Shown here: positions 1-64,000 of the stretch, piece after piece
Layout of the letters: each line of letters opens with the position of its first letter
Numbering within the stretch: the first letter of the stretch is position 1
Assembly (NCBI GenBank): GCA_029531795.1
Contig: JAPEIS010000016.1
Coordinates: 744,001 to 808,000 of the forward strand
Reading direction: 5' to 3'
Length of the DNA: 64,000 nt
Source: Sclerotinia nivalis
Taxonomy: Eukaryota; Ascomycota; Leotiomycetes; Helotiales; Sclerotiniaceae
Program-made: the position numbers and the translations under genes
The notes under the pieces: generated by a model
Told to the model about the DNA's origin: nothing
Database searches by the model: none
Seen by the model: the letters and a program-made list of their open reading frames with translations, nothing else

Positions 1-169
1 CTGGCCCAGCTAGTACTTCGCTTCGCCTATCTTTGAAAGTGCAATCTGCTGAGGATAGAAGTAGTGATAATTCGATTTATTGAATCGATTCTTTCAATAT
101 TTAATATTAGTTATATGATATGTGATATGTTATTCTTTGTAATAAAGGGCTTAAAATATGATTCTGATA

Positions 170-985
170 TTATTCCATGTCAACCAAGGATGCGAGGGGG
201 CTTTGCAATACGAGATCTCTCCGCGGGCTTGTGATGGCGTCGACTCCACGCAATAAATATAACCATTCTGGCAGGCCGTCGCCACCGCTTTCGGGAGTGG
301 TGAGCATGAAAAACCCGTGTTGGCTTGGTGATGCCATGGCATAGATGACAACGAGCGCTGCGAAGGCGAAGACTGCTACATAATTTCGTTCAGTGACTTT
401 GACCGCTTCGGCGCGGAACAGGGGGAAAGGCGGTGTTTTCTTGTTTGGCTGCTAGGATAGCATATTCTTGGTGTTTATCTGGGTTCAAACGAGGTAGATG
501 GAGAGCGGAAAGACCGAGGACTAAAAGGGGTGTTAGCCTTGTATTCTCGGTGTATTAAATGTCGCTACATAGAAGAAGAACAGATTAGAATGAAGTGTAC
601 ACATACTGCCATGCATAAGGAAAGGATGTCCAAGGGCTATTTGCGGCACACTAGTTGTCCAAATAGCATTATTAGCGGGATCTCGGGATGATATCGTAAG
701 AGCAGTTAATATGTTGAAGTGCAGGAGGAGTTCGAAGTCTCTCATATGAAGGTTGCTGCAAAGACTAGATGAGTTGCCATCAGGGCGGGGAGATCCTCCT
801 ACGGTGGTGCCTCAGCTAGATCAACGAGCTGGACTTGCGGTACGACCGGTGAGGCTTAGAGATGAAATAGACGGGAGGAGGTTCGGTTCTGTAGAGAGAA
901 AGCTGCACTCGACAGAGTGGCGCGTACAATACGAGCAGGAAAGCTTAGTTTCATCTCACTGAACGCTGTGAGCTGGGTACTTGAA
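170..985 (-). pseudogene. UPC2-like Zn(II)2Cys6 fungal transcription factor, decayed
   Basis: Read on the minus strand, the second half of a C6 zinc cluster (CSYC..RHSVEC) lies near 905-945. It is followed near 630-735 by the RDFELLLHF and VPQIALGHPFLMHG blocks of the UPC2/sterol-uptake-control type fungal regulator domain, then SALHL, QEYAILAAKQ, a hydrophobic FAFAALVVIYAMASP stretch and LPEWLYLLRGVDAI. A canonical intron (GTATGT..TTTTAG) at 521-606 joins HG to ILGLSALHL. Damage: a TGA where the zinc-cluster CDE cysteine should be (956-958), in-frame TGAs at 812-814 and 821-823 (CGA to TGA type), a frameshift at the C-run near 420-426, and a TAA at 170-172 where homology fades. The family normally binds sterol-regulatory or secondary-metabolism promoters; this copy cannot make a full protein. 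The first half of the zinc cluster is not recognisable upstream. Confidence 0.75.
521..606 (-). other. Intron in the UPC2-like pseudogene
   Basis: 86-nt intron read on the minus strand with donor GTATGT (601-606) and acceptor CCTTTTAG. Removing it restores the conserved HG-[IL]L-x-LSALHL reading frame of the fungal regulator domain. Confidence 0.7.
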
Positions 986-1199
986 TGAATACTCTACTTA
1001 GCGGCGTGGCCTATGTCAAAATGAGACCATTTAATTGTCGTGTTGACATTAACGGCCCTCTAAGATCCTCGCTTATGCCAGAGAAGGTGATGCAGAAGGG
1101 AGTGAAAATCGGGGAAAAGAAATCCTCCGGTTGGATTGGACACTGTAAGATTGGGAAATACTTTCACTCTACTGACTCTATATAAGGTGGGCTATTCTT

Positions 1200-2998
1200 T
1201 AAAAAAATCGAATTCAAAGAATCTATAACAAATTCAAATCTTTTTATAGAAAAGGGAATATATATTTTACTATATAATAATAAGAATAATAAGAATAAAA
1301 ATAATAAGAATAAATACATATAAAAATTTAAATTTATTTAATATTTTAAACTTGAGTGTAATGAGGATCGGGGGCTTGAGGGCTGGCCGCTATATATATT
1401 ATATAGAATTAGAACTAGAATTAATATATTATATTATATTAGTACTAGTCGTTGGGGAAAAAGAATTTGAAGTCTATGAATTCATAGGATTTCAAAATTA
1501 TTATGATATTATATTCTATTAATTAAAAGCCTAATAAAAACCCTCCTAAAATAGCTTAATATTAAATAAGAAAACAATAAGAATTGACTAATAAACAAAG
1601 TGTAGAATTTGAGCCATTCTAATTAAAAGATAAAGAAACTTATAAAAAGCTTAAGAATTCAAAAGAGAATTTTTAAAAAATTTGTTTTTTATCTCTTATT
1701 TTAATATTGAAACTTAATTAATAGGATTATAATTAAGTAAAAGATTTTGTGGATTAATTAATATATTTTTATTATAAATACCAAATAACTGAAATAAATA
1801 TAATAATTAGGATAAATATAATAGTATTTGATAACAATAATATAAAGGATTACTCAAAAATGGTGGTGCAAGTGTTATAGTTATAGATAATAATAGCAAT
1901 ATATTCTGATACAAGATTGAAGGTAAATGAAATAAAGGATTTATTATTGATAGATTATCATAAGGATTTTGGTAAGGAATACTATATAATTATAATAATA
2001 TTGAATACCTATATCCTATTTTTATTTTAGAAAAAATTCTTTTGCAATTAAAATTCTTGGGATAAAATGGAATCGCTTATATAATTGATTCACAATTATC
2101 GATTTTATTCGGACTGTTATATGATTAAACAACAAAATAAACATCACCATATTTAAAAAGATAAAAATCTATCAATATTAATAATTTTTATTGAAACCTC
2201 CAACTAATAAATTTACTTACCAAAATAAAAAGGAATACTTATTGAAAATAAATTCTTTGAATAAATCTTCATTCTATTAATAGTCTTTAACATTTAGAAA
2301 TAACTTGGTAAGATATCATTAATAATATTTGAATTAAAGCTTTCTCATTACTGAATTAGAATATAAAACTTATCCACTAATCTTTAATTAGATAGATTTA
2401 TACTTTCCAAAGTTAATTTGATTGAGTAGAATTCTATATCCTCTATAAACTTATATCCATTAAGTCTCCAAAATACTACAATATTAATATCAATATTAAT
2501 TTTGATATTTAAACAAAGCCAAAATCGATATAAACTTTTTATAATAACTTTTCTAAATATATTAATATCAATATTCGTTATTATTGATTTTAAATGAAGA
2601 GTATCTATAGTCCTACATTTAAATATAAAATTCTAGATACAATTTTTAGAAATATAAATTTCGGTATTTTTATTTGGAATACATATATTGATAAAAAGTA
2701 GATTCAAATTTTTAATATTTATATTAATATCAAAGTAGATATTAATAATCTAAATACTATCTGAAATAAGAATTCTCTAGAAAATTATTAATCAAGAATT
2801 CTATTCAATCTTTATAGATATAATTACTTTAATTATAATTCTTTCGATATAATTATAAAATTTGGGTAATTTTATATTTTCAGTAGATATTTTAACTCAT
2901 TTTACAAGCTTTTTGCAATAACATTTGATCACTCAAGCCAAAATCATATAAATATATCAATCTTTAATTAATTGAGAATGATTAATTCAGTAATATAG
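1200..2998 (-). mobile_element. AT-rich internal part A of an LTR-bounded element
   Basis: About 1.8 kb of very AT-rich DNA with no convincing intact gene. It directly abuts the 3' end of the 286-bp LTR at 2999-3284 as read on the minus strand, so it should be the start of that element's internal region. Read on minus from 2998, a degraded frame can be followed through TAA/TAG codons that look like former CAA/CAG. A small more GC-rich patch near 1355-1395 may be the inversion junction. No PBS is obvious next to the LTR. I could not identify the encoded protein. Confidence 0.5.
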
Positions 2999-3284
2999 TG
3001 TTAAGATCACATAGGCAAAGAATCAATTAGTCGTAAAACCGTAGCCCAAACTTTTCATTACCCTTTCTAATCATGAATAAACTATTACTTTTAAGTTCAA
3101 TCAATAAAGAGATATCAGAACGCCTATAGTTCGCCACCATTCCTGTCCTTTCATAAGCAATACAAAGAAGCTTGTTTACTAAACATTCCAAACTGATCGA
3201 TGACGTTCCTACGCTGATGATTCGAAATGAGAACGCCTCCGTCTAGGTTTCTTGTTTTGACGAAACTGTTGCGTGATCGTAACA
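2999..3284 (-). repeat. 286-bp LTR (left copy), identical inverted twin at 15504-15789
   Basis: Every base matches the reverse complement of 15504-15789 by eye. Read on minus it begins TGTTACGATCAC and ends GTGATCTTAACA (TG..CA with imperfect terminal inverted repeat). Its outer flank, 3285-3289, reads GCTAG on minus, and the twin's outer flank at 15790-15794 is also GCTAG, giving a 5-bp target duplication. Both outer flanks are LINE coding sequence that rejoins as KAS-IPK once the LTR element is removed. Confidence 0.8.
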
Positions 3285-4150
3285 CTAGCTTTCACTGATT
3301 TAGTGATAATTTGAGTGAATTCTTTAATAGCTTCGTTGAGTGTTTTTACTAATTGGCTTTGATCATTCAGGGTATCAAGGGAATTGGATTCTAAAATAAA
3401 AAGATCGAGGTAATCTTTGAAGTTCAGGATTATAAATATCGAAATTTCTGTTTTGAGTATTGAGGTGAATTTATCCCAATTTGTTCGTTTTGTATTGTAT
3501 CTTGACAACAGGATTTGTTGTATAGAAAGCGATATACCTTTCACTTCAAATATAACCCCTAAATGATCTGATCCAAGATTAGGAAGAACTTGTTAATCAA
3601 GTATATTAAATGATATAGCTTCTGTAGCTAAAATGAGATCTAGTATATTTGGGTTTGTTATATTCGTTCGATAAAATATACTAATACCTGGTTCATTCAT
3701 AATTGTAAGGTTATAATCTTCAAATCACTTAACTAGTTGATTGGCGTTTGAACTTTTGTTCGAAAAAGGGTCCCATTATAAGTGATGGGAATTGAAATCT
3801 CCGATAAGGATGGTGTGATGAGAAAGAAAGGTATTGAAAAGGTATCGTTTAATAGTATATCCTTTTTCTTTCACTTGATCGGCTTCGTTGTAGATATTTA
3901 GGAATTGGATTGTGTGATTTCCCTCTGAAATATCGATAATTTGTATATCAGGGTCTTTTGGGGAATCGGAAGTTAAAGCGATTAATGGCTTGAAGCTTTT
4001 CGAGATATAAGTTAAGGTGCAGGAACGGAGATTTGAAGAATGATTTGGGAAGAATTGAGTAAAACTGGAGTATACAATCGATCTAATAGATGAGTAATCT
4101 TTCTCAGGATTTGAAAGAATCTATAGTTCTTGAATGAGTATCAGATCGAT
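3209..4150 (-). pseudogene. Tad-like LINE ORF2, endonuclease half (interrupted)
   Basis: Minus-strand translation shows an apurinic-type endonuclease of a non-LTR retrotransposon: LILIQE near 4125, IGDFNSHH (GDFN motif) near 3795, TNPNILDLILA near 3640, GSDHLGV (SDH motif) near 3560. An open stretch with TNWDKF follows down to 3290. Several TAG/TAA codons replace expected Trp/Gln, for example before WDPFS. The LINE frame ends at the GCTAG duplication (3285-3289), where the 286-bp LTR begins; its last codons (to 3209) are LTR sequence. The reverse transcriptase half continues on the plus strand at 15790. Confidence 0.8.
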
Positions 4151-5461
4151 ATTAAATTCTATAACCAATTGAAAGACAGCATTTGTTGGCTTTGGCACAG
4201 CTTCTTTCGTTGTGCCAGTTCCAGCATTTGTTGCATTGGATGATCTTGTGCTTTCGGATCATTGGTCGGGCGGTGATTGTATATCCGAAAATACATAAGA
4301 TTTTCGGGATCTGCTCCATTTTGATATTGTGTAGAAAGTTGACGAACCAATCGTAGATCGAATTGGATTCGTCTGCTTTACTATTCGGTGTTTCTATAAC
4401 TGAAAGTAAAGTAATACATATTAATTCTTTAATAGCTATAATCAGCATTTCTGATGCTACATCGTCGACCGTGTATTGGTTATCTTCGAAATACCCAATT
4501 CGTCTAAAGATATTAGAGACCCGGTATGAGAGCCATTGTATGTTTCATTCCATTCGTACTTTCCTGACCGGAAAATCGAAATAGGTACAGATAATCTATA
4601 TTTGTGATTCTAATATATTGATAAAGTCTGGTTTGTAGGAGCAGAATGTAAATCCTGACTTTGTATATTGTACTTCTTTAAGGGCTGCACCGTATACTCC
4701 TAATTGATTCTTGAGGCTAATATAAATAGCGTAAACATACATATCCCTTGCAAAATAGTTGGATGGAAGTCGAACGAAGAGTCTATTATCCTCATCGTTT
4801 CTTTGAATGTTTTTGTCTTTTGTAGTTGTGACGATGGTCTTAATTCAAGGCATGATAGAATGAATCAATTAATCTATACTAGAGAATAACAAACTACTGT
4901 ACCAAATACAATAGAGTTGAGCCTTTTATGGTCCCCTCGGAGGGGACCAAAGCCCTAAGCGAATACAGGGTGAAATAAATGAAATAATAACCTGAGGCAT
5001 TTTGGTCCCTTCGGAGGGGACCAAAAGCCGAAAGAATGGCCTAAGGCATTTATGGCATAATAGAATAACAGGATCGTCACAGTAGTCAAGGACTTATCCT
5101 TGAGTTTTTCTAATTTGTTTGATGCAGAAACTATAGCCTTTGCGTATATAGTTTTAGTATTGATCTGGAAGAGCTAAGAAATAAAAAAGGAGGTTTTAGT
5201 AATCATGGATCTTATAAATATCGAGCCAAAAATGAATACTTTAAAATAGCTCGTTGCCATAACTGCGAGTTCGTTGTTGAATTTATCTAAGGCCTTTTTT
5301 AAATGTCGAAAAAGACTGTGATTGTTAATATAGTGTTGGTCCAGGAATTTGGCAATTGGATCGAAGAGGGATTGCCCTTCAGATGCTTTAGTAGAAACTA
5401 CTACAACAGATTCCGCCAGAACCTTCTGAAGAGGTCCTTCGAGGGTAATGGATAATACCAT
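4151..5461 (-). pseudogene. Tad-like LINE ORF1 (gag-like, CCHC), split by a solo LTR
   Basis: Start ATG at 5461 on minus; an N-terminal helical region (FDPIAKFLDQ, ALDKFNNELAVMA) reads to 5174. It continues past the solo LTR at 4827-5081 into RLFVRLPSN near 4780 and a zinc-knuckle region, CNKCWNWHNERSCAKANKCC, near 4175-4235. ORF1 proteins of Tad/LINE elements bind element RNA. Stops and frame changes occur near 4560-4620. The 5' leader near 5500 contains a short GC-rich palindrome (GCCCTCCGGGC). Confidence 0.7.
4827..5081 (-). repeat. Solo LTR of the Gypsy B family, TSD GTAGT
   Basis: 255 bp beginning TGTGACGAT and ending ATCGTCACA, flanked by GTAGT at 4822-4826 and 5082-5086. It is the same LTR as those bounding the element at 33814-41197. 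It carries the direct repeat of a 15-bp GGTCCCNTCGGAGGGGACC palindrome. It sits inside LINE ORF1, so it inserted after that LINE copy. It is the least mutated of the three LTR copies and serves as a reference for reading transitions in the others. Confidence 0.92.
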
Positions 5462-5481
5462 GCATGAGTAATGATTTTTTT

Positions 5482-6540
5482 TTTTTAATTTTATTGCGAT
5501 GCCCGGAGGGCAGTGTTATTTTGTAATGTAAAGTATAAAATAAACAATATAATTAGAATTGATTTTTCTTCTAATAAAGAGAAAAATAGATGAAGTGGTC
5601 CTTGTATGAAGTGTGTGTGTTACAAACTGAAGGTAGTATATATCGGGTGTGGGGATCCCGGAGCTAACCCAATACAGAGCCCCACATCTGACAACGTGAC
5701 GTCCTTTGATCAACCTAATGCCTCTGTACCGACATCTATGATTCCACATTATAACTATGTTAATGCACGGTCCTAATTTACTAGCTAGGAATACACGTGA
5801 CTGTCAGAATCATATTCCATTTGACAATGAGGATACCTAAAACATGTATATAAACCCACCAGATCAGCACGCCCATACAACCTTCGGGAGGTCTCGAGCT
5901 TCACGCTCTCTGGACGTTAAATAATAATATTATCATCATCATCATCGGGTTTTCAAGCAGTGTCGGCGACACCGAGTTCAGCTGGACGTGAATAATTAGC
6001 AAGGGGGCACAATTGCAGATAGAGAATGAGGAAAGACTTACTAAAGCTAAGGGCAAATCAAAAGGCCAATAAAGGCCTCAAAGGGAAATTCTAGGGTAAC
6101 GGAACAGGCAATCAAACAGGGGAGAAGTCCAGCCGCAATATGCTTAGGATCAATAATACCTTGAATAGAAAGTGGGAAAAAAAAATGAAGAGTTGGAAGA
6201 GAAGTTCAAGATAGATCAGAGCAACTAGGACGATGAGAAACAGCGTTGGATTTATACAGAAGCGTGCAGGGGGTAAGGTGCTAGCGGCCGCGTTGTGGGC
6301 GGCATTAGAGCAGCCCGAGGGTTAAGCGAGCAATTCCCTGTTCAGGAAGCTGCGGTTTCCTGATGCAGAATCACCGACATTCATTTTACTATAATTTGAT
6401 TTAAAATATACTTATTGAAGTATACCTTTTCATTTAGAAGATCACTATTATTTTGCTTTTTCTATAGGAGATTCAATTCAGATATGTGGCTTAGCAGTAG
6501 AAGTGGCTGAAATTTTAATACTCGACAGTATGAATAGAGA
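5482..6540. other. Intergenic DNA, possible unclassified LTR remnant
   Basis: No gene seen. 5640-6020 has normal GC, a TATATAAACCC box near 5850 and a CGAGCTTCACGCTCT motif resembling the R region of the LTRs at 42.7-43.5 kb, so it may be an old LTR. Terminal dinucleotides and a target duplication could not be fixed. 6020-6360 is purine-rich, low-complexity DNA. Confidence 0.3.
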
Positions 6541-6626
6541 TACCTCACCGGGAATAATATATTATAAAATGTATAATGGCTCACCGGGAGTAGCTCACCG
6601 AGCGTAGCTCACCGGGTGTAATAATT
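6540..6626. repeat. Short degenerate tandem repeat (TAGCTCACCGGG type)
   Basis: Four imperfect copies of a 12-15 bp unit (CTCACCGGGAATA, GCTCACCGGGAGTA, GCTCACCGAGCGTA, GCTCACCGGGTGTA). The last three are adjacent. No coding frame is supported. Confidence 0.6.
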
Positions 6627-6944
6627 GAGTTTTCAGCCTTGAATATTTTCCTATCTGCAGGCAGCAATTTGCGGGGCCGCAAGGTTGCGTGGTAAGTCGC
6701 GTGAACTCCATTATGCCTTAAAATAGTTTGTCGCGAGTTCACAATGTTTCCATATGATAGATTAACAATTAGCACAACGAACAATTCTTTCTTTATATAT
6801 TTAGACTCATAATCTTATAACTATCCTATCAAAACATATCTACTAAAACAAAACTCTTGGAAAAACACTATATACACGCATCATCGATAACCCGCATTTC
6901 GTAATATCCTCGAACAGTATTGCAGATAATTCTGTTGCACAAAT

Positions 6945-7483
6945 TGTATAGGCAGGCGATAAAGTTCAGGGTTATATCGAAGGCCTGATGCAGTATTTCG
7001 ATATTGAATCTATCCCTATAATGGAAATCACCAATTAATCAAAAGTGGAATTGATGGATGACAGACCGCAGATATTGAATGAAATCAAAAAAGCTTTCGA
7101 AAAAGAATTTAATCGATCACAAGAAGTAGTTGTGAAAAGCATCAATGAAGATCATACACTGACTAGCTCATACATTTTACAGATTACCAATATTATTGAT
7201 ACATTAATCAATCCTCCCACGAAGCCATACTTCCTGGCATGTAACGTTCAATTACTAGTATTTCAAGACAGGTAAAGATAATTGTATCATATTAATCCCG
7301 ATTGCTATATCTGGCACTATAGAGGCAGTTATTGAAGAACGAACGAGTTTACATCAGACAACCCTTACTTTCATACCAAATACTGAGATTATGATCAACG
7401 GGAAGTGTTCAATATGCATTCCGGAAAAAAGCAAGGTCGTGTATGTTTTGCTTGGTATAAGGATAGGAAAAGATAAATGATAA
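6945..7483 (+). pseudogene. Unrecognised, probably decayed protein-coding segment
   Basis: One frame reads QGYIEGLMQYFDIE and ELMDDRPQILNEIKKAFEKEF to about 7215. A +1 shift near 7215-7255 is then needed to continue as FKTGKDNCIILIPIAISG and GKCSICIPEKSKVVYVLLG, ending at a TGA near 7483. The two halves look like one soluble alpha/beta protein that has lost its frame, with an in-frame TAG in the second half near 7255. I do not recognise the family. An intron was considered but would be under 25 nt. Confidence 0.4.
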
Positions 7484-7558
7484 AGGTACAAACTACATTG
7501 ATTGAACTATCTGTTCATACTGTACAATCTTGATGTTATCATTTTGGGGCTTGTATCT

Positions 7559-8291
7559 TCAATAATTGATCTGTATATCTTGTTCGTAAGGTTCTGTTAA
7601 GCCATTTCCTAAAGCTTCCCATTCCATACTATTGACTTCTGGAAACAAACCCAATATATCCTCCCATCCTATACTATCAATTTCTGACGCGTTGCTGAAT
7701 ATGGCCTCCCATCCCATACTTCCGATCTCGGGCGAATTTGAGTCCATTGACGCGACCTTCCAGTTTATTGCTCCTCCAAACAACAATGAACTTCTTTCTG
7801 AAATAATCTGTACTGGAAACCCAACACCGCTGTGGATTTCAGTGACATCAACAGCAGTAGACGCATCCACCGAAGCACTATATATATTCATCCTACCGTA
7901 CTTCGGAAAGCTTATCGCAGGGCTGGTTTACAAGGTAGCCAGGTATCAATCCCATTGAACGGAAAGCAACAAAAGTGAGGTATGATTCTGCAAACATTGC
8001 AGAGAATCGACTTTAAGGAATGAACTTTCTAGATTCAAAGAAGCATATATCTTCTTGTAACTTTGCTTTATTGATCAATAATAGCTCGCAATAGTGGTTC
8101 ATTACGTACTCTATATCTAAAGCACTATTAACACATACTGCCGAATGAAACACATATATCTCCAATAATACATCAAACACTGAATTCCTTAGGGCGTTAA
8201 TAACGCGGCGTATAATGTTACTTCTGACGCTCTGTAGCAGTCCAACAATACGACTGAGGTTATAATTTTTCACTATGAATTGATCAACCAA
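7559..8291 (-). pseudogene. Unrecognised minus-strand ORFs with Trp-Glu repeats
   Basis: 8013-8291 encodes a 92-residue helical ORF starting MVDQFIVKNYNLSRIVG. 7559-7891 encodes a 110-residue acidic ORF with three to four imperfect 18-residue repeats of the form EIxSMGWEAIFSN / EIDSIGWEDILGL / EVNSMEWEALGNG. They may be exons or fragments of one gene running toward lower coordinates together with the ORFs at 8735-9500. No family recognised. A plus-strand ORF over the same bases lacks comparable structure. Confidence 0.35.
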
Positions 8292-8734
8292 TTTTCAAAA
8301 AAGAAAACATCAAACATACCGACCAAAGCTTCATATATAAGAGCAGCTTTGGATCCCTATACTAGCCAGAGTCCATCAACAATCGAGTTTATCATCCATA
8401 CTGCAGCTGTCCATCGAACACTAGTTTTATTTGAATGATTTTTTTCCTGAGCTGAATTTATTAGGTCGCGGAGTCTTCGTAAATATACAGCGAGAAAGGA
8501 GCTCTTCCAAACAATCTCTTTAACATTTCGAAAGACTCTCTTCGATTGTTGCTAGAGAAAGTTTTCTAGAAGTAAAGACCTATCTTGAAGTATATATTCA
8601 TCCCACACAAAGAAATCTAATAGAATTACTTCGTTGTAACAAGATTGACCTTTATTGATTACTATACTAGTAAATCTGTTCTGAAGATGAAGGTTTTTTT
8701 CATTCTTAACGGGAATCACTTGATCGAATCCTCT

Positions 8735-9046
8735 TTAGATCTTCTTCAAGATTGTTACAACAGCCTTGTCTTCTTTAGCTCGCTCATCTCCAATTATTGT
8801 ATCATCATCGTTACAATCCTCACTACCATCATTCCCCTCCGTACCACAATATTCTTCATCAGCATCCTCGTTGTTATTGTCATTGCAATTATAATTGCGA
8901 TAATGATTAGCATTGTTAAACGTATCTAGTCTTCGACGTTTAATTCCATATCTGAGTCTGTCGCTGTTATCGTTCATTTCATAATCTCCTTCAAAGCTTT
9001 CTTCACATTGTATATAGCCAATTAGAGCTGCTTCAGTATTCTTCAC
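8735..9046 (-). CDS. Asp/Asn-rich low-complexity ORF, unknown
   Basis: 103-residue minus-strand ORF with a basic GIKRRRLD motif that could act as a nuclear signal. It is followed by a highly acidic Asn/Asp tract (NDNNNEDADEEY, DGSEDCNDDD). It may be a C-terminal or linker exon of the Ulp1-like remnant immediately upstream (9068-9500). No homology recognised. Confidence 0.3.
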   Translation of the reverse strand: MKNTEAALIGYIQCEESFEGDYEMNDNSDRLRYGIKRRRLDTFNNANHYRNYNCNDNNNEDADEEYCGTEGNDGSEDCNDDDTIIGDERAKEDKAVVTILKKI

Positions 9047-9067
9047 ACATATTATTTCAGTCGTATA

Positions 9068-9500
9068 TTAAATACGATCGTTGATACAACTGAACTTGTA
9101 AGCACAGGATTGACAAAACAATCTAAACATACCAATGTTGGTTTGAGAAGTCCCATTGAGTAGGATGATAATAGCAATCATAGATTCGTTATACAGCTCC
9201 AAGAACTTCGCGAGAAATATCCTCCAATGGTGCCCTTTCACAACATCGAGTCCATCGAAAATAACACTGGAAGAATTTCTGTTTTGGAATAAATGGAAGA
9301 TCAAATGGACAAATGGATAGTTGAACAGCAGCATAGTGCTTCTTATGGTGTACCGTAAAGTGAATGCGAGTTTTTTGTTCTTTTGAAACTGGCCGGCGAG
9401 GACATTGTAAAACAGTGTTGATGTTCGCCTGGTCCTGTAAGGAGATATAAAGTGAATCACGATCGCAAATTGTCTTTACTTTGCTCTCGTCCATATTCAA
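9068..9500 (-). pseudogene. Ulp1-like (C48) cysteine peptidase remnant
   Basis: From ATG 9500 on minus the frame reads HFTVHHKKHYAAVQLSI, matching the His box of Ulp1/SUMO-protease-like domains. After a one-base shift near 9265 it continues as SSSVIFDGLDVVKGHHWRIF (Asp box) and GTSQTNIGMFRLFC, where the usual QTNxxDCG active-site segment is expected. The catalytic Cys is not at its place. Such domains deubiquitinate or de-SUMOylate proteins and also occur in some fungal transposons. The frameshift and the missing Cys argue for decay. An alternative GTATGT..TTCAG intron overlaps the last block, so the end is uncertain. Confidence 0.4.
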
Positions 9501-9928
9501 TATATCGGAGGGTATATGGTAGTACCTGAAGACAGTAAAACCAAAAGTAAAGGAATAAACAGGGTCAGAATTAACGGATCATATATTGTGTAAAGGAATA
9601 TACACGTTTTTAAAATGTATACGTATACATTCCCTTACAAGAACTCCGCATGATCCGGTAAGCGAGGCTAATCCCCATTGGTACCAATCATCTAAGTTCC
9701 AACCATTGCTGTTCAAATCGGGCTCCTTCAGAAGATAGAGACTTTTGATCAACAAATGTTATCTTAGTTTCCCCCTATATTTGATAGGTACGTCCTTCTG
9801 AATGTGGAGATTCATTCTATTGTATAAGAGGAAGCTTGTGGAACGAGGCAACCAATGTAAGCACTTTACACAACCATAAGGAGGAGTTACACAAACACGC
9901 TTCCTAAGCCTGCTGCACTCTATTCAGT

Positions 9929-11084
9929 ATGTTCAACAACGTTAGAGAAATCATGTACTTGCTCGTTCTTGGAGATCAAGACGTCGGAAAGACTCTAATG
10001 GTTAGCCGAATGATCGGCGATCTTCCCATTGTAAGTTTCTACACAATAGGGTTCACCCCAATCCTAAGTACGCTGAGTCTGACTACGTGATTTGATCCAG
10101 CTTCATCTCTCAGAAGATAACCACTCTAACCCTATGAAATACCCCGCCATGCCGGAGATAGGTAGTCCGGTAAAGCTCGAGCTTATACTCCAAGAATGCT
10201 CGACCTCAGAAGAATTAAGCAAAATCATTGCTAAAAATAACCACTTCCCACTAAATGTCGTCCTCATGTTTCATTGTGGCTCAGATACAAGTTTTGAAAA
10301 TTGCGAAGTCTTCTATAGAATGATCAAAGAGCATCGGATTCAGTGTGAGTTTCTTTGGATTTCCAATACGGATTACTCGTTTGGAGGAACTTCTGGGTGG
10401 AAGGAGAGAATTACACAATTTGTCGACGAACCGGAACCCCGATTCTTGCAAACTTCCTTGATGGAACCATATCCAGATCTTCATAACGTTATCCACTCTT
10501 TTTTTGCTGATATCTCGAAAAATAACCAGTTTGCTACTGACAATCTTTTCATCGATAACCACAACTCTTCTCACTCCGATATAACAACTTTTGAAGTTTC
10601 CAAGCAACGTTTCGAGGGCCCGTGGATCAATGGCTTTGCGATTACTGAAAGTCGTACGCATTGGGAAACCCTAAGAGATGGGCTTGATATGGAACCACAA
10701 GTACGGTCCTGGGTGGGCGGTAGGGATGATGTAAAAGAAAAGTCGCAAGAGCTTGCTGCTGTAAAAAGAAGTGCATCGTGGAGTGGTTGGTTGTTTGGTG
10801 CTGTGCAAGATAAGGGAGATGCAGCAGAGAGTCACATCGCTTTGCAGGGATTGAACAATGGAAAGCCAGATGATGAAGTGATGGAAATTCTGGCACAAGG
10901 TGATTGTACTCCGAGTACGACGCGAGAGAAGTCAACCAATAAGGAAAACTCGAGCGTATCGAACGAAACGAGTGGTTGGGATACAGACGATGAAGTGGAA
11001 ACATGGGTAGAATGCAGAGCCAGTTGGACTACTGGTGTTCAGTGGCTTCGACGCTTCTGTTTCGGTTGTGTTGATAGGAGATGA
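9929..11084 (+). CDS. Divergent Ras/Rab-like P-loop GTPase
   Basis: Two exons: 9929-10030 and 10101-11084, with a canonical intron GTAAGT..TGATCCAG and branch CTGAC. Exon 1 encodes a perfect P-loop, GDQDVGKT, about 16 residues in. Exon 2 follows the Ras fold: KLELILQE at the G3 position (DTxG lost), VVLMFHCGSDTSFENCEVFYRMI, then LWISNTD where N/TKxD would be, and PRFLQTSLMEPYPDLHNVIHSFF corresponding to the G5 ETSAK helix. A long C-terminal extension (about 150 residues, Trp/Ser/acid-rich) ends in CFGCVDRR with no CaaX box. Loss of DTxG and NKxD suggests altered nucleotide handling; role unknown. The ORF is intact, unlike the neighbouring repeats. Confidence 0.7.
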
Positions 11085-11694
11085 GGATCATGTTATAATA
11101 CGTTTTTCTTTTTGACCTTGATACTGTCCCTACATCTTCTTAAATCACAGTCTAGATTACTTATTCTAAGATTGTCACACTGTCGATATATGCCTACTAG
11201 GATCATAAATGCCACTGCAATATTCAGAGACGTGATCAACACGCTACCTATTTCACGTCCCCTGATAACTCGAGTGCCAGACTTAATACGATCGGGATAT
11301 GAGGTGTAGATGTTTGAGGGCTCTCATCCATGTACATCGCTATATGTCGACAACGTTACTTTTCCCTGTTTAAGTATCTCTGGAAGGATATTCGAGAGAG
11401 GCTTGCTGGTTTAATTGGTCGCTGAACAGGGCATTAATGCCAAAAATAAGTTCTGGACGACAGAAGCTTAAGGATGTATAGCATAGGTTTTATTAGCTTC
11501 AATCGATACGTTGAGACTTTAGCATCGTGCAGATTCCAGTCATTTCGTTGTGTATCCAATACTTCGGATGCTATTGTGGAAGAGTTCATTCATTATGTAT
11601 AAATACTAGCTATTTGCCGTCTCGTTTGATTTTCGTTCTTTAACTTCAATCGACTTTAACACTTATTCAATTTTAATCTCAATCAAGCTTTAAA

Positions 11695-12060
11695 ATGCCT
11701 TCTCCTATTCGTCAGCTACGTTCCCGCTGCGTGCAAGCATTTATGATCACAATGATGTCCACTGCATGGTCAGAATGGATACTTCAGCAGGGTGGCAACT
11801 GGGATTCGGAAGAGGGGGTTCAGAAGTTTACAGAGCTTTTCAACAGCAGCGGATGTAAATGCACATCTTGTACCAAGGACTTAGTATGTGTATTTCATCT
11901 CTAGGGTAAAATGGAGTTCTAATATGATAAATCGCAGAATGATAGTGCGAAATAACCTTGCAACCGACCACAATAGTCATTTCCTACCCAGGTATGTATT
12001 TTACTATTAAGTAGTATAGTTGACGAATCACTTACCTGTATTGCAGGATATGATGCCTAG
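11695..12060 (+). CDS. Small Cys-containing hypothetical protein, three exons
   Basis: The start MPSPIRQLRSRC is preceded by a pyrimidine-rich leader (TTTAACTTCAATCGAC.. CTCAATC) typical of fungal transcripts. Proposed exons are 11695-11883, 11946-11991 and 12047-12060, with introns GTATGT..GATAG and GTATGT..TTGCAG. The product is about 82 residues: an amphipathic N-terminus (WSEWILQQGGNWDSEEGVQKFTEL... region), CKCTSC near residue 60 and the end SYPGYDA. If the acceptor CGCAG at 11933-11937 is used instead, the protein ends early as LNDSAK. No signal peptide and no family recognised. Confidence 0.45.
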
Positions 12061-12226
12061 GTAGATGGATGGGACGGAAAAGTTGTGGGAGAGGGTTTTC
12101 TTTGGGAGGGGGTTGGGGAGTGGTTTACATGTGCTGGAAATTCAACATCCATTATCGAGATGAAGTATTTCTATGAGGGAGTAGGTTTATGGACATTTTG
12201 ACCTTGCAAAGTACATAATGACAGAA

Positions 12227-12715
12227 TTAAACTCTATTTCTAATACCAATACGGCTATCACCTCTATATTCATGACTTTCTAATCCTACTTCAATTATGG
12301 CCCCGGTATAAAGTGATATGGAAGAGCCGGCTTCACCCAGGACCTGGTTCAACCTCTCAAGAAACCTTGCTGATATCTTTTTGAGCTGGAATTCATCTGG
12401 TCTAGGAACTTTCAATCTCATCATCTCGTTGAAAACTTTCCAGGCCCTTGTATCATTAATGATATCGACATCCAAATTGACAAATCCCTCGAGTATACTA
12501 AGTCGTTGAAATGTCCCCACTGCTTCCTCCATACAGTTTGCCCCTTTGAGAAGCCTAGGTTGCACTCTATCTCCAAAGATTCACATCTGAACCTTAGTTG
12601 GCTTTCCATCTTCAAATAGTCCTAACTAAACTTACCATAACCCTTTGCTACCACCAAATATGATTAGACAGTCTTCCAGGTCTTTCCAAATACGAATTTG
12701 TGGTCTCATCTATCT
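12227..12715 (-). CDS. Hypothetical helical protein, exon structure unresolved
   Basis: A clean minus-strand frame from about 12570 to a TAA at 12227 encodes roughly 113 residues (GTFQRLSILEGFVNLDVDIINDT.. region, RAWKVFNEMMRLKVPRPDE, FLERLNQVLGEAGSS). Upstream, a second frame (MESQLRFRCESLEIEC) and a GTAAGT donor near 12633 suggest one or two more exons reaching about 12700. Codon use resembles the neighbouring host genes rather than the AT-rich repeats. It converges with the 11.7-kb gene. No domain recognised. Confidence 0.45.
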
Positions 12716-12911
12716 CCGCAAGAGATCCACTCATCTTGGTATTGATGCCATTGTTCATTCTAGTTGTTGTGTTATTGAACGAAGGAGGTTTTGGTGATGA
12801 GAATTCTATATAATAATGGTTCACTAACCTTCATATGAAGTCAAAATAAGATACTACACTCTGCCTACCTCACTTTTCTCCTTCAAACTACTTTCTAGAA
12901 CATTCACTTTC

Positions 12912-13828
12912 ATGTCTTCCTACCTTGTCGGGTCTTTTGATGGACTTAGAGGCCCTGTCCCTATATGTAAATGGATAAAACCTTGCGATCGATCTGAGAC
13001 CGACGAGGAGCTTCAATCTATCTGGAGTTGTATTCCAGCCAAAGACCTGATGACGGAGAGGAATCTACTTGAATCACCATCTGGAAAAACTGTGTCAGTC
13101 ATACTCTTTATTTCTGAAATAATGTTTTCATATACTAATGGTCTTTATATAGCTTTGTTTTGAAACTTAATTCACACGATGCCTCATATATTAAATCGAA
13201 AATACCCCAAGAGCCTTTCGAATTCGGTATAAAATTGATTGAGATATGGACTGGCAAAATCATTGGAGTCCAAGATGTTATGCAAGAGTTGAAAGTGATC
13301 GTTGAGGAAATTGAGGTCCCTCGAGCCCCTCTAGAGGGGATGCCGATGCTTTCATATCCAAAATCATTACAAGAATGTATAAAGGAGTCTCAACAGAAGT
13401 TTAATAAGGTTATATGGGGTCGAAAGCGGAAGCTTACAACTATCAAACCAGGGGGTGACTTGGAGCGTTGGAAGAAGATCAGAACAAATGCCGATAAGAT
13501 GGCATTGGACGAAATAGAGGCAGATGATGGCGAGTGTGATAAAGAGCAACTTAGAGGGATGATGGAGATGATCAAAGGATTAAAATTGAAGAGGGCAAAG
13601 AAAGAAAAGGAGCGAATACGACAGGGAACTTGGGTGAGAAAATATCGTTGCGAATCTTGTTTTGTTACGATTGGTTCGGAGGGTATATGTGAAAGGTGTG
13701 AAGAGAGTGAGAGGGAAAGGAAGAGAGAGTTACCTTGTATGTTATGTTTTGTTCTGATAGCAGGTGGAGGTATATGTCAGGAGTGTCGTAATAAGATATG
13801 CGAAGATTGGGTGGGTAAAATCGTTTAA
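12912..13828 (+). CDS. Tandem zinc-ribbon-like protein, unknown function
   Basis: Exons 12912-13093 and 13153-13828, joined by an intron GTCAGT..TATATAG with a perfect TACTAAT branch site. Splicing gives a continuous frame of about 285 residues. The first 90 residues form a mixed alpha/beta region (WIKPCDRSETDEELQSIW, FGIKLIEIWTGKIIGVQDV). A Lys/Glu-rich helix follows (ERWKKIRTNADKMAL, LKLKRAKKEKERIRQGTW). Two back-to-back C-x2-C-x10-C-x2-C modules (CESCFVTIGSEGICERC, CMLCFVLIAGGGICQEC) end the protein. The paired CxxC sets should bind zinc; the basic helix suggests nucleic-acid or protein contact, but that is inference. A pyrimidine-rich leader precedes the ATG. It abuts the AT-rich block and the proposed inversion breakpoint. 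I do not recognise the family. Confidence 0.65.
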
Positions 13829-13879
13829 GGGAAAATGTAAATCCAAATAGCAATCGATAATTTCTATAAATGAATATTC

Positions 13880-15503
13880 TTGGATAATACTATGGATTTA
13901 ATTTATAAAATATACAGAGAGCTAAACAGTATATCTCTAGATACCCCAGGATATAATTTGATTTATTCAATTTCAATATATATATCAAATAATATCTTCC
14001 TTTTAATATCTTCTTCATTCTTTAATATACTATCAATCTTATATATAAACTTTTTTTTATAATGATTATAAACTCTAATTCAAAACAAATTAAAGATCTA
14101 ATAAAGAATATCTATATCAATTTTAATATTGAAAGTTTTTATATAATTTATAATATTGAAGATAATGAAGATTGCAGAGAAATTGAAAACTATTCTGAAG
14201 TATAAACTGGTATGCTATTTCTTGTTTTTCAAGTATTAACAAATATTATATACAAACCTAATAGCAATGAATTAGTCAAACCTATAACATTTAATTATAT
14301 TAAATCATATTATTATCAAAAGCTTATATCTAAAATAAAAATTGCCCTTCTATCAGATCCCAAAAATTATAATTATGCCTATACTATTCTGATTAATATA
14401 ATAAATAATCTCCATTTAAAATCTATATAGCAAATCCCAAAAGACTTTTTGTAATTTGCAATTAAATATATAATCAAGGAATGTAATGAACAGCAATCTA
14501 TAAAAAACTGAATATTTTCAATATCTCAGTATTATAAGATTAAAGAAGTACAGAATTTTCGAATATTGATTTAAAGAATAGATTGTTTTGACAATATATA
14601 TATCTATAGTGAAAACGATTGTATTGTTTATACAAATCTATCAATAATCGAGGATATCATTAATGATATTAAAGAGAGTGTTTTTAAGAAAAGATAGAAT
14701 TATATTATTGTAATTAAAATATTTAATCTTGGAGTTGGTATAACTATAAATGATTTAGTTCAAATAGAAGTGGATTAATTAATCTATAAGAAATAGAATA
14801 TAACTATCTTCAAGATTTACTTCTAATATAATGGAGAATCATTTGTGATTAATAAATTGAGAGCCCCTTTAAATATATTATAAAAATCAAAACTATATAT
14901 CTAATATTAATGGCGATATTATAGGTTTTGTAATTGAAGAGGTCTCATTTGATAAACAATTCATTAATCTCTTGCATATCAAATTCAATATCAATATAAC
15001 TCTAAATAAGAAACAGACCTTCTTTAAATCATTTGTGGATTATTTTCATATATAATCGAAGCCCTATTAGATAATGAATTTCGAGGATGAAGAATATCCT
15101 TTTTATATTTTAGATAGCAAAGATTTATTTATATTAATAGAATGAGTTTATCATTAGATTTCTTTAATATGATTTTTAATTGTTAATTTAATAATAAGGG
15201 AGAATATGATTTATATTATGAAATCATTGATTAATAAAACTTACTGATATATCAATGAGTATTTTGCTTAAATAATTAAATTTTTGGATTTTATTATAAT
15301 TTCGAAAAAGAATTTCGAGATATCTGATATAGTAAATAACTTGTGTATTATACTTAGAGAAAAGAATATTATTAATGATAATGAAAAAGTAATTCATCTA
15401 GTAAAACAATTATTATAAATATTAATTCAATATAAAAGGAATTTCGGATTGAAAAAAACTAATTTAGAAATATTTGTAGGAATGCAATAGTTTACAATCT
15501 ATA
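13880..15503 (+). mobile_element. AT-rich internal part B of the LTR-bounded element
   Basis: 1.6 kb of AT-rich DNA running exactly up to the right LTR (15504). A decayed plus-strand frame is visible at 14640-15490 (IIVIKIFNLGVGITINDLVQ, NGESFVINKLRAPL, FGLKKTNLEIFVGM) with most stops explainable as CAA/CAG/CGA turned to TAA/TAG/TGA. If part A (1200-2998) is reversed and joined after 15503, the frame carries on as RLIYLYDFGLSDQ and QMLLQKACKMS. That supports the two blocks being related parts of one decayed coding region, although the protein is unrecognised. Confidence 0.45.
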
Positions 15504-15789
15504 TGTTACGATCACGCAACAGTTTCGTCAAAACAAGAAACCTAGACGGAGGCGTTCTCATTTCGAATCATCAGCGTAGGAACGTCATCGATCAGTTTGG
15601 AATGTTTAGTAAACAAGCTTCTTTGTATTGCTTATGAAAGGACAGGAATGGTGGCGAACTATAGGCGTTCTGATATCTCTTTATTGATTGAACTTAAAAG
15701 TAATAGTTTATTCATGATTAGAAAGGGTAATGAAAAGTTTGGGCTACGGTTTTACGACTAATTGATTCTTTGCCTATGTGATCTTAACA
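15504..15789 (+). repeat. 286-bp LTR (right copy)
   Basis: Identical to the reverse complement of 2999-3284. Starts TGTTACGATCAC and ends TGATCTTAACA, followed by the GCTAG duplication (15790-15794) and then LINE coding sequence (ASIPKLKTTKK). Purine tracts expected of a PPT are not obvious just upstream. Confidence 0.8.
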
Positions 15790-15799
15790 GCTAGTATTC

Positions 15800-17240
15800 C
15801 GAAACTCAAAACAACTAAGAAAGCGAAGCCTTGATGATCCACTGAGTTGAAAGCCCTTCGGAAACATCTCGCGTCGGTTTACAATACCTCCAAACAATAC
15901 CCCAAGAACGATATGTTCAAGAAGATCTACCAATCGACAAGAAATCATTACTTTCAAGCTATCAAAACAACTAAAAAGAATTATTGGAATGAATTTCTTG
16001 AAAAGGAGGATACTCAAACGATTTTCAAAGCAATATCCTATACAAAAGATCTTCAAACTGAAAAGATCCCGAATATCCGTTCCAGCCCTTCTCAACTCGA
16101 AAGCTCATTCGAAAGAAAATGCTCGGCATTCAGATCAACCTTGTTCCCTCCCCCCCCTATTACCCCGGCACCCATATAGGAAGGGTACAAATAATCGAAC
16201 AAATGGGATTGGTCCAAATTCACCAAAAGCGAGCTTTTTAATGCTTACTCAACCAAGATTAAAGGAAAGACTCCTAGTCCAAACGGAATTACTCAAGAAA
16301 TCATTATCCAAGCTTACAAAGCAATCCCCACAACTTTCTTTATTCTATTCAGCAATTTAATCAATCTCGAGTATCATCTCTTTTGCTGGAAACAAGTTAC
16401 AGGAGCCATACTCAAGAAACCCTTAAAACCAGATTATTCTATTCCAAAAGCATACAGAGTTATTATTCTTCTCAACTGTTTAAGCAAAATAAGCGAAAGA
16501 ATCCTAGCTCAAAGATTTAGTTATCTAACTGAAACGACGAAATTGCTTTACCACTCTCAAATGGATAACAAACAAAAGAAATCAACAATTGATATAGCTT
16601 TTCTATTTACTACAGAAATCGAAAGAAACTCAAGAATCAAAAAAAAAACCTCAACCCTCTTTTTGAATATTAAAAAAGCTTTCGATTATATATCCAAAAA
16701 CCGGTTTTTAGATATCTACAAGAAGTTACATCTTCCAACTAGTTTTATAACTTGGATCTCATCATTTTTGAAAGAAAGATTATTCAAATTCGTATTCGAT
16801 GCTCAAACAGAATCGTTCAAACCAATCAATACTAGAATCCCTCAAGGAAGCCCTATATCATCAATCCTCTTCTTAATCTATATCCGAGATCTCTTTCAAT
16901 CGAACTCGATTGGATTTCTCTCATATATTGATGATATAGCCTTGATCACTTACTTTACCAACTGGAAAAAGAATATTTTTACTCTCGAAAAAGCAGCTAC
17001 AAACATCTATATTCTTGATGAAAAAAACACCATCCAATTCGATTTAACAAAAACAAAACTAATGCATTTCTTCACATCCAAATACACAAAAGACACTTCA
17101 ATCAAGCTACCCAACCTCGAGATTGTTCAACCTTCGACACTAATCAGATGGTTAGATGTATGGTTCGATCCTGGCCTTAGCTTCAAACAATATATTACAA
17201 TCAAAGCTACTCAAGCCAAAGCTTTGTTCTATTGAATGGC
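15800..17240 (+). pseudogene. LINE reverse transcriptase domain, decayed
   Basis: Frames at 15847-16360 cover the linker before RT (ELKALRKHLASVYN, NYWNEFLEKED). 16543-17235 carries RT motifs: HSQMDNKQKKS, LFLNIKKAFDYISKNRF, TRIPQGSPISSILFLIYI and the catalytic FLSYIDDIALI (YxDD type). Frameshifts near 16000-16180 and TAG/TGA codons (for example at 17235) break the ORF. Compared with the copy at 58554-61324, several Ala/Gly codons are replaced by Thr/Asn/Lys, in line with transition damage. Confidence 0.8.
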
Positions 17241-17336
17241 TAGGCTAGCTAATATTGAGAAAGGACTTAGTCCCAAAGTCATAAGATAATTATATATGGC
17301 TTGCGTAACCAGTATAACTGATTACAGTTTTATCAT

Positions 17337-18410
17337 TTGATGGAAAGGTCAAATTCAATTCAAGAAAACTCTTCAATCAAAGAAGAATACGATTCCCTTG
17401 CTTTAGAAAAAATTGATTATTTTCATTTCCCTCTTTGGAAAAGGGATACTCTATACAAAGTCAATATCAGCAAACTATTCAAGGAAGATATTGTAATCAT
17501 TCATAATTTAGCTTTCAAATATAGAAGCAAAAACATTATTGTTATATATATAGATGCCTTGTCAATTTTGGAAAGGATAGGAATAGGAATCGGGATCGTT
17601 GCTATTTCGGCCAACGATCAAGTTCTTTATAAAGAAATATTTAATATTGATGTAAATCAATTAATGTATAATAGTGAATTTTTTGGAGTTACAAGAGTAA
17701 TCGAATATGCAAGTTCTATAGTTCAACCAGGTCAGAAATTCAAGATCTACTTTGATAATCAGACCGGACTTTATCGATTGAAAATACCTTCGGATACTTC
17801 TGGTCAAACATGTCAAATCAGAGCAATCAAGGTTATAGAAACTCTTATAAGGAAAAAAACTGAGATCTCCCTTAATTGGGTTCCTGAGTATACCTTGATA
17901 GAAGGAAATGAATTAATCGATATTCTTGCAAAAGAAACTATAAGATTAAGATTATCGTCGAACGAAACTAGCTTTGTTTTATTAGGAATGAATATCAAAA
18001 GAACGAAATCTGAAGATTGGATTATCCTTCTCAATACAAACAACCCCCGACAATCATTATCATCATATACAAAAACTTACCCTTGGAAAACCAGCTCAAA
18101 AATCGGTATTCCAGGGAATATCAAAAGAAATATCATCAATGTTCTTTTCCAATTAAAGATTGATTATGGATACTTCAAATCATATTTACAATACTTTAGA
18201 ATCTCAGCAAATGATAAATGTAGATATGGAAAAAGAGAAACTCTTGATCATTTATTATTCAGTTGCTCTTTATATAAGAAAGCAAGAAGAAAACTCAAAG
18301 AAAATAATTTATTGTTTAGACTTACTATAAAATACCTATTTTATATCAAAACAGGAATAATCAAAACCCTTGAATTCATCGATACAACAAGAATAGCTAT
18401 TAGATCATAA
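17337..18410 (+). pseudogene. LINE RNase H domain and C-terminal CCHC, decayed
   Basis: Frame continuous with the RT but opened after a stop. RNase H landmarks are VIYIDALSILERIG (first Asp), the GVTRVIEYAS helix (Glu replaced by V/T context), YFDNQTGLY (Asp) and VPEYTLIEGNELIDILAKE. C-terminal zinc-binding segment CRYGKRETLDHLLFSC. Ends with TAA at 18408-18410 before the 3' UTR. Confidence 0.75.
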
Positions 18411-18778
18411 TATTTCAAACGAATATAAAAAAAAGGAAAAGAGGTAGAAACAAAAAGAGTAGAAGGAACAAGAAGAACAAAGGAAAAAACGAATGATGAA
18501 ATTGAAAGAAGGGTATAAATCCTTCTACAATTTTAAATAAATATTATTTCTTTTGTTATCTCTATTATATATTTCGACATTTGTAGAGCAGGATCATTCC
18601 CTAAGACTAGTTTTCACTTTCTTCATTCAATTCAAAAGATTGAGTCCATCTCAATCGTTCAAATTATATATTTAGCCAAACCTATAAGCCAGCTTACCTT
18701 TATTATATTACCTGTTAGGGGTTTGAAAGAGCCTCCAGCCGTCTTAGATAATCTTAGACTCAGTGTAGACGTTAATTT

Positions 18779-18819
<41 letters not shown>

Positions 18820-19074
18820 GTCATCAATCGGTCTATTTTGAAATCTATTGTAGAGATCATAATATCATTTCGATCTATCTCCCTCTACATTTTTCTCATC
18901 TTATCAAACCATTCGATGTTAAATGCTTTGGTATCTTAAAATAGGTGTACAGATATGAAATCAATGCTTTCATCCGAATCCACATTAATAATATCAGCAA
19001 GCTCGAGTTCTTTTTGGCGTTTCATACTGTATATATACAGTCTATGATTATTTCGAACGTCCTAAAGAATTACT

Positions 19075-19637
19075 GAAGAGCCAGGCTTATCCTATTTAAC
19101 CCGCAAGCTGTCATTTCTAAGTTAGATATCAAATTACGAATGCTAATATCTACAAGGCCCTTCAAGGCCAGCATCGATATTTGGACCTTATAGACACCAT
19201 ATAACACAATCAAAGCTCTTTCGCAAACTACGCTTATGAGAACTCAAATTAATAATCACCAACGAAGTTCACTCACTCCTATTTTCCAGATTATCAAGTA
19301 TATAGCGAAAGGAATGAAGGCAATGGTTTATGAAATAACCCTTTTAAAAGTAGAGAACCGTAATCTTCGAAAACATAATGAAACTCTTAGTAAGTGCCAA
19401 AGGATTAAAAAAACATATATTCATCAAAGACATTTACTTATTGTAAAGAATACATAAGATGTTTTAGTCCAAGAGGAGGTGAAGGAGTAGATAGTGCAGG
19501 ATATATATAAAAATCGAGATTTTCATAAAGAGAGATCAGCGATTATGCAGTATTGTGGTAACTATAGCAAGCCTGATCATAATACACGAATATACCAAAT
19601 AGATGCTGAAATGTCAGATGTATATAGTTCTGAATAA
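19075..19637 (+). pseudogene. pogo/Fot1-like DDE transposase, C-terminal remnant
   Basis: The plus-strand frame reads SIDIWTL-TPYNT, then LLKVENRNLRKHNETLSKCQRIKKT and YCGNYSKPDHNTRIYQID, ending at a TAA (19635-19637). This is the usual tail of fungal CENP-B/pogo-type transposases: a leucine-zipper-like segment followed by a CCHC knuckle, here degraded (CGNYSKPDHNTRIY, with one Cys and one spacing residue lost). Stops at the TPHN position and in the linker fit CAA/CAG to TAA/TAG. The catalytic DDE core is absent from the window, so only the 3' end of a copy survives. Confidence 0.7.
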
Positions 19638-19927
19638 TTTTAATTAACTTGTATCGGGATATTCATCATGTGAATCCATTAGCGTTTACGCTAGTACCTT
19701 GATCGAGCTTTATATAGCTCGTTGTTTCCATAGTTCTAGTTCTTTAGGCAAATCAATACGAATAACTTACGAGTACTATTGAATGCTTCACCTTCCTATA
19801 TATGTGCCTATCGACAACTTGGTTTGTGATGGTGCAATTGGTCTTGGAAGTGATATCGTGTTGGAAAAGTGGCCAGGGTACTGATAAATCACGTTAGAGA
19901 GAATAATTAGGCCTTAGGTCTTTCAAA

Positions 19928-20323
19928 ATGACAGTTTGTGAGTGGGGCGCCATTAGAATTTTGCGCCAAGGCCCTAAACAGTCGCAGTATTTAAAGCGTT
20001 TGAAACGTTCGAAACGTTCGGAACGTTTGGAACGTTTGAAATTTAGACCTTTCATATTCATTATCGGCAATCATCAAAACAATATCATGGAATCAATACC
20101 CCAAAAACGCTACCAAATCTGTAAATGCTTTGAGCACTCAAACAAATTTACCGATGCTCCAAATCATGATATAGAAATTCAAATGGGTAGTTGTGGTAGA
20201 TATTGTCCATTTTGCGATGCTGAGTTCTCTAGGGCCTCAAACCTGTATATGTATATCAAAGTATGCAAGAATTGTACGAATGTTACTATTAAGCTTGAAA
20301 ACAAAGGTGGATTTGTTTTGTAA
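19928..20323 (+). CDS. Hypothetical protein with degenerate zinc finger
   Basis: 131-residue ORF. The likely true start is the internal MESIPQKRYQICKC near 20088, since the preceding codons translate a GAAACGTTC microsatellite (KRLKRSKRSERLERLK). It contains CPFCDAEFSRASNLYMYIKVC, which looks like a C2H2/C2HC finger whose first His has become Tyr (CAT to TAT). It ends KLENKGGFVL. It may be a small host gene or the start of a decayed mobile-element protein continuing at 20349. Function unknown. Confidence 0.35.
   Translation: MTVCEWGAIRILRQGPKQSQYLKRLKRSKRSERLERLKFRPFIFIIGNHQNNIMESIPQKRYQICKCFEHSNKFTDAPNHDIEIQMGSCGRYCPFCDAEFSRASNLYMYIKVCKNCTNVTIKLENKGGFVL
20000..20043 (+). repeat. GAAACGTTC-type microsatellite
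   Basis: Five imperfect copies of a 9-bp, partly palindromic unit (GAAACGTTC / GGAACGTTT) in a row. They create the basic KRLKRSKRSERLERLK stretch if translated. Confidence 0.6.
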
Positions 20324-20348
20324 GTAAAAGATAAATTCTTTATATATT

Positions 20349-20708
20349 TTGTTTATTTATAAGACTTCTAGAGATCATTTATGGAAAAACATTGAATCGA
20401 GATTTTTATATGGTTTATTTTCACAAAATTCCAGCAAACACTCAGATCTACAAACGAATACTTTCCCAATACAATTCTCAACATTCCTTCTATTGAAACT
20501 CAATCGAATTTTATGGATTCCGATTAATCCTATATATGAACAAATCTCGATGGCTCCGACTCTAGCAATTCTATTTCAGTTTACAAATTCAGAACTTGAA
20601 CAAGACTTTCTATGGTTCAATAGACTAGATATCAATCAAATTTCTGAGAAACTTGATTCTGCTTTCATTGAAGATGTCGGAAAAAACGAACGACCTATTA
20701 TACATTAG
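20349..20708 (+). CDS. Unrecognised ORF
   Basis: 119 codons, read only because the frame is open. The product has LWKNIESRFLYGLFSQ and ELEQDFLWFNRLDINQISEKL segments that look like a helical globular protein. The first codons are not a convincing start. The LINE 3' end inserted just downstream (20856) may have cut it. No family recognised. Confidence 0.3.
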   Translation: MFIYKTSRDHLWKNIESRFLYGLFSQNSSKHSDLQTNTFPIQFSTFLLLKLNRILWIPINPIYEQISMAPTLAILFQFTNSELEQDFLWFNRLDINQISEKLDSAFIEDVGKNERPIIH

Positions 20709-20855
20709 AATATTATTATTATGCAGATTTTCAAACATATCATTCATTCCGATATTGATTTTTGGTCATGGAAAGACTTTGAAGAAGTTATCTATCGTAA
20801 CGAAATCACCAAAATTTTGTTTAACCAGCTATGCCAACTTCAAAACATATTTATC

Positions 20856-20889
<34 letters not shown>

Positions 20890-21312
20890 AAATTAACGTC
20901 TACACTGAGTCTAAGACTATCTAAGACGGCTAGAGGCTCTTACGAACCCCTAACAGATAACATAATAAGGGTAAGCTGGCTTATAGGCCTGACTAAATGC
21001 ATAGTTTAAATGATTGAAATAAACTCAATCTTTTGAGTTGAATGGAGGAAGTGAAAACTAATCCTAAGGAATAATCCTGTTCTACAAATGCTGAAGCATA
21101 TAATAAAGATAACAAAAGAAATAATATTTATTTAAAATTGTAGAAAGGTTTACACTCTTCTTTCAATTTCATCGTTCGACTTTTCTACTTCTTCCTCTCT
21201 TGCTCTTCTTGCTTCTTCTTCTACTACCTCTTCTTCTTCTTCTTGTATTCGATTGAGATATTATGATCTAGTAGCTATTCTAATTGTATTGATAAATTCG
21301 AGGGTTTTGGTT
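20856..21312 (-). mobile_element. 5'-truncated LINE copy (3' UTR only)
   Basis: Minus-strand copy of the last ~450 bp of the LINE at 58554-61324: AATC-type tail at 20856-20880, then the GACTCAGTGTAGACG block, the TAAGCCAGCTTACC and CACTTCCTCCATTC blocks, and the start of the 3' UTR near 21300. Typical of incomplete target-primed reverse transcription. Confidence 0.85.
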
Positions 21313-21338
21313 AGACGTTAATTTAATCAATCAATCAA
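21312..21338 (+). repeat. 27-bp LINE 3'-tail fragment, opposite orientation
   Basis: TAGACGTTAATTTAATCAAT followed by CAATCAA: the extreme 3' end of the same LINE family, pointing away from the copy at 20856-21312. The two tails face outward. Confidence 0.6.
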
Positions 21339-21381
21339 ACAATATCGTTCATCTGCCAAATTATATTGTTAGTAGTAAAAG

Positions 21382-21972
21382 CTAAATTATGAATTGGGAT
21401 TTCATACCTTGGATATATTTCGTACGAGAACAGCTTAAATCGTGATGTACGAAATGGCAGTTCGCACAACAACCTCCAAACATAACGCGACTAGGTCCTA
21501 TATCGTATGAAGGTATAGAAATACATCCATCTGCAAAGATCCCATTTCCTGTTTTGCAACGATCGTATAGCAACGCATTAATACTTCCACAAGCTTGCAC
21601 ACATACTGCTTCCATTGCTCGAGGATCGCTAACTACATCAACAAACCCGGGCTTTCGAAACTCTACATCTCGACGGAATGGAAAATTATCGACTATGTAG
21701 CCGACGTCTGTATAACAGTAATTTCCAAACATTATACTAAGTTTCTCTATATTGTATCGACCGCACTGTAATTTTTATTACTTTAAATGAAAAATTGATA
21801 TAAGAAAGATTGAAGATGAGTTCTTACTTGTTCTAATGGTACAATTTGTTTTATATTTGTCTATTTGCCTTTCCCTGATGGATATATACTAAGCTTATCT
21901 GGATTCTTGATATTGTATTCCATTAGTGGATTATTCTTAACCTTCTTCGGAATAGGAATTGATGTATTCATA
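21382..21972 (-). pseudogene. DUF3716-type cysteine-rich fungal protein, one nonsense codon
   Basis: Minus-strand exons 21838-21972 and 21382-21765 are joined by an intron GTAAGA..ATTACAG that keeps frame. The second exon contains AVCVQACGSINALLYDRCKTGN and a C-terminal GGCCANCHF..LSCS module, the Cys pattern of the fungal DUF3716 domain (C-x3-C..C..C..CxxC..C). The upstream REFRKPGFVD-like stretch (here RRDVEFRKPGFVDV) is also typical. A TAG in exon 1 after PSGKGK (near 21862) looks like CAG to TAG. Otherwise the frame is open, so loss is recent or the true start lies downstream. Function of the family is unknown. Confidence 0.6.
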
Positions 21973-22317
21973 TTGAAACAAATTGATAAAATAATGTTCT
22001 GAATAGAATAACAAAATGATAATATATTCAATGAAATATCTTAAAATGATAATATTCCCTGTTTTTCTTCAAGAGGCTTTTATCCCTTCCAATCAATCTC
22101 TCTTATCCCCATTAGTCTTTCCCTTGACTGTAGTATTATACAACTCACCCAACTTCATTATATTCTCCCATTACCCTCCTTCCTTCCATTTATCATATCT
22201 CTTCTTCAAAACTTCCTTACTGATAAGAAAGCCTATGATCATACCCTTACTTGCTACTCTAACTCGATCTTCTTTTTCGGACCACAGACATTCAACAGCT
22301 AATTCCTGAATATGCTT

Positions 22318-23364
22318 TCAAGCTTCATATAATAAAGCAGAGTCTTTCTCTAATTCTGGCTTTATCGGAACAGAGTCTTTATCTAAGTCTGGCTTTATCG
22401 AGCATAGAAAAGAAAACAAAAGAAAGAATAGAAAAGAGAATGAGGATAAATGACCAACTTGTTTCAAATCAAAGTATTCAAGAACTGTTTTGAACCATTT
22501 TTGAAAAACATTTGAAAACTGATTCATTTGACAACTGAGCAATAAATTGGCTTGAACAGCCATAATAACTTTGATTTAAAAATCAGGGAATGACTTATCA
22601 AATGGAATAAGCTTCGTTTCAGCTTCATCCAAAGAAACTTCGAAGAAAACTTCAAACATAACCTTCCATTCTAAAAAAGAATCCTTCTCTGCCATAAAGC
22701 TCCGACATACATTCATACAACCCTCCAATATTACACTATACACTTCAAGATTCCACACTTCTCGAATTCTCCTAGTGACTTCCGAAAACACACCATCTGG
22801 CATGCTCTTGTCAAAAATTATATATACCATATCTCTTAGAACATTGAGGAATTCACTTTGACAAAAAAGAATATAGATATTTGAAAGTTTCATCATCACA
22901 TCTTCCAGTTTCACCCCTTGATCTTTCAGTTCCATCTTTGTGTCTTTCAGTTCCATCTTCGTATCTTTCAGTTCCATCCTCGTATTTTTCAATCCCATCC
23001 TCGTATCTTTCAGTTCCATCCTCGTGTTTTTCAGTCCCATCCTCGTATCTTTCAGTTCCTTTCGTATAAATACCCACTCCTTCTGCTGACGTTTGAAATA
23101 AGGCCCGTTGTTTGTTATCATAGCCTAATCATCTACAACAAACTTGTAAAAGTTTTTTCCAATATTTCGAATTGCTTGTTCGTTGAGTACAAACAATTTC
23201 TTGACAAGAGAAGAATTGTATTTGAGATTTTGAAAAGCATTATACACATTTTTTTCGAATAGCAATTCTTGGAAGATTTGAATAGGGACAATTTGTTTTT
23301 GAAATACAATCTGAATTATAAAAAGAATCATTAATTTGGAATTTAATATAATTAACAAAAGCAA
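22318..23364 (-). pseudogene. Unknown protein with heptad-repeat coiled coil, two in-frame stops
   Basis: One minus-strand frame runs from 23364 to 22318, broken only by TAG at 23125-23127 and a stop at 22576-22578. The middle carries nine consecutive 7-residue units of the ELKDTRM / GLKNTRM type (about 22915-23060), which would form a coiled coil. Around it lie FYKFVVDD and PYFKRQQKEWVFIRKE upstream, and VFSEVTRRIREVWNLEVYSVI and a hydrophobic FLFFLLFSFLC near the end. The 21-bp DNA repeats are nearly identical, suggesting recent slippage. Family not recognised. Confidence 0.45.
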
Positions 23365-23399
23365 AAGAAGAAATCATGATTAAAGATATTCCAGATACA

Positions 23400-24066
23400 A
23401 ACATACCTAAGACCATTACTTAAATAAACTGAAGACCATAGCAAATACTATGATATAACTTTGTAAAGAAATTCGAAAAAGAAAACCAAAGAAACAGAAT
23501 TTGAATCTATCTTTGATGGCGAAAAGATGGCATCGCCTCAATACAAGATGATTATTCATGATTGATCAATATAATGAAGACTATTAAGTATATAAATAAT
23601 ACATAAAGTTTGGTATATTATATAAATTGACAATTGCAAACAAAAAAATCTACTTTTATAAAATACAAACACACAAATATACAACAACACAGAAAGTATA
23701 CATCAGCACAGAAAGTATACATCAACACTAGAAAGTATACATCAGCACTAGGAAATATATAGTAAAACTAGAAAGCTATATAGAAACTACATAGAAACTA
23801 CATGGAAACTGCATGGTTATATTACCATAGATTGTAGTTCTCCCTGGTGAAAGTACTAAAGTATAACAGGCTTCGATATCCGATAGATAATTCTTCCAAG
23901 ATCTGAAATTCTTCTCAGCCCTATATTAGTTTATATTTTAACTCTGTATTACTATAGAAAACTCTAGGATTATTTAATTATATCCTAATATAAGACAACC
24001 AAATTTCTTTTCAAAAAATTAAATATTATAGTGATTTTGTGATATATAATTTTTATCACTATCGAT
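23400..24066. other. AT-rich spacer with a ~22-bp tandem repeat
   Basis: No gene. 23690-23765 contains four imperfect copies of CACAGAAAGTATACATCAGCA-type units. The rest is AT-rich without open frames. Confidence 0.5.
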
Positions 24067-24266
24067 AGCTGTATCACGGAGGCAGCAGACAGGATAACAG
24101 AAATCACTTTTATTGATAAGACGTAGCTCGAAGAGCTACGTTTCTATAGAAGGAACGGTTCCTTAAACACATTTATGTGTAGCGCTAGCCCCGACCGGGG
24201 CTAGCCTACACTTATCCGAGGTCCGACTCCTACGGGTCGGAACCCGAGCGGTCTCCGTATACCATA

Positions 24267-24359
24267 GGAGGACAAGACTCAACACCTGTACGCGGTGTCC
24301 TCTACGAACCTCCAGCTCTTTTATTTAATTATTAGAGTCTGCAGAGCTAAGTTTGAGTC
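24267..24359 (+). ncRNA. HDV-like self-cleaving ribozyme (copy A)
   Basis: Fold read by hand. P1 is GGAGGAC 24267-24273 with GTCCTCT 24297-24303 (G1.U closing wobble). P2 is GACTCAA 24276-24282 with TTGAGTC 24353-24359. P3 is ACC 24284-24286 with GGT 24294-24296, closing loop TGTACGC. P1.1 is possible between GT 24288-24289 and AC 24304-24305. P4 is 24310-24319 with 24334-24346. J4/2 is CTAA 24347-24350 right after P4, matching the CNRA signature with the catalytic C. Cleavage in this class is just 5' of P1 base 1, which is exactly the first base after the target duplication. Confidence 0.75.
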
Positions 24360-25132
24360 ATTTGATGGAGTCGTGGTGATTGGAAGAGGAAGAGGCACCC
24401 GATCGCGATGTTTTTTGCCTCCGAGTTGGCTGATGGCAAAGGCCAGATCTCGGTTTTTTGACAGTCGCATTATCGGATTGTGCTTTCTACAACACTACTT
24501 TTATTACGAAACAGAGGACAACACCATCATCTACGACAATATACCACAAAATCATCTCCAAGATCCCTCTGGGGCATCGGGCGCGATTTATCAAATTCGG
24601 TTTTAAGGTTCAGGCCTTACCTCCTTCGATTCGAATCAAAACAACAACAATTCATATACTTGGAGGAGCTGCGTGGAACGACCCGAGCTAATGACGTATC
24701 TGCCATAGAATTCGGTGGAGGATATACTACATACAGGATTGGGGCACCTTGTAGAATCAATATCCCCATGGTTTGGAGGGTTCTATGAAGTCGATATTAG
24801 GCAAGGCATGACCGCTGGGAAGTTACGAACAGAACAAAGAGTTGATGTGAAAGAAGGTTGTTTGGATTTGATTGATAGAGGGATCGGATTTGGAAAATTA
24901 TGAGTGTAATGCTTTGATTGGTATTTTTATCTTTATATGCGATGCCGTATAGAGGTCGGGCTTTGCTCCCCAGTATTAGTTTTCACTTCCTCCATCAAAA
25001 ATATATACAAACCTATATGCTATTTAGATAGCACTACCCATAGCCATCTGTTAAGAGCTCGATTGAGCTCTTAACCGTCCTAGATAGTCTTTGACTCAGT
25101 GTGGACGTTAATTAAATCAATCAATCAATCAA
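24267..25132 (+). mobile_element. 866-bp non-autonomous retroposon (copy A), ribozyme-headed, LINE-tailed
   Basis: Bounded by a 13-bp target duplication, TCCGTATACCATA (24254-24266 and 25133-25145). Same length and about 99% identical by eye to the copy at 50201-51066. The 5' end is an HDV-like ribozyme. The 3' end shares ATTAGTTTTCACTTCC, the TAGATAGTCT..GACTCAGTGT GGACGTTAATT block and an AATC tail with the autonomous LINE. Short ORFs inside have no recognisable product. Likely moved in trans by the LINE. Confidence 0.85.
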
Positions 25133-25168
25133 TCCGTATACCATATACGGGGACCCCGTGACAAGCTG

Positions 25169-25777
25169 TATTATTGAAAGGGCTACTGTAGAAGTATAAT
25201 GAGGTGTTCTCCGTTTGATATGCAAGGACACTGGGTAAATCTTCCATATCTACATTTAGTATAATCGAAAGGAGCAATTATGTAAACGAGTATACGAAAA
25301 CTAATGGTTTTGGAATTACTTATTCTCCTTTTAATATATATATAAACAATAAAAAAATATAACAAAAAAGAGAGAATCGTGATCAAGTACACACTTTTTA
25401 TTATTATCACTGAATACAACTATACTATCATATCACTACCTTTATCTCCAACTTTTCAAAGCATTCATCGTTAAGAAAAACTTGACTTCAGTATATCCAC
25501 GAACTAGCCTCAACCCTTTATTATAATTTTAAAACTGAAAATGTCAATCCTACATCTCATTCCGAAAGTATTTATCCGCAATATACTAACTCCACAAATT
25601 AATTTATCTTAACAATATCTCCCAATTATCAATAGCAATAATATATCCGAAACAGTATTATATAATCTTCATTTCACAGATATAAGACTTTACAATTCTA
25701 GCTTATATCTGCTTTAGCAATATACAATATTCGTTTGAAAGAGATATATTATACTTTCAGTTCTTTTGTGATCTGTT
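25169..25777. other. AT-rich spacer, nothing recognised
   Basis: Low-complexity AT-rich DNA between the solo LTR and Gypsy A. No supported gene or repeat boundary. Confidence 0.6.
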
Positions 25778-25782
25778 ATTCT

Positions 25783-26019
25783 TATCACGGAGGCAGCAGA
25801 CAGGATAACAGAAATCACTTTTATTGGTAAGACGTAGCTCGAAGAGCTACGTTTCTATAGAAGGAACGTTTCCTTTAAATACATTTGTGTGTGCTAGGGC
25901 TCCGAGCCCTAGCGCTCTTACAGGGTACGATCACCGAGTGTGCCCCGCTCGGTGCTGGATCGGACAGGTGGAGCCTACTAAAAGGGCCGGTTCAGTGGCC
26001 CGGCCCTGACCCTGTGATA
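25783..26019 (-). repeat. Gypsy A 3' LTR (left)
   Basis: 237 bp, TATCACGGAGG to CCTGTGATA on plus. Contains perfect hairpin arms (GTAGCTCGAAGAGCTAC; CTAGGGCTCCGAGCCCTAG; GGGCCGG..CCGGCCC). Confidence 0.9.
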
Positions 26020-26031
26020 GTACCCCCCTTT

Positions 26032-26325
26032 TTAAGGCTGAACTCTGTTGAGGCGATTATAAGGACCAAATTTATCCGGATACCTTTGATAGTAATTCTG
26101 GATCAGCTCTCGAGCGTTGTTCAGGTAATCAGCAGGCTCTTCGATCGGCTCGTTGTAGCCGATCTATCGGACGGTATATTTCAAACGGGGGCCACTGCGA
26201 CCGCGGCGCTTCCAACGGGAATTCAGAACTTCCTCCACCTCGAATTATTCGATTCCTTCGATTTCAATGGGAGGAGGGGGCGGATTGCGTTGATCAGAGA
26301 TAGGATCGTTATGAGCGAAATGTAG
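26032..26325 (-). pseudogene. Gypsy A integrase C-terminal chromodomain
   Basis: Minus-strand frame FEVEEVLNSRWKR..LKYTVR-IGYNEPIEEPADYLNNARELI, ending at TAA 26032-26034. This is the classic chromodomain tail of Tf1/chromovirus integrases, which guides insertion to particular chromatin. Stops replace residues before FEVEE and in the aromatic cage strand (VKW/VRW to VR-stop). Confidence 0.8.
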
Positions 26326-27927
26326 TAAGTTTATATGGAATATAGGGTGATTTCTTATCGAGATAGGTAATTCGAGTTTGTAAGTGTATGTGTTTATAGC
26401 TTGTAGGATCCGGAACGGACCTAGATTCTTCCAATCTAGTTTCTTTTGAAGTCTTAGGGTCTTGATGTTTTTGGTGTTCAATTAAACCAGATCATCAGGA
26501 TTGTAATGGTGGACAGGAGTACGGTGGGTGTTGGTATTCTTTGTATAGCGAACTTGATTAGCAATCAATTCGATCTTCAGATGTTCAACGATCAGAGACA
26601 TTTTCTTGACAAACTCTTCGGCATCCCGGATATCAGGGTAGTTAGTGACGATGGACGGTTCAAATTCTATATACAGATGATAATTGTAATTCGCAAAGAA
26701 CGGGGTCAAATGGGAACTTTCAGATTAGGCAGAATTGATTGAAAATTCAGCAATTCACAACCACTCGAACCAATCGTCCTGCAGGTACGAGATGTATAAT
26801 CAGAGATACTGTTCGAGTATAGTGTTTGCTCTCTCAGTTTGCTCATCGGTTTCCAAATGGTAGGTTGTCGATAGTTTCGATGTTGTATTTAGACGTTTAC
26901 AGATGTGTTTCCAGAAATCAGATATAAATTGAACGTTACGATCGGATATAATTGTCGACAGTAGGCTGTGTAGCTTTTAGATATACTTCAGGAATAAGCG
27001 GGCTATTTCTTCGGAATTATAAGTACCGTAATAAGACAGGAAATGCTTCATCTTAGTTAATCGATCGACTACTACAAATATCATATTGTAACCAAAACTT
27101 TTCGGGAAGTGTGTTATGAAATTGATCGATATATCTCTTTACGCTTATTGAAGGATCGGGAACAGGCGGAGGATACCTTCTTGTCCTCTACAGTTCGGTG
27201 CTGTTCGATGGCAGCTATAACAATTACGTACCCAATGGTTGACGTAGTCATAATATCCAGGCCAATAGTAGTTTCGGGACAGGAGCTCGAAGGTGCGAGT
27301 ACAGTGCGGGTGACCTGTGGCAGGGGAGTCGTGGACCAGGCGAAGCAGTTCAGCTTTCAGGTTATCGTGGTCAGGAACGAAAAGCTTCCCGCGATAATAC
27401 AGCAGGCCATTATTCTCGATGCATTCGGACAGAGTAATACAGGGATGCTTAGGTGCTTTCTTTATCAAGGCCTTCAGAATAGATGCAGGTATAGGGTCGG
27501 ATATATATGCTTTAGCAAATAGAGTTTTCAGTTTCTTCGGTAATTCGAATAGCAGATTGGGGATTATAACGGGTGTCGGGGGTTGATTAGACAAAACAAT
27601 AGGAGTGGGTAATGGTTCAGGGATCGATAGAGCTTTGGGGATAAGCAGAGCGTTAGGAGTGGGCGGGGAGTTAGGGATGGATAGGATAGATCTGGGGGTT
27701 GGACGAACTGAATTAGGTTCTTTCGGTGATCGATAAAATTGACTATGGATAGTGATTGCAAAACGAACTCTTTTCTTTAGGGAATCTATCGGATCAGACG
27801 AGATAAGTACAAACGAGACAAATGCGAAAGCAGAAATGGATGCAGGGAATAGAGCGGGATCAAGGTTTTCTAATTTCAAAATCGTTTGGCTTTGATATAA
27901 GAGGCGTTCATCCCCCTCTTTAAGCAA
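26326..27927 (-). pseudogene. Gypsy A integrase (HHCC zinc domain and DDE core)
   Basis: The zinc domain reads VHDSPATGHPHCTRTFELLSR with CYSCH (HHCC) near 27230-27340. The core shows FVVVDRLTK (first D), [12 protein letters not shown] (second D) and a degraded [15 protein letters not shown] (E) near 26860-27080. A downstream LNTKNIKTLRLQKKLDWKNLGPF block is the GPY-type module. Stops at several positions make it inactive. N-terminal to the zinc domain lies a Pro-rich linker (27550-27700). Confidence 0.8.
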
Positions 27928-28497
27928 ATCCTTTGATTTCCTAATCAGAGCATCAGGTTTAGCTTTTTGTTTACCTGATCGATAGGTAATCTTGAAATTG
28001 AATCGAGACAGAAATTCAAACCAACGGGCTTAACAGCGGTTCAATAATTTGGTAATTGTAAAATACTCCAAATTCTTGTGATCTGTGATCACCTGGATCG
28101 GAGATGGTGCTTTCTCTAGTTTTGGGCATTATTTCTCGAAGCATCGAATAATGGCCAATAATTCTTTATCGTAAATCTCGTAATTATATTCAACGACCGA
28201 ATGCTTTTTCGAGAAATACACAACAGGTTTCAGGATTCCTATATCGTCGTATTGGGATAGCACTCCAACAGATACGAAATCGGATACGTCGGTCTCTACA
28301 ATCACATCTTTTTCCCAATCGAAAGCGGTTAGGATTAATACTTCAATAAACGCTATCTTCAGAACAGAAAAAGCTTTTGCACAAGCAGGATTTTAAACAA
28401 ACGGGATGTTCTTTCGGATCAGATTAATCAGCGGATGTATGATAAACGAGAAATCACAAATAAATCGTCGATAGAAATTGCCAAATTCGATAAATGC
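27928..28497 (-). pseudogene. Gypsy A RNase H region
   Basis: The minus frame shows [49 protein letters not shown], and [10 protein letters not shown], the usual RT-linked RNase H of Ty3/Gypsy elements. Stops (after IPFV, after FEK and near the NRC-ARWFEF motif) interrupt it. Confidence 0.8.
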
Positions 28498-29508
28498 TTA
28501 TACATCTGTTAAATAGACCGGAATCTTCCATTCGACGATCGTCTTGATCTTTGCAGGATCCATTCGGATATCTTCCCAGCCTACAATAAGGCCCAGGAAT
28601 TTGGTTTCAGGTTTCAAAAGGTCGCACTTCTTCAGATTCGTATACAGACCAGCCTTCTTTAGGGCTTCCAGGACCTTTTGAATATGAGCGATATGCTCAA
28701 AGCAAGTTCTATTGTAGATCAGAATATCATCTAGGTAAACAATACAGAATATATCTAGATACTCTTGCAGGGTATCGTTGATAAAACGCTGGAACGTGGC
28801 GGGTACGCCGGTCAATCCAAAAGGCATGACCAGGGTCTCAAACAAACCGAAACGAGTACAGAAAGCAATTAAATGTTCTTGCCCTTCCTTAATCCTTATA
28901 TTGTTGAATGCAGAGATGATATCGATCTTCGTAAAGAACTTCATTCCCTTCAGATTGTTCAAGGATTCTTTGGTAAGCAATAACGGGTAACAATCTTTCG
29001 CTGATAGATTATTCAGAGCTCGATAGTCGACACAGAATCGTAACCCTCCATCGGGTTTCTTGACGAACAGAACAGGCGAAGCCGAAGCGGACGAACTCGG
29101 ACGGATGAACCCTTTTTGAAGGTTCTCGGACAGCCAGTCTTTCAGAGCAGTAAGCTCGTTTCGGGACATGGAATAGAGAGCTCCAAATGGTAGTTTGGCT
29201 CCCTCCTTCAGACGGATATCGTGGTCGTACGATCGGTGCGGGGGCAGTTTGTCGGCGTTTCGCGGGGAGAATACGTCGATCCAGGATCGGAATTCCTCAG
29301 GCAGGTCAGATGGGACAGGGTCTTTTCTCTGGGACAGGATATCGTCAATCAGGTCTATAGTAACCTGGAACATCTTATAGCCGCGGCGAGCGTACGCTGT
29401 GCAGGCTCTCATTGATACAGATGCGATGTCCTTGCTTTGAAGGGCATCCGGGCAGAAAGGCAGGTATACCGGGCGGGCTTTCTCCGGGACGTTTTGCAAC
29501 ACTTTCAC
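28498..29508 (-). CDS. Gypsy A reverse transcriptase domain (open)
   Basis: Open 336-codon segment with the RT order intact: [61 protein letters not shown] (catalytic D), [17 protein letters not shown], and the YLDDILIY catalytic box, then FLGLIVG. It is one frame of the former polyprotein; flanking domains carry stops, so no functional Pol is expected. Confidence 0.9.
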
Positions 29509-29610
29509 ATAGAATAATTGCAGTAATGTATTACAGAATTTTCGATAGAATTCGTTATCGAATCGGAATATATTAAATACGAATTCGATATAGAGATTAT
29601 ACTTCTTTAG

Positions 29611-29976
29611 CTATACTAATCCCAGGATAATCGGATAATGGATTAACTCAATGATATAGATTTTTGATCTCTTTTCGTAATGGTCGTTGATTTGCAGATC
29701 GGTTAGAATGTAACGATTTATTCGGTTTTCAGACAGTATTTTCCCGTCGAACCCAATGACTTCGAACGGGACAGATAATTTGTATATTGGGAACTTGGTA
29801 GCTTCAACCCAACTTCGATTTGCGAAAGTATATCCTTTGCATCCGTTATCCATTATAGCATAAATAAAACAAAATCGATCAGGTGTCGACAAAACAGTAA
29901 CAGACAATATCATCAGGTTTGCTCGATTGTTTATTTCTTCAGCGAGAGATAAGCCTCGAGTTGCAGTGGCGGACAA
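29611..29976 (-). pseudogene. Gypsy A aspartic protease
   Basis: The minus frame has FIYAIMDNGCKGYTFA, where the catalytic D-S/T-G is now D-N-G (consistent with AGC to AAC), followed by PFEVIGFDGK and a C-terminal HYPIILGLV flap-end motif typical of retropepsins. It would cut the Gag-Pol polyprotein. Confidence 0.7.
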
Positions 29977-30011
29977 GTGTAATATACACAGGACTTTCGT
30001 TTGACAACGAT

Positions 30012-31073
30012 TTATACCAAACGGGCTTCGTTTCTCGAACTCGAAGAGCCGAAAAGGGATAGATTGTATAGTGATATAGTATATAGTTGAATCTGAACGG
30101 AGGACGGAACAGGGGACAGCGGGGCAAGACTGATAAGGCTAGCTCTAGTTTGTACAGAACGATTATCTGGGAACGGGCAATCTTTCATATGATGATCGGC
30201 AGACCCACAACGGAAGCATTCCCCTCGTTCGCGTTTATTAGTACGTCTTTGGGAACTGAGATCCATTGGATCTCCAGTAGGCATAGTCGTAGCGGGAGCA
30301 GCAGATCGGACAGTAGGATTCGGGGATGGAGCGGAGGTACGGTTAACAGGATTCAGGTTTTGAGTAGTAGTGCGGGGTGGCGGGACGATTGGGCTACGAC
30401 CGGAGTCGGTCGGTTCCATCAGATACAGACAACGATTCTCCAATGTCTACACAAAAACAGCGAATACGTCGGCACTATCTGTAGGGGGTTCAGTGGTAAC
30501 AATCTGGTTCTTCAGTTCACTCGATAAAACTTATTCTAACAGAATAACCAGGGTATTGTTATCGTTAGCCATCCTGGCTTCCAATGCTAATCTTTAGAAC
30601 TCAGCATAAAAGATATAGAACAATTAATTTCTTTGTTTCAGATTGATCAAGAGTTTCCAAACCTTGATCTACTTGTTTTAATTTCCATAAGCTCTTTCCA
30701 GTATTTGCAATAGATCTTTATAATCCGCAAGTTTAACAAATTGTCCCTTGATATTATACGATCGAATTTGTACAACAGCGGGTCCAGTTAATCTTCCAGT
30801 TACATAAGTCAGGCAGGAATGCGGGGAAATGAAGCGGTCGGAATTGGTATACATTTTATTCTGTATTTGATCGACAAATCGATCAAGATCGATTTTCGTT
30901 TTATCAAACGGTATAGGATTAGATACCTTCTTATTCAATTGAGATTTCGATAGAACAGGAACAATAGTTGGGGTTGTAATAGAAATCAAAAGCGAAGGGT
31001 CGATCAAGTCGGTAGGGGTTGAAACAGATGGGGCAACAAAGACGGGATGGAGTTGAGTTAGATGGGTAATCAA
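30012..31073 (-). pseudogene. Gypsy A gag with CCHC zinc knuckle
   Basis: 31073-30678 encodes PFDKTKIDLDRFVDQIQNKM and SYNIKGQFVKLADYKDLLQIL, typical of retrotransposon capsid. 30443-30012 contains the knuckle CFRCGSADHHMKDCP after an Arg-rich NKRERGE. The middle (30444-30677) has shifted frames. Capsid assembly and RNA packaging role. Confidence 0.75.
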
Positions 31074-31339
31074 TCTATTGTTCTTTTCTTTCTATTATAT
31101 AAATACAATTTTCTCGATTTGCAAATCGAGAGTAAGCTTTTGAACTGCAGATTGCAGATCGATCACTTCTGTTTTCATTCTTATACTGAATTCGTAAAGG
31201 AAAATGAGATAACGATACTAGATCGCGGTATTACTGGCTATAACGGTAACGAATTCCTCAGGGGAGCCGGGCTGGTTAGACGGATGTGGACGGGACGACA
31301 TCGTAGAAGTGTCGGCACAGATAGAAGAGAGCTACGTAG

Positions 31340-31576
31340 TATCACAGAGGCAGCAGACAGGATAACAGAAATCACTTTTATTGGTAAGATGTAGCTCGAA
31401 GAACTACGTTTCTACAGAAGGAACGTTTCCTTTAAATACATTTGTGTGTACTAGGGCTCCGAGCCCTAGCGCTCTTACAGGGTACGATCACCGAGCGTGC
31501 CCCGCTCGGTGCTGGATCGGACAGGTGGAGCCTACTAAAAGGGCCGGTCCAGTGGCCCGGCCCTGACCCCGTGACA
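31340..31576 (-). repeat. Gypsy A 5' LTR (right)
   Basis: 237 bp, TATCACAGAGG to CCCCGTGACA on plus. Followed directly by TSD ATTCT. Confidence 0.9.
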
Positions 31577-31581
31577 ATTCT

Positions 31582-32460
31582 CAATAAATAATCTTTCTCA
31601 TTTCTTAAACAATTATTCAATCCATCTCTCCCCTTATATCATACTCATGTATATATGAGTCAAGGTGTAGATATCTATTAATTATAAAGTCAAAGAGAAA
31701 AAATGGAAAATAAATTAAATTTCCAATTTCAAGGAGTGAATTTTATATATATTAATAAAGATAATATTGCGCTAAACTAAAGCAATATTCAATAGTATCT
31801 TATAGTCCGGACTATCTAGTAGATCAAGCATGAGCTATCGTTGCTATAGTATTTGAAGTTAAATTAATATGCAAAAATCGATTCAATATATAAAAACAAT
31901 TCAATATTCAAAACCAATTTAAATATTCCAATTAAATTCAGGAACTAAAAGCTCTGATTATTGAACTACAGTTTATAGCCTATACTATTGATTATCAAAA
32001 GATACTGAAATGACTCAATTTTCTCCGTTAGCATCCTATCTTCGATACTCAAGAAATTACATTCTAGAAAAAGATTAAGATTTTCTTTCTCATCCTAATT
32101 ATTCAAAACCTGAAGTGAATTATGTATATCATCACGCACAATACGGGACCGTATACATAAGTCTTATTACGATTATTCTTTCAATATATAGCTATTTATA
32201 ATACAGTTATACGATGATTGCTTATACTATCATAAAACTTTTTTTTTTTCGAATAACTGAACTATAATCAAAAAGCAGGTCTCCAATCCTGTACTTAAAG
32301 AAATCGAGGTAATTGTTGGAGTGATTGCGATAATATACCGCTTTAGCGTTCTGTCTATTTAAGTTTTTTATCGAAAGATAAAACCAATCAACTTTAGTAA
32401 TACTATGGTACAATAATATTATAATAACTTTAGTATAGTAGTATAGTATCACAATAATAT
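31582..32460. other. AT-rich spacer, nothing recognised
   Basis: No supported gene. It contains many TA-rich low-complexity stretches. Confidence 0.6.
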
Positions 32461-32465
32461 TCCAA

Positions 32466-33045
32466 ATGTACTTCAGGAAAAATCGGGATACTTCTTCAGA
32501 GTTGCAAGTTCCTTTACAAGGCAGGAAATGTTTTATTTTGGTTAATCAATTGATTACTACAAATATTGCGCTATACTATGAGCTTTTCGGAAGGTACGTA
32601 ATGAAGTTGATTGAGATATCCTTCCAAGCTTATTGCGAGATAGGAAGAGAATATAAGACCCTTTCTTGTTCTCTACGATTTGAAGCTGTTCAACGATAAT
32701 TATGAAACTTGTGTACTCAACAGGAAACGTAGTAATTGCAGAGCAGTAATTCGAAGGTGCGGGTGCAGTGCGGATGCGGTGCGGGTACCTTGCAGCTGTG
32801 GAATTGTATGCTAGACGAATGAGTTTTGCCTTCAGAAAGTCATGATCGGGAATGTAGAGTTTCTCGCAGTAGTATAACAGACCGTTGTTCTCAATGCATT
32901 CGGCGGGTAATGTGAGGGTGCTTGGATGCATTCTTCCTTAAGGCTTCTAGAACTGATGCCGGAAGCGGGTCGGATATATATGCATCTACGAATAGCGACT
33001 TTAGCTTTTCCAGAGATTCAAATACCGGAATGGATTAGACACCAA
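32466..33045 (-). pseudogene. Gypsy A-like integrase fragment
   Basis: The minus frame matches the Gypsy A linker/zinc region (ECIENNGLLYYCEKLYIPDHD, AKLIRLAYNSTAARYPHRIRT) and then the start of the core in other frames. Both ends are truncated; a ribozyme-bearing repeat lies directly upstream on minus (33050-33455). Confidence 0.75.
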
Positions 33046-33049
33046 TGAG

Positions 33050-33455
33050 TACAAGCTCTGGTTCAAACTCTGCAAGCTAGCACTCCAGAAATGCCCTATC
33101 AATCGACAATACAACGCTTTCCTTCTCAGGCTCTGCTCCTATACAGATTTGTAAAGACAATCTACTTTGAAATGCTCCTTGAAGCAGTTCTCAGACTCTA
33201 CATTCCACCACAGATTTGTAAAGATAATTCCGCTTCGAATTCCATCGTTGTTTCGTTGATTATCGGATAATTTTTATCTCCGATCGATTGATAAATCCTC
33301 TATTCCAGACCAAATTCATGATACCTTCACACCCAATACCATTCCTTTTTAAAGTACGACCTTTGTTCAGCTCCAATCTGATTCAATCTTGGATCTGTAA
33401 ATAAATTACAGATTCGTAGGATACACCATGTACAGATATTGAATCATCGCATCCC
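33050..33455 (-). mobile_element. Ribozyme-headed repeat (copy D)
   Basis: The reverse complement aligns by eye over about 400 bp with 57344-57740 (GGGATGCGATGATTCAA start, GAATAGAGGATTTATCAATCG, AGAAGGAAAGCGTTGT). Differences are mostly transitions. The 3' end is unclear and no target duplication was found. It lies within or next to a Gypsy integrase fragment. Confidence 0.6.
33380..33455 (-). ncRNA. HDV-like ribozyme (copy D)
   Basis: On minus: P1 GGGATGC (33455-33449) with GTATCCT (33424-33418; one G.U plus the G1.U wobble), P2 GATTCAA with TTGAATC (33386-33380), P3 ATC with GGT, loop TGTACAT, P4 ATCTGTAA/TTACAGAT (8 perfect pairs), then CCAA as J4/2. P4 sequence differs completely from copies A/B yet still pairs. 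Confidence 0.65.
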
Positions 33456-33808
33456 AGCCAGATGTATATGATAATCGCATTTGGTAAAGTTGGAATTGTT
33501 GTCTATAAATCAAATAAGTAGAATTATCGAATAAATAGATCTAATAAATCCCCACCTTTTTATAGCAGATATCGGATCGTAAAATTGATATTGCGATCGC
33601 AAACAAAAAGTTTACGATCGAAAAAACAAAAACAGAATGAATAATATAATCATAAAGTTTTCCCCAATTGTTTTCTTTTTATTTTTTTCCTTTAAAAACC
33701 CTTTCCTCAAACAATATCATCTTCAAATTACATAGAATATATTACGATTCGATTTATTACAATATACAAACAGAAATACCAGATCCCTCATCAACATCAC
33801 CAGCGCAA
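33456..33808. other. AT-rich spacer left of Gypsy B
   Basis: Contains a weak plus-strand ORF (from 33668) that would continue across the Gypsy B target site into 41203-41293 if the element were absent. I see no recognisable product. Confidence 0.4.
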
Positions 33809-33813
33809 CTACG

Positions 33814-34068
33814 TGTGACGATGGTCTTAATTCAAGGCATGATAGAATGAATCAATTAATCTATACTAGAGAATAACAAATTATCGTATCAAATACAATA
33901 GAGTTGAGCCTTTTATGGTCTCCTCGGAGGGGATCAAAGCCCTAAGCGAATATAGGGTGAAATAAATGAAATAATAACCTGAGGCATTTTGGTTCCTTCG
34001 GAGGGGACCAAAAGCCGAAAGAATGGTCTAAGGTATTTATGGTATAATAGAATAACAGGATCGTCATA
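33814..34068 (-). repeat. Gypsy B 3' LTR (left)
   Basis: 255 bp. Relative to the solo LTR at 4827-5081, nearly all differences are C-to-T on the plus strand, including the terminal CACA to CATA. Confidence 0.9.
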
Positions 34069-34100
34069 TCACCCCCCCCTCAAAGAAAATAGGTTTGCCC

Positions 34101-35228
34101 TCAAGCCTTCCTTCTAATCTTTCGTACCGGCGAAACAGGTTCTTGTTTTACCAATATAGCTTTTCTCTTCTTTTGTGGTGTGTTGGGGATGGAATCGTCG
34201 TTGTCGCTTTCGATGTCGATAGGCTCTGCGAAGGCCTTTTTTATCGGAGTTGAAGGGGTTTTCGTGGATTGCCTGGTTTCACGGGTATGATCTGGTATAT
34301 CGAATACTATATCCAATGTAGCGGTATTGCGATGACGAAGAGGTTTATTGTCGAATCGGTCTGATGTAGTATTCATTTCTTTTTCTTTGTATTTTCTGAG
34401 GAGGCTATAAGGTAGTATGGTAAGTCCTTTATTTTTCATGAAGGAAAGGGTATAGGAGGGGCGGGGGACGTCATTTTTGGAATTGACGAGTGCCTGTGTA
34501 TGCTTCATGTCAATTGTGGCGGGTTCCGGAATTCGATTTCCATTGTTCCCGCCTTCGCGGTTATATCGTTGGAAGCGTTCAATGACGGCAGTATTCAGGG
34601 TCCGGTATGCGTTTATACTATTGGTCGTGGTGACTACGATGCGAGCAAGTTTGGATGCGAGAGTAGCATTCGTCTGTTATCTCGGGTGGTTTTCAATAAA
34701 GATTTTTAAAGCTAACTTTCTACCTTGTGTACAGGTTGCTAGCCTTTTTTGCGAAAGTCTGATATCGAGTTTCGTGTGTTTGCCTTTGTTTGTCAATTCG
34801 ACGAATTTCGTATGTTTTTCGTTTGTATCCTTTTTCGTCATGCTTAATTGTTTATAAAATTGTTTTGTTTTCTCGAACATATCGAGGCGATGGGCAAAAT
34901 CTTCGAGACCGGTGCTAGCTTGTGCAGTTTGTGTTTTGGTTATATCGATTATTTGTGTTGCATCGGTGATAGGCATGTCTGGGTGATTTTCGATAAAGTC
35001 GATGACGTTGGAGAAATGTATTTCTTCGTTGTTCGGAGATGCGATTATTTGGGAGCTTTTGTTTCGCTCAGGAGAACGGCGGTCAGCATTTTCCATTACA
35101 AGAGGAGGTGTAGCAAGCCTCGAAGGGGAAGAGGCGGAAGGAGAGGAGCGATCGTCGGTGGGATTGTTTGAGGATGAAATCGCAGCAGCTCTTCGAGGCG
35201 AATTGAATAAACTTTTTAGAAAATTCAT
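34101..35228 (-). CDS. Gypsy B accessory ORF downstream of pol
   Basis: One minus-strand frame from ATG 35228 to stop at 34101, about 375 codons, with a single in-frame TAA near 34674 (probably CAA). The N-terminus is Ser/Pro-rich (NFLKSLFNSPRRAAA). The middle is helical (FENVI-like HFSNVIDFIENHPDMPITD, EDFAHRLDMFEKTKQFYKQL). The second half is basic and ends TPQKKRKAILVKQEPVSPVR plus KIRRKA, which reads like a bipartite nuclear signal with a VKQE SUMO-type motif. No transmembrane segment, so not env-like. It sits between the chromodomain and the PPT, where few Ty3/Gypsy elements have a long ORF. Function unknown; nuclear or chromatin role is inference. Confidence 0.65.
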
Positions 35229-35626
35229 AATGAAAAAGATATTTTTCAGTGAGTTGAATCGGTTTTATGGAAATACAGTTATTGTATGTTGAATAGAATA
35301 ATAGTAAAGAAAGAGGAGAAGCGGGGTAAAAATCAAAGCAAGTAAACAAATAACAGAAAAAGCAAAAACAACAATAGGTGATTTTTTGAAGTGAATTATA
35401 ATTTAGGTGCAATTTTCTTTTCGAAGGGAGGGAGAGCAGACAAATAATTCTGTTTTGTGGTTCTATTCATAGGTTTACCATTTGCGAATTCGTTGTAGTC
35501 GTTGTTACCATTCTCCTAGGCTTTTATCCATTCAGGAAGGTGATTAGGAGGTTCTACAGCTTCAGGATATTGAGTATGGAACTCCTGTATCTTATGCGGA
35601 GCGTACATGACGTCGGAATAGTAATA

Positions 35627-35851
35627 CTATACAGGGTTGTTGTCGTATTCTACCCATTTTACCTTGTATCGGATTTGTCCGCGGAGGAGTTTCGATGTTA
35701 GGATTTGCTGCACTTCGAATTCCGCATCTGCCGCTACTACAATAGGTGGAGGAGGTTCGATATGTTGTTCGGGAATTGGGTTTTCTGTAGCTTTTCGTAG
35801 TTTATCGGGGGAAAAGATTTTATGGATTTGTATACTTTCAGGAAGGTCCAA
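35627..35851 (-). CDS. Gypsy B chromodomain
   Basis: Minus frame: IHKIFSPDKLRKATENPIPE, then FEVQQILTSKLLRGQIRYKVKW and VEYDNNPV, a chromodomain at the C-terminus of integrase. It is continuous with the degraded GPY region upstream (35850-36050). Confidence 0.85.
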   Translation of the reverse strand: MDLPESIQIHKIFSPDKLRKATENPIPEQHIEPPPPIVVAADAEFEVQQILTSKLLRGQIRYKVKWVEYDNNPV

Positions 35852-36262
35852 TCGATACGAATGGCCGACTTTTTCGAGTATACGGTATGGTTTGGTTATC
35901 TGTAGATCGAGCTTGCGGTTAGGCCTTTTTGTAGTGAAGTTTTTAGTAGTTATATATATTTCGTTTTCTATTTGGAAGTCGACAGGTCGTTGATGGCGAT
36001 CGATATCCTTTATTTTTTTTTGTTGGGCCTTAGAAAGGATATCCTTAGTTACCTTTCAAGCTTTATATATATGTTTGGAGAAAGCCTGTGTGTTAGTGTA
36101 GTTCAACTTTTCTGTAGTTGTGTAAGGGGTGTTGGAAGGGGGTCTGTTTTAATCGAAGGAAGTGGTTGGAGAATATCCGTTTTGAAGTTCGAAAGGGGAC
36201 ATTCCCAAGCTTTCGTAAAGCATAATGAGTTGCATGTAATCTATTATACACAAGAGTTCCGA

Positions 36263-37054
36263 TTAATTGTCTTGATAGTAATTGATATAGGGTCGGAGTT
36301 GTTGATCCAGATATTGATTTATGATTTCCGTTTGTTCATTTGTTTGAGGATGGTAGGTTGTGGACAGTTTTAATTTGATGCCTAGGATTCGTGTGAATTC
36401 GTTCCAGAAGCTGGAAATGAATTGCGGACCTTTATCGGATGTAATAGTAGTTGGGGCGTCTTTCCAACGGTAGATGTGGTTCAGGTATAGTAAAGTCATT
36501 TCCCGGGCGGTTGTAGTGTGATAGCAAGGGATACATATTGATTGCTTTGATAGTCTATCAACAATTACAAAAACGTTATCGTATTTGTGTTTATTCTTCG
36601 GAAATGACTTGAAGTCCATTGATACATCTGCTTATGGTCGGACAGGAATAGGCAAAGGATGCAAAAAACCAGGCGTTCGATTTTTTGGGACATGATAATT
36701 GTGGCAAGTGGTACAATTGTCGACGTACTGGTCGATATAGTCGGCCATTCCTTTTCAAAAATATTGCTTTTTTACGATCAGTTTCGTCTTGGTTTTACCA
36801 GGATGAGTTGAAGAGATTTGGGTATGGGCTTCCTTTATAAGATTAGTATGGAGGCCATCTACATCGGGTACAACTAATCGGTCTTTGTGGAGTAATAAGC
36901 TATTATGTATGGAATATCCTTTTTTCAGTTTAATAGCCAAATCGCGTTCTGGTTGTACAGAAGGATGTGTGCGGTTGGTTTGTAGGATACAGTTTACGAG
37001 GTCAAGTTCTTTTGCTTCAATAGCTAGGATCGTAGTTACTTTTCCCCTCTTCAT
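36263..37054 (-). pseudogene. Gypsy B integrase (zinc domain and DDE core)
   Basis: 37054-36755 encodes the linker and His part of the zinc finger (EAHTQISSTHPGKTKTKLIV). The Cys pair follows after a stop (NCTTCHN near 36710). 36619-36263 encodes the core: FVIVDRLSK (D), TITSDKGPQFISSFW (D), TTYHPQTNEQTEIIN (E). A few TAA/TAG codons interrupt. Confidence 0.85.
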
Positions 37055-37099
37055 ACTGAGTTCGTCTAATATCCTTTTGTCAAGAACTTCTGGTGGGAG

Positions 37100-37747
37100 T
37101 AAGGTTTGAGTGCGATGTTCAGAGCGTACTGTTTCTTGTGCTTCTATTTCTTGATTACGGCGGCTAAGGGCATCTGCTGCGGCATTATTGACTTTTGATC
37201 GATATGATATTTCGAACCAGAAGTTTGTTAAGGTTTCAGATTACTTTGTTTGTCGTTGATTCAAGGTTTTCTTGGTCATAAAGTATTCCAAAGCTTTATA
37301 GTCGGTGACGATTTTAATATAATAAGGAGAGTTTGTGAGTTCTGCTTTTTAGGTTTTGAAGGTCTTGATAATAGCAAGTATTTCCTTATCGAATATGGTA
37401 TAATTCATTTCGGCCGGAAGCATAGTTTTGGTAAAGAAAGCGATAGGATACCATTGATTGTTGTTGTGTAGCTGAGAGAGCACTCCTTCGACAACACCAT
37501 CTGAAGTATCTGTCTCAATCATGGTCTGAAGATGTGATTGGTAATGCTTCAATACAGGGGTCTGGAGTATAGCCTGTTTAAGGCGGTTGAAAGCAGCGGT
37601 GTAAACGTTGTTCTATATGAAGGGAGTTTCCTTTTTGGTCAGATTGGTCAAGGGGTGAGCGATTCGTTCGAAATCTTGTATAAAATGTTTGTAAAAGTTG
37701 TAAAACCTTAGAAAGGATTGTACTCCTCTAACGTTTATAGAAACTTT
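37100..37747 (-). pseudogene. Gypsy B RNase H region
   Basis: 37552-37349 reads TMIETDTSDGVVEGVLSQL and FFTKTMLPAEMNYTIFDKEILAI. The catalytic D and E context is present. Stops on both sides (for example within KTFKT and near 37620). Confidence 0.8.
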
Positions 37748-38821
37748 TCATTCTTTTATAACTTCGATTTTCTGTGGATTGATTTTTACTTCTTCTGTAG
37801 AGATAATAAAATCAAGGTATTTAGTTCTTTTAATACTGAATTCACACTTGTTGATATCGGCCTGTAGACTAGCTTTTCGGAGACGATCAAGGACTTGTAA
37901 CACATGCAATTCGTGCTCTGATTCGTTTTCAGAGTAAATCAGAATGTCGTCTAGGTAAGCCGTACACGTTACGTCCAAAAGATCGAAGAGAATATCGTTC
38001 ATATAACGTTGATAAGTAGCAGGACCATTGGTTAATCCGAAGGGTAAGACTTTACACTTATAAGTTCCGTATCGGGTTCGGAATGTGGTTAAATCTTCGG
38101 AATCAGGGTGCATACGAATTCGATGGAATGCTTGCCGGATATCCAGCTTCGTAAAGATTTTCGATTTCGATATGCATGCTAGCGTTTCGTCGATTAAGGG
38201 CAAAGGGTATTCGTTTCTTTTGGTAAGCGCGTTAAAGCGTCGGAAATCGATACAGAAACGTAAGCCACCATTTGGCTTGGAAACGAAGAGTACAGGCGCA
38301 ACGAAGGGAAAGGAGCTAGCTTCGATAAAACCCTTTTTCAGATTGTCCACCAGATATTCTTTCACGACTAGTAATTCCTCCGAAGACATGTTGTATATCG
38401 GGCTAGTCCTGAGTTGTGCGTCGGGGGGAATTTCGATTTTATGATCGTATGCGGTGTGTTGTGGCAATTTATCTGATTCCTTTTTGGAGAAAACTTCAAG
38501 GTACTCGTAGTAAGCCTGGGGGACTCTTTGGATCAGTTCCTGAAGCTCTTCGTCGCTCGAATTCCGCATTCGATCTTCTAACACTGTATTGATTTCATGA
38601 ATGCTAGTGGAAAAGATGGTGTTATCACAGCGACGATTATACATTTTGAAAGCTTCAGCAGAGATCGCAGTGATATCGATAACAATCTGTGAGAGATAGA
38701 TTGATTGATAGTATTCGGAAAATAGCTCATTTAAGAGTGCAAAGCGATTAGTTGGTTTGGTCTTTGCAAAGGGGAGCAAATTTTGTTTGATAGGTGAGCT
38801 TTCCTGGAATTCCTTTTCCAT
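37748..38821 (-). CDS. Gypsy B reverse transcriptase domain (open)
   Basis: 357 open codons with SSFPFVAPVLFVSKPNGGLR, IFTKLDIRQAFHRIRM (catalytic D), LPFGLTNGPATYQRYMN, and [20 protein letters not shown] (YLDD box). An N-terminal segment (EFQESSPIKQNLLPFAKTK) links it to the protease. Confidence 0.9.
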   Translation of the reverse strand: MEKEFQESSPIKQNLLPFAKTKPTNRFALLNELFSEYYQSIYLSQIVIDITAISAEAFKMYNRRCDNTIFSTSIHEINTVLEDRMRNSSDEELQELIQRVPQAYYEYLEVFSKKESDKLPQHTAYDHKIEIPPDAQLRTSPIYNMSSEELLVVKEYLVDNLKKGFIEASSFPFVAPVLFVSKPNGGLRFCIDFRRFNALTKRNEYPLPLIDETLACISKSKIFTKLDIRQAFHRIRMHPDSEDLTTFRTRYGTYKCKVLPFGLTNGPATYQRYMNDILFDLLDVTCTAYLDDILIYSENESEHELHVLQVLDRLRKASLQADINKCEFSIKRTKYLDFIISTEEVKINPQKIEVIKE

Positions 38822-39099
38822 TTATCGGAGGCTAATGCGTAAATCCTATTCGTACTTAATGGTGAATCTAGCGAAAGAAAAAGAGAATTCTAGATGATCG
38901 ATTTCGAAAAAGGTATCACGTTGTTGTATATCTTCTTCAAATTCGGGGTTGGATAATGGCTTAGGGGTTGAAAAAGATTTTCTGGAGATGATTACGTCTT
39001 TTGAAAAGCATAGAACTAATAATAAATCCTTTGGCTATACTAATTGGTAGTTGAAGGATCTAGATATTATATTATAAACTTTGAATTATAGATCTCCAA

Positions 39100-39450
39100 T
39101 AATGATATCCCTTCTCATATCAATTAATAAGAAAGGAACTTGAAGAAAGATTCTACCGTCCAATCGGAACGTCAAACGGATAGAATGGGTAACAGCGGCA
39201 CCTTACCGGCCGTTGTATCCTTGAATAGGGATAGGATTGTTCAAAGGAGTGATAGGGACGTTAGTACATCGAGAAAGTTGATATATAAAACGAATGTTAA
39301 TAAGCAAATAAACAAGCGCGCCGGTATCCGTCAATGCGGAAGACCGGACTTGGAAACCATGAGCTAAAAGGTGACAAGGGAGTAGAAAGCTGTCGCCACC
39401 CATGAGGCTCCGAAGATCAATATGTTTGAGGTCATATTGATAACCTTGGG
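39100..39450 (-). pseudogene. Gypsy B aspartic protease
   Basis: The minus frame has SFLLPCHLLAHGFQVRSSALTDTGALVYLL, with the D-T-G catalytic triad at ALTDTGA, then NPIPIQGYNG. A stop follows near 39203 before the usual flap end. Confidence 0.75.
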
Positions 39451-39468
39451 AGGAGATTTTTCTAAGGA

Positions 39469-40734
39469 CTAGTCCTTTCCCGATTCACATGAGTCGGAAT
39501 CAGGAAGTTCCGAAGGGGTTTCCTCGTCTTCGGAGGCTGTATCAACCTTATGGATGCCAGGGGGACAAATGTGGTCCTTGGTCCAATTAGGGGCCTTGCA
39601 TTTGAAGCAAGCGGAGGATGGGGCAGGAGGGTGAGACTTGAAATTCGGTATGAAGCCAGGGGTGGCCGATTTTTCCCTTCCCATATGTTCTGGCTTGGCA
39701 TTGTCATGCAAGGGGGTGGAACTCCTAGCGCGATTGTCAGGCAAGGGAGCTTTTCGATTAAGATTCCTAACCATTGTAGTGTATTTCTGATTCACAATAC
39801 GTATCCTTGCATCCACGTTCGTTAGATGATTCATGTAATCCTGGAAATCGGGGTAAAAATCCATAATAGCTACTGTTGCAACTCTCAGCAAGGAAGAAAG
39901 CTTCGAAGTGAGTTCTTTTCGAAAGGAGTCTTCTGATTGGTCGGCTTTTGTTACGAGTTCCAAGAATTGCGTATAGAATTGATGGAAAGTTATAGTTCCC
40001 ATTCGTAGAAATCGGAATTCGTTTATAGCTAGTTTCTATCGATTAGATACAAGGTAAATAGAGCCAAAGTAATCCAAGACGCTTTGGTATATGACAAACT
40101 CCTTTCGGATCATTTTCGGCTTTAGATACCGTTGTGTATCACCAGTAGTTCATCGGAAGATAGCACGAACTTTCGTATTCTCGTCCAAATAGTGATCTAC
40201 GTTATCCAAGAGTTTTCCTTCTGCAAAGAGTCTCCATGATTCGAAGGAAGGATTGACTCCATCGCTGAAGGGTTTAAGGTCTTTCACTCTCGCATTGAGT
40301 CTTCCATAGAGAGATATTATAGATACTGATCTTCTTTCTATTGTAAAACCTTCTTTGCTAGGTATAACAATATCGGGATTTTCAGTCTGTCGAGAATACC
40401 GTTGTTGTATTCGAGAACGAAAGGGAGATCTATTGTCGTCTGTATCAAGGGATCTTTCTTGTAAAAAGCTAGCTAGAGCGAGGTGAATCTGGTCCAATTG
40501 TTCTAATATAACCTAGTTTTGAGCTCGGATTTCGTAGTTTTCTTTTTGTAGGCTTTGAAGATTTGTCGTTCCGGCTACAAAAGGAACTGGTTCTCCTTGA
40601 GTTGGTGAACGCGAGGGTGAACTTATAGTTGCCGTTTCGTCGACTCCTATATCAAATCCAGGATCTTCCTTTTGTCTAGTTTGTTCGATTTGAGCTTGTA
40701 ATTCCGCTGCAGCGGATTTAGTGGTAATGAACAA
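39469..40734 (-). pseudogene. Gypsy B gag with zinc knuckle
   Basis: 40734-40513 is an N-terminal coiled region. 40497-40150 carries GVNPSFESWRLFAEGKLLDNVDHYLDEN, typical of capsid. 40002-39469 continues with FHQFYTQFLELVTKADQSED and DFQDYMNHLTNVDARIR and ends with a knuckle-like CFKCKAPNWTKDHICP. One or two stops separate the three open segments. Confidence 0.8.
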
Positions 40735-40942
40735 AAACGTGCGGGGTTTTCTCGAACAGATAGATATAGCGGTGATACCGATGAAAATTCGGAAAGGTTA
40801 GTCGGATATGTATAAAAAGTTTTGCTAGTTTAATGATCTCGATAGATATAACTAGTTAGATATTCTGGCCTTCTCAGGGGATATTATGACCTTCTCAGGG
40901 GATATTCTGTTTTTCTCAGGGATGCTAATAAGTTTGTTATAA

Positions 40943-41197
40943 TGTGACGATAATCTTAATTCAAAACATGATAAAATGAATCAATTAATCTATACTAGAG
41001 AATAACAAACTACTATACCAAATACAATAGAGTTGAGCCTTTTATGGTCCCTTCGGAGGGGACCAAAGCCCTAAACGAATACAGGGTAAAATAAATGAAA
41101 TAATAATCTGAAGCATTTTGATCCCTTCAGAGGGGACCAAAAGCCGAAAGAATGGTCTAAAGCATTTATGGTATAATAGAATAACAGAATCGTCACA
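40943..41197 (-). repeat. Gypsy B 5' LTR (right)
   Basis: 255 bp. Relative to the solo LTR, most differences are G-to-A on the plus strand (for example GATGG to GATAA, AAGGCATG to AAAACATG). Confidence 0.9.
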
Positions 41198-41202
41198 CTA
41201 CG

Positions 41203-41900
41203 AATACCACTTCCCGCCGTTCCTATTCTCTCTTTACGATCTACTAAAACCTATAACAATTCTTGCCGATTTTCTAGTACATCGCGATTCTAAAACACGC
41301 ATTACAATTACTCTCCATTCGATGTGGAGCTCCAAAATGAAGATATAGTTAATTCAATTTGTTGGATATATCAATTAGTTTTCTTCAATATATATATTAT
41401 ACAGGAAATACAAGATAGTTTATTAGATGTGTTCTCAATACCAAGGATATTGTAAAGCATTTACAAAATTTGAAAGATATAATCGATAAACATTTGATAA
41501 AATCAAAAAAGGAAGTTAATGAATATATTAAATAGATGCCCAACATTTGAAATCAATTGTAGGAAGAATAAAATAGTTGTCAAAACGGTATTGCACAACA
41601 AGATCTCTGATGAGCAGGAAACATAGGAATTCGTAATTATAAGATATTGAGGTTATAAATGAAGCTAGTGTAATGCTGTACAATTGATAAACTTAAAGAA
41701 AGAGATTGCGAGGTTGTAAAATTGTAAGATTATGTAAGGTTATTAATCTACACACGAAGGATCGAAGAAGGCACATATACCCAGCAATTATATTATGACA
41801 ATATACCCCGCCATTAGTTGGGCTAGGTTAGATACACCAAACGACACTACTGTAGGTCAAGATCATTTGGTAAGGCTTGACAGATCACATCCACAGCTGG
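41203..41900. other. Unclassified AT-rich DNA right of Gypsy B
   Basis: No supported gene. 41203-41293 could be the downstream part of a short ORF cut by Gypsy B. The remainder is AT-rich without structure. Confidence 0.45.
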
Positions 41901-41907
41901 AATAGAT

Positions 41908-41985
41908 GAAACTGATATTACTGGCTCAAAAATTACCGGCTCAAATATTACTGGCTCAAATACTATTGGCTCAAATATTACTATT
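41908..41985 (+). repeat. 15-bp tandem repeat (GGCTCAAATATTACT)
   Basis: Four to five imperfect copies in a row at the 3' break of the LINE fragment. The reverse-strand translation is a run of FEPVI units. Confidence 0.7.
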
Positions 41986-42732
41986 GATTGGTTTAAAAGC
42001 TTCGGTTTGATTATCGAACGAAAGTTTGAATAATCTTTCTTCCAAAAATGACGAGATCCATACAATAAGACTAATTGAAAGATTTAGATTCTTGCAAATA
42101 TCTAAAAGTCGATTCTTGGATACATAATTGAAGGCCCCTTTGATATCTAGAAAAAGAACTAAGGTTTTCTTTTTGATTCTTACATTCCTTTCGATTTCGA
42201 TGATAAGCAAGATTGCTGTATCGATAACTGACTTCTTTTGTTTTCCACCCCTTTGGGAATGATACAATAGATTCATAGTTTCGGTTAAATAGTTGAACAT
42301 TTGAGTTAGAATTCTCTCACTTATTTTGCTTAGACAATTAAGAAAAGCAATAACCCTATATACTTTTGGAATAGAGTAATCTGGTTTCGAAGGTTTCTTG
42401 AGTATCGCTTCAGTAGCTTGTTTCCAATAAGAAGGATGATAATCAAAATCAATTAGATTGCTAAAAAGGATAAAGAAAGCTTTTGGGATTGCTTTATAAA
42501 CTCGAATAATGATCTCCTAAATGATTCCATCTAGACCCAGAGTTTTTCCTTTGATTTTAGCTGAACAAGCATTAAGAAGTTCATTTTCCATGAGTTTAAA
42601 CCAGTCCCATTTCTTCGATTGTTTGTATCCTTCCCATTTGAATGCTGTAGTACTTGAAGGGGGAAGGAATAGAACAGATCTGAAGGCTGAGCATTTCCCT
42701 TCGAAAAAGCTTTCGAGTTGAGAGGAATTGGA
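41971..42732 (-). pseudogene. LINE RT fragment (Tad-like)
   Basis: 42747-42517 reads SQLESFFEGKCSAFRSVLF and KIKGKTLGLDGII. 42300-41971 reads NLLYHSQRGGKQKKSVIDTA, LFLDIKGAFNYVSKN, VWISSFLEERLFKL. Truncated at both ends: by the LTR at 42733 on the 5' side and by the 15-bp repeat on the 3' side. Confidence 0.8.
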
Positions 42733-43061
42733 TGTTACGTCGGTCACCAGTGATCACCGCAACATGTGACTAATTCAGACAACGTGACTCATAGCCACAT
42801 GAAGGACCGCTGAGGAGCGCTAGCGGTCCAGGACAGCCCAGCTGTCCTGGCAGTCCACGAAGCTTGAAGGACTATATAATCAAGATGGATTTCCTTATTA
42901 TAAAGCTTCATACTCAAGATCAATCATTTAGTATACTCTACTATTAATTACGAATTACATTCATTATTACAGTTACTTAAATCCCTACTTGACGCCTAGT
43001 TATAAACCATCTCGAGAGCCTAGAACACTTCCACGTGATCTAGACGGCAAACCTCGTAACA
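42733..43061 (+). repeat. LTR 1 (TGTTACG..CGTAACA)
   Basis: 329 bp with matching 7-bp terminal inverted repeats, a TATATAATC box near 42863 and hairpins (CGCTAGCG, CCAGGACAGC..GCTGTCCTGG). Inserted in the LINE fragment (flank TTGGA). No matching flank on its right; the next 100 bp separates it from LTR 2. Strand arbitrary. Confidence 0.65.
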
Positions 43062-43162
43062 ATACACCGGCAGGAAGCTCTCCCGGTTTACGGAGGAGAG
43101 CTCCGGAGGATTATATACATGACCCTTAAGGTCCCATAGATTTATACGTCAATCAATACAAT

Positions 43163-43477
43163 TGTTACATCGGATATCACAGGACCACCAAAAGCCCTGG
43201 AACCTTAGGCTTAGTAGCTAGCACCACTGTAGAACCTATGGCTTAGTCAGGATAAATACCACGTGACTGGGTCAGTGCATAAAGGTCTATATAAGAGATA
43301 GGGTTTCCTTAGTAAATAGAGCTTCGTGCTCAAGATCATTCATTACTTTCATAGTATAGTTACGAGAATTGCAATCGCGTTATACCTTTGTTGAACCCCT
43401 ACTCGAAGTCTAGTCTAAACCACCTCGAGAGATCTCTAGACTGTTCTGTCAGACCCTAGAGGCAATCTCCCGTAACA
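43163..43477 (+). repeat. LTR 2, related to LTR 1
   Basis: 315 bp, TGTTACATCGG to CCCGTAACA. It shares with LTR 1 the TATATAAG box, the GTTTCCTTA..AGCTTCGTGCTCAAGATCA block and the CTCGAGAG block. The pair may be diverged LTRs of one element reduced to a 101-bp core or two nested solo LTRs. Strand arbitrary. Confidence 0.6.
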
Positions 43478-44034
43478 CCAACATCTCAAAAATCTTAAAA
43501 GCTTCATAACTTCCGCAAAAATAGACGGATATTTATGATTTCAACTTTGTTGAAGAGCTCCAGCTTCGGAGAATATAAAGAGTATACTATTAAAATATAG
43601 GAAAATATTCATCATCATCGTTGACAAGATAGAAGATATAAATGATAAGCGAGGCTTTAGCGCAATATGCTCAGAATCCATATGATTCGGAGGCTGGATG
43701 AGAAGGCCACTTACTTTGAGAAAAATATCGAAAAAGAGATGGGCTGTTAGTGTAACAAAGTGCGTTGAATGCTATTCTTTATTTCTTAGAATCTAAAACT
43801 AAGGAGAGAAGAAGAAGGTTTTAGATTACAGAAGTGGGAATAGAAGGAAGAAAAATAAAAATGGGTCTATTCCTGAGGCGGCAGTTCCAGGCCCCAAGCC
43901 ATCCTAACAACTCCGTAACGACCCAGGTTGTTACAATTAGACAAGTTTGTATGGGATTTACTGCAAAATTTGTCCTTCAGATAAAAGTATCAGATTTCTA
44001 TTCTCCTTCTCTTTATATATCATATTTGCTAAAG
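43478..44034. other. Spacer, nothing recognised
   Basis: No supported gene. A plus-strand ORF at 43834-44070 runs into the Tc1 terminal repeat and is not credible. Confidence 0.5.
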
Positions 44035-45481
44035 CACAGTGGGTGCACGGATTCATTGAACTCCCGGTAATTAAGCGAACACGTCGAACTTCAACTTTTT
44101 AAAAACAGCAACCATAATTAAATCAAACAATGCCTCCCAGCACATGAAGGGTTTTATATGAAATCACACCTCCTAATGCTCCTTGCCGCCCCCAATATGA
44201 TTCCAAGAAAAAAACCGACTTTTTTCTATGGTACGATGAGCACTGCCGTACCGAAACCGTACCCTCGATATCGCAATGTTTTGGAATGACCAAGTCGACT
44301 GGCTATAAATGGCTTCATGAAAGACAGGAGTTAGGTGATACAGCATATGAACCGAGTCGCCGGCGATCAGAGAAGCTAGGAATGAGAACGGCAGTGTTCC
44401 CGGATACCTGTAAGATGTTGGTATCGCCATTGCAAAACCCTATACGAGATCAAGTATATGAAGCTCAAATCGAATATCATAATTTATCTCTTAAATATCG
44501 CACATTACAAAAAGATCTTAAGAGATATATTCAGAACAGCCAGCGCTATAAGAGGGTATATGTTAAAAAGCAATTGAGTATTGTAAATCGTCGCCGTTGC
44601 GTTGAGTATGGTCAAAAGTACCTTGACGATATTATAGAACATTGGTAATTTCGAGTATGTACTGATGAAGTATATATGGATTCGATATAGATGAAGGTTG
44701 GGTATATTCTTAGGGAAGAAGGGTATCGATACGACTCCGAAAATATTATGGAAATACCGGAGATGAAAGGTGTAAAATTGTATATAGCGGGGTGGTGCAA
44801 TTGGAATAGAAAAGCACCTCAATTGGAGTTCTACTATAATGAGGAAGATACTATAATTCGGCCTCTATGCCCTAGAAAGCCTTGCAAGTCAATGTATGAT
44901 ATCGATGAGGAGTATAGTCAGCGCATCCTTGAGTGGGAAGCATCCCATTTTCATCCAAGATATCTCAAGGTTCAGGGTAACTCGATAACCCAAAAGTACT
45001 TCACAAAGCATCTACTGTCTGTGTATGTTGATGCCTTGTATGATTTGCGTACAAGAGATCCAGGGATCATTGGCAACTGGGAGTTGCAGGAGGATGGTGA
45101 CCCTTTGTATGGTATGCGATCTAATGGTTTAGCCAGGCAATTGAAAAATGAAAATTGGATTACTAATATAATTCATCCACCCTAATCACCCGATTTAAAC
45201 CCTATGGAGGCTTGTTAGAACATTTCAAAACAGAGAGCACGCCGGCGAACATAGCGGACTCTGGCGGAGCTAAAGGGGGTACTACAGGAGGAATGGAGTA
45301 AGATTACTATAGAAGAAGTACATGCCCGTATTGCAGATATGCCTAGAAGAGGTAAACTACTTGTAGAAACCAATGGTGCACCTATTAAGAGTGCTCAGTG
45401 GTAATAATAATCGAAATTTTATGCTTTTTTGACCATGTTCGGGTAATTATCGGAGCTTAATGAATCCGTGCACCCACTGTG
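44035..45481 (+). mobile_element. Tc1/mariner-like DNA transposon, inactivated
   Basis: 1447 bp with terminal inverted repeats of about 45 bp: CACAGTGGGTGCACGGATTC at the left, its complement at the right, with a few mismatches. No clear TA duplication remains at the ends. A single transposase frame fills the element. Confidence 0.85.
44130..45404 (+). pseudogene. Tc1-like DDE transposase with multiple stops
   Basis: One frame from ATG 44130 to TAA 45402-45404 (about 424 codons). The HTH region includes SQCFGMTKSTGYKWLHERQE. The DDE core has CTDEVYMD (first D), ELQEDGDPLYG (second D) and HPP-SPDLNPMEAC-N (third acidic residue, DxNPxE). Stops at STxRV, EHWxFRV, DSIxMKV, HPPxSPD, EACxNIS and RRTxRTL. 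Each is explained by CGA to TGA, CAA/CAG to TAA/TAG or TGG to TAG/TGA, with no frameshift. RIP-type death is the simplest reading. Confidence 0.88.
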
Positions 45482-45870
45482 AAGAAAAATCACGGGTGGA
45501 CGCACCCGTATATCTTTCTTTTTCAGCCTCTCACATGATTGGGTATATCCGCGGATAAACCCACATATTTTGATCAGATCCCGCTACCCAATCCGCACCA
45601 CTTATTGGTGAGTACGCGAAAATGCGTATCCGTCCCGCACCAACCCACGGATAAACCACGGGCTGCACTGGATATAATCGCACCTGGTGTGTGTGGCAAA
45701 AAGATACGCCGCAGTGTCAGGACAACGGTCAAATTTCAGGTACAGGCTATGCCGTTGCACCCCAATTGTGGCTCAGCTGAGAATGAAAACAAAATAATCG
45801 CAATTATAATATTTATGCCATCAAATAACTATGCAACAAATTTCGACGAGAGAATTTATATATCCAAGAA
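45482..45870 (+). promoter_or_regulatory. Upstream region of the oxidosqualene cyclase gene
   Basis: Non-coding. Begins with ACGGGTGGACGCACCCGT and repeated ATCCGCGGATAAACC motifs (palindromic CCGCGG) at 45490-45660. A CCCAATTGTGG CAAT-like box lies near 45760 and a TTTATATAT stretch just before the ATG. The direct regulators are unknown. Confidence 0.35.
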
Positions 45871-48429
45871 ATGGATTCTTTAGGAAAATATGATGTGGTG
45901 AACGTATCAGGTCATAATGTATCCAATGCATCACTAGTGGTACCGTCCACTGATCTTAATCGATGGCGTTTAAAGAGCAAAGAAGGCGTTCACAAATGGG
46001 TATATCTTTCGGAAAGAGACGCGACTTCAGATCCACAATCGTTTCGGGAGCGGTATCTCCTCGGTTTGAAGCCTGTTCGTCCAATTCTTTTCTCATCATC
46101 CCGATTCAGCTGACAAAGTATCTAGCTATCACTCGAGCCCAATTTTCCCTCGGTAGAAACATTCACAGATGACGCAATTAACGGACTACGCTTTTATCAA
46201 AAGCTCCAACATCCCGAAGGTCATTGGGCTGCAGACTATGGTGGCCCCAGTTTTCTGCTTCCTGGTCTGGTATTTGCTCTTTATATTTCAGAGTCAAACT
46301 TTCCAGATGAGTGGAAAATCGAAATGATGAGATACATTGCGAATATACAGAATGAGGATGGAGGATGGGGTTTACATGCTGAGGATAATAGTACCGTTTT
46401 TGCGACCACTATGTATTATATCGTTTTGAGAATTCTGGGGATGGAGATGGGGAATATTATTGCGAGAAAGGCAAGGGATAGATTGCTTTTCCTTGGTAAG
46501 TAGGGGTTTTGCCTTTGATATACTCATGATAAGATGGACAATGTTGATAGTTTGTAGGAGGGGCAATCGGATGCCCTCAGTGGGGTAAATACTGGCTTTC
46601 AACCCTGAATCTTTATCGGTGGGAAGGTGTTAATCCTATACCTTCCGAATTATGGTAAATCATGATCTTGCTAATCTACAATTATTTACTGAACTGGTAC
46701 AGGCTTCTTCCAGACTGGTTACCTTTCCATCCATGGAGATGGTGGGTCCAATGTCGAGTTGTATATTTGCCGACATCTTATCTCTATTCCAACAAATGTC
46801 AGATGGATCTGAATCCGTTGCTGGAACAATTACGAGAAGAGATCTATATCCAGCCATTCTCAGAAATTGAATTCTCAAAGTACCACGATACGGTAGCGGC
46901 TACGGATATGAAGAAACCGTACTCCCGATTTCTCCAAGCTATGAACTCTTCTATAAGGATATGGGAGAAGTATTTACGACCAAATCAGATTAATAAAGCG
47001 GCAAATATAGCTGTACGAAATCTCATAAGAAGAGAAGATGAGAATACCGAGTATAACTGTCTTGCTCCTGTCAACAAAGCATTTCATATGGCGGTAATCT
47101 CTTTTGCGGATGGAAAAGACAGTGCGGCAGTTGCTCGACACACCGAAAAGATCAGCACATATCTGTGGCAAGGGACCAAAGGTATGACGAGCGGTGGAAC
47201 AAATGGTCTTCAACTTTGGGACACTGCATTTACGGTCATCGCCGTTGTAGAAGCAGGACTTGGTAGTTCACCAGAGTTCAAAGAAATGATGGAGAAGGCA
47301 CTTTCGTTCTTAGATATCACACAATTTCAGGATAATCTGAATGACCCGTATCGACAGCAAAGGAAAGGGGGCTGGCCGTTTAGTACAAAAGACAATGGAT
47401 ATATTGTATCGGACTGCTCCGCAGAAGGGATGAAAGCCGTCCTACTTCTCCAAGAAAAATGGTTCCTTACCCCATTCTCCCTTTATTAATCTATATTTAT
47501 CTAATCACAACGAACAGCAAATTTCCGAAGCTAATATCACAATCTCGTCTCGAAGATTGTGTCGATACTCTTCTCACCATGCAAAACAAGGACGGAGGTT
47601 TTGGCAGCTACGAGAAAGCTCGTGGTTCAGCCGCCATGGAGCTTCTTAACCCCGCTGAAATTTTCGATCGCATTATGGTTGAATACTCCTATGTCGAATG
47701 CAGCACCGCGGTGCTAACATCTCTATCTCTCTTCCGCCAATATTACCCCTCCTACCGCTCCCGGGAAGTGGAAGCTACAATCTCTTTGGTGTTAAAGTAC
47801 ATCCGCACAGCACAGATGCCAGATGGATCCTGGTATGGTAGTTGGGGCATTTGTTTTACGTATGGGACATTCTTTGCGCTCGAGAGCTTGGCAAGTGTGG
47901 GAGAGTTATATGGAAATAGCGATAAAGTCAAGAAAGCTTGTGATTTCTTGGTGGAGAAGCAGATGGAAGATGGTGGATGGGGTGAGAGATACGAGGCGTG
48001 TGAGAGGCAGGTTTGGGTCAATCACGAGAAGAGCCAAGTTGTTAATACAGCATGGGCGGTTTTAGGGTTGATGATTGCCAGATATCCAGATAAAAGAGTT
48101 GTTGAGAGAGGTCTTGAAGTAAGTCATTTTCTTCGCATACCTTCTTGGTTTATGGTAATCGAACGCTATACTCACAATATAATAGTTGATTCGCAACCGG
48201 CAACAACCGAATGGTGAATGGCTTCAAGAGGCAGTGGAGGGCGTTTTCAATAGAACTTGGTAACTATCCCTACCTTCGTTTCATATCATTGACATCTCCA
48301 TTCTGACGAAGTCCCTGCAGCATGATTGGATACCCGAACTACAAGTTCATCTTCCCAATCCGAGCCCTAGGGCGGTACGATACAGACTACCTGCCATATA
48401 TGAAGACGTTAGGACTTGATAGTCCATGA
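45871..48429 (+). CDS. Oxidosqualene cyclase (lanosterol-synthase family)
   Basis: Seven exons: 45871-46074, 46138-46495, 46558-46654, 46703-47461, 47518-48118, 48186-48259, 48321-48429. All junctions GT..AG; total 734 codons with stop, normal for fungal ERG7. Landmarks: [21 protein letters not shown] near the start, [63 protein letters not shown] (catalytic Asp; usual motif DCTAE), [32 protein letters not shown] (QW motifs) and [20 protein letters not shown] at the end. It would cyclise 2,3-oxidosqualene at the ER or lipid-droplet membrane. No stop or frameshift seen in a region where most neighbours are dead. It may be the housekeeping enzyme or a specialised triterpene paralogue; the sequence does not decide. 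Confidence 0.9.
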
Positions 48430-49690
48430 AAGAAAAGAAGAAACCCATCTCCATATCAAATTTACAGATATCGAAAGAGTTCCGGTGACAATCTCGGCAT
48501 CACGTTCGTTCAGGAATAATGGATAGTATTTTACCTCATCCTTCTCATATTCACGGCATTGCGTTGTCCCGTGGTTGAGGAAGCTTGAGGTGCATTTTCA
48601 TGATCGATATGGTATCATATTCCCACGCAATATGATAGCGTTTGCTAGTAACGAAATGGCACTCTTGGAGTTTAGAGCACAGAGGATGATTTCTAATAAA
48701 TGCCTATCAATCTTGAGCCCCAGCTGGACAATTTTTGATTTTCATATATAGTTCTTTATCCAGAGTGTACTAAGCTATATTTTGGTTGCCAAGGTCCCGA
48801 TACCATGGTACTGGTTTAACAGTTCCGTCAATATGGCTACTACCTCGTATTCACCCAGATGGGAAATCAGTCTCAGGTAGTGTCTCAGTGCCGTTGGCAC
48901 CGCTAGCCCCTTTCTTTTCAGTAGCTAGCATATAGTTTAGCTAGGAGCCCAGGAAGCTCTCTTTTCAATCAAGCAATCAATGAATCAATCATCATTTATT
49001 CACTTCACTCTTAGATTCAATACTATATCGGTAGCAGCGGATGGAAATACCCCTCTCCGCTCAGCTAGTGCCAGTGATGCCAGTGAATAATCATCACCAC
49101 CGCCACCAACAGATCCGTATTGCCACTTGTATAGATTAAAACTCATCTAGTCAACTCATCAAAAGATAGCAGAGAAAGTCCGAGTATGAATAGGTATTCT
49201 TTAGAAGGGTTTTCTTATGCATTCAGATCGTCTTTCTTCTTCATCTTACTTCTCCTGTTAACGTAACGTATCCGGAAGTTTGAGAAGGGGGAGTCCATCT
49301 TCTTATACTTGATGCGATAGTACAGCCGCTAGATCGGAATGGAAGCCTCACTTAACTGCAGAATTTCCTTGGAGTCTATTGGGTATGCCAGCTCGAAGAG
49401 GGGTTTGGGGCTATTGATGTTGCTGGGGCTGGAGCTCCTTTAGTTTGTCGTAGTTGAAAGTGCATTAATCGTGTTCCCAACCAGGATGCGATGGCTGAGC
49501 AAAGGGATGGGGATATGAGGCAAGGAAGCCGAAGCCGACAACTCTTGCTCAGTCTAAGGACAGAACCAGATTGTTTCACAGCTTCTATAATACTCGATAG
49601 TATAAATACCTAGCTGGCAGCGGGAAAACAACAAAAAATACAAGCATCAAACACAACCCTTGGATATCAATGTTAAAGAGATAATCCATA
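48430..49690. other. Spacer downstream of the cyclase
   Basis: No convincing gene. 48880-48990 contains TGCCGTTGGCACCG and GCAATCAATGAATCAATCATC, which may be the tail of an old LINE. 49376-49579 has an open minus-strand frame without recognisable product. Confidence 0.4.
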
Positions 49691-50200
49691 TTGATATGCT
49701 GTATGATTGAAGAAACGTATAGCACTGCCCAAAAAGGCTGAACATCCTTGATAGGGACAATTAAAGCCTTCATTAGTAGCACGAGATCAAAGATGCTGAG
49801 TTTTGATAAGACTATTAACACGGGGGTATTTATATCCTCGTTTTCTCGGTCCTGCTTCTTTATCATCCCATTAGTAGAAGACACACAATTAAATGGGAAT
49901 CTTAAAAAACTTCTCAGATCTTGTCATTAAATCAGAAATTGGAGATGTAGCTTTAAGATTAGAATCTGTGTTTTTTGATAAAGTCTGGAAATCGGTAATA
50001 TGTTTTCGAGGCCGTCCTTGGATGTCGGCACTCGATACTTGTACGGAGACTCGTGGCATTTAAAAGAGTCAGACTAAGTTTTGAACAAGCTCGAACCGTT
50101 TTTGAATAATCTGATCTTCAGTAAAGCCTATGAATGGCTCAAAGAGTAATCGGGCGATAGTAGTACGTTCCTCGAGCTTATATTCAATCGTTGGAGGGGT

Positions 50201-51066
50201 TTGATTGATTGATTGATTTAATTAACGTCCACACTGAGTCAAAGACTATCTAGGACGGTTAAGAGCTCAATCGAGCTCTTAACAGATGGCTATGGGTAGT
50301 ACTATCTAAATAGCATACAGGTTTGTATATATTTTTGATGGGGGAAGTGAAAACTAATACTGGGGAGCAAAGCCCGACCTCTATACGGCATCGCATATAA
50401 AGATAAAAATACCAATCAAAGCATTACACTCATAATTTTCCAAATCCGATCCCTCTATCAATCAAATCCAAACAACCTTCCTTCACATCAACTCTTTGTC
50501 CTGTTCGTAACTTCCCAGCAGTCATGCCTTGCCTAATATCGACTTCATAGAACCCTCCAAACCATAGGGATATTGATCCTACAAGGTGCCCCAATCCTGT
50601 ATGTAGTATATCCTCCACCGAATTCTATGGCAGATACGTCATTAGCTCGGGTCGTTCCACGCAGCTCCTCCAAGTATATGAATTGTTGTTGTTTTGATTC
50701 GAATCGAAGGAGGTAAGGCCTGAACCTTAAAACCGAATTTGATAAATCGCGCCCGATGCCCCAGAGGGATCTTGGAGATGATTTTGTGGTATATTGTCGT
50801 AGATGATGGTGTTGTCCTCTGTTTCGTAATAAAAGTAGTGTTGTAGAAAGCACAATCCGATAATGCGACTGTCAAAAAACCGAGATCTGGCCTTTGCCAT
50901 CAGCCAACTCGGAGGCAAAAAACATCGCGATCGGGTGCCTCTTCCTCTTCTAATCACCACGACTCCATCAAATGACTCAAACTTAGCTCTGCAGACTCTA
51001 ATAATTAAATAAAAGAGCTGGAGGTTCGTAGAGGACACCGCGTACAGGTGTTGAGTCTTGTCCTCC
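50201..51066 (-). mobile_element. 866-bp non-autonomous retroposon (copy B)
   Basis: 12-bp target duplication CGTTGGAGGGGT at 50189-50200 and 51067-51078. Same 5' end, length and AATC tail as copy A. Only a handful of single-base differences were noticed (for example GATTGG versus GATTAG, GAACAG versus GGACAG). Inserted in the DUF3435/FluG-type pseudogene. Confidence 0.88.
50974..51066 (-). ncRNA. HDV-like self-cleaving ribozyme (copy B)
   Basis: Sequence identical to copy A by eye: P1 51066-51060 with 51036-51030, P2' at 50980-50974, CTAA J4/2. The predicted cleavage site is again exactly the boundary with the target duplication. Confidence 0.75.
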
Positions 51067-51532
51067 CGTTGGAGGGGTAAGAATATCGGCAAACTGTATC
51101 CTTTGTAATTGTCGATCAATCTCGATAGTATGGATATTTTTATAAAACTTTTGGATAGTTTTGTTCAACAATTGTTTGTTCTTCTGGCTTTTCAAACTGT
51201 TGATCTCAATCTGAATTTTTTGATGTTTTTCGAAATATCTCGTTTTCGCAGCTGCTTTGATAGTGGGGTAGCCATGGCCCTTGATAACCCGGACAGACTC
51301 ACCGAATTCCAGATCGGATTGAGAATTATAGCCCGAATCTTGATCAAGATTAGAATCAGACACAGAACCGGACTCATCAGCAGTAGCAGGAGACAATCTT
51401 CGGCACTGATTCATTTTCATTTTTCTTATACCTGCAGTTCATATGTTCGTGGTTGTTCTTTCGCAAAACCTAAAAAGAATCTCAATTGTTTTAAGAAATT
51501 GAAAGTGTTCTATTAACAATATCCGGATCTCC

Positions 51533-52345
51533 TTAAAAAGAATCCGAAGGATTTAAGAAAAACGAAGAATCGAAACTAGCGTTTTCTAGATGAAAGATTT
51601 GTAAAATGATAATATTCGAAGTTTTAATAAGCTTTCCTTTTTCAAGATATTCACGAAATATTTCGATTAGATCTAGGATCTTCGATTGTTCTTCGGTTTC
51701 CTTTTCCAAAGAGGCAGCTAGAATAAGAAGATCTCTAGCTTTTTGGATAGCTTCTTTTGGTTTTGTGGAGTTAGATCCTGATTGACTAAATTGCCTGATT
51801 CCAGAATTGATTGATTGTCGACGACGTTTGTTATTGATTTTAAAAGGAATCGATCTATCAGGGGATCGGAATGGATCATCTGAATTGAGAATATCCAATT
51901 GGTTTTGCGAATTGAAAGATTGGGCTGGGGTAGGACTCAAGGGATTGGGTGATCTTTGTATTGTGAAGGGGTTTCTGGATGGGGGGATTGGGTCAATGGT
52001 GGAGGGGCTGGATGTTGGAGAGCCTAGCATCACTATTACTCGTGGGGGAGTAGGTTCAGGAGATGATCCAAAGGATCCTTCCATCGGAGAGTCCATTATT
52101 AGATTTGATAAACCTATCAGAACCTTATACGCTCAATAAGAAGAAGAGTTGAGGGAAGTTGGAAAGAGTTTTTACGCGAATTTTCGTGTAAGTTTCGTGT
52201 TTTGAGCGACGACGACAGTATCACAACAACTACTGAGCCGATTCACTTGGGAACAATTGGAATGAATTTTGGGAGTATTTCTTTATTAAATAAAGGGAAG
52301 AACTGGTTGTATTTCGAAGAAATTTTGTTCTTCGAAATTTGTTGT
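51533..52345 (-). pseudogene. LINE ORF1 and 5' leader, truncated copy
   Basis: From ATG 52096: PPRVIVMLGSPTSSPST, INNKRRRQSINSGIRQFSQSG, KPKEAIQKARDLLILAASLE, DLIEIFREYLEKGKL, then divergence after FHLENA compared with the fuller ORF1 at 61325-62172. The 5' leader to about 52345 contains ACGACAGTATCACAACAA and CTTCGAAATTTGTTGTG, also found at the 5' side of the other copy. Confidence 0.75.
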
Positions 52346-52399
52346 GTGGTCGTACAGGTATAATACAGGCGCGGATGTATCTTATCGTATAAAAATATT

Positions 52400-52747
52400 A
52401 AGATTACTAAATTAGATCAATGGACAGGAAATCCTAAATGAGCTTCTGGTATACCTTCTCTTCCATCTCTCCATCATTTCTTTCAAAAGATTCCTGATCT
52501 CGCTCATATCCTTCTCCCTAGTATCGATTAGTTACTTCGAATCTCTTTCACGTGACAAACCGCCTCAAGGTCTCAAAAAGCGTCCCCTGTGGTTAGGCGC
52601 TCTGTGCTCAGCCCCAGGACGTAAAACAACAGTAACAATCTACACAGTAAAAGCCTTAGCCTTATTATATTCCACCCGAGGACGCAATAAACAGTTCGAG
52701 TAACTTGGAAGCTTTCGAGTTCAATTACTTCAAGTATATTTATCACA
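52400..52747 (+). promoter_or_regulatory. Upstream region of the NLR gene
   Basis: Non-coding, moderately GC. Includes a CT-rich stretch (CTTCTCTTCCATCTCTCCATC near 52460) and a CAAGTATATTTATCACA leader before the ATG. No specific site recognised. Confidence 0.3.
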
Positions 52748-55700
52748 ATGCCCGATCCACTTGATAGTGTTACCGCTAGAATCGCTACTAGAATCGAAGC
52801 TTTACTCCACCTTGGTAGCACAGTCCATCAATATTTAAGTAATATCAAAGACCCAATCATAGATTACAGCAATATCATCGACGAGATCAACTCTATATAT
52901 GAAATCCTTTCTACTTTACAAGCTAATATACAAAACAATTCAATCAATAATGAAGATTGGTCGACAATTTCTCAAAGACTTGAAGACTCCGATGGCCCAT
53001 TAAACCTTTTAAAGACAGCACTCCAGGAATTAACTACAAAATTCGAGGATACGGCTTCTACTATAGATGTTAAATTCCTTCGATGGGATTTCAAGCAGAA
53101 CGAAGCAGAGGAGCTCTTCCGATTTGTTACAAAGCAGAGATCCTTACTATCTTTGGTTTTGAGGAATAGCTATGTTGTACTTTCGACGGATATCCACGAT
53201 AATAGACTCCCTATCCGAGATGATATCGAGGTAAGGTCTACTCCCCAAATGATATATGTAGGCTAATATCTTATATAACCAGAATACAAACCTTCATAAA
53301 CGATGTTACACAAATCATGATACAACTTTCAACCCGCAGTATCAAGATGATAAATCCCGATATCTACCTGAAACACAGTCTAAACGACAGAGAATTAATC
53401 GACAAGGCAATTTTACAAACGCGGGCGGGTCACAATTCATTGCATCAAACCTTAATTCTGGAGGAGGGTCTATTAATATCAATACTTACACCTTGGAAAA
53501 CCGCTGCCTAATCGACCTACGAACCACCGATCCACGATTGGACAAGAAACGTATCGAAGAGACTAAAGGAGGACTATTTGATAATATATATAATTGGATT
53601 TTCGATAATAGTGATTTTCAACAATGGCACTTTAACCGAGATAATCGCCTACTTTGGATTAAAGGAGATCCTGGTAAGGGCAAGACCATGTTGCTCTGTG
53701 GTATAATAAATGAGCTACAGAGATCGGATGAGACTGCCTTAGCCTATTTCTTTTGCCAAGGCACTGATGCACGCATTAATAGTGCTGTAGCTGTTCTACG
53801 TGGCCTTATCTATATGCTTCTAGATCAGCAGCCTGCCCTTCTCTCGCATTTACAAAAGAGATATGAGAAGGCAGGGGAACAGTTGTTCAAAGATGCTAAT
53901 ACCTTTATAGCACTCTCTGAGATTTTGAAGGATATCTTGCATGATAAGAATTTGAAGCCGACGATCTTGATTATTGATGCACTTGACGAATGCCAAAAAG
54001 ACCTGCCACAATTACTTCGCCTAATTGTTTCGGGCTTATCCATTTCTTCTCGTATTAAATGGCTTGTCTCTAGTCGGAACTGGCCCGAAATCGAAGAGCA
54101 GTTACAACAGGCCGAGCAGGGAACCCGGCTCAGTCTCGAGTTGAATGCTGAATCAGTATCTGCTGCTGTCAGGTGGTATATCCGAGAGAAGGTGAAATAT
54201 CTTGCGAGAACAAAAAAATACACAACGGAGACAAAGAATACTATCGAACGTTATCTCCTAGAACATGCAAATGGAACTTTTCTTTGGGTGGCTTTAGTTT
54301 GTCAAAATCTTGAAAAAGCTCGATTATTCACGAATTCAAAGCTACAAGATTACCCTTCCGAACTTGATCCTTTATATAATCGTATGATGGAACAGATAGT
54401 AGATATGGAAGATATCGAAGCGGCTCAGATATGCCTTCAGATCCTGGCTATTGTAGTAATAGCATATCGGCCTCTTACGCTTAACGAACTAATATCCCTG
54501 ATGGAGATGAATAATGAGATTCCGCTAGAGGAAATAATACAACTTTGTGGTTCCTTTTTGGTTTCTCGTAACAGAAGTGTATTCTTTGTTCATCAGTCAG
54601 CACAGGATTTCCTTTCTAAAAAGGCTGCTAGAAGGATATTTCCCGATGGAATTAGCAAAGTCCATGATAAGGTATTTCGAAATTCGGTAACAATTATGAG
54701 TAAGACTCTAAAACGCAATATATACGACTTGTGTCATCCCGGTTTCCCTATTAATAAAGTCAAGCAGCCCGATCCCGACCCATTGGCATGTATACAGTAT
54801 TCCTGTATCTACTGGGTTGATCATTTAAAAAATGGAGATCCTGAACAAAAGAAAGAATGTATTCAAGATAATGGTCATATTCATATATTCCTAAAAAAGC
54901 ATTTGCTGTATTGGCTGGAGGTTATGAGCTTGATAAAGAAAATTTCAGAGGGTATCATTGCAATAAGTTCTTTAGAGTCTTATATTCCAGTGTGTCAATA
55001 CTATTTGGTAGTTCTTTTAGGAATTCAGCTAATAGATAATAAAGGCTAATAAAGGTTCTGAACTCTATACTCTCATATATGATGCTAAACGCTTCGTTCT
55101 TCACAATCGAATAGGAATTGAACAAGCTCCTCTTCAAATCTATTGTTCAGCCCTTTTCTTTGCTCCAGAGAATAGTATTATTCGAAAAACATTTCAAGAA
55201 TATATTCCAAGTTGGATTTATAAAATATCAAGGACACGATCAAGTTGGAGTGCCGCCCTCCAAACGCTCGAGGGTCATTCGGGTTTGGTTTGGTCAATTG
55301 CCTTTTCACCAGATGGTACAAAAGTAGCTTCAGGCTCTAACGATGAAACAATCCGGCTTTGGGATACGGCTACAGGCGAATCGCTTCAAACGCTCAAAGG
55401 TCATTCGGGTTCGGTTTTGTCAATTGTTTTCTCACCAGATGGTACAAAAGTAGCTTCAGGCTCTAACGATAAGACAATCCGGCTTTGGGATATAGTTACA
55501 GGCGAATCGCTTCAAACGTTTAAGGGTCATTCGAATTTGGTTTTGTCAATTGTCTTTTCATTAGATGGTACAAAAGTAGTTTCAGGCTCTAACGATGAAA
55601 CAATCCGGCTTTGGGATACAGTTACAGGCGAATCGCTTCAAACGTTCGAGGGTCATTCGAATTCGATTTGGTCAATTGCTTTCTCATTAGATGGTACAAA

Positions 55701-57009
55701 AGTAGCTTCAGGCTCTAACGATGAGACAATCCGGCTTTGGGATACAGTTACAGGCGAATCGCTTCAAATGTTCAAGGGTCATTTAGGTTCGGTTTTGTCA
55801 ATTGCCTTCTCACCAGATGGTACAAAAATAGCTTCAGGCTCTGCCGATGAGACAATCCGGCTTTGGGATACGGCTACAGGCGAATCGCTTCAAATGTTCA
55901 AGGGTCATTTGGGTTCGGTTTTGTCAATTGCCTTCTCATCAGATGGTACAAAAGTAGCTTCAGGCTCTGCCGATGAGACAATCCGGCTTTGGGATACGGC
56001 TACAAGCGAATCGCTTCAAACGTTCGAGGATCATTCGGATTCGGTTTTATCAATTGCTTTCTCATCAGATGGTACAAAAGTAGCTTCAGGCTCTGCCGAT
56101 CAGACAATCCGGCTTTGGGACGTAGCTACAGGCGAATCGCTTCAAACGCTCAAGGGTCATTCGGGTTTGGTTTGGTCAATTGCCTTCTCATCAGATGGTA
56201 CAAAAGTAGCTTCAGGCTCTGACGATGAAACAATCCGGCTTTGGGATACGGCTACAGGCGAATCGTTTCAAACGTTCGAGAATCATTGGGGTTCGGTTCA
56301 TTCAATTGCCTTCTCACCAGATAGTACAAAAGTAGCTTCAGGCTCTAACGATGAAACAATCCGGCTTTGGGATACGACTACAGGCGAATCGCTTCAAACG
56401 TTCAAAGGTCATTCGGGTTCGGTTTTGTCAATTGCCTTCTCACCAGATGGTACAAAAGTAGCTTCAGGCTCTAACGATAAAACAATCCGGCTTTGGGATA
56501 CGGCTACAGGCGAATCGCTTCAAACGCTCAAGGGTCATTCGAATTTGGTTTTATCAATTGCCTTCTCACCAGATGGTACAAAAGTAGCTTCAGGCTCTAC
56601 CGATAAGACGATCCGGCTTTGGGATACGGCTACAAGCGAATCGCTTCAAACGCTCGAGGGTCATTCGAATTCGATTTGGTCAATTGCCTTCTCACCAGAT
56701 GGTACAAAAGTAGCTTCAGGCTCTAACGATAAGACAATCCGGCTTTGGGATACGGCTACAAGCGAATCGCTTCAAACGCTCAAGGGTCATTCGGGTTTGG
56801 TCGCATCCTCAATCTTTGAACAATATTCTATATCAAACCATTGGATAGTTGAAAGGTCAGATGGAGAAGTGCGAAATATTCTTTGGTTACCTTCAGATTA
56901 TCGGTTCTCTTGTATATGTTTTTATAAGGGAATTATAGCTATGGGGTTTTCAAACGGTAGCATTTTCTTTTTGAAACTTGAAAATGGAAACAAATTTCAT
57001 ATTATCTAA
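52748..57009 (+). pseudogene. HeLo-like/NACHT/WD40 NLR receptor, frameshifted
   Basis: Exon 1 52748-53230; intron 53231-53282 (GTAAGG..ACCAG, branch GGCTAAT); exon 2 from 53283. Residues 1-160 resemble the fungal HeLo-like N-terminal domain (PLNLLKTALQELTTKFEDT, QRSLLSLVLRN). Then a Gly/Asn-rich linker (NFTNAGGSQFIASNLNSGGG) and NACHT with Walker A GDPGKGKT and Walker B ILIIDALDECQ. At 55037-55056 a 10-bp unit is tandemly repeated (AATAAAGG twice), shifting frame and giving TAA at 55047. The other frame continues as LIYDAKRFVLHNR, SALFFAPENSIIR and twelve WD repeats to 57009. Such genes act in non-self recognition and regulated cell death. As it stands only an N-terminal/NACHT product of about 590 residues is possible. 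Confidence 0.85.
55257..56800 (+). repeat. Twelve near-identical 126-bp WD40-coding repeats
   Basis: Each unit encodes 42 residues ending TIRLWD. Differences cluster at few sites: after GHS (G/N/D, L/S, V/I, W/L/H) and in ASGS-[NADT]-D-[EKQ]. High sequence identity between units implies ongoing homogenisation or unequal exchange, as known for fungal HNWD-type NLR genes. Confidence 0.9.
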
Positions 57010-57343
57010 ATAAAAACCAGTTTCAGTATATCTATTAGTTACTACATTATTTGTGTCTTTAATATAATATCCTTTTATTTTTTTCTCTCTTTAACAAAGA
57101 GGTTGGGGGAAGTCCATGATTATATAGACTTTCTATTTGCTATCTTGATTCCAGTATGTTCTTGTGTGATCATATGATAGTTTTATTAGCACAAAGAAAT
57201 ATAAAGAATTATTTCATTTGATACAGCTTCGAGCTAATCATTATTAGAATTGAAGGTCCAAAAGCACAAAGAGAAAGATATAAATTCTCGATTCTGTTTC
57301 CAGTTTTGTATCATATTGACGTCGCATCACCAGGATAGCTCTA
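57010..57343. other. AT-rich spacer after the NLR gene
   Basis: Pyrimidine-rich TTTTATTTTTTTCTCTC near 57075 may belong to the 3' end of the NLR transcript. Nothing else recognised. Confidence 0.4.
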
Positions 57344-57419
57344 GGGATGCGATGATTCAACACCTGTACGTGGTGCATCCTACGAACCTATAATTTATTT
57401 ACAGAGCCAAGATTGAATC
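57344..57419 (+). ncRNA. HDV-like ribozyme (copy C)
   Basis: P1 GGGATGC 57344-57350 with GCATCCT 57375-57381 (G1.U again), P2 GATTCAA 57354-57360 with TTGAATC 57413-57419, P3 ACC 57362-57364 with GGT 57372-57374, loop TGTACGT, P1.1 GT/AC, a weaker P4, and CCAA (57407-57410) as J4/2. Both P1 and P2 differ from copies A/B at paired positions on both strands. Confidence 0.7.
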
Positions 57420-57740
57420 AGACTGGAGCTGGGCAAAGGTCGTGCTTTAAAAAGGAGCGGTACTGGATGTGAAGGTATCGTGAATTGGGTCCGGAATAGA
57501 GGATTTATCAATCGAACGGAGATAAAAACTACCCGACAATCAACGAAACAATGACGGAATTCGAAACGGAATCACCTTTACGAATCTGCAGTGGGATGCA
57601 GAGTCTGAGAAATGCTTTAAGGAGTATTTCAAAGCGGACTGCTTTTACGAATCTGTGTGGGAGCAGAGCCTAAGAAGGAAAGCGTTGTGCTAGCGATTGA
57701 TAGGGCACCTTTGGGGTGCTGATGTGTAGAGTTTTCACGA
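57344..57740 (+). mobile_element. Ribozyme-headed repeat (copy C)
   Basis: Starts GGGATGCGATGATTCAA and aligns with copy D (33050-33455 minus) to about GGTGCTGATGTG at 57720. It is less transition-damaged than D. It shares only the first ~90 bp architecture with the 866-bp elements. The 3' end and target duplication were not located. Confidence 0.6.
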
Positions 57741-58553
57741 TCCAACAATGTGTACAATCTGCGGGTATACTGGATTGGAAGTTTATAGATGGTTAAGGGG
57801 AGTAATTGAGGATATACAAAGGTTGGGATGGAATCTTATATAAGCAGATTAAGGATAAAAGGACGCTTTTGATATTTTACTCTACCGAATATGCAAGAGT
57901 GGTATTATAATGACAAAGGAACTTTCGAACGAGAGGGACGTTTTTAGTAAGTTTCATTTTTGTGCAAAGCATTCGACAGATATCATGGCAGCGGATGAGC
58001 TTTGGTAGAGGCTACCTTATGATGCTTATATATGATGCGTTCTTAACCCTCAACATCGTCGATTATAAACTATATATTGGGGGAATGGATTTTGCAGATT
58101 GTGTTTTGATTAATGAGCTGGAAATGCTGTGTTTTATGCTGCCTGGTTAGGGGTTAAGATACAACAAAGCTTGCAAGATACAGTCGGCCTTGTTGTACAG
58201 AAGAGATCTGGCAAGGTAATGCGAAACGGTGCACAAGCTGCGGGGCGTAGCGTATAATGGCAGCGACAGTGACATTGTCTATACAGCTCAAAAGAACAAA
58301 TGTGCGTATCGGTCTATAATAAGGTATAAGGCAATTGGCAATAGAAATACCAAATAGATTTAAAGAGCAAACAGGATAATGGATATAGAAAGGTTGTTTT
58401 TGCTTGAAGACAACCTTCTCAAAGAATACTGAGACTGATATCTAGTATCTGGGAAAGCATAGTAAGAATTGGTTACTCTTACTTATATTTGTAGTCTCAC
58501 TGGATACACTGTAAAAGACTCATAGATTTGCAAATATAATATTATCTCTGCAG
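57740..58553. other. Unassigned region with a possible short gene
   Basis: 57890-58150 could encode MQEWYYNDKGTFEREGRF, then after a short GTAAGT..GACAG intron ISWQRMSFGRGYLMMLIYD and DYKLYIGGMDFADCVL up to a TAG at 58148-58150. The intron would be only ~33 nt, so this is weak. 58150-58553 shows nothing. Confidence 0.25.
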
Positions 58554-58559
58554 GAAATC

Positions 58560-59600
58560 ATCATCCAAGCTTACAAAGCAATCCCCACAACTTTCTTCAC
58601 TTTATTCAGCAATTTAATCAATCTCGGGTATCACCCTTCTTGTTGGAAACAAGCTACAGGAGCTATACTCAAGAAACCTTCAAAACCAGACTATTCTATT
58701 CCAAAAGCATACAGAGTTATTGTTCTTCTCAACTGTTTAGGCAAGATAAGCGAAAGAATCCTAGCTCAAAGACTTAGTTATCTAGCTGAAACGACGAAAT
58801 TGCTTCACCACTCTCAAATGGGTGGCAGACAAAAGAAATCAGCAATTGATACAGCTCTTCTACTTACTATAGAAATCGAAAGAAACTCAAGGATCAAAAA
58901 GAAAACCTCAGCTCTCTTTTTGGACGTTAAAGGAGCTTTCGATTATATATCCAAAAACCAGCTCTTAGATATCTACAAAAAGTTACATCTTCCAACTAAT
59001 CTCATAGCTTGGATCTCATCATTTCTGAAAGAAAGACTACTCAAACTCGTATTCGATGTTCAAACAAAGTCGTTCAAATCAATCAATACTGGAATCCCTC
59101 AAGGAAGCCCTATATCACCAATCCTCTTCTTAATCTATATCCGAGATCTCTTTCAATCAAACTCAATTAAATTTCTCTCATATATTGATAATATAGCTTT
59201 GATCATTCACTCTACCAACTGGAAAAAGAATATTCTCATTCTCGAAAAAGCAGCTACAAACATCTATACTCTTGGTGAGAAAAACGCTATCCAATTCGAT
59301 TTAGCAAAAACAGAGCTAATGCATTTCTTCACATCCAAATACACAAAAGACGCTCCAATCAAGCTACCCAATCTCGAGATTGTTCAACCTTCGACACTAG
59401 TCAGATGATTAAATGTATGATTCGATCCTGGCCTTAGCTTCAAGCAACACGTTACAATCAAAGCTACTCAAGCCAAAGTTTTGTTCTATCGAATAACTAG
59501 GCTAGCTAATACTGAGAAAGGACTTAGTCCCAAAGCCATGAGACAATTATATATGACTTGCATAACCAGTATAGCTGATTACGGTTCTATCATTTGATGG
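58560..59600 (+). pseudogene. LINE reverse transcriptase, nearly open
   Basis: MLHHSQMGGRQKKSAIDTAL, LFLDVKGAFDYISKNQLL, GIPQGSPISPILFLIYI and FLSYIDNIALI, where the YxDD box has become Y-I-D-N (GAT to AAT). A TGA after STLVR (59408) and a later TGA end the frame. Confidence 0.8.
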
Positions 59601-60584
59601 AAAGGTCAAATTCAATTCAAGAAAACTCTTCAATCAATTCAGAACCTAGCTCTTCGCAAGATTCTAGGGGTCTTCAAAACCTCACCTATCAAACCAATGG
59701 AAGTAGAAGCAGCCCTTTGCCCTCCAGAAGTCAGATTAAATGCTGGAATAAAGCAATATGCATTCAGATTACTAAAAATCTCCCGGTCACATCCAATCAA
59801 TCAAATCATATCGAAGCTGATTGCTGAAAAGAAGAATCAGGATGCGATTTCTACTCCACAAAGAAAGTATCCAAAGCCTACCCAACTCGAAAGAATCAAT
59901 AACTCAATCAGAGAAGAATACGATTCCTTCGCTTTAGAAAAAATTGATCATTTCCACTTTCCCCCTTGGAAAAGGGATACTCCATACAAAGTCAATATCA
60001 GCAAACTACCCAAGGAAGATGCTGTAATCATATACAATCTAGCTTTCAAATATAGAAGCAAAAACACCATTGTTATATATACAGATGCTTCGTCAATCTT
60101 GGAAGGGATAGGAGTAGGAATCGGGATCGTCGCTATTTCGGCCAGCGATCAAGTTCTTCACAAAGAAACACTCAATATTGGGGTAAATCAATTAGTGTAT
60201 AATGGTGAACTTCTTGAAGTCACAAGAGCAATCGAATACACAAGTTCTACAGCTCAACCAGACCAGAAATTCAAGATCTACTCCGATAATCAGGCCGGAC
60301 TTTACCGATTGAAAACACCTTCGGATGCTCCTGGTCAAACATACCAAATCAGAGCAATCAAAGCCACAGAAACTCTCATAAGGAAAGAAACCGAGATCTC
60401 CCTCAATTGGGTCCCTGGGTATACCTCGGTGAAAGGAAACGAACTAGCCGATGCCCTTGCAAAAGAAGCTATAAGACTAAGATCATCGTCGAACGAAACT
60501 AGCTTTGCCTCATTAGGAATGAATATCAAAAGAACCAAATCTGAAGATTGGATTATCTTTCTCAATACAAACAACCCCCGATAA
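59594..60584 (+). pseudogene. LINE RNase H, mostly open
   Basis: From 59697: HFPPWKRDTPYKVNIS, VIYTDASSILEGIGVGIG (first Asp), LLEVTRAIEYTS (Glu), IYSDNQAGLYRL (Asp), LNWVPGYTSVKGNELADALAKEA (His replaced in GHxxxxGNE). A TAA after NNPR stops it; the CCHC tail reads on past it (CRYGKRETPGHLL). Confidence 0.8.
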
Positions 60585-61324
60585 TCACCATCATCATATA
60601 CAAAAATTTACCCTTGGAAAACCAGCTCAAAAATCGGTATCCCAGGGAATATCAAAAGAAATATCATCAGTGCCCTTTTCCAATTAAAGATTGGTCACGG
60701 ATACTTCAAATCATATTTACAACGCTTTGGAATCTCGGCAAATGATAAATGTAGATATGGAAAAAGAGAAACTCCTGGTCATTTATTACTCAGCTACCCT
60801 TTATATAAAAAAGCAAGAAGAAAACTCAAAGAAAATAACCTATCGTCCAGACTCACTATAAAATACCTACTTCATACCAAAGCAGAAATAATCAAAATCT
60901 TCGAGTTCATCGATACAACAAGAATAGCTACTAGATCATAACATCTCAAACGAATACAAAAAGAAGAAGGAGAAGTAGAAGCAAAAGAAACAAAAGGAGC
61001 AAAAGGAACAAGAAAAGAGATGAATGATGAAATTAAAAGAAAAATGTAAATCCTTCTACAATTTTAAATAAATATTATTTCTTTTGTTATCTCTATAATA
61101 TGCTTCAGCATCTGTAGGACAGGATTATTCCTCAGGATTAGTTTTCACTTCCCCCATTCAACTCAAAAGATTGAGTTTACCTCAATCATTTAAATCATGT
61201 ACTTAGCCAGGCCTATAAGCCAGCTTACCTTCATTATGTTATCTGTTAGGGGTTCGTAAGAGCCTCTAGCCGTCTTAGATAGTCTTAGACTCAGTGTAGA
61301 CGTTAATTTAATCAATCAATCAAT

Positions 61325-62368
61325 TGTGTATTGAAGGGGCTATTAGTGGTTAGGATGATATTGTTGCTTCTAGTTGTAGTAATGGCCGAGATAACTGGTC
61401 CATTGATGCCAGCCTTTTTGAAGGCTTCGTTGATCTTGTTTCTTGTATGTAATGGTATAAAAGAATTGGGTTGATGAAGAAGTGGATTAATAAGGATTAA
61501 TCGTTTGCTAGGAACATCATTCTTTTGTTCTACAGGCTTTTGTTTTGTAGAGTTCCCTTTGGAAACTACTTTCCATTCCCCTACTGATTTGGTAACAGTA
61601 GCATAGCTTGCTTTGCCAATTGGTGAAGCGTTTGTTGAAGGAGTAATTGATTGATTGGGAAGGTTGGAAAGATGATTGGCTTGATTTTCAATCCTTTTGG
61701 TAGCCTTTTCGAGATGGGAGATTTGTGATGTGATGATATTCGAAGCTTTTGTCAATTTTCCTTTTTCGAGATATTCACGGAATATTTCGATTAGATCTAG
61801 GATCTTCGATTGTTCTTCGATTTCCTTTTCCAAAGAAGCAGCTAAAATAAGGAAGTCTCTAGCTTTTTGAATAGCTTCTTTTGGCCTTGTAGGATTAGAT
61901 CCTGATTGACTAAATTGCCGTCTTCGTTTGTTATTGATTTGGAGTGATGGGAGATTAGTAGATGATTTGAAAGGATTATCAGAGCTAAGAATATTGTGTT
62001 GAGCTTGGGAGTTGAAGGATTGGAAAGGGGTTGGGCTAGAAAGGATAAATGGGGGACTGTTGAGGCTCTCCTCATAAAGGAGTGGTGCAACCTCCTCTTG
62101 AGTTGGAGTACCTAAGATGACTCTTGGAAAGCTGGATGGGATAGTATCGACCATAATGGTCTCTTCGTCCATAATGGGAGGATGGAGAATCTTCGATTTT
62201 GACGCGATTTTTCGTGTGTATTTCGTGTTTTGTGCAGCAACGACAGTATCACAACAATTACTGGTTCAATTTCTTTGGGGACAATTGTATTCAATTTGGA
62301 TTGGTTTGTTTAGTCAATATAAGGTATAAAAAGGGCGTATTTCGAAGAATTATTCTTCTTCAAAATTT
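61325..62368 (-). pseudogene. LINE ORF1, 3' end removed by the facing LINE tail
   Basis: ATG 62172 on minus; 282 codons with FPRVILGTPTQEEVAPLL, LQINNKRRRQFSQSGS, KARDFLILAASLEKEIEEQ, SYATVTKSVGEWKVVSKGN, PVISAITTTRSNNIILTTNS. The last codons (QLID) are the neighbouring AATC tail. ORF1 lacks its zinc-knuckle end. The leader up to ~62368 matches the other ORF1 copy (CAGTATCACAACAA). Confidence 0.8.
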
Positions 62369-62371
62369 GTT

Positions 62372-64000
62372 GTGGGAACGAAAGGAAGAAGAGCTTACAG
62401 ATTATACCTTTCAGGACGAATAAAAGAGCATTTCAACAAAAAGATAGCTATTCATATATTCAAGAAGCTTCGATATATATATTATAATCTTTCAGGAATT
62501 CTTTCTCCTTCGACAAATAGAAATAGATACTTTCTTTTCATTACAAATGATACTACAAGAGTTGATTGGATATATTATATGAAGGATAAAAAGGCTACAA
62601 CAATGGTTCCTGTTCTAATGAATCTTATCAAGGAAATTGAAAACGAAATAAGAGAAAAAGTTGTAATTGTTCGTATAGATAATAGAAAAGACGAATTTGG
62701 TATAGTATTTCAAGACGAATTCAAAAACTTGGTATACAATTCGAACCTTCTCCTCCAGGAAAGCATTCTATAAACGGAATCGCCGAGAAACAAATTCAAG
62801 ATATCAATACTAGATCTAAAAGTTTACTCGATCAAATAGATATACCAAACGATCAATAGAAGCTAACGACTCGTTATACTATTTGGTTACGCAACAGAGC
62901 TCCAACGAAAGCTCTACCATTCGGGAAATCAGGACCTTTATCCATAGCGATAACTCCTTTCGAAGCATACTATAGCAGATTACCGGATTTCTCGAATCTA
63001 CAAATATTTGACTATAAAGCATTCGCTCTCAACCCTCAACATCCAGGAAAACTAACAAAGAAGTTTGAATCACAAATATTAAAAGGGGACTTTATATTCG
63101 TTAGAATAGATGAATATCATATTTATCTTCTACTTAGTCTCCTTTCCAAGAAGATAATAAAAACCGCAGATGCTGACTTCAATGAATATAGTTTTCCATT
63201 TAAAGAAACTTCAATTGAATCAAGATCTGGTACAGACAGGGCAATTTCAAAGTTTGGTATAGACAAAGCAACCCTAAGGTCTGGTACAGACAGGGCAATT
63301 TCAAAGTCTGGTATAGATAAAGCAACCCTAAGGTCTGGTACAGACAAGGCAATTTCAAAGTCTGGTATAGACAAAGCAACCCTAAGGTTTGGTATAGACA
63401 AAACAACTTCAAAATCTGGTACAGATAAGAGAGCTCCAAAAGCTAAAAAGAGAGATCCACCATCTACAGCGAAAGAACCTTAACAAAAGAAAAGAGGAAG
63501 ACCTTCGATACAAAAGAAGATCTCACAAGCAAATGCCAATATAATTAGAAGTTTATTGAATACTACCTGCAAATACTGTTTGAGAAAGATTTTTAGTGAT
63601 CAAATTGTACAACAAGTAAAAGCCTTGAAAGTTGTTGCTGTTGATACTGAAAATTCTGTTCAAATCGGTGGTTCAGTAATGCTTTTTGAGACAATAAAAC
63701 TTGAAGAGGTTATGCGAAAAGACAATAAGCAATGGTTAAAAGCCATTAGATCTGAATTGATTAGTCTTCGGGAGAACGGTATATTCGAGATTATACAAAG
63801 GGAAGTGCTAGGAGGCAAGAAACTGATAACTTCCAAATGGGTTCTGCAGAACAAAATGAATCAATTCAATAAGATAGCTAAATGAAAGGCTAGACTCATT
63901 GTAAAAGGATATCTACAATAGAAAGGTATCGATTTCAAAAAAACATTTGTAAAAATCGGGAGATATTCTACATTGAGAACTCTACTCGCTAAAGCTGTGT
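62372..64000 (+). pseudogene. Copia-type pol fragment (integrase to RT), runs off the window
   Basis: Integrase core: SGILSPSTNRNRYFLFITND (first D region), VVIVRIDNRKDEFG (second D), and, after a one-base shift, PGKHSINGVAEKQIQDI (E). Then FGKSGPLSIAITPFEAYY and FALNPQHPGKLTKKFESQ, the 27-bp repeat array, KKRGRPSIQKK, and the start of Copia RT: EEVMRKDNKQWLKAIRSEL, SLRENGIFEII, KLITSKWVLQNKMN, KARLIVKGYLQ. Several TAA/TAG/TGA. No LTR, gag or protease in the window. Confidence 0.8.
63226..63441 (+). repeat. Eight 27-bp in-frame repeats inside Copia pol
   Basis: Units alternate between TCTGGTACAGACAGGGCAAT+TTCAAAG and TTTGGTATAGACAAAGCAAC+CCTAAGG, encoding 9-residue blocks SGTDRAISK / SGIDKATLR. 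Located between integrase and RT, in the normally variable linker. Confidence 0.9.

Follow-up and report, generated by a model that had tools for sequence, protein, structure and literature searches.

HDV-like self-cleaving ribozymes are known from the 5' ends of several non-LTR retrotransposons, and the reports cited here provide the closest systems for comparison. They are established at the 5' ends of R2 elements, in a report that refers as well to a previously described HDV-like ribozyme from a cold-tolerant fungus (PMC3774820). The R2/R1 hybrid SIDEs of Drosophila are non-autonomous and carry a 5' HDV-like ribozyme whose activity has been shown (PMC3414825). In trypanosomatids, L1Tc, NARTc and SIDER have in common a short 5' hallmark that is an HDV-like ribozyme, present on autonomous and non-autonomous elements (PMC4035085). 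The preliminary description of the DNA studied here had likewise stated that such ribozymes are known to define the 5' ends of some R2-type and other non-LTR elements. In fungi, 230 HDV variants have been described in 26 species, with widely variable gene associations and with cleavage demonstrated for two (PMC5640933); "transpos" and "retrotransposon" have 0 occurrences in the main text of that report. Chimeras of WEIRD and MGL (MINE) in Magnaporthe have been explained by template jumps of a LINE reverse transcriptase (PMC2104539).

The window, that is the whole stretch of 64,000 nucleotides of DNA from the snow mould Sclerotinia nivalis analysed here, contains two insertions of a SINE-like element that we call family A (Table 1). 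Reading of the sequence and a script confirmed that these two 866-bp insertions have independent target duplications and begin at the same base, and that in both of them this base is position 1 of a complete HDV-type fold. We consider it highly probable, from structure and comparison of copies, that positions 24267-24359 are an HDV-like self-cleaving ribozyme forming the 5' end of a non-autonomous retroposon. The preliminary description was thus right on structure and place, and very probably on function.

Table 1. Positions of the predicted ribozymes, the elements that carry them and the associated LINE sequences, numbered from the first base of the window.
Feature	Position	Strand	Remarks
HDV-like ribozyme, family A copy 1	24267..24359	+	Sequence, script, covariance model
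P1 5' strand	24267-24273	+	GGAGGAC; 7 bp with P1 3' strand, first pair G.U
P1 3' strand	24297..24303	+	GTCCTCT; script
P2 5' strand	24276..24282	+	GACTCAA; pairs with TTGAGTC 24353-24359, 7 bp
P3 (ACC/GGT) closing L3	24284..24296	+	3 bp; L3 TGTACGC = 24287-24293
P4 hairpin	24310..24346	+	CTCCAGCTCT/AGAG-T-CTG-CA-GAG; 10 bp, two bulges
Predicted catalytic C	24347	+	Start of CTAAG (J4/2); placed by analogy to known HDV ribozymes
SINE-like element, family A copy 1	24267..25132	+	866 nt
Target site duplication of copy 1, 5' side	24254..24266	+	13 nt, TCCGTATACCATA
Target site duplication of copy 1, 3' side	25133..25145	+	13 nt
3' region common to family A copy 1 and LINE tail	25046..25129	+	Terminates in (AATC)n
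SINE-like element, family A copy 2	50201..51066	-	866 nt
Target site duplications of copy 2	50189-50200 and 51067-51078		12 nt
HDV-like ribozyme, family A copy 2	50974..51066	-	79.3 bits
HDV-like ribozyme, family C	33380..33455	-	Descriptor match; 79.1 bits; same as locus L111, a training row of model R1
Family C segment from ribozyme base 1	33065..33455	-	391 nt, then diverges into gypsy-like fragment
HDV-like ribozyme, family C, second window copy	57344..57419	+	81.2 bits; outside the R1 training rows
Family C element	57344..58550	+	1207 nt, 3' end joined to LINE fragment
5'-truncated LINE	58551..61324	+	RT and RNase H domains; tail common to family A
5' part of another LINE copy (ORF1)	61324..62374	-	No HDV-like fold found at 5' end 62374

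Family A is SINE-like in having target duplications, a variable simple-repeat tail, a 3' end shared with a LINE and no coding capacity; the interior of copy 1 contains no listed ORF of at least 120 aa. SINEs in the strict sense carry an internal Pol III promoter derived from tRNA, 5S or 7SL RNA. No tRNA was found by ARAGORN in the 64-kb window, and Rfam was likewise without a match there. The first insertion is flanked by a 96-nt direct repeat (97%; 24072-24167 and 25783-25878) with the palindrome ACGTAGCTCGAAGAGCTACGT inside, and a sequence related to this repeat occurs near 31400 (-).

The previously proposed P1, P2, P3, L3, P1.1, P4 and CTAA were all reproduced by script, to which we add C24283, a single extra base separating P2 from P3 that the preliminary description did not mention. 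The joining segments are AA (J1/2) and ACGAAC (J1.1/4), and CUAAG lies between P4 and the P2 3' strand. The nested double pseudoknot formed by P1, P2, P3 and P1.1 with P4 is present; the possible P1.1, between GU of L3 and AC after P1, is only 2 bp long and nearly invariant, and is therefore weakly tested. The base at 24347 is presumably the catalytic C, by analogy with HDV ribozymes.

A loose structure descriptor produced 1.33 matches per shuffled 64-kb strand, a figure that fell to 0.2 once a P2 of 7 bp was required, and a strict descriptor (P2 = 7, J1/2 <= 4, L3 = 7, J2/3 <= 1, J4/2 <= 6) produced 0 matches in 60 shuffles. Applied to both strands of the actual window, the loose descriptor had three matches, namely the two SINE copies and a site at 33455 (-). 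It missed a further site at 57344 (+) that was detected by the covariance model described below. Minimum-energy folding, by which a pseudoknot cannot be modelled, was ordinary for the region (z = -1.11, with 27 of 200 shuffles folding equally well or better); folding energy was therefore dropped as support for the ribozyme because it is not significant. Rfam searches returned no match for either the window or the narrow region, even at E = 10. The covariance search of the window that the preliminary description had proposed is positive with our own model R1 and negative with the Rfam models. Descriptor matches in 30 RT loci (L076-L105) and in the flanks of L001-L038 were scattered and had no shared core, and we took them as chance. 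The same holds for matches to the core pattern in viral contigs (1) and prokaryote genomes (6), none of which (0/7) matched the model at E <= 10.

Copies of family A were searched in the whole genome (50.3 Mb, 31 contigs). The best 40 of 267 candidates from a DNA search all start at query base 1 (40/40). Together with five copies obtained with a 5' query they make up 45 compared copies, a sample biased towards top scores, which are 87-100% identical to copy 1. The preliminary description had staked its reading on the coincidence of 5' ends with P1 base 1, and this coincidence was found in 45/45 of the compared copies. An exact target duplication abuts base 1 in 39 of them and one with a single mismatch in 3, two of which can equally be read as exact duplications with one additional base; in the remaining 3 copies none was found. 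The exact duplications are 11-16 nt long and end at base 1. A 22-nt 5' pattern, allowing up to 3 mismatches, has 79 matches in the genome (reversed control, 0). When exact copies of the 3' motif were taken as the starting point, 66/68 were preceded within 8 kb by a 5' match on the same strand and 2/68 were not; 63 of these 66 pairs are spaced by 834-838 nt and the others by 1052, 1077 and 6901 nt. Truncation at the 5' end therefore appears to be rare, in an estimate that misses decayed copies beyond the mismatch limits.

Substitutions among the 45 copies, counted against the majority base, are overwhelmingly C>T or G>A (1401/1510). Such a bias is what RIP would give. Substitution rates in the first ~93 nt and the last ~66 nt of family A are several-fold lower than in the middle. 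This sparing of both edges from C>T and G>A decay is possibly an edge effect of RIP. That the first 92 nt are conserved was rejected as a proof for selection, since the 3' edge is spared as well, and the pattern is not used here as evidence for selection on the ribozyme.

A search of the genome for the core pattern combined with a loop different from UGUACG gave 7 matches (reversed-pattern control, 0): four belong to a family B, two to a family C, one of them being the window site at 33455, and one is A-like. The three families are an incomplete list, and the R1 covariance search covered the window, not the whole genome. The A-like locus (L109, C13:239 kb) is a family A copy with a flush target duplication, in which the middle has been exchanged for a 256-nt piece; this piece recurs in L111 (95%), where it immediately precedes the shared family C region. 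Family B elements are ~1.09 kb long. In blastn comparisons, the similarity between A and B (80-84% identity) is confined to 104-137 nt at their 5' ends and 130-133 nt at their 3' ends, apart from one family B copy that shares an additional 45-nt piece with A. These two common parts are the two that the mechanism proposed below needs. Flush duplications judged by eye in the four family B copies are clean in L106 and L110, differ at the last base in L108, and are not distinguishable in L107, which lies inside a tandem repeat. All four family B copies have an A replacing G near the end of L3. An L3 G is reported to be important in a wasp R2 ribozyme (PMC3774820), which may not be the position changed in B.

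The family C unit is ~1207 nt long. The ribozyme at 33455 has a P1, P2 and P4 different from those of family A, on the same core, and the segment that it heads in the window runs into a fragment assigned as gypsy-like by reading its translation. The 1207-nt family C element in the window is 92.3% identical to that of another locus (L113) over 1207 aligned positions. Scoring the best 40 of 161 candidates, 28/30 of the listed places that cover the start begin at query 40-48, where ribozyme base 1 is 46; the remaining two are the window copy and a near-copy at C16:879-881 kb, whose similarity continues upstream for another 358 nt. By eye, these starts adjoin differing flanks. Of 26 short family C loci, 24 retain the loop region and adjoin the flank with base 1, some of them with point changes; the exceptions are L137, with its first two bases changed, and L139, without the loop region.

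We used these families to examine the proposed structure. In six B and C sequences, 92.8% of the cells pair, as compared with 24.7-47.0% when the partners are slid. A covariance model (R1) built from these six sequences, using P1, P3 and P4, was run unfiltered on the window. It scored the two A copies at 79.3 bits each and the two C copies at 79.1 and 81.2 bits, with the best unrelated match at 15.5 bits. The E-value of family A copy 1 is 2.7e-13; since A and B are related in sequence, this score is not pure structure evidence. We then aligned 83 matches from 80 sources, including window/locus duplicates and the deleted L139, which reduce to 39 distinct rows. In these rows 94.6% of the cells pair, versus 25.5-47.0% with the partners slid. 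Paired cells amount to 98.5% in P1, 97.8% in P2, 96.5% in P3, 100% in P1.1 and 87.1% in P4. P4 of family C differs in sequence from that of A, and its register differs from that of A and B, which explains the lower P4 score. The possible P1.1 is paired in 38/38 rows with letters there, one of its two pairs being invariant.

Nine pairs are changed on both sides (4 in P1, 2 in P2 and 3 in P4). These two-sided changes mostly separate C from A and B and thus represent few independent events; the covariation stems from about three lineages, in 39 rows that are far from independent and in an alignment that was itself fitted to part of the structure. Further pair types are no more frequent than in shuffles (25 vs 25.2). 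A few single uncompensated changes in P1 and P2, of the C>T / G>A type, are present. The preliminary description had also named uncompensated changes in these helices as evidence that would refute its reading; the helix differences seen in B and C are compensated. What the analysis shows is the fold, kept through compensatory differences between families, the fixed 5' ends, the target duplications and the shared LINE tail.

At the positions of the core, CTAAG or CCAAG, that is the predicted catalytic C followed by a conserved A, is found in 35/39 distinct rows, with T replacing C in 4/39. The first P1 pair is G.U in 38/39 and A-U in 1, and the extra base between P2 and P3 is C or T in every aligned row. 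The fungal variants described previously similarly have one additional base, usually C, separating P2 from P3, whereas their cleavage-site pair is typically C-G instead of G.U, and they have a loop E motif in P4 of which none is apparent by eye in the S. nivalis P4 (PMC5640933).

The preliminary description had also attributed a LINE-type tail to family A, and this was confirmed: positions 25046-25129 are 84.7% identical, over 85 aligned positions, to the tail of the LINE at 58551-61324, and (AATC)n ends both. The preliminary description had called this tail Tad-type, and the partner LINE may belong to the Tad clade. An endonuclease domain is present in another LINE, at L113. We infer that the ORF1 copy at 61324-62374 is the 5' half of the tail-sharing LINE type. 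Copies of this ORF1 part have sharp starts, 37/47 rows beginning at query 38-53, which mostly corresponds to window position 62374. This end was ruled out as a ribozyme because it has no R1 match; the apparent helper thus seems to lack the ribozyme that heads its parasites. Because a LINE without ribozyme also has sharp 5' ends, a fixed 5' end by itself proves nothing. Among the few LINE ends examined, no donor LINE carrying the ribozyme was found. Eight LINE-type RT matches of equal score (C9, C16, C19-C22, C26) comprise seven open frames of 1265 aa and one of 816 aa; six of them lie on contigs C19-C22 and C26, and our guess is that they represent a subtelomeric LINE.

In three copies, a nearly full-length C unit is joined to LINE-like sequence at apparently three different points. 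The junction at window position 58551 falls in or just before the RT domain; by reading of the translations, that of L113 falls in the zinc-knuckle part of ORF1 and that of L120, tentatively, near the ORF1/ORF2 boundary. The 1.2-kb C units of the window (57344-58550) and of L113 (4436-5642, -) are apparently non-coding, with the predicted ribozyme at their 5' ends. Family C resembles WEIRD in its arrangement, that of a ~1.1-1.2 kb apparently non-coding 5' unit joined to LINE fragments at different points; no ribozyme is mentioned in the parts of the WEIRD report consulted (PMC2104539). A further difference from WEIRD/MINE (PMC2104539) is that visual inspection of two family C composites showed no surrounding target duplication; the L113 piece may end before the LINE 3' end. 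Their insertion history is therefore less clear.

These data suggest the following mechanism. Family A would be transcribed within a longer RNA initiated upstream, probably by read-through. The ribozyme would fold through P1, P2, P3, P1.1 and P4 and cut just 5' of G24267, to leave an RNA starting at base 1. A LINE reverse transcriptase of the same genome, presumably that of the tail-sharing type, would recognise the shared 3' region and the (AATC)n tail, prime on the nicked target and copy up to the ribozyme-made 5' end, and repair would then produce the target duplication of 11-16 nt that abuts base 1. The Drosophila R2/R1 SIDEs are alike in being headed by a ribozyme and in having a 3' end from a different LINE, whose machinery is presumably used, and their target duplications are of 14 bp. 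They differ in that they sit in rDNA with a ribozyme derived from R2, whereas the S. nivalis insertions are dispersed and without Rfam match (PMC3414825). In the trypanosomatids it is the autonomous LINE that bears the hallmark (PMC4035085), whereas the tail-sharing LINE of S. nivalis shows none at its 5' end.

The 5' region could instead be a conserved promoter or an RT-binding structure that resembles an HDV ribozyme, with the 5' end set by the start of transcription. The sharp 5' ends of the LINE devoid of the fold speak for this reading, as does the 77-nt hallmark of trypanosomatids, which is both promoter and ribozyme (PMC8190864, PMC4035085); the two functions are, as that hallmark indicates, not exclusive. 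A promoter, however, need not maintain P1 complementarity through changes, three sets of helices carry the same core residues and pseudoknot geometry, and ARAGORN detected no tRNA in the window. We therefore regard a promoter or binding structure as unlikely. A chance fold at the end of an element is scarcely credible: the loose descriptor does find about 1.3 matches per shuffled 64-kb strand, but the strict one found none in 60 shuffles, and the occurrence of the same core in families B and C contradicts it.

Very unlikely, if somewhat less so than chance, is a ribozyme that was once functional and is now dead, retained through descent from few masters. The heavy C>T / G>A decay of the 45 copies would fit such a history, as would the T found in place of the predicted catalytic C in the 4/39 rows mentioned above. 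Against it, the commonest sequences among the 83 aligned matches are one identical family A sequence (30/83) and one identical family C sequence (9/83), and 9/45 copies, counting copy 1, match copy 1 at 98.9% identity or more. With so many identical or near-identical copies, amplification looks recent. A ribozyme that cleaves at base 1 is thus the reading that we retain.

The preliminary description had suggested that a ribozyme on a short non-autonomous ascomycete retroposon with a Tad-type LINE tail would be new. Among the literature matches listed, from which subscription papers, preprints and supplements were absent, there was no report of an HDV-like ribozyme on a fungal retroposon; HDV-like ribozymes as such were already known in fungi (PMC5640933). 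What looks new is the existence in a fungus of ribozyme-headed SINE-like elements that share the tail of a LINE without visible ribozyme. A WEIRD/MINE-like family bearing a predicted ribozyme also looks new, and no description was found of three families built on one core. If true, the mechanism would give fungal HDV-like ribozymes a concrete job, that of setting the 5' end of a retroposon RNA. With the ribozyme on the non-autonomous element and not on its apparent partner LINE, S. nivalis would offer a natural set-up for asking how each obtains full-length 5' ends, and the ribozyme would be a simple marker for the exact 5' ends of fungal SINE-like repeats.

We also put forward, tentatively and with less than even confidence, a broader reading. 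A mobile 5' ribozyme module, absent from the tail-sharing LINE, would head several otherwise unrelated non-autonomous retroposons (A, B and C). The "housekeeping" non-coding RNAs of WEIRD type, which template switching joins to LINEs again and again, would then be retroposon RNAs trimmed by a ribozyme, and the 5' ends of such elements may be what many of the 230 HDV variants described in fungi mark. Two additional 5' matches, at C1:3865801 (-) and C2:1218876 (+), begin with GGATGC[A/G]AAGACTCAACACCTG. They mix a C-like P1 with an A/B-like P2 and possibly represent a further ribozyme family.
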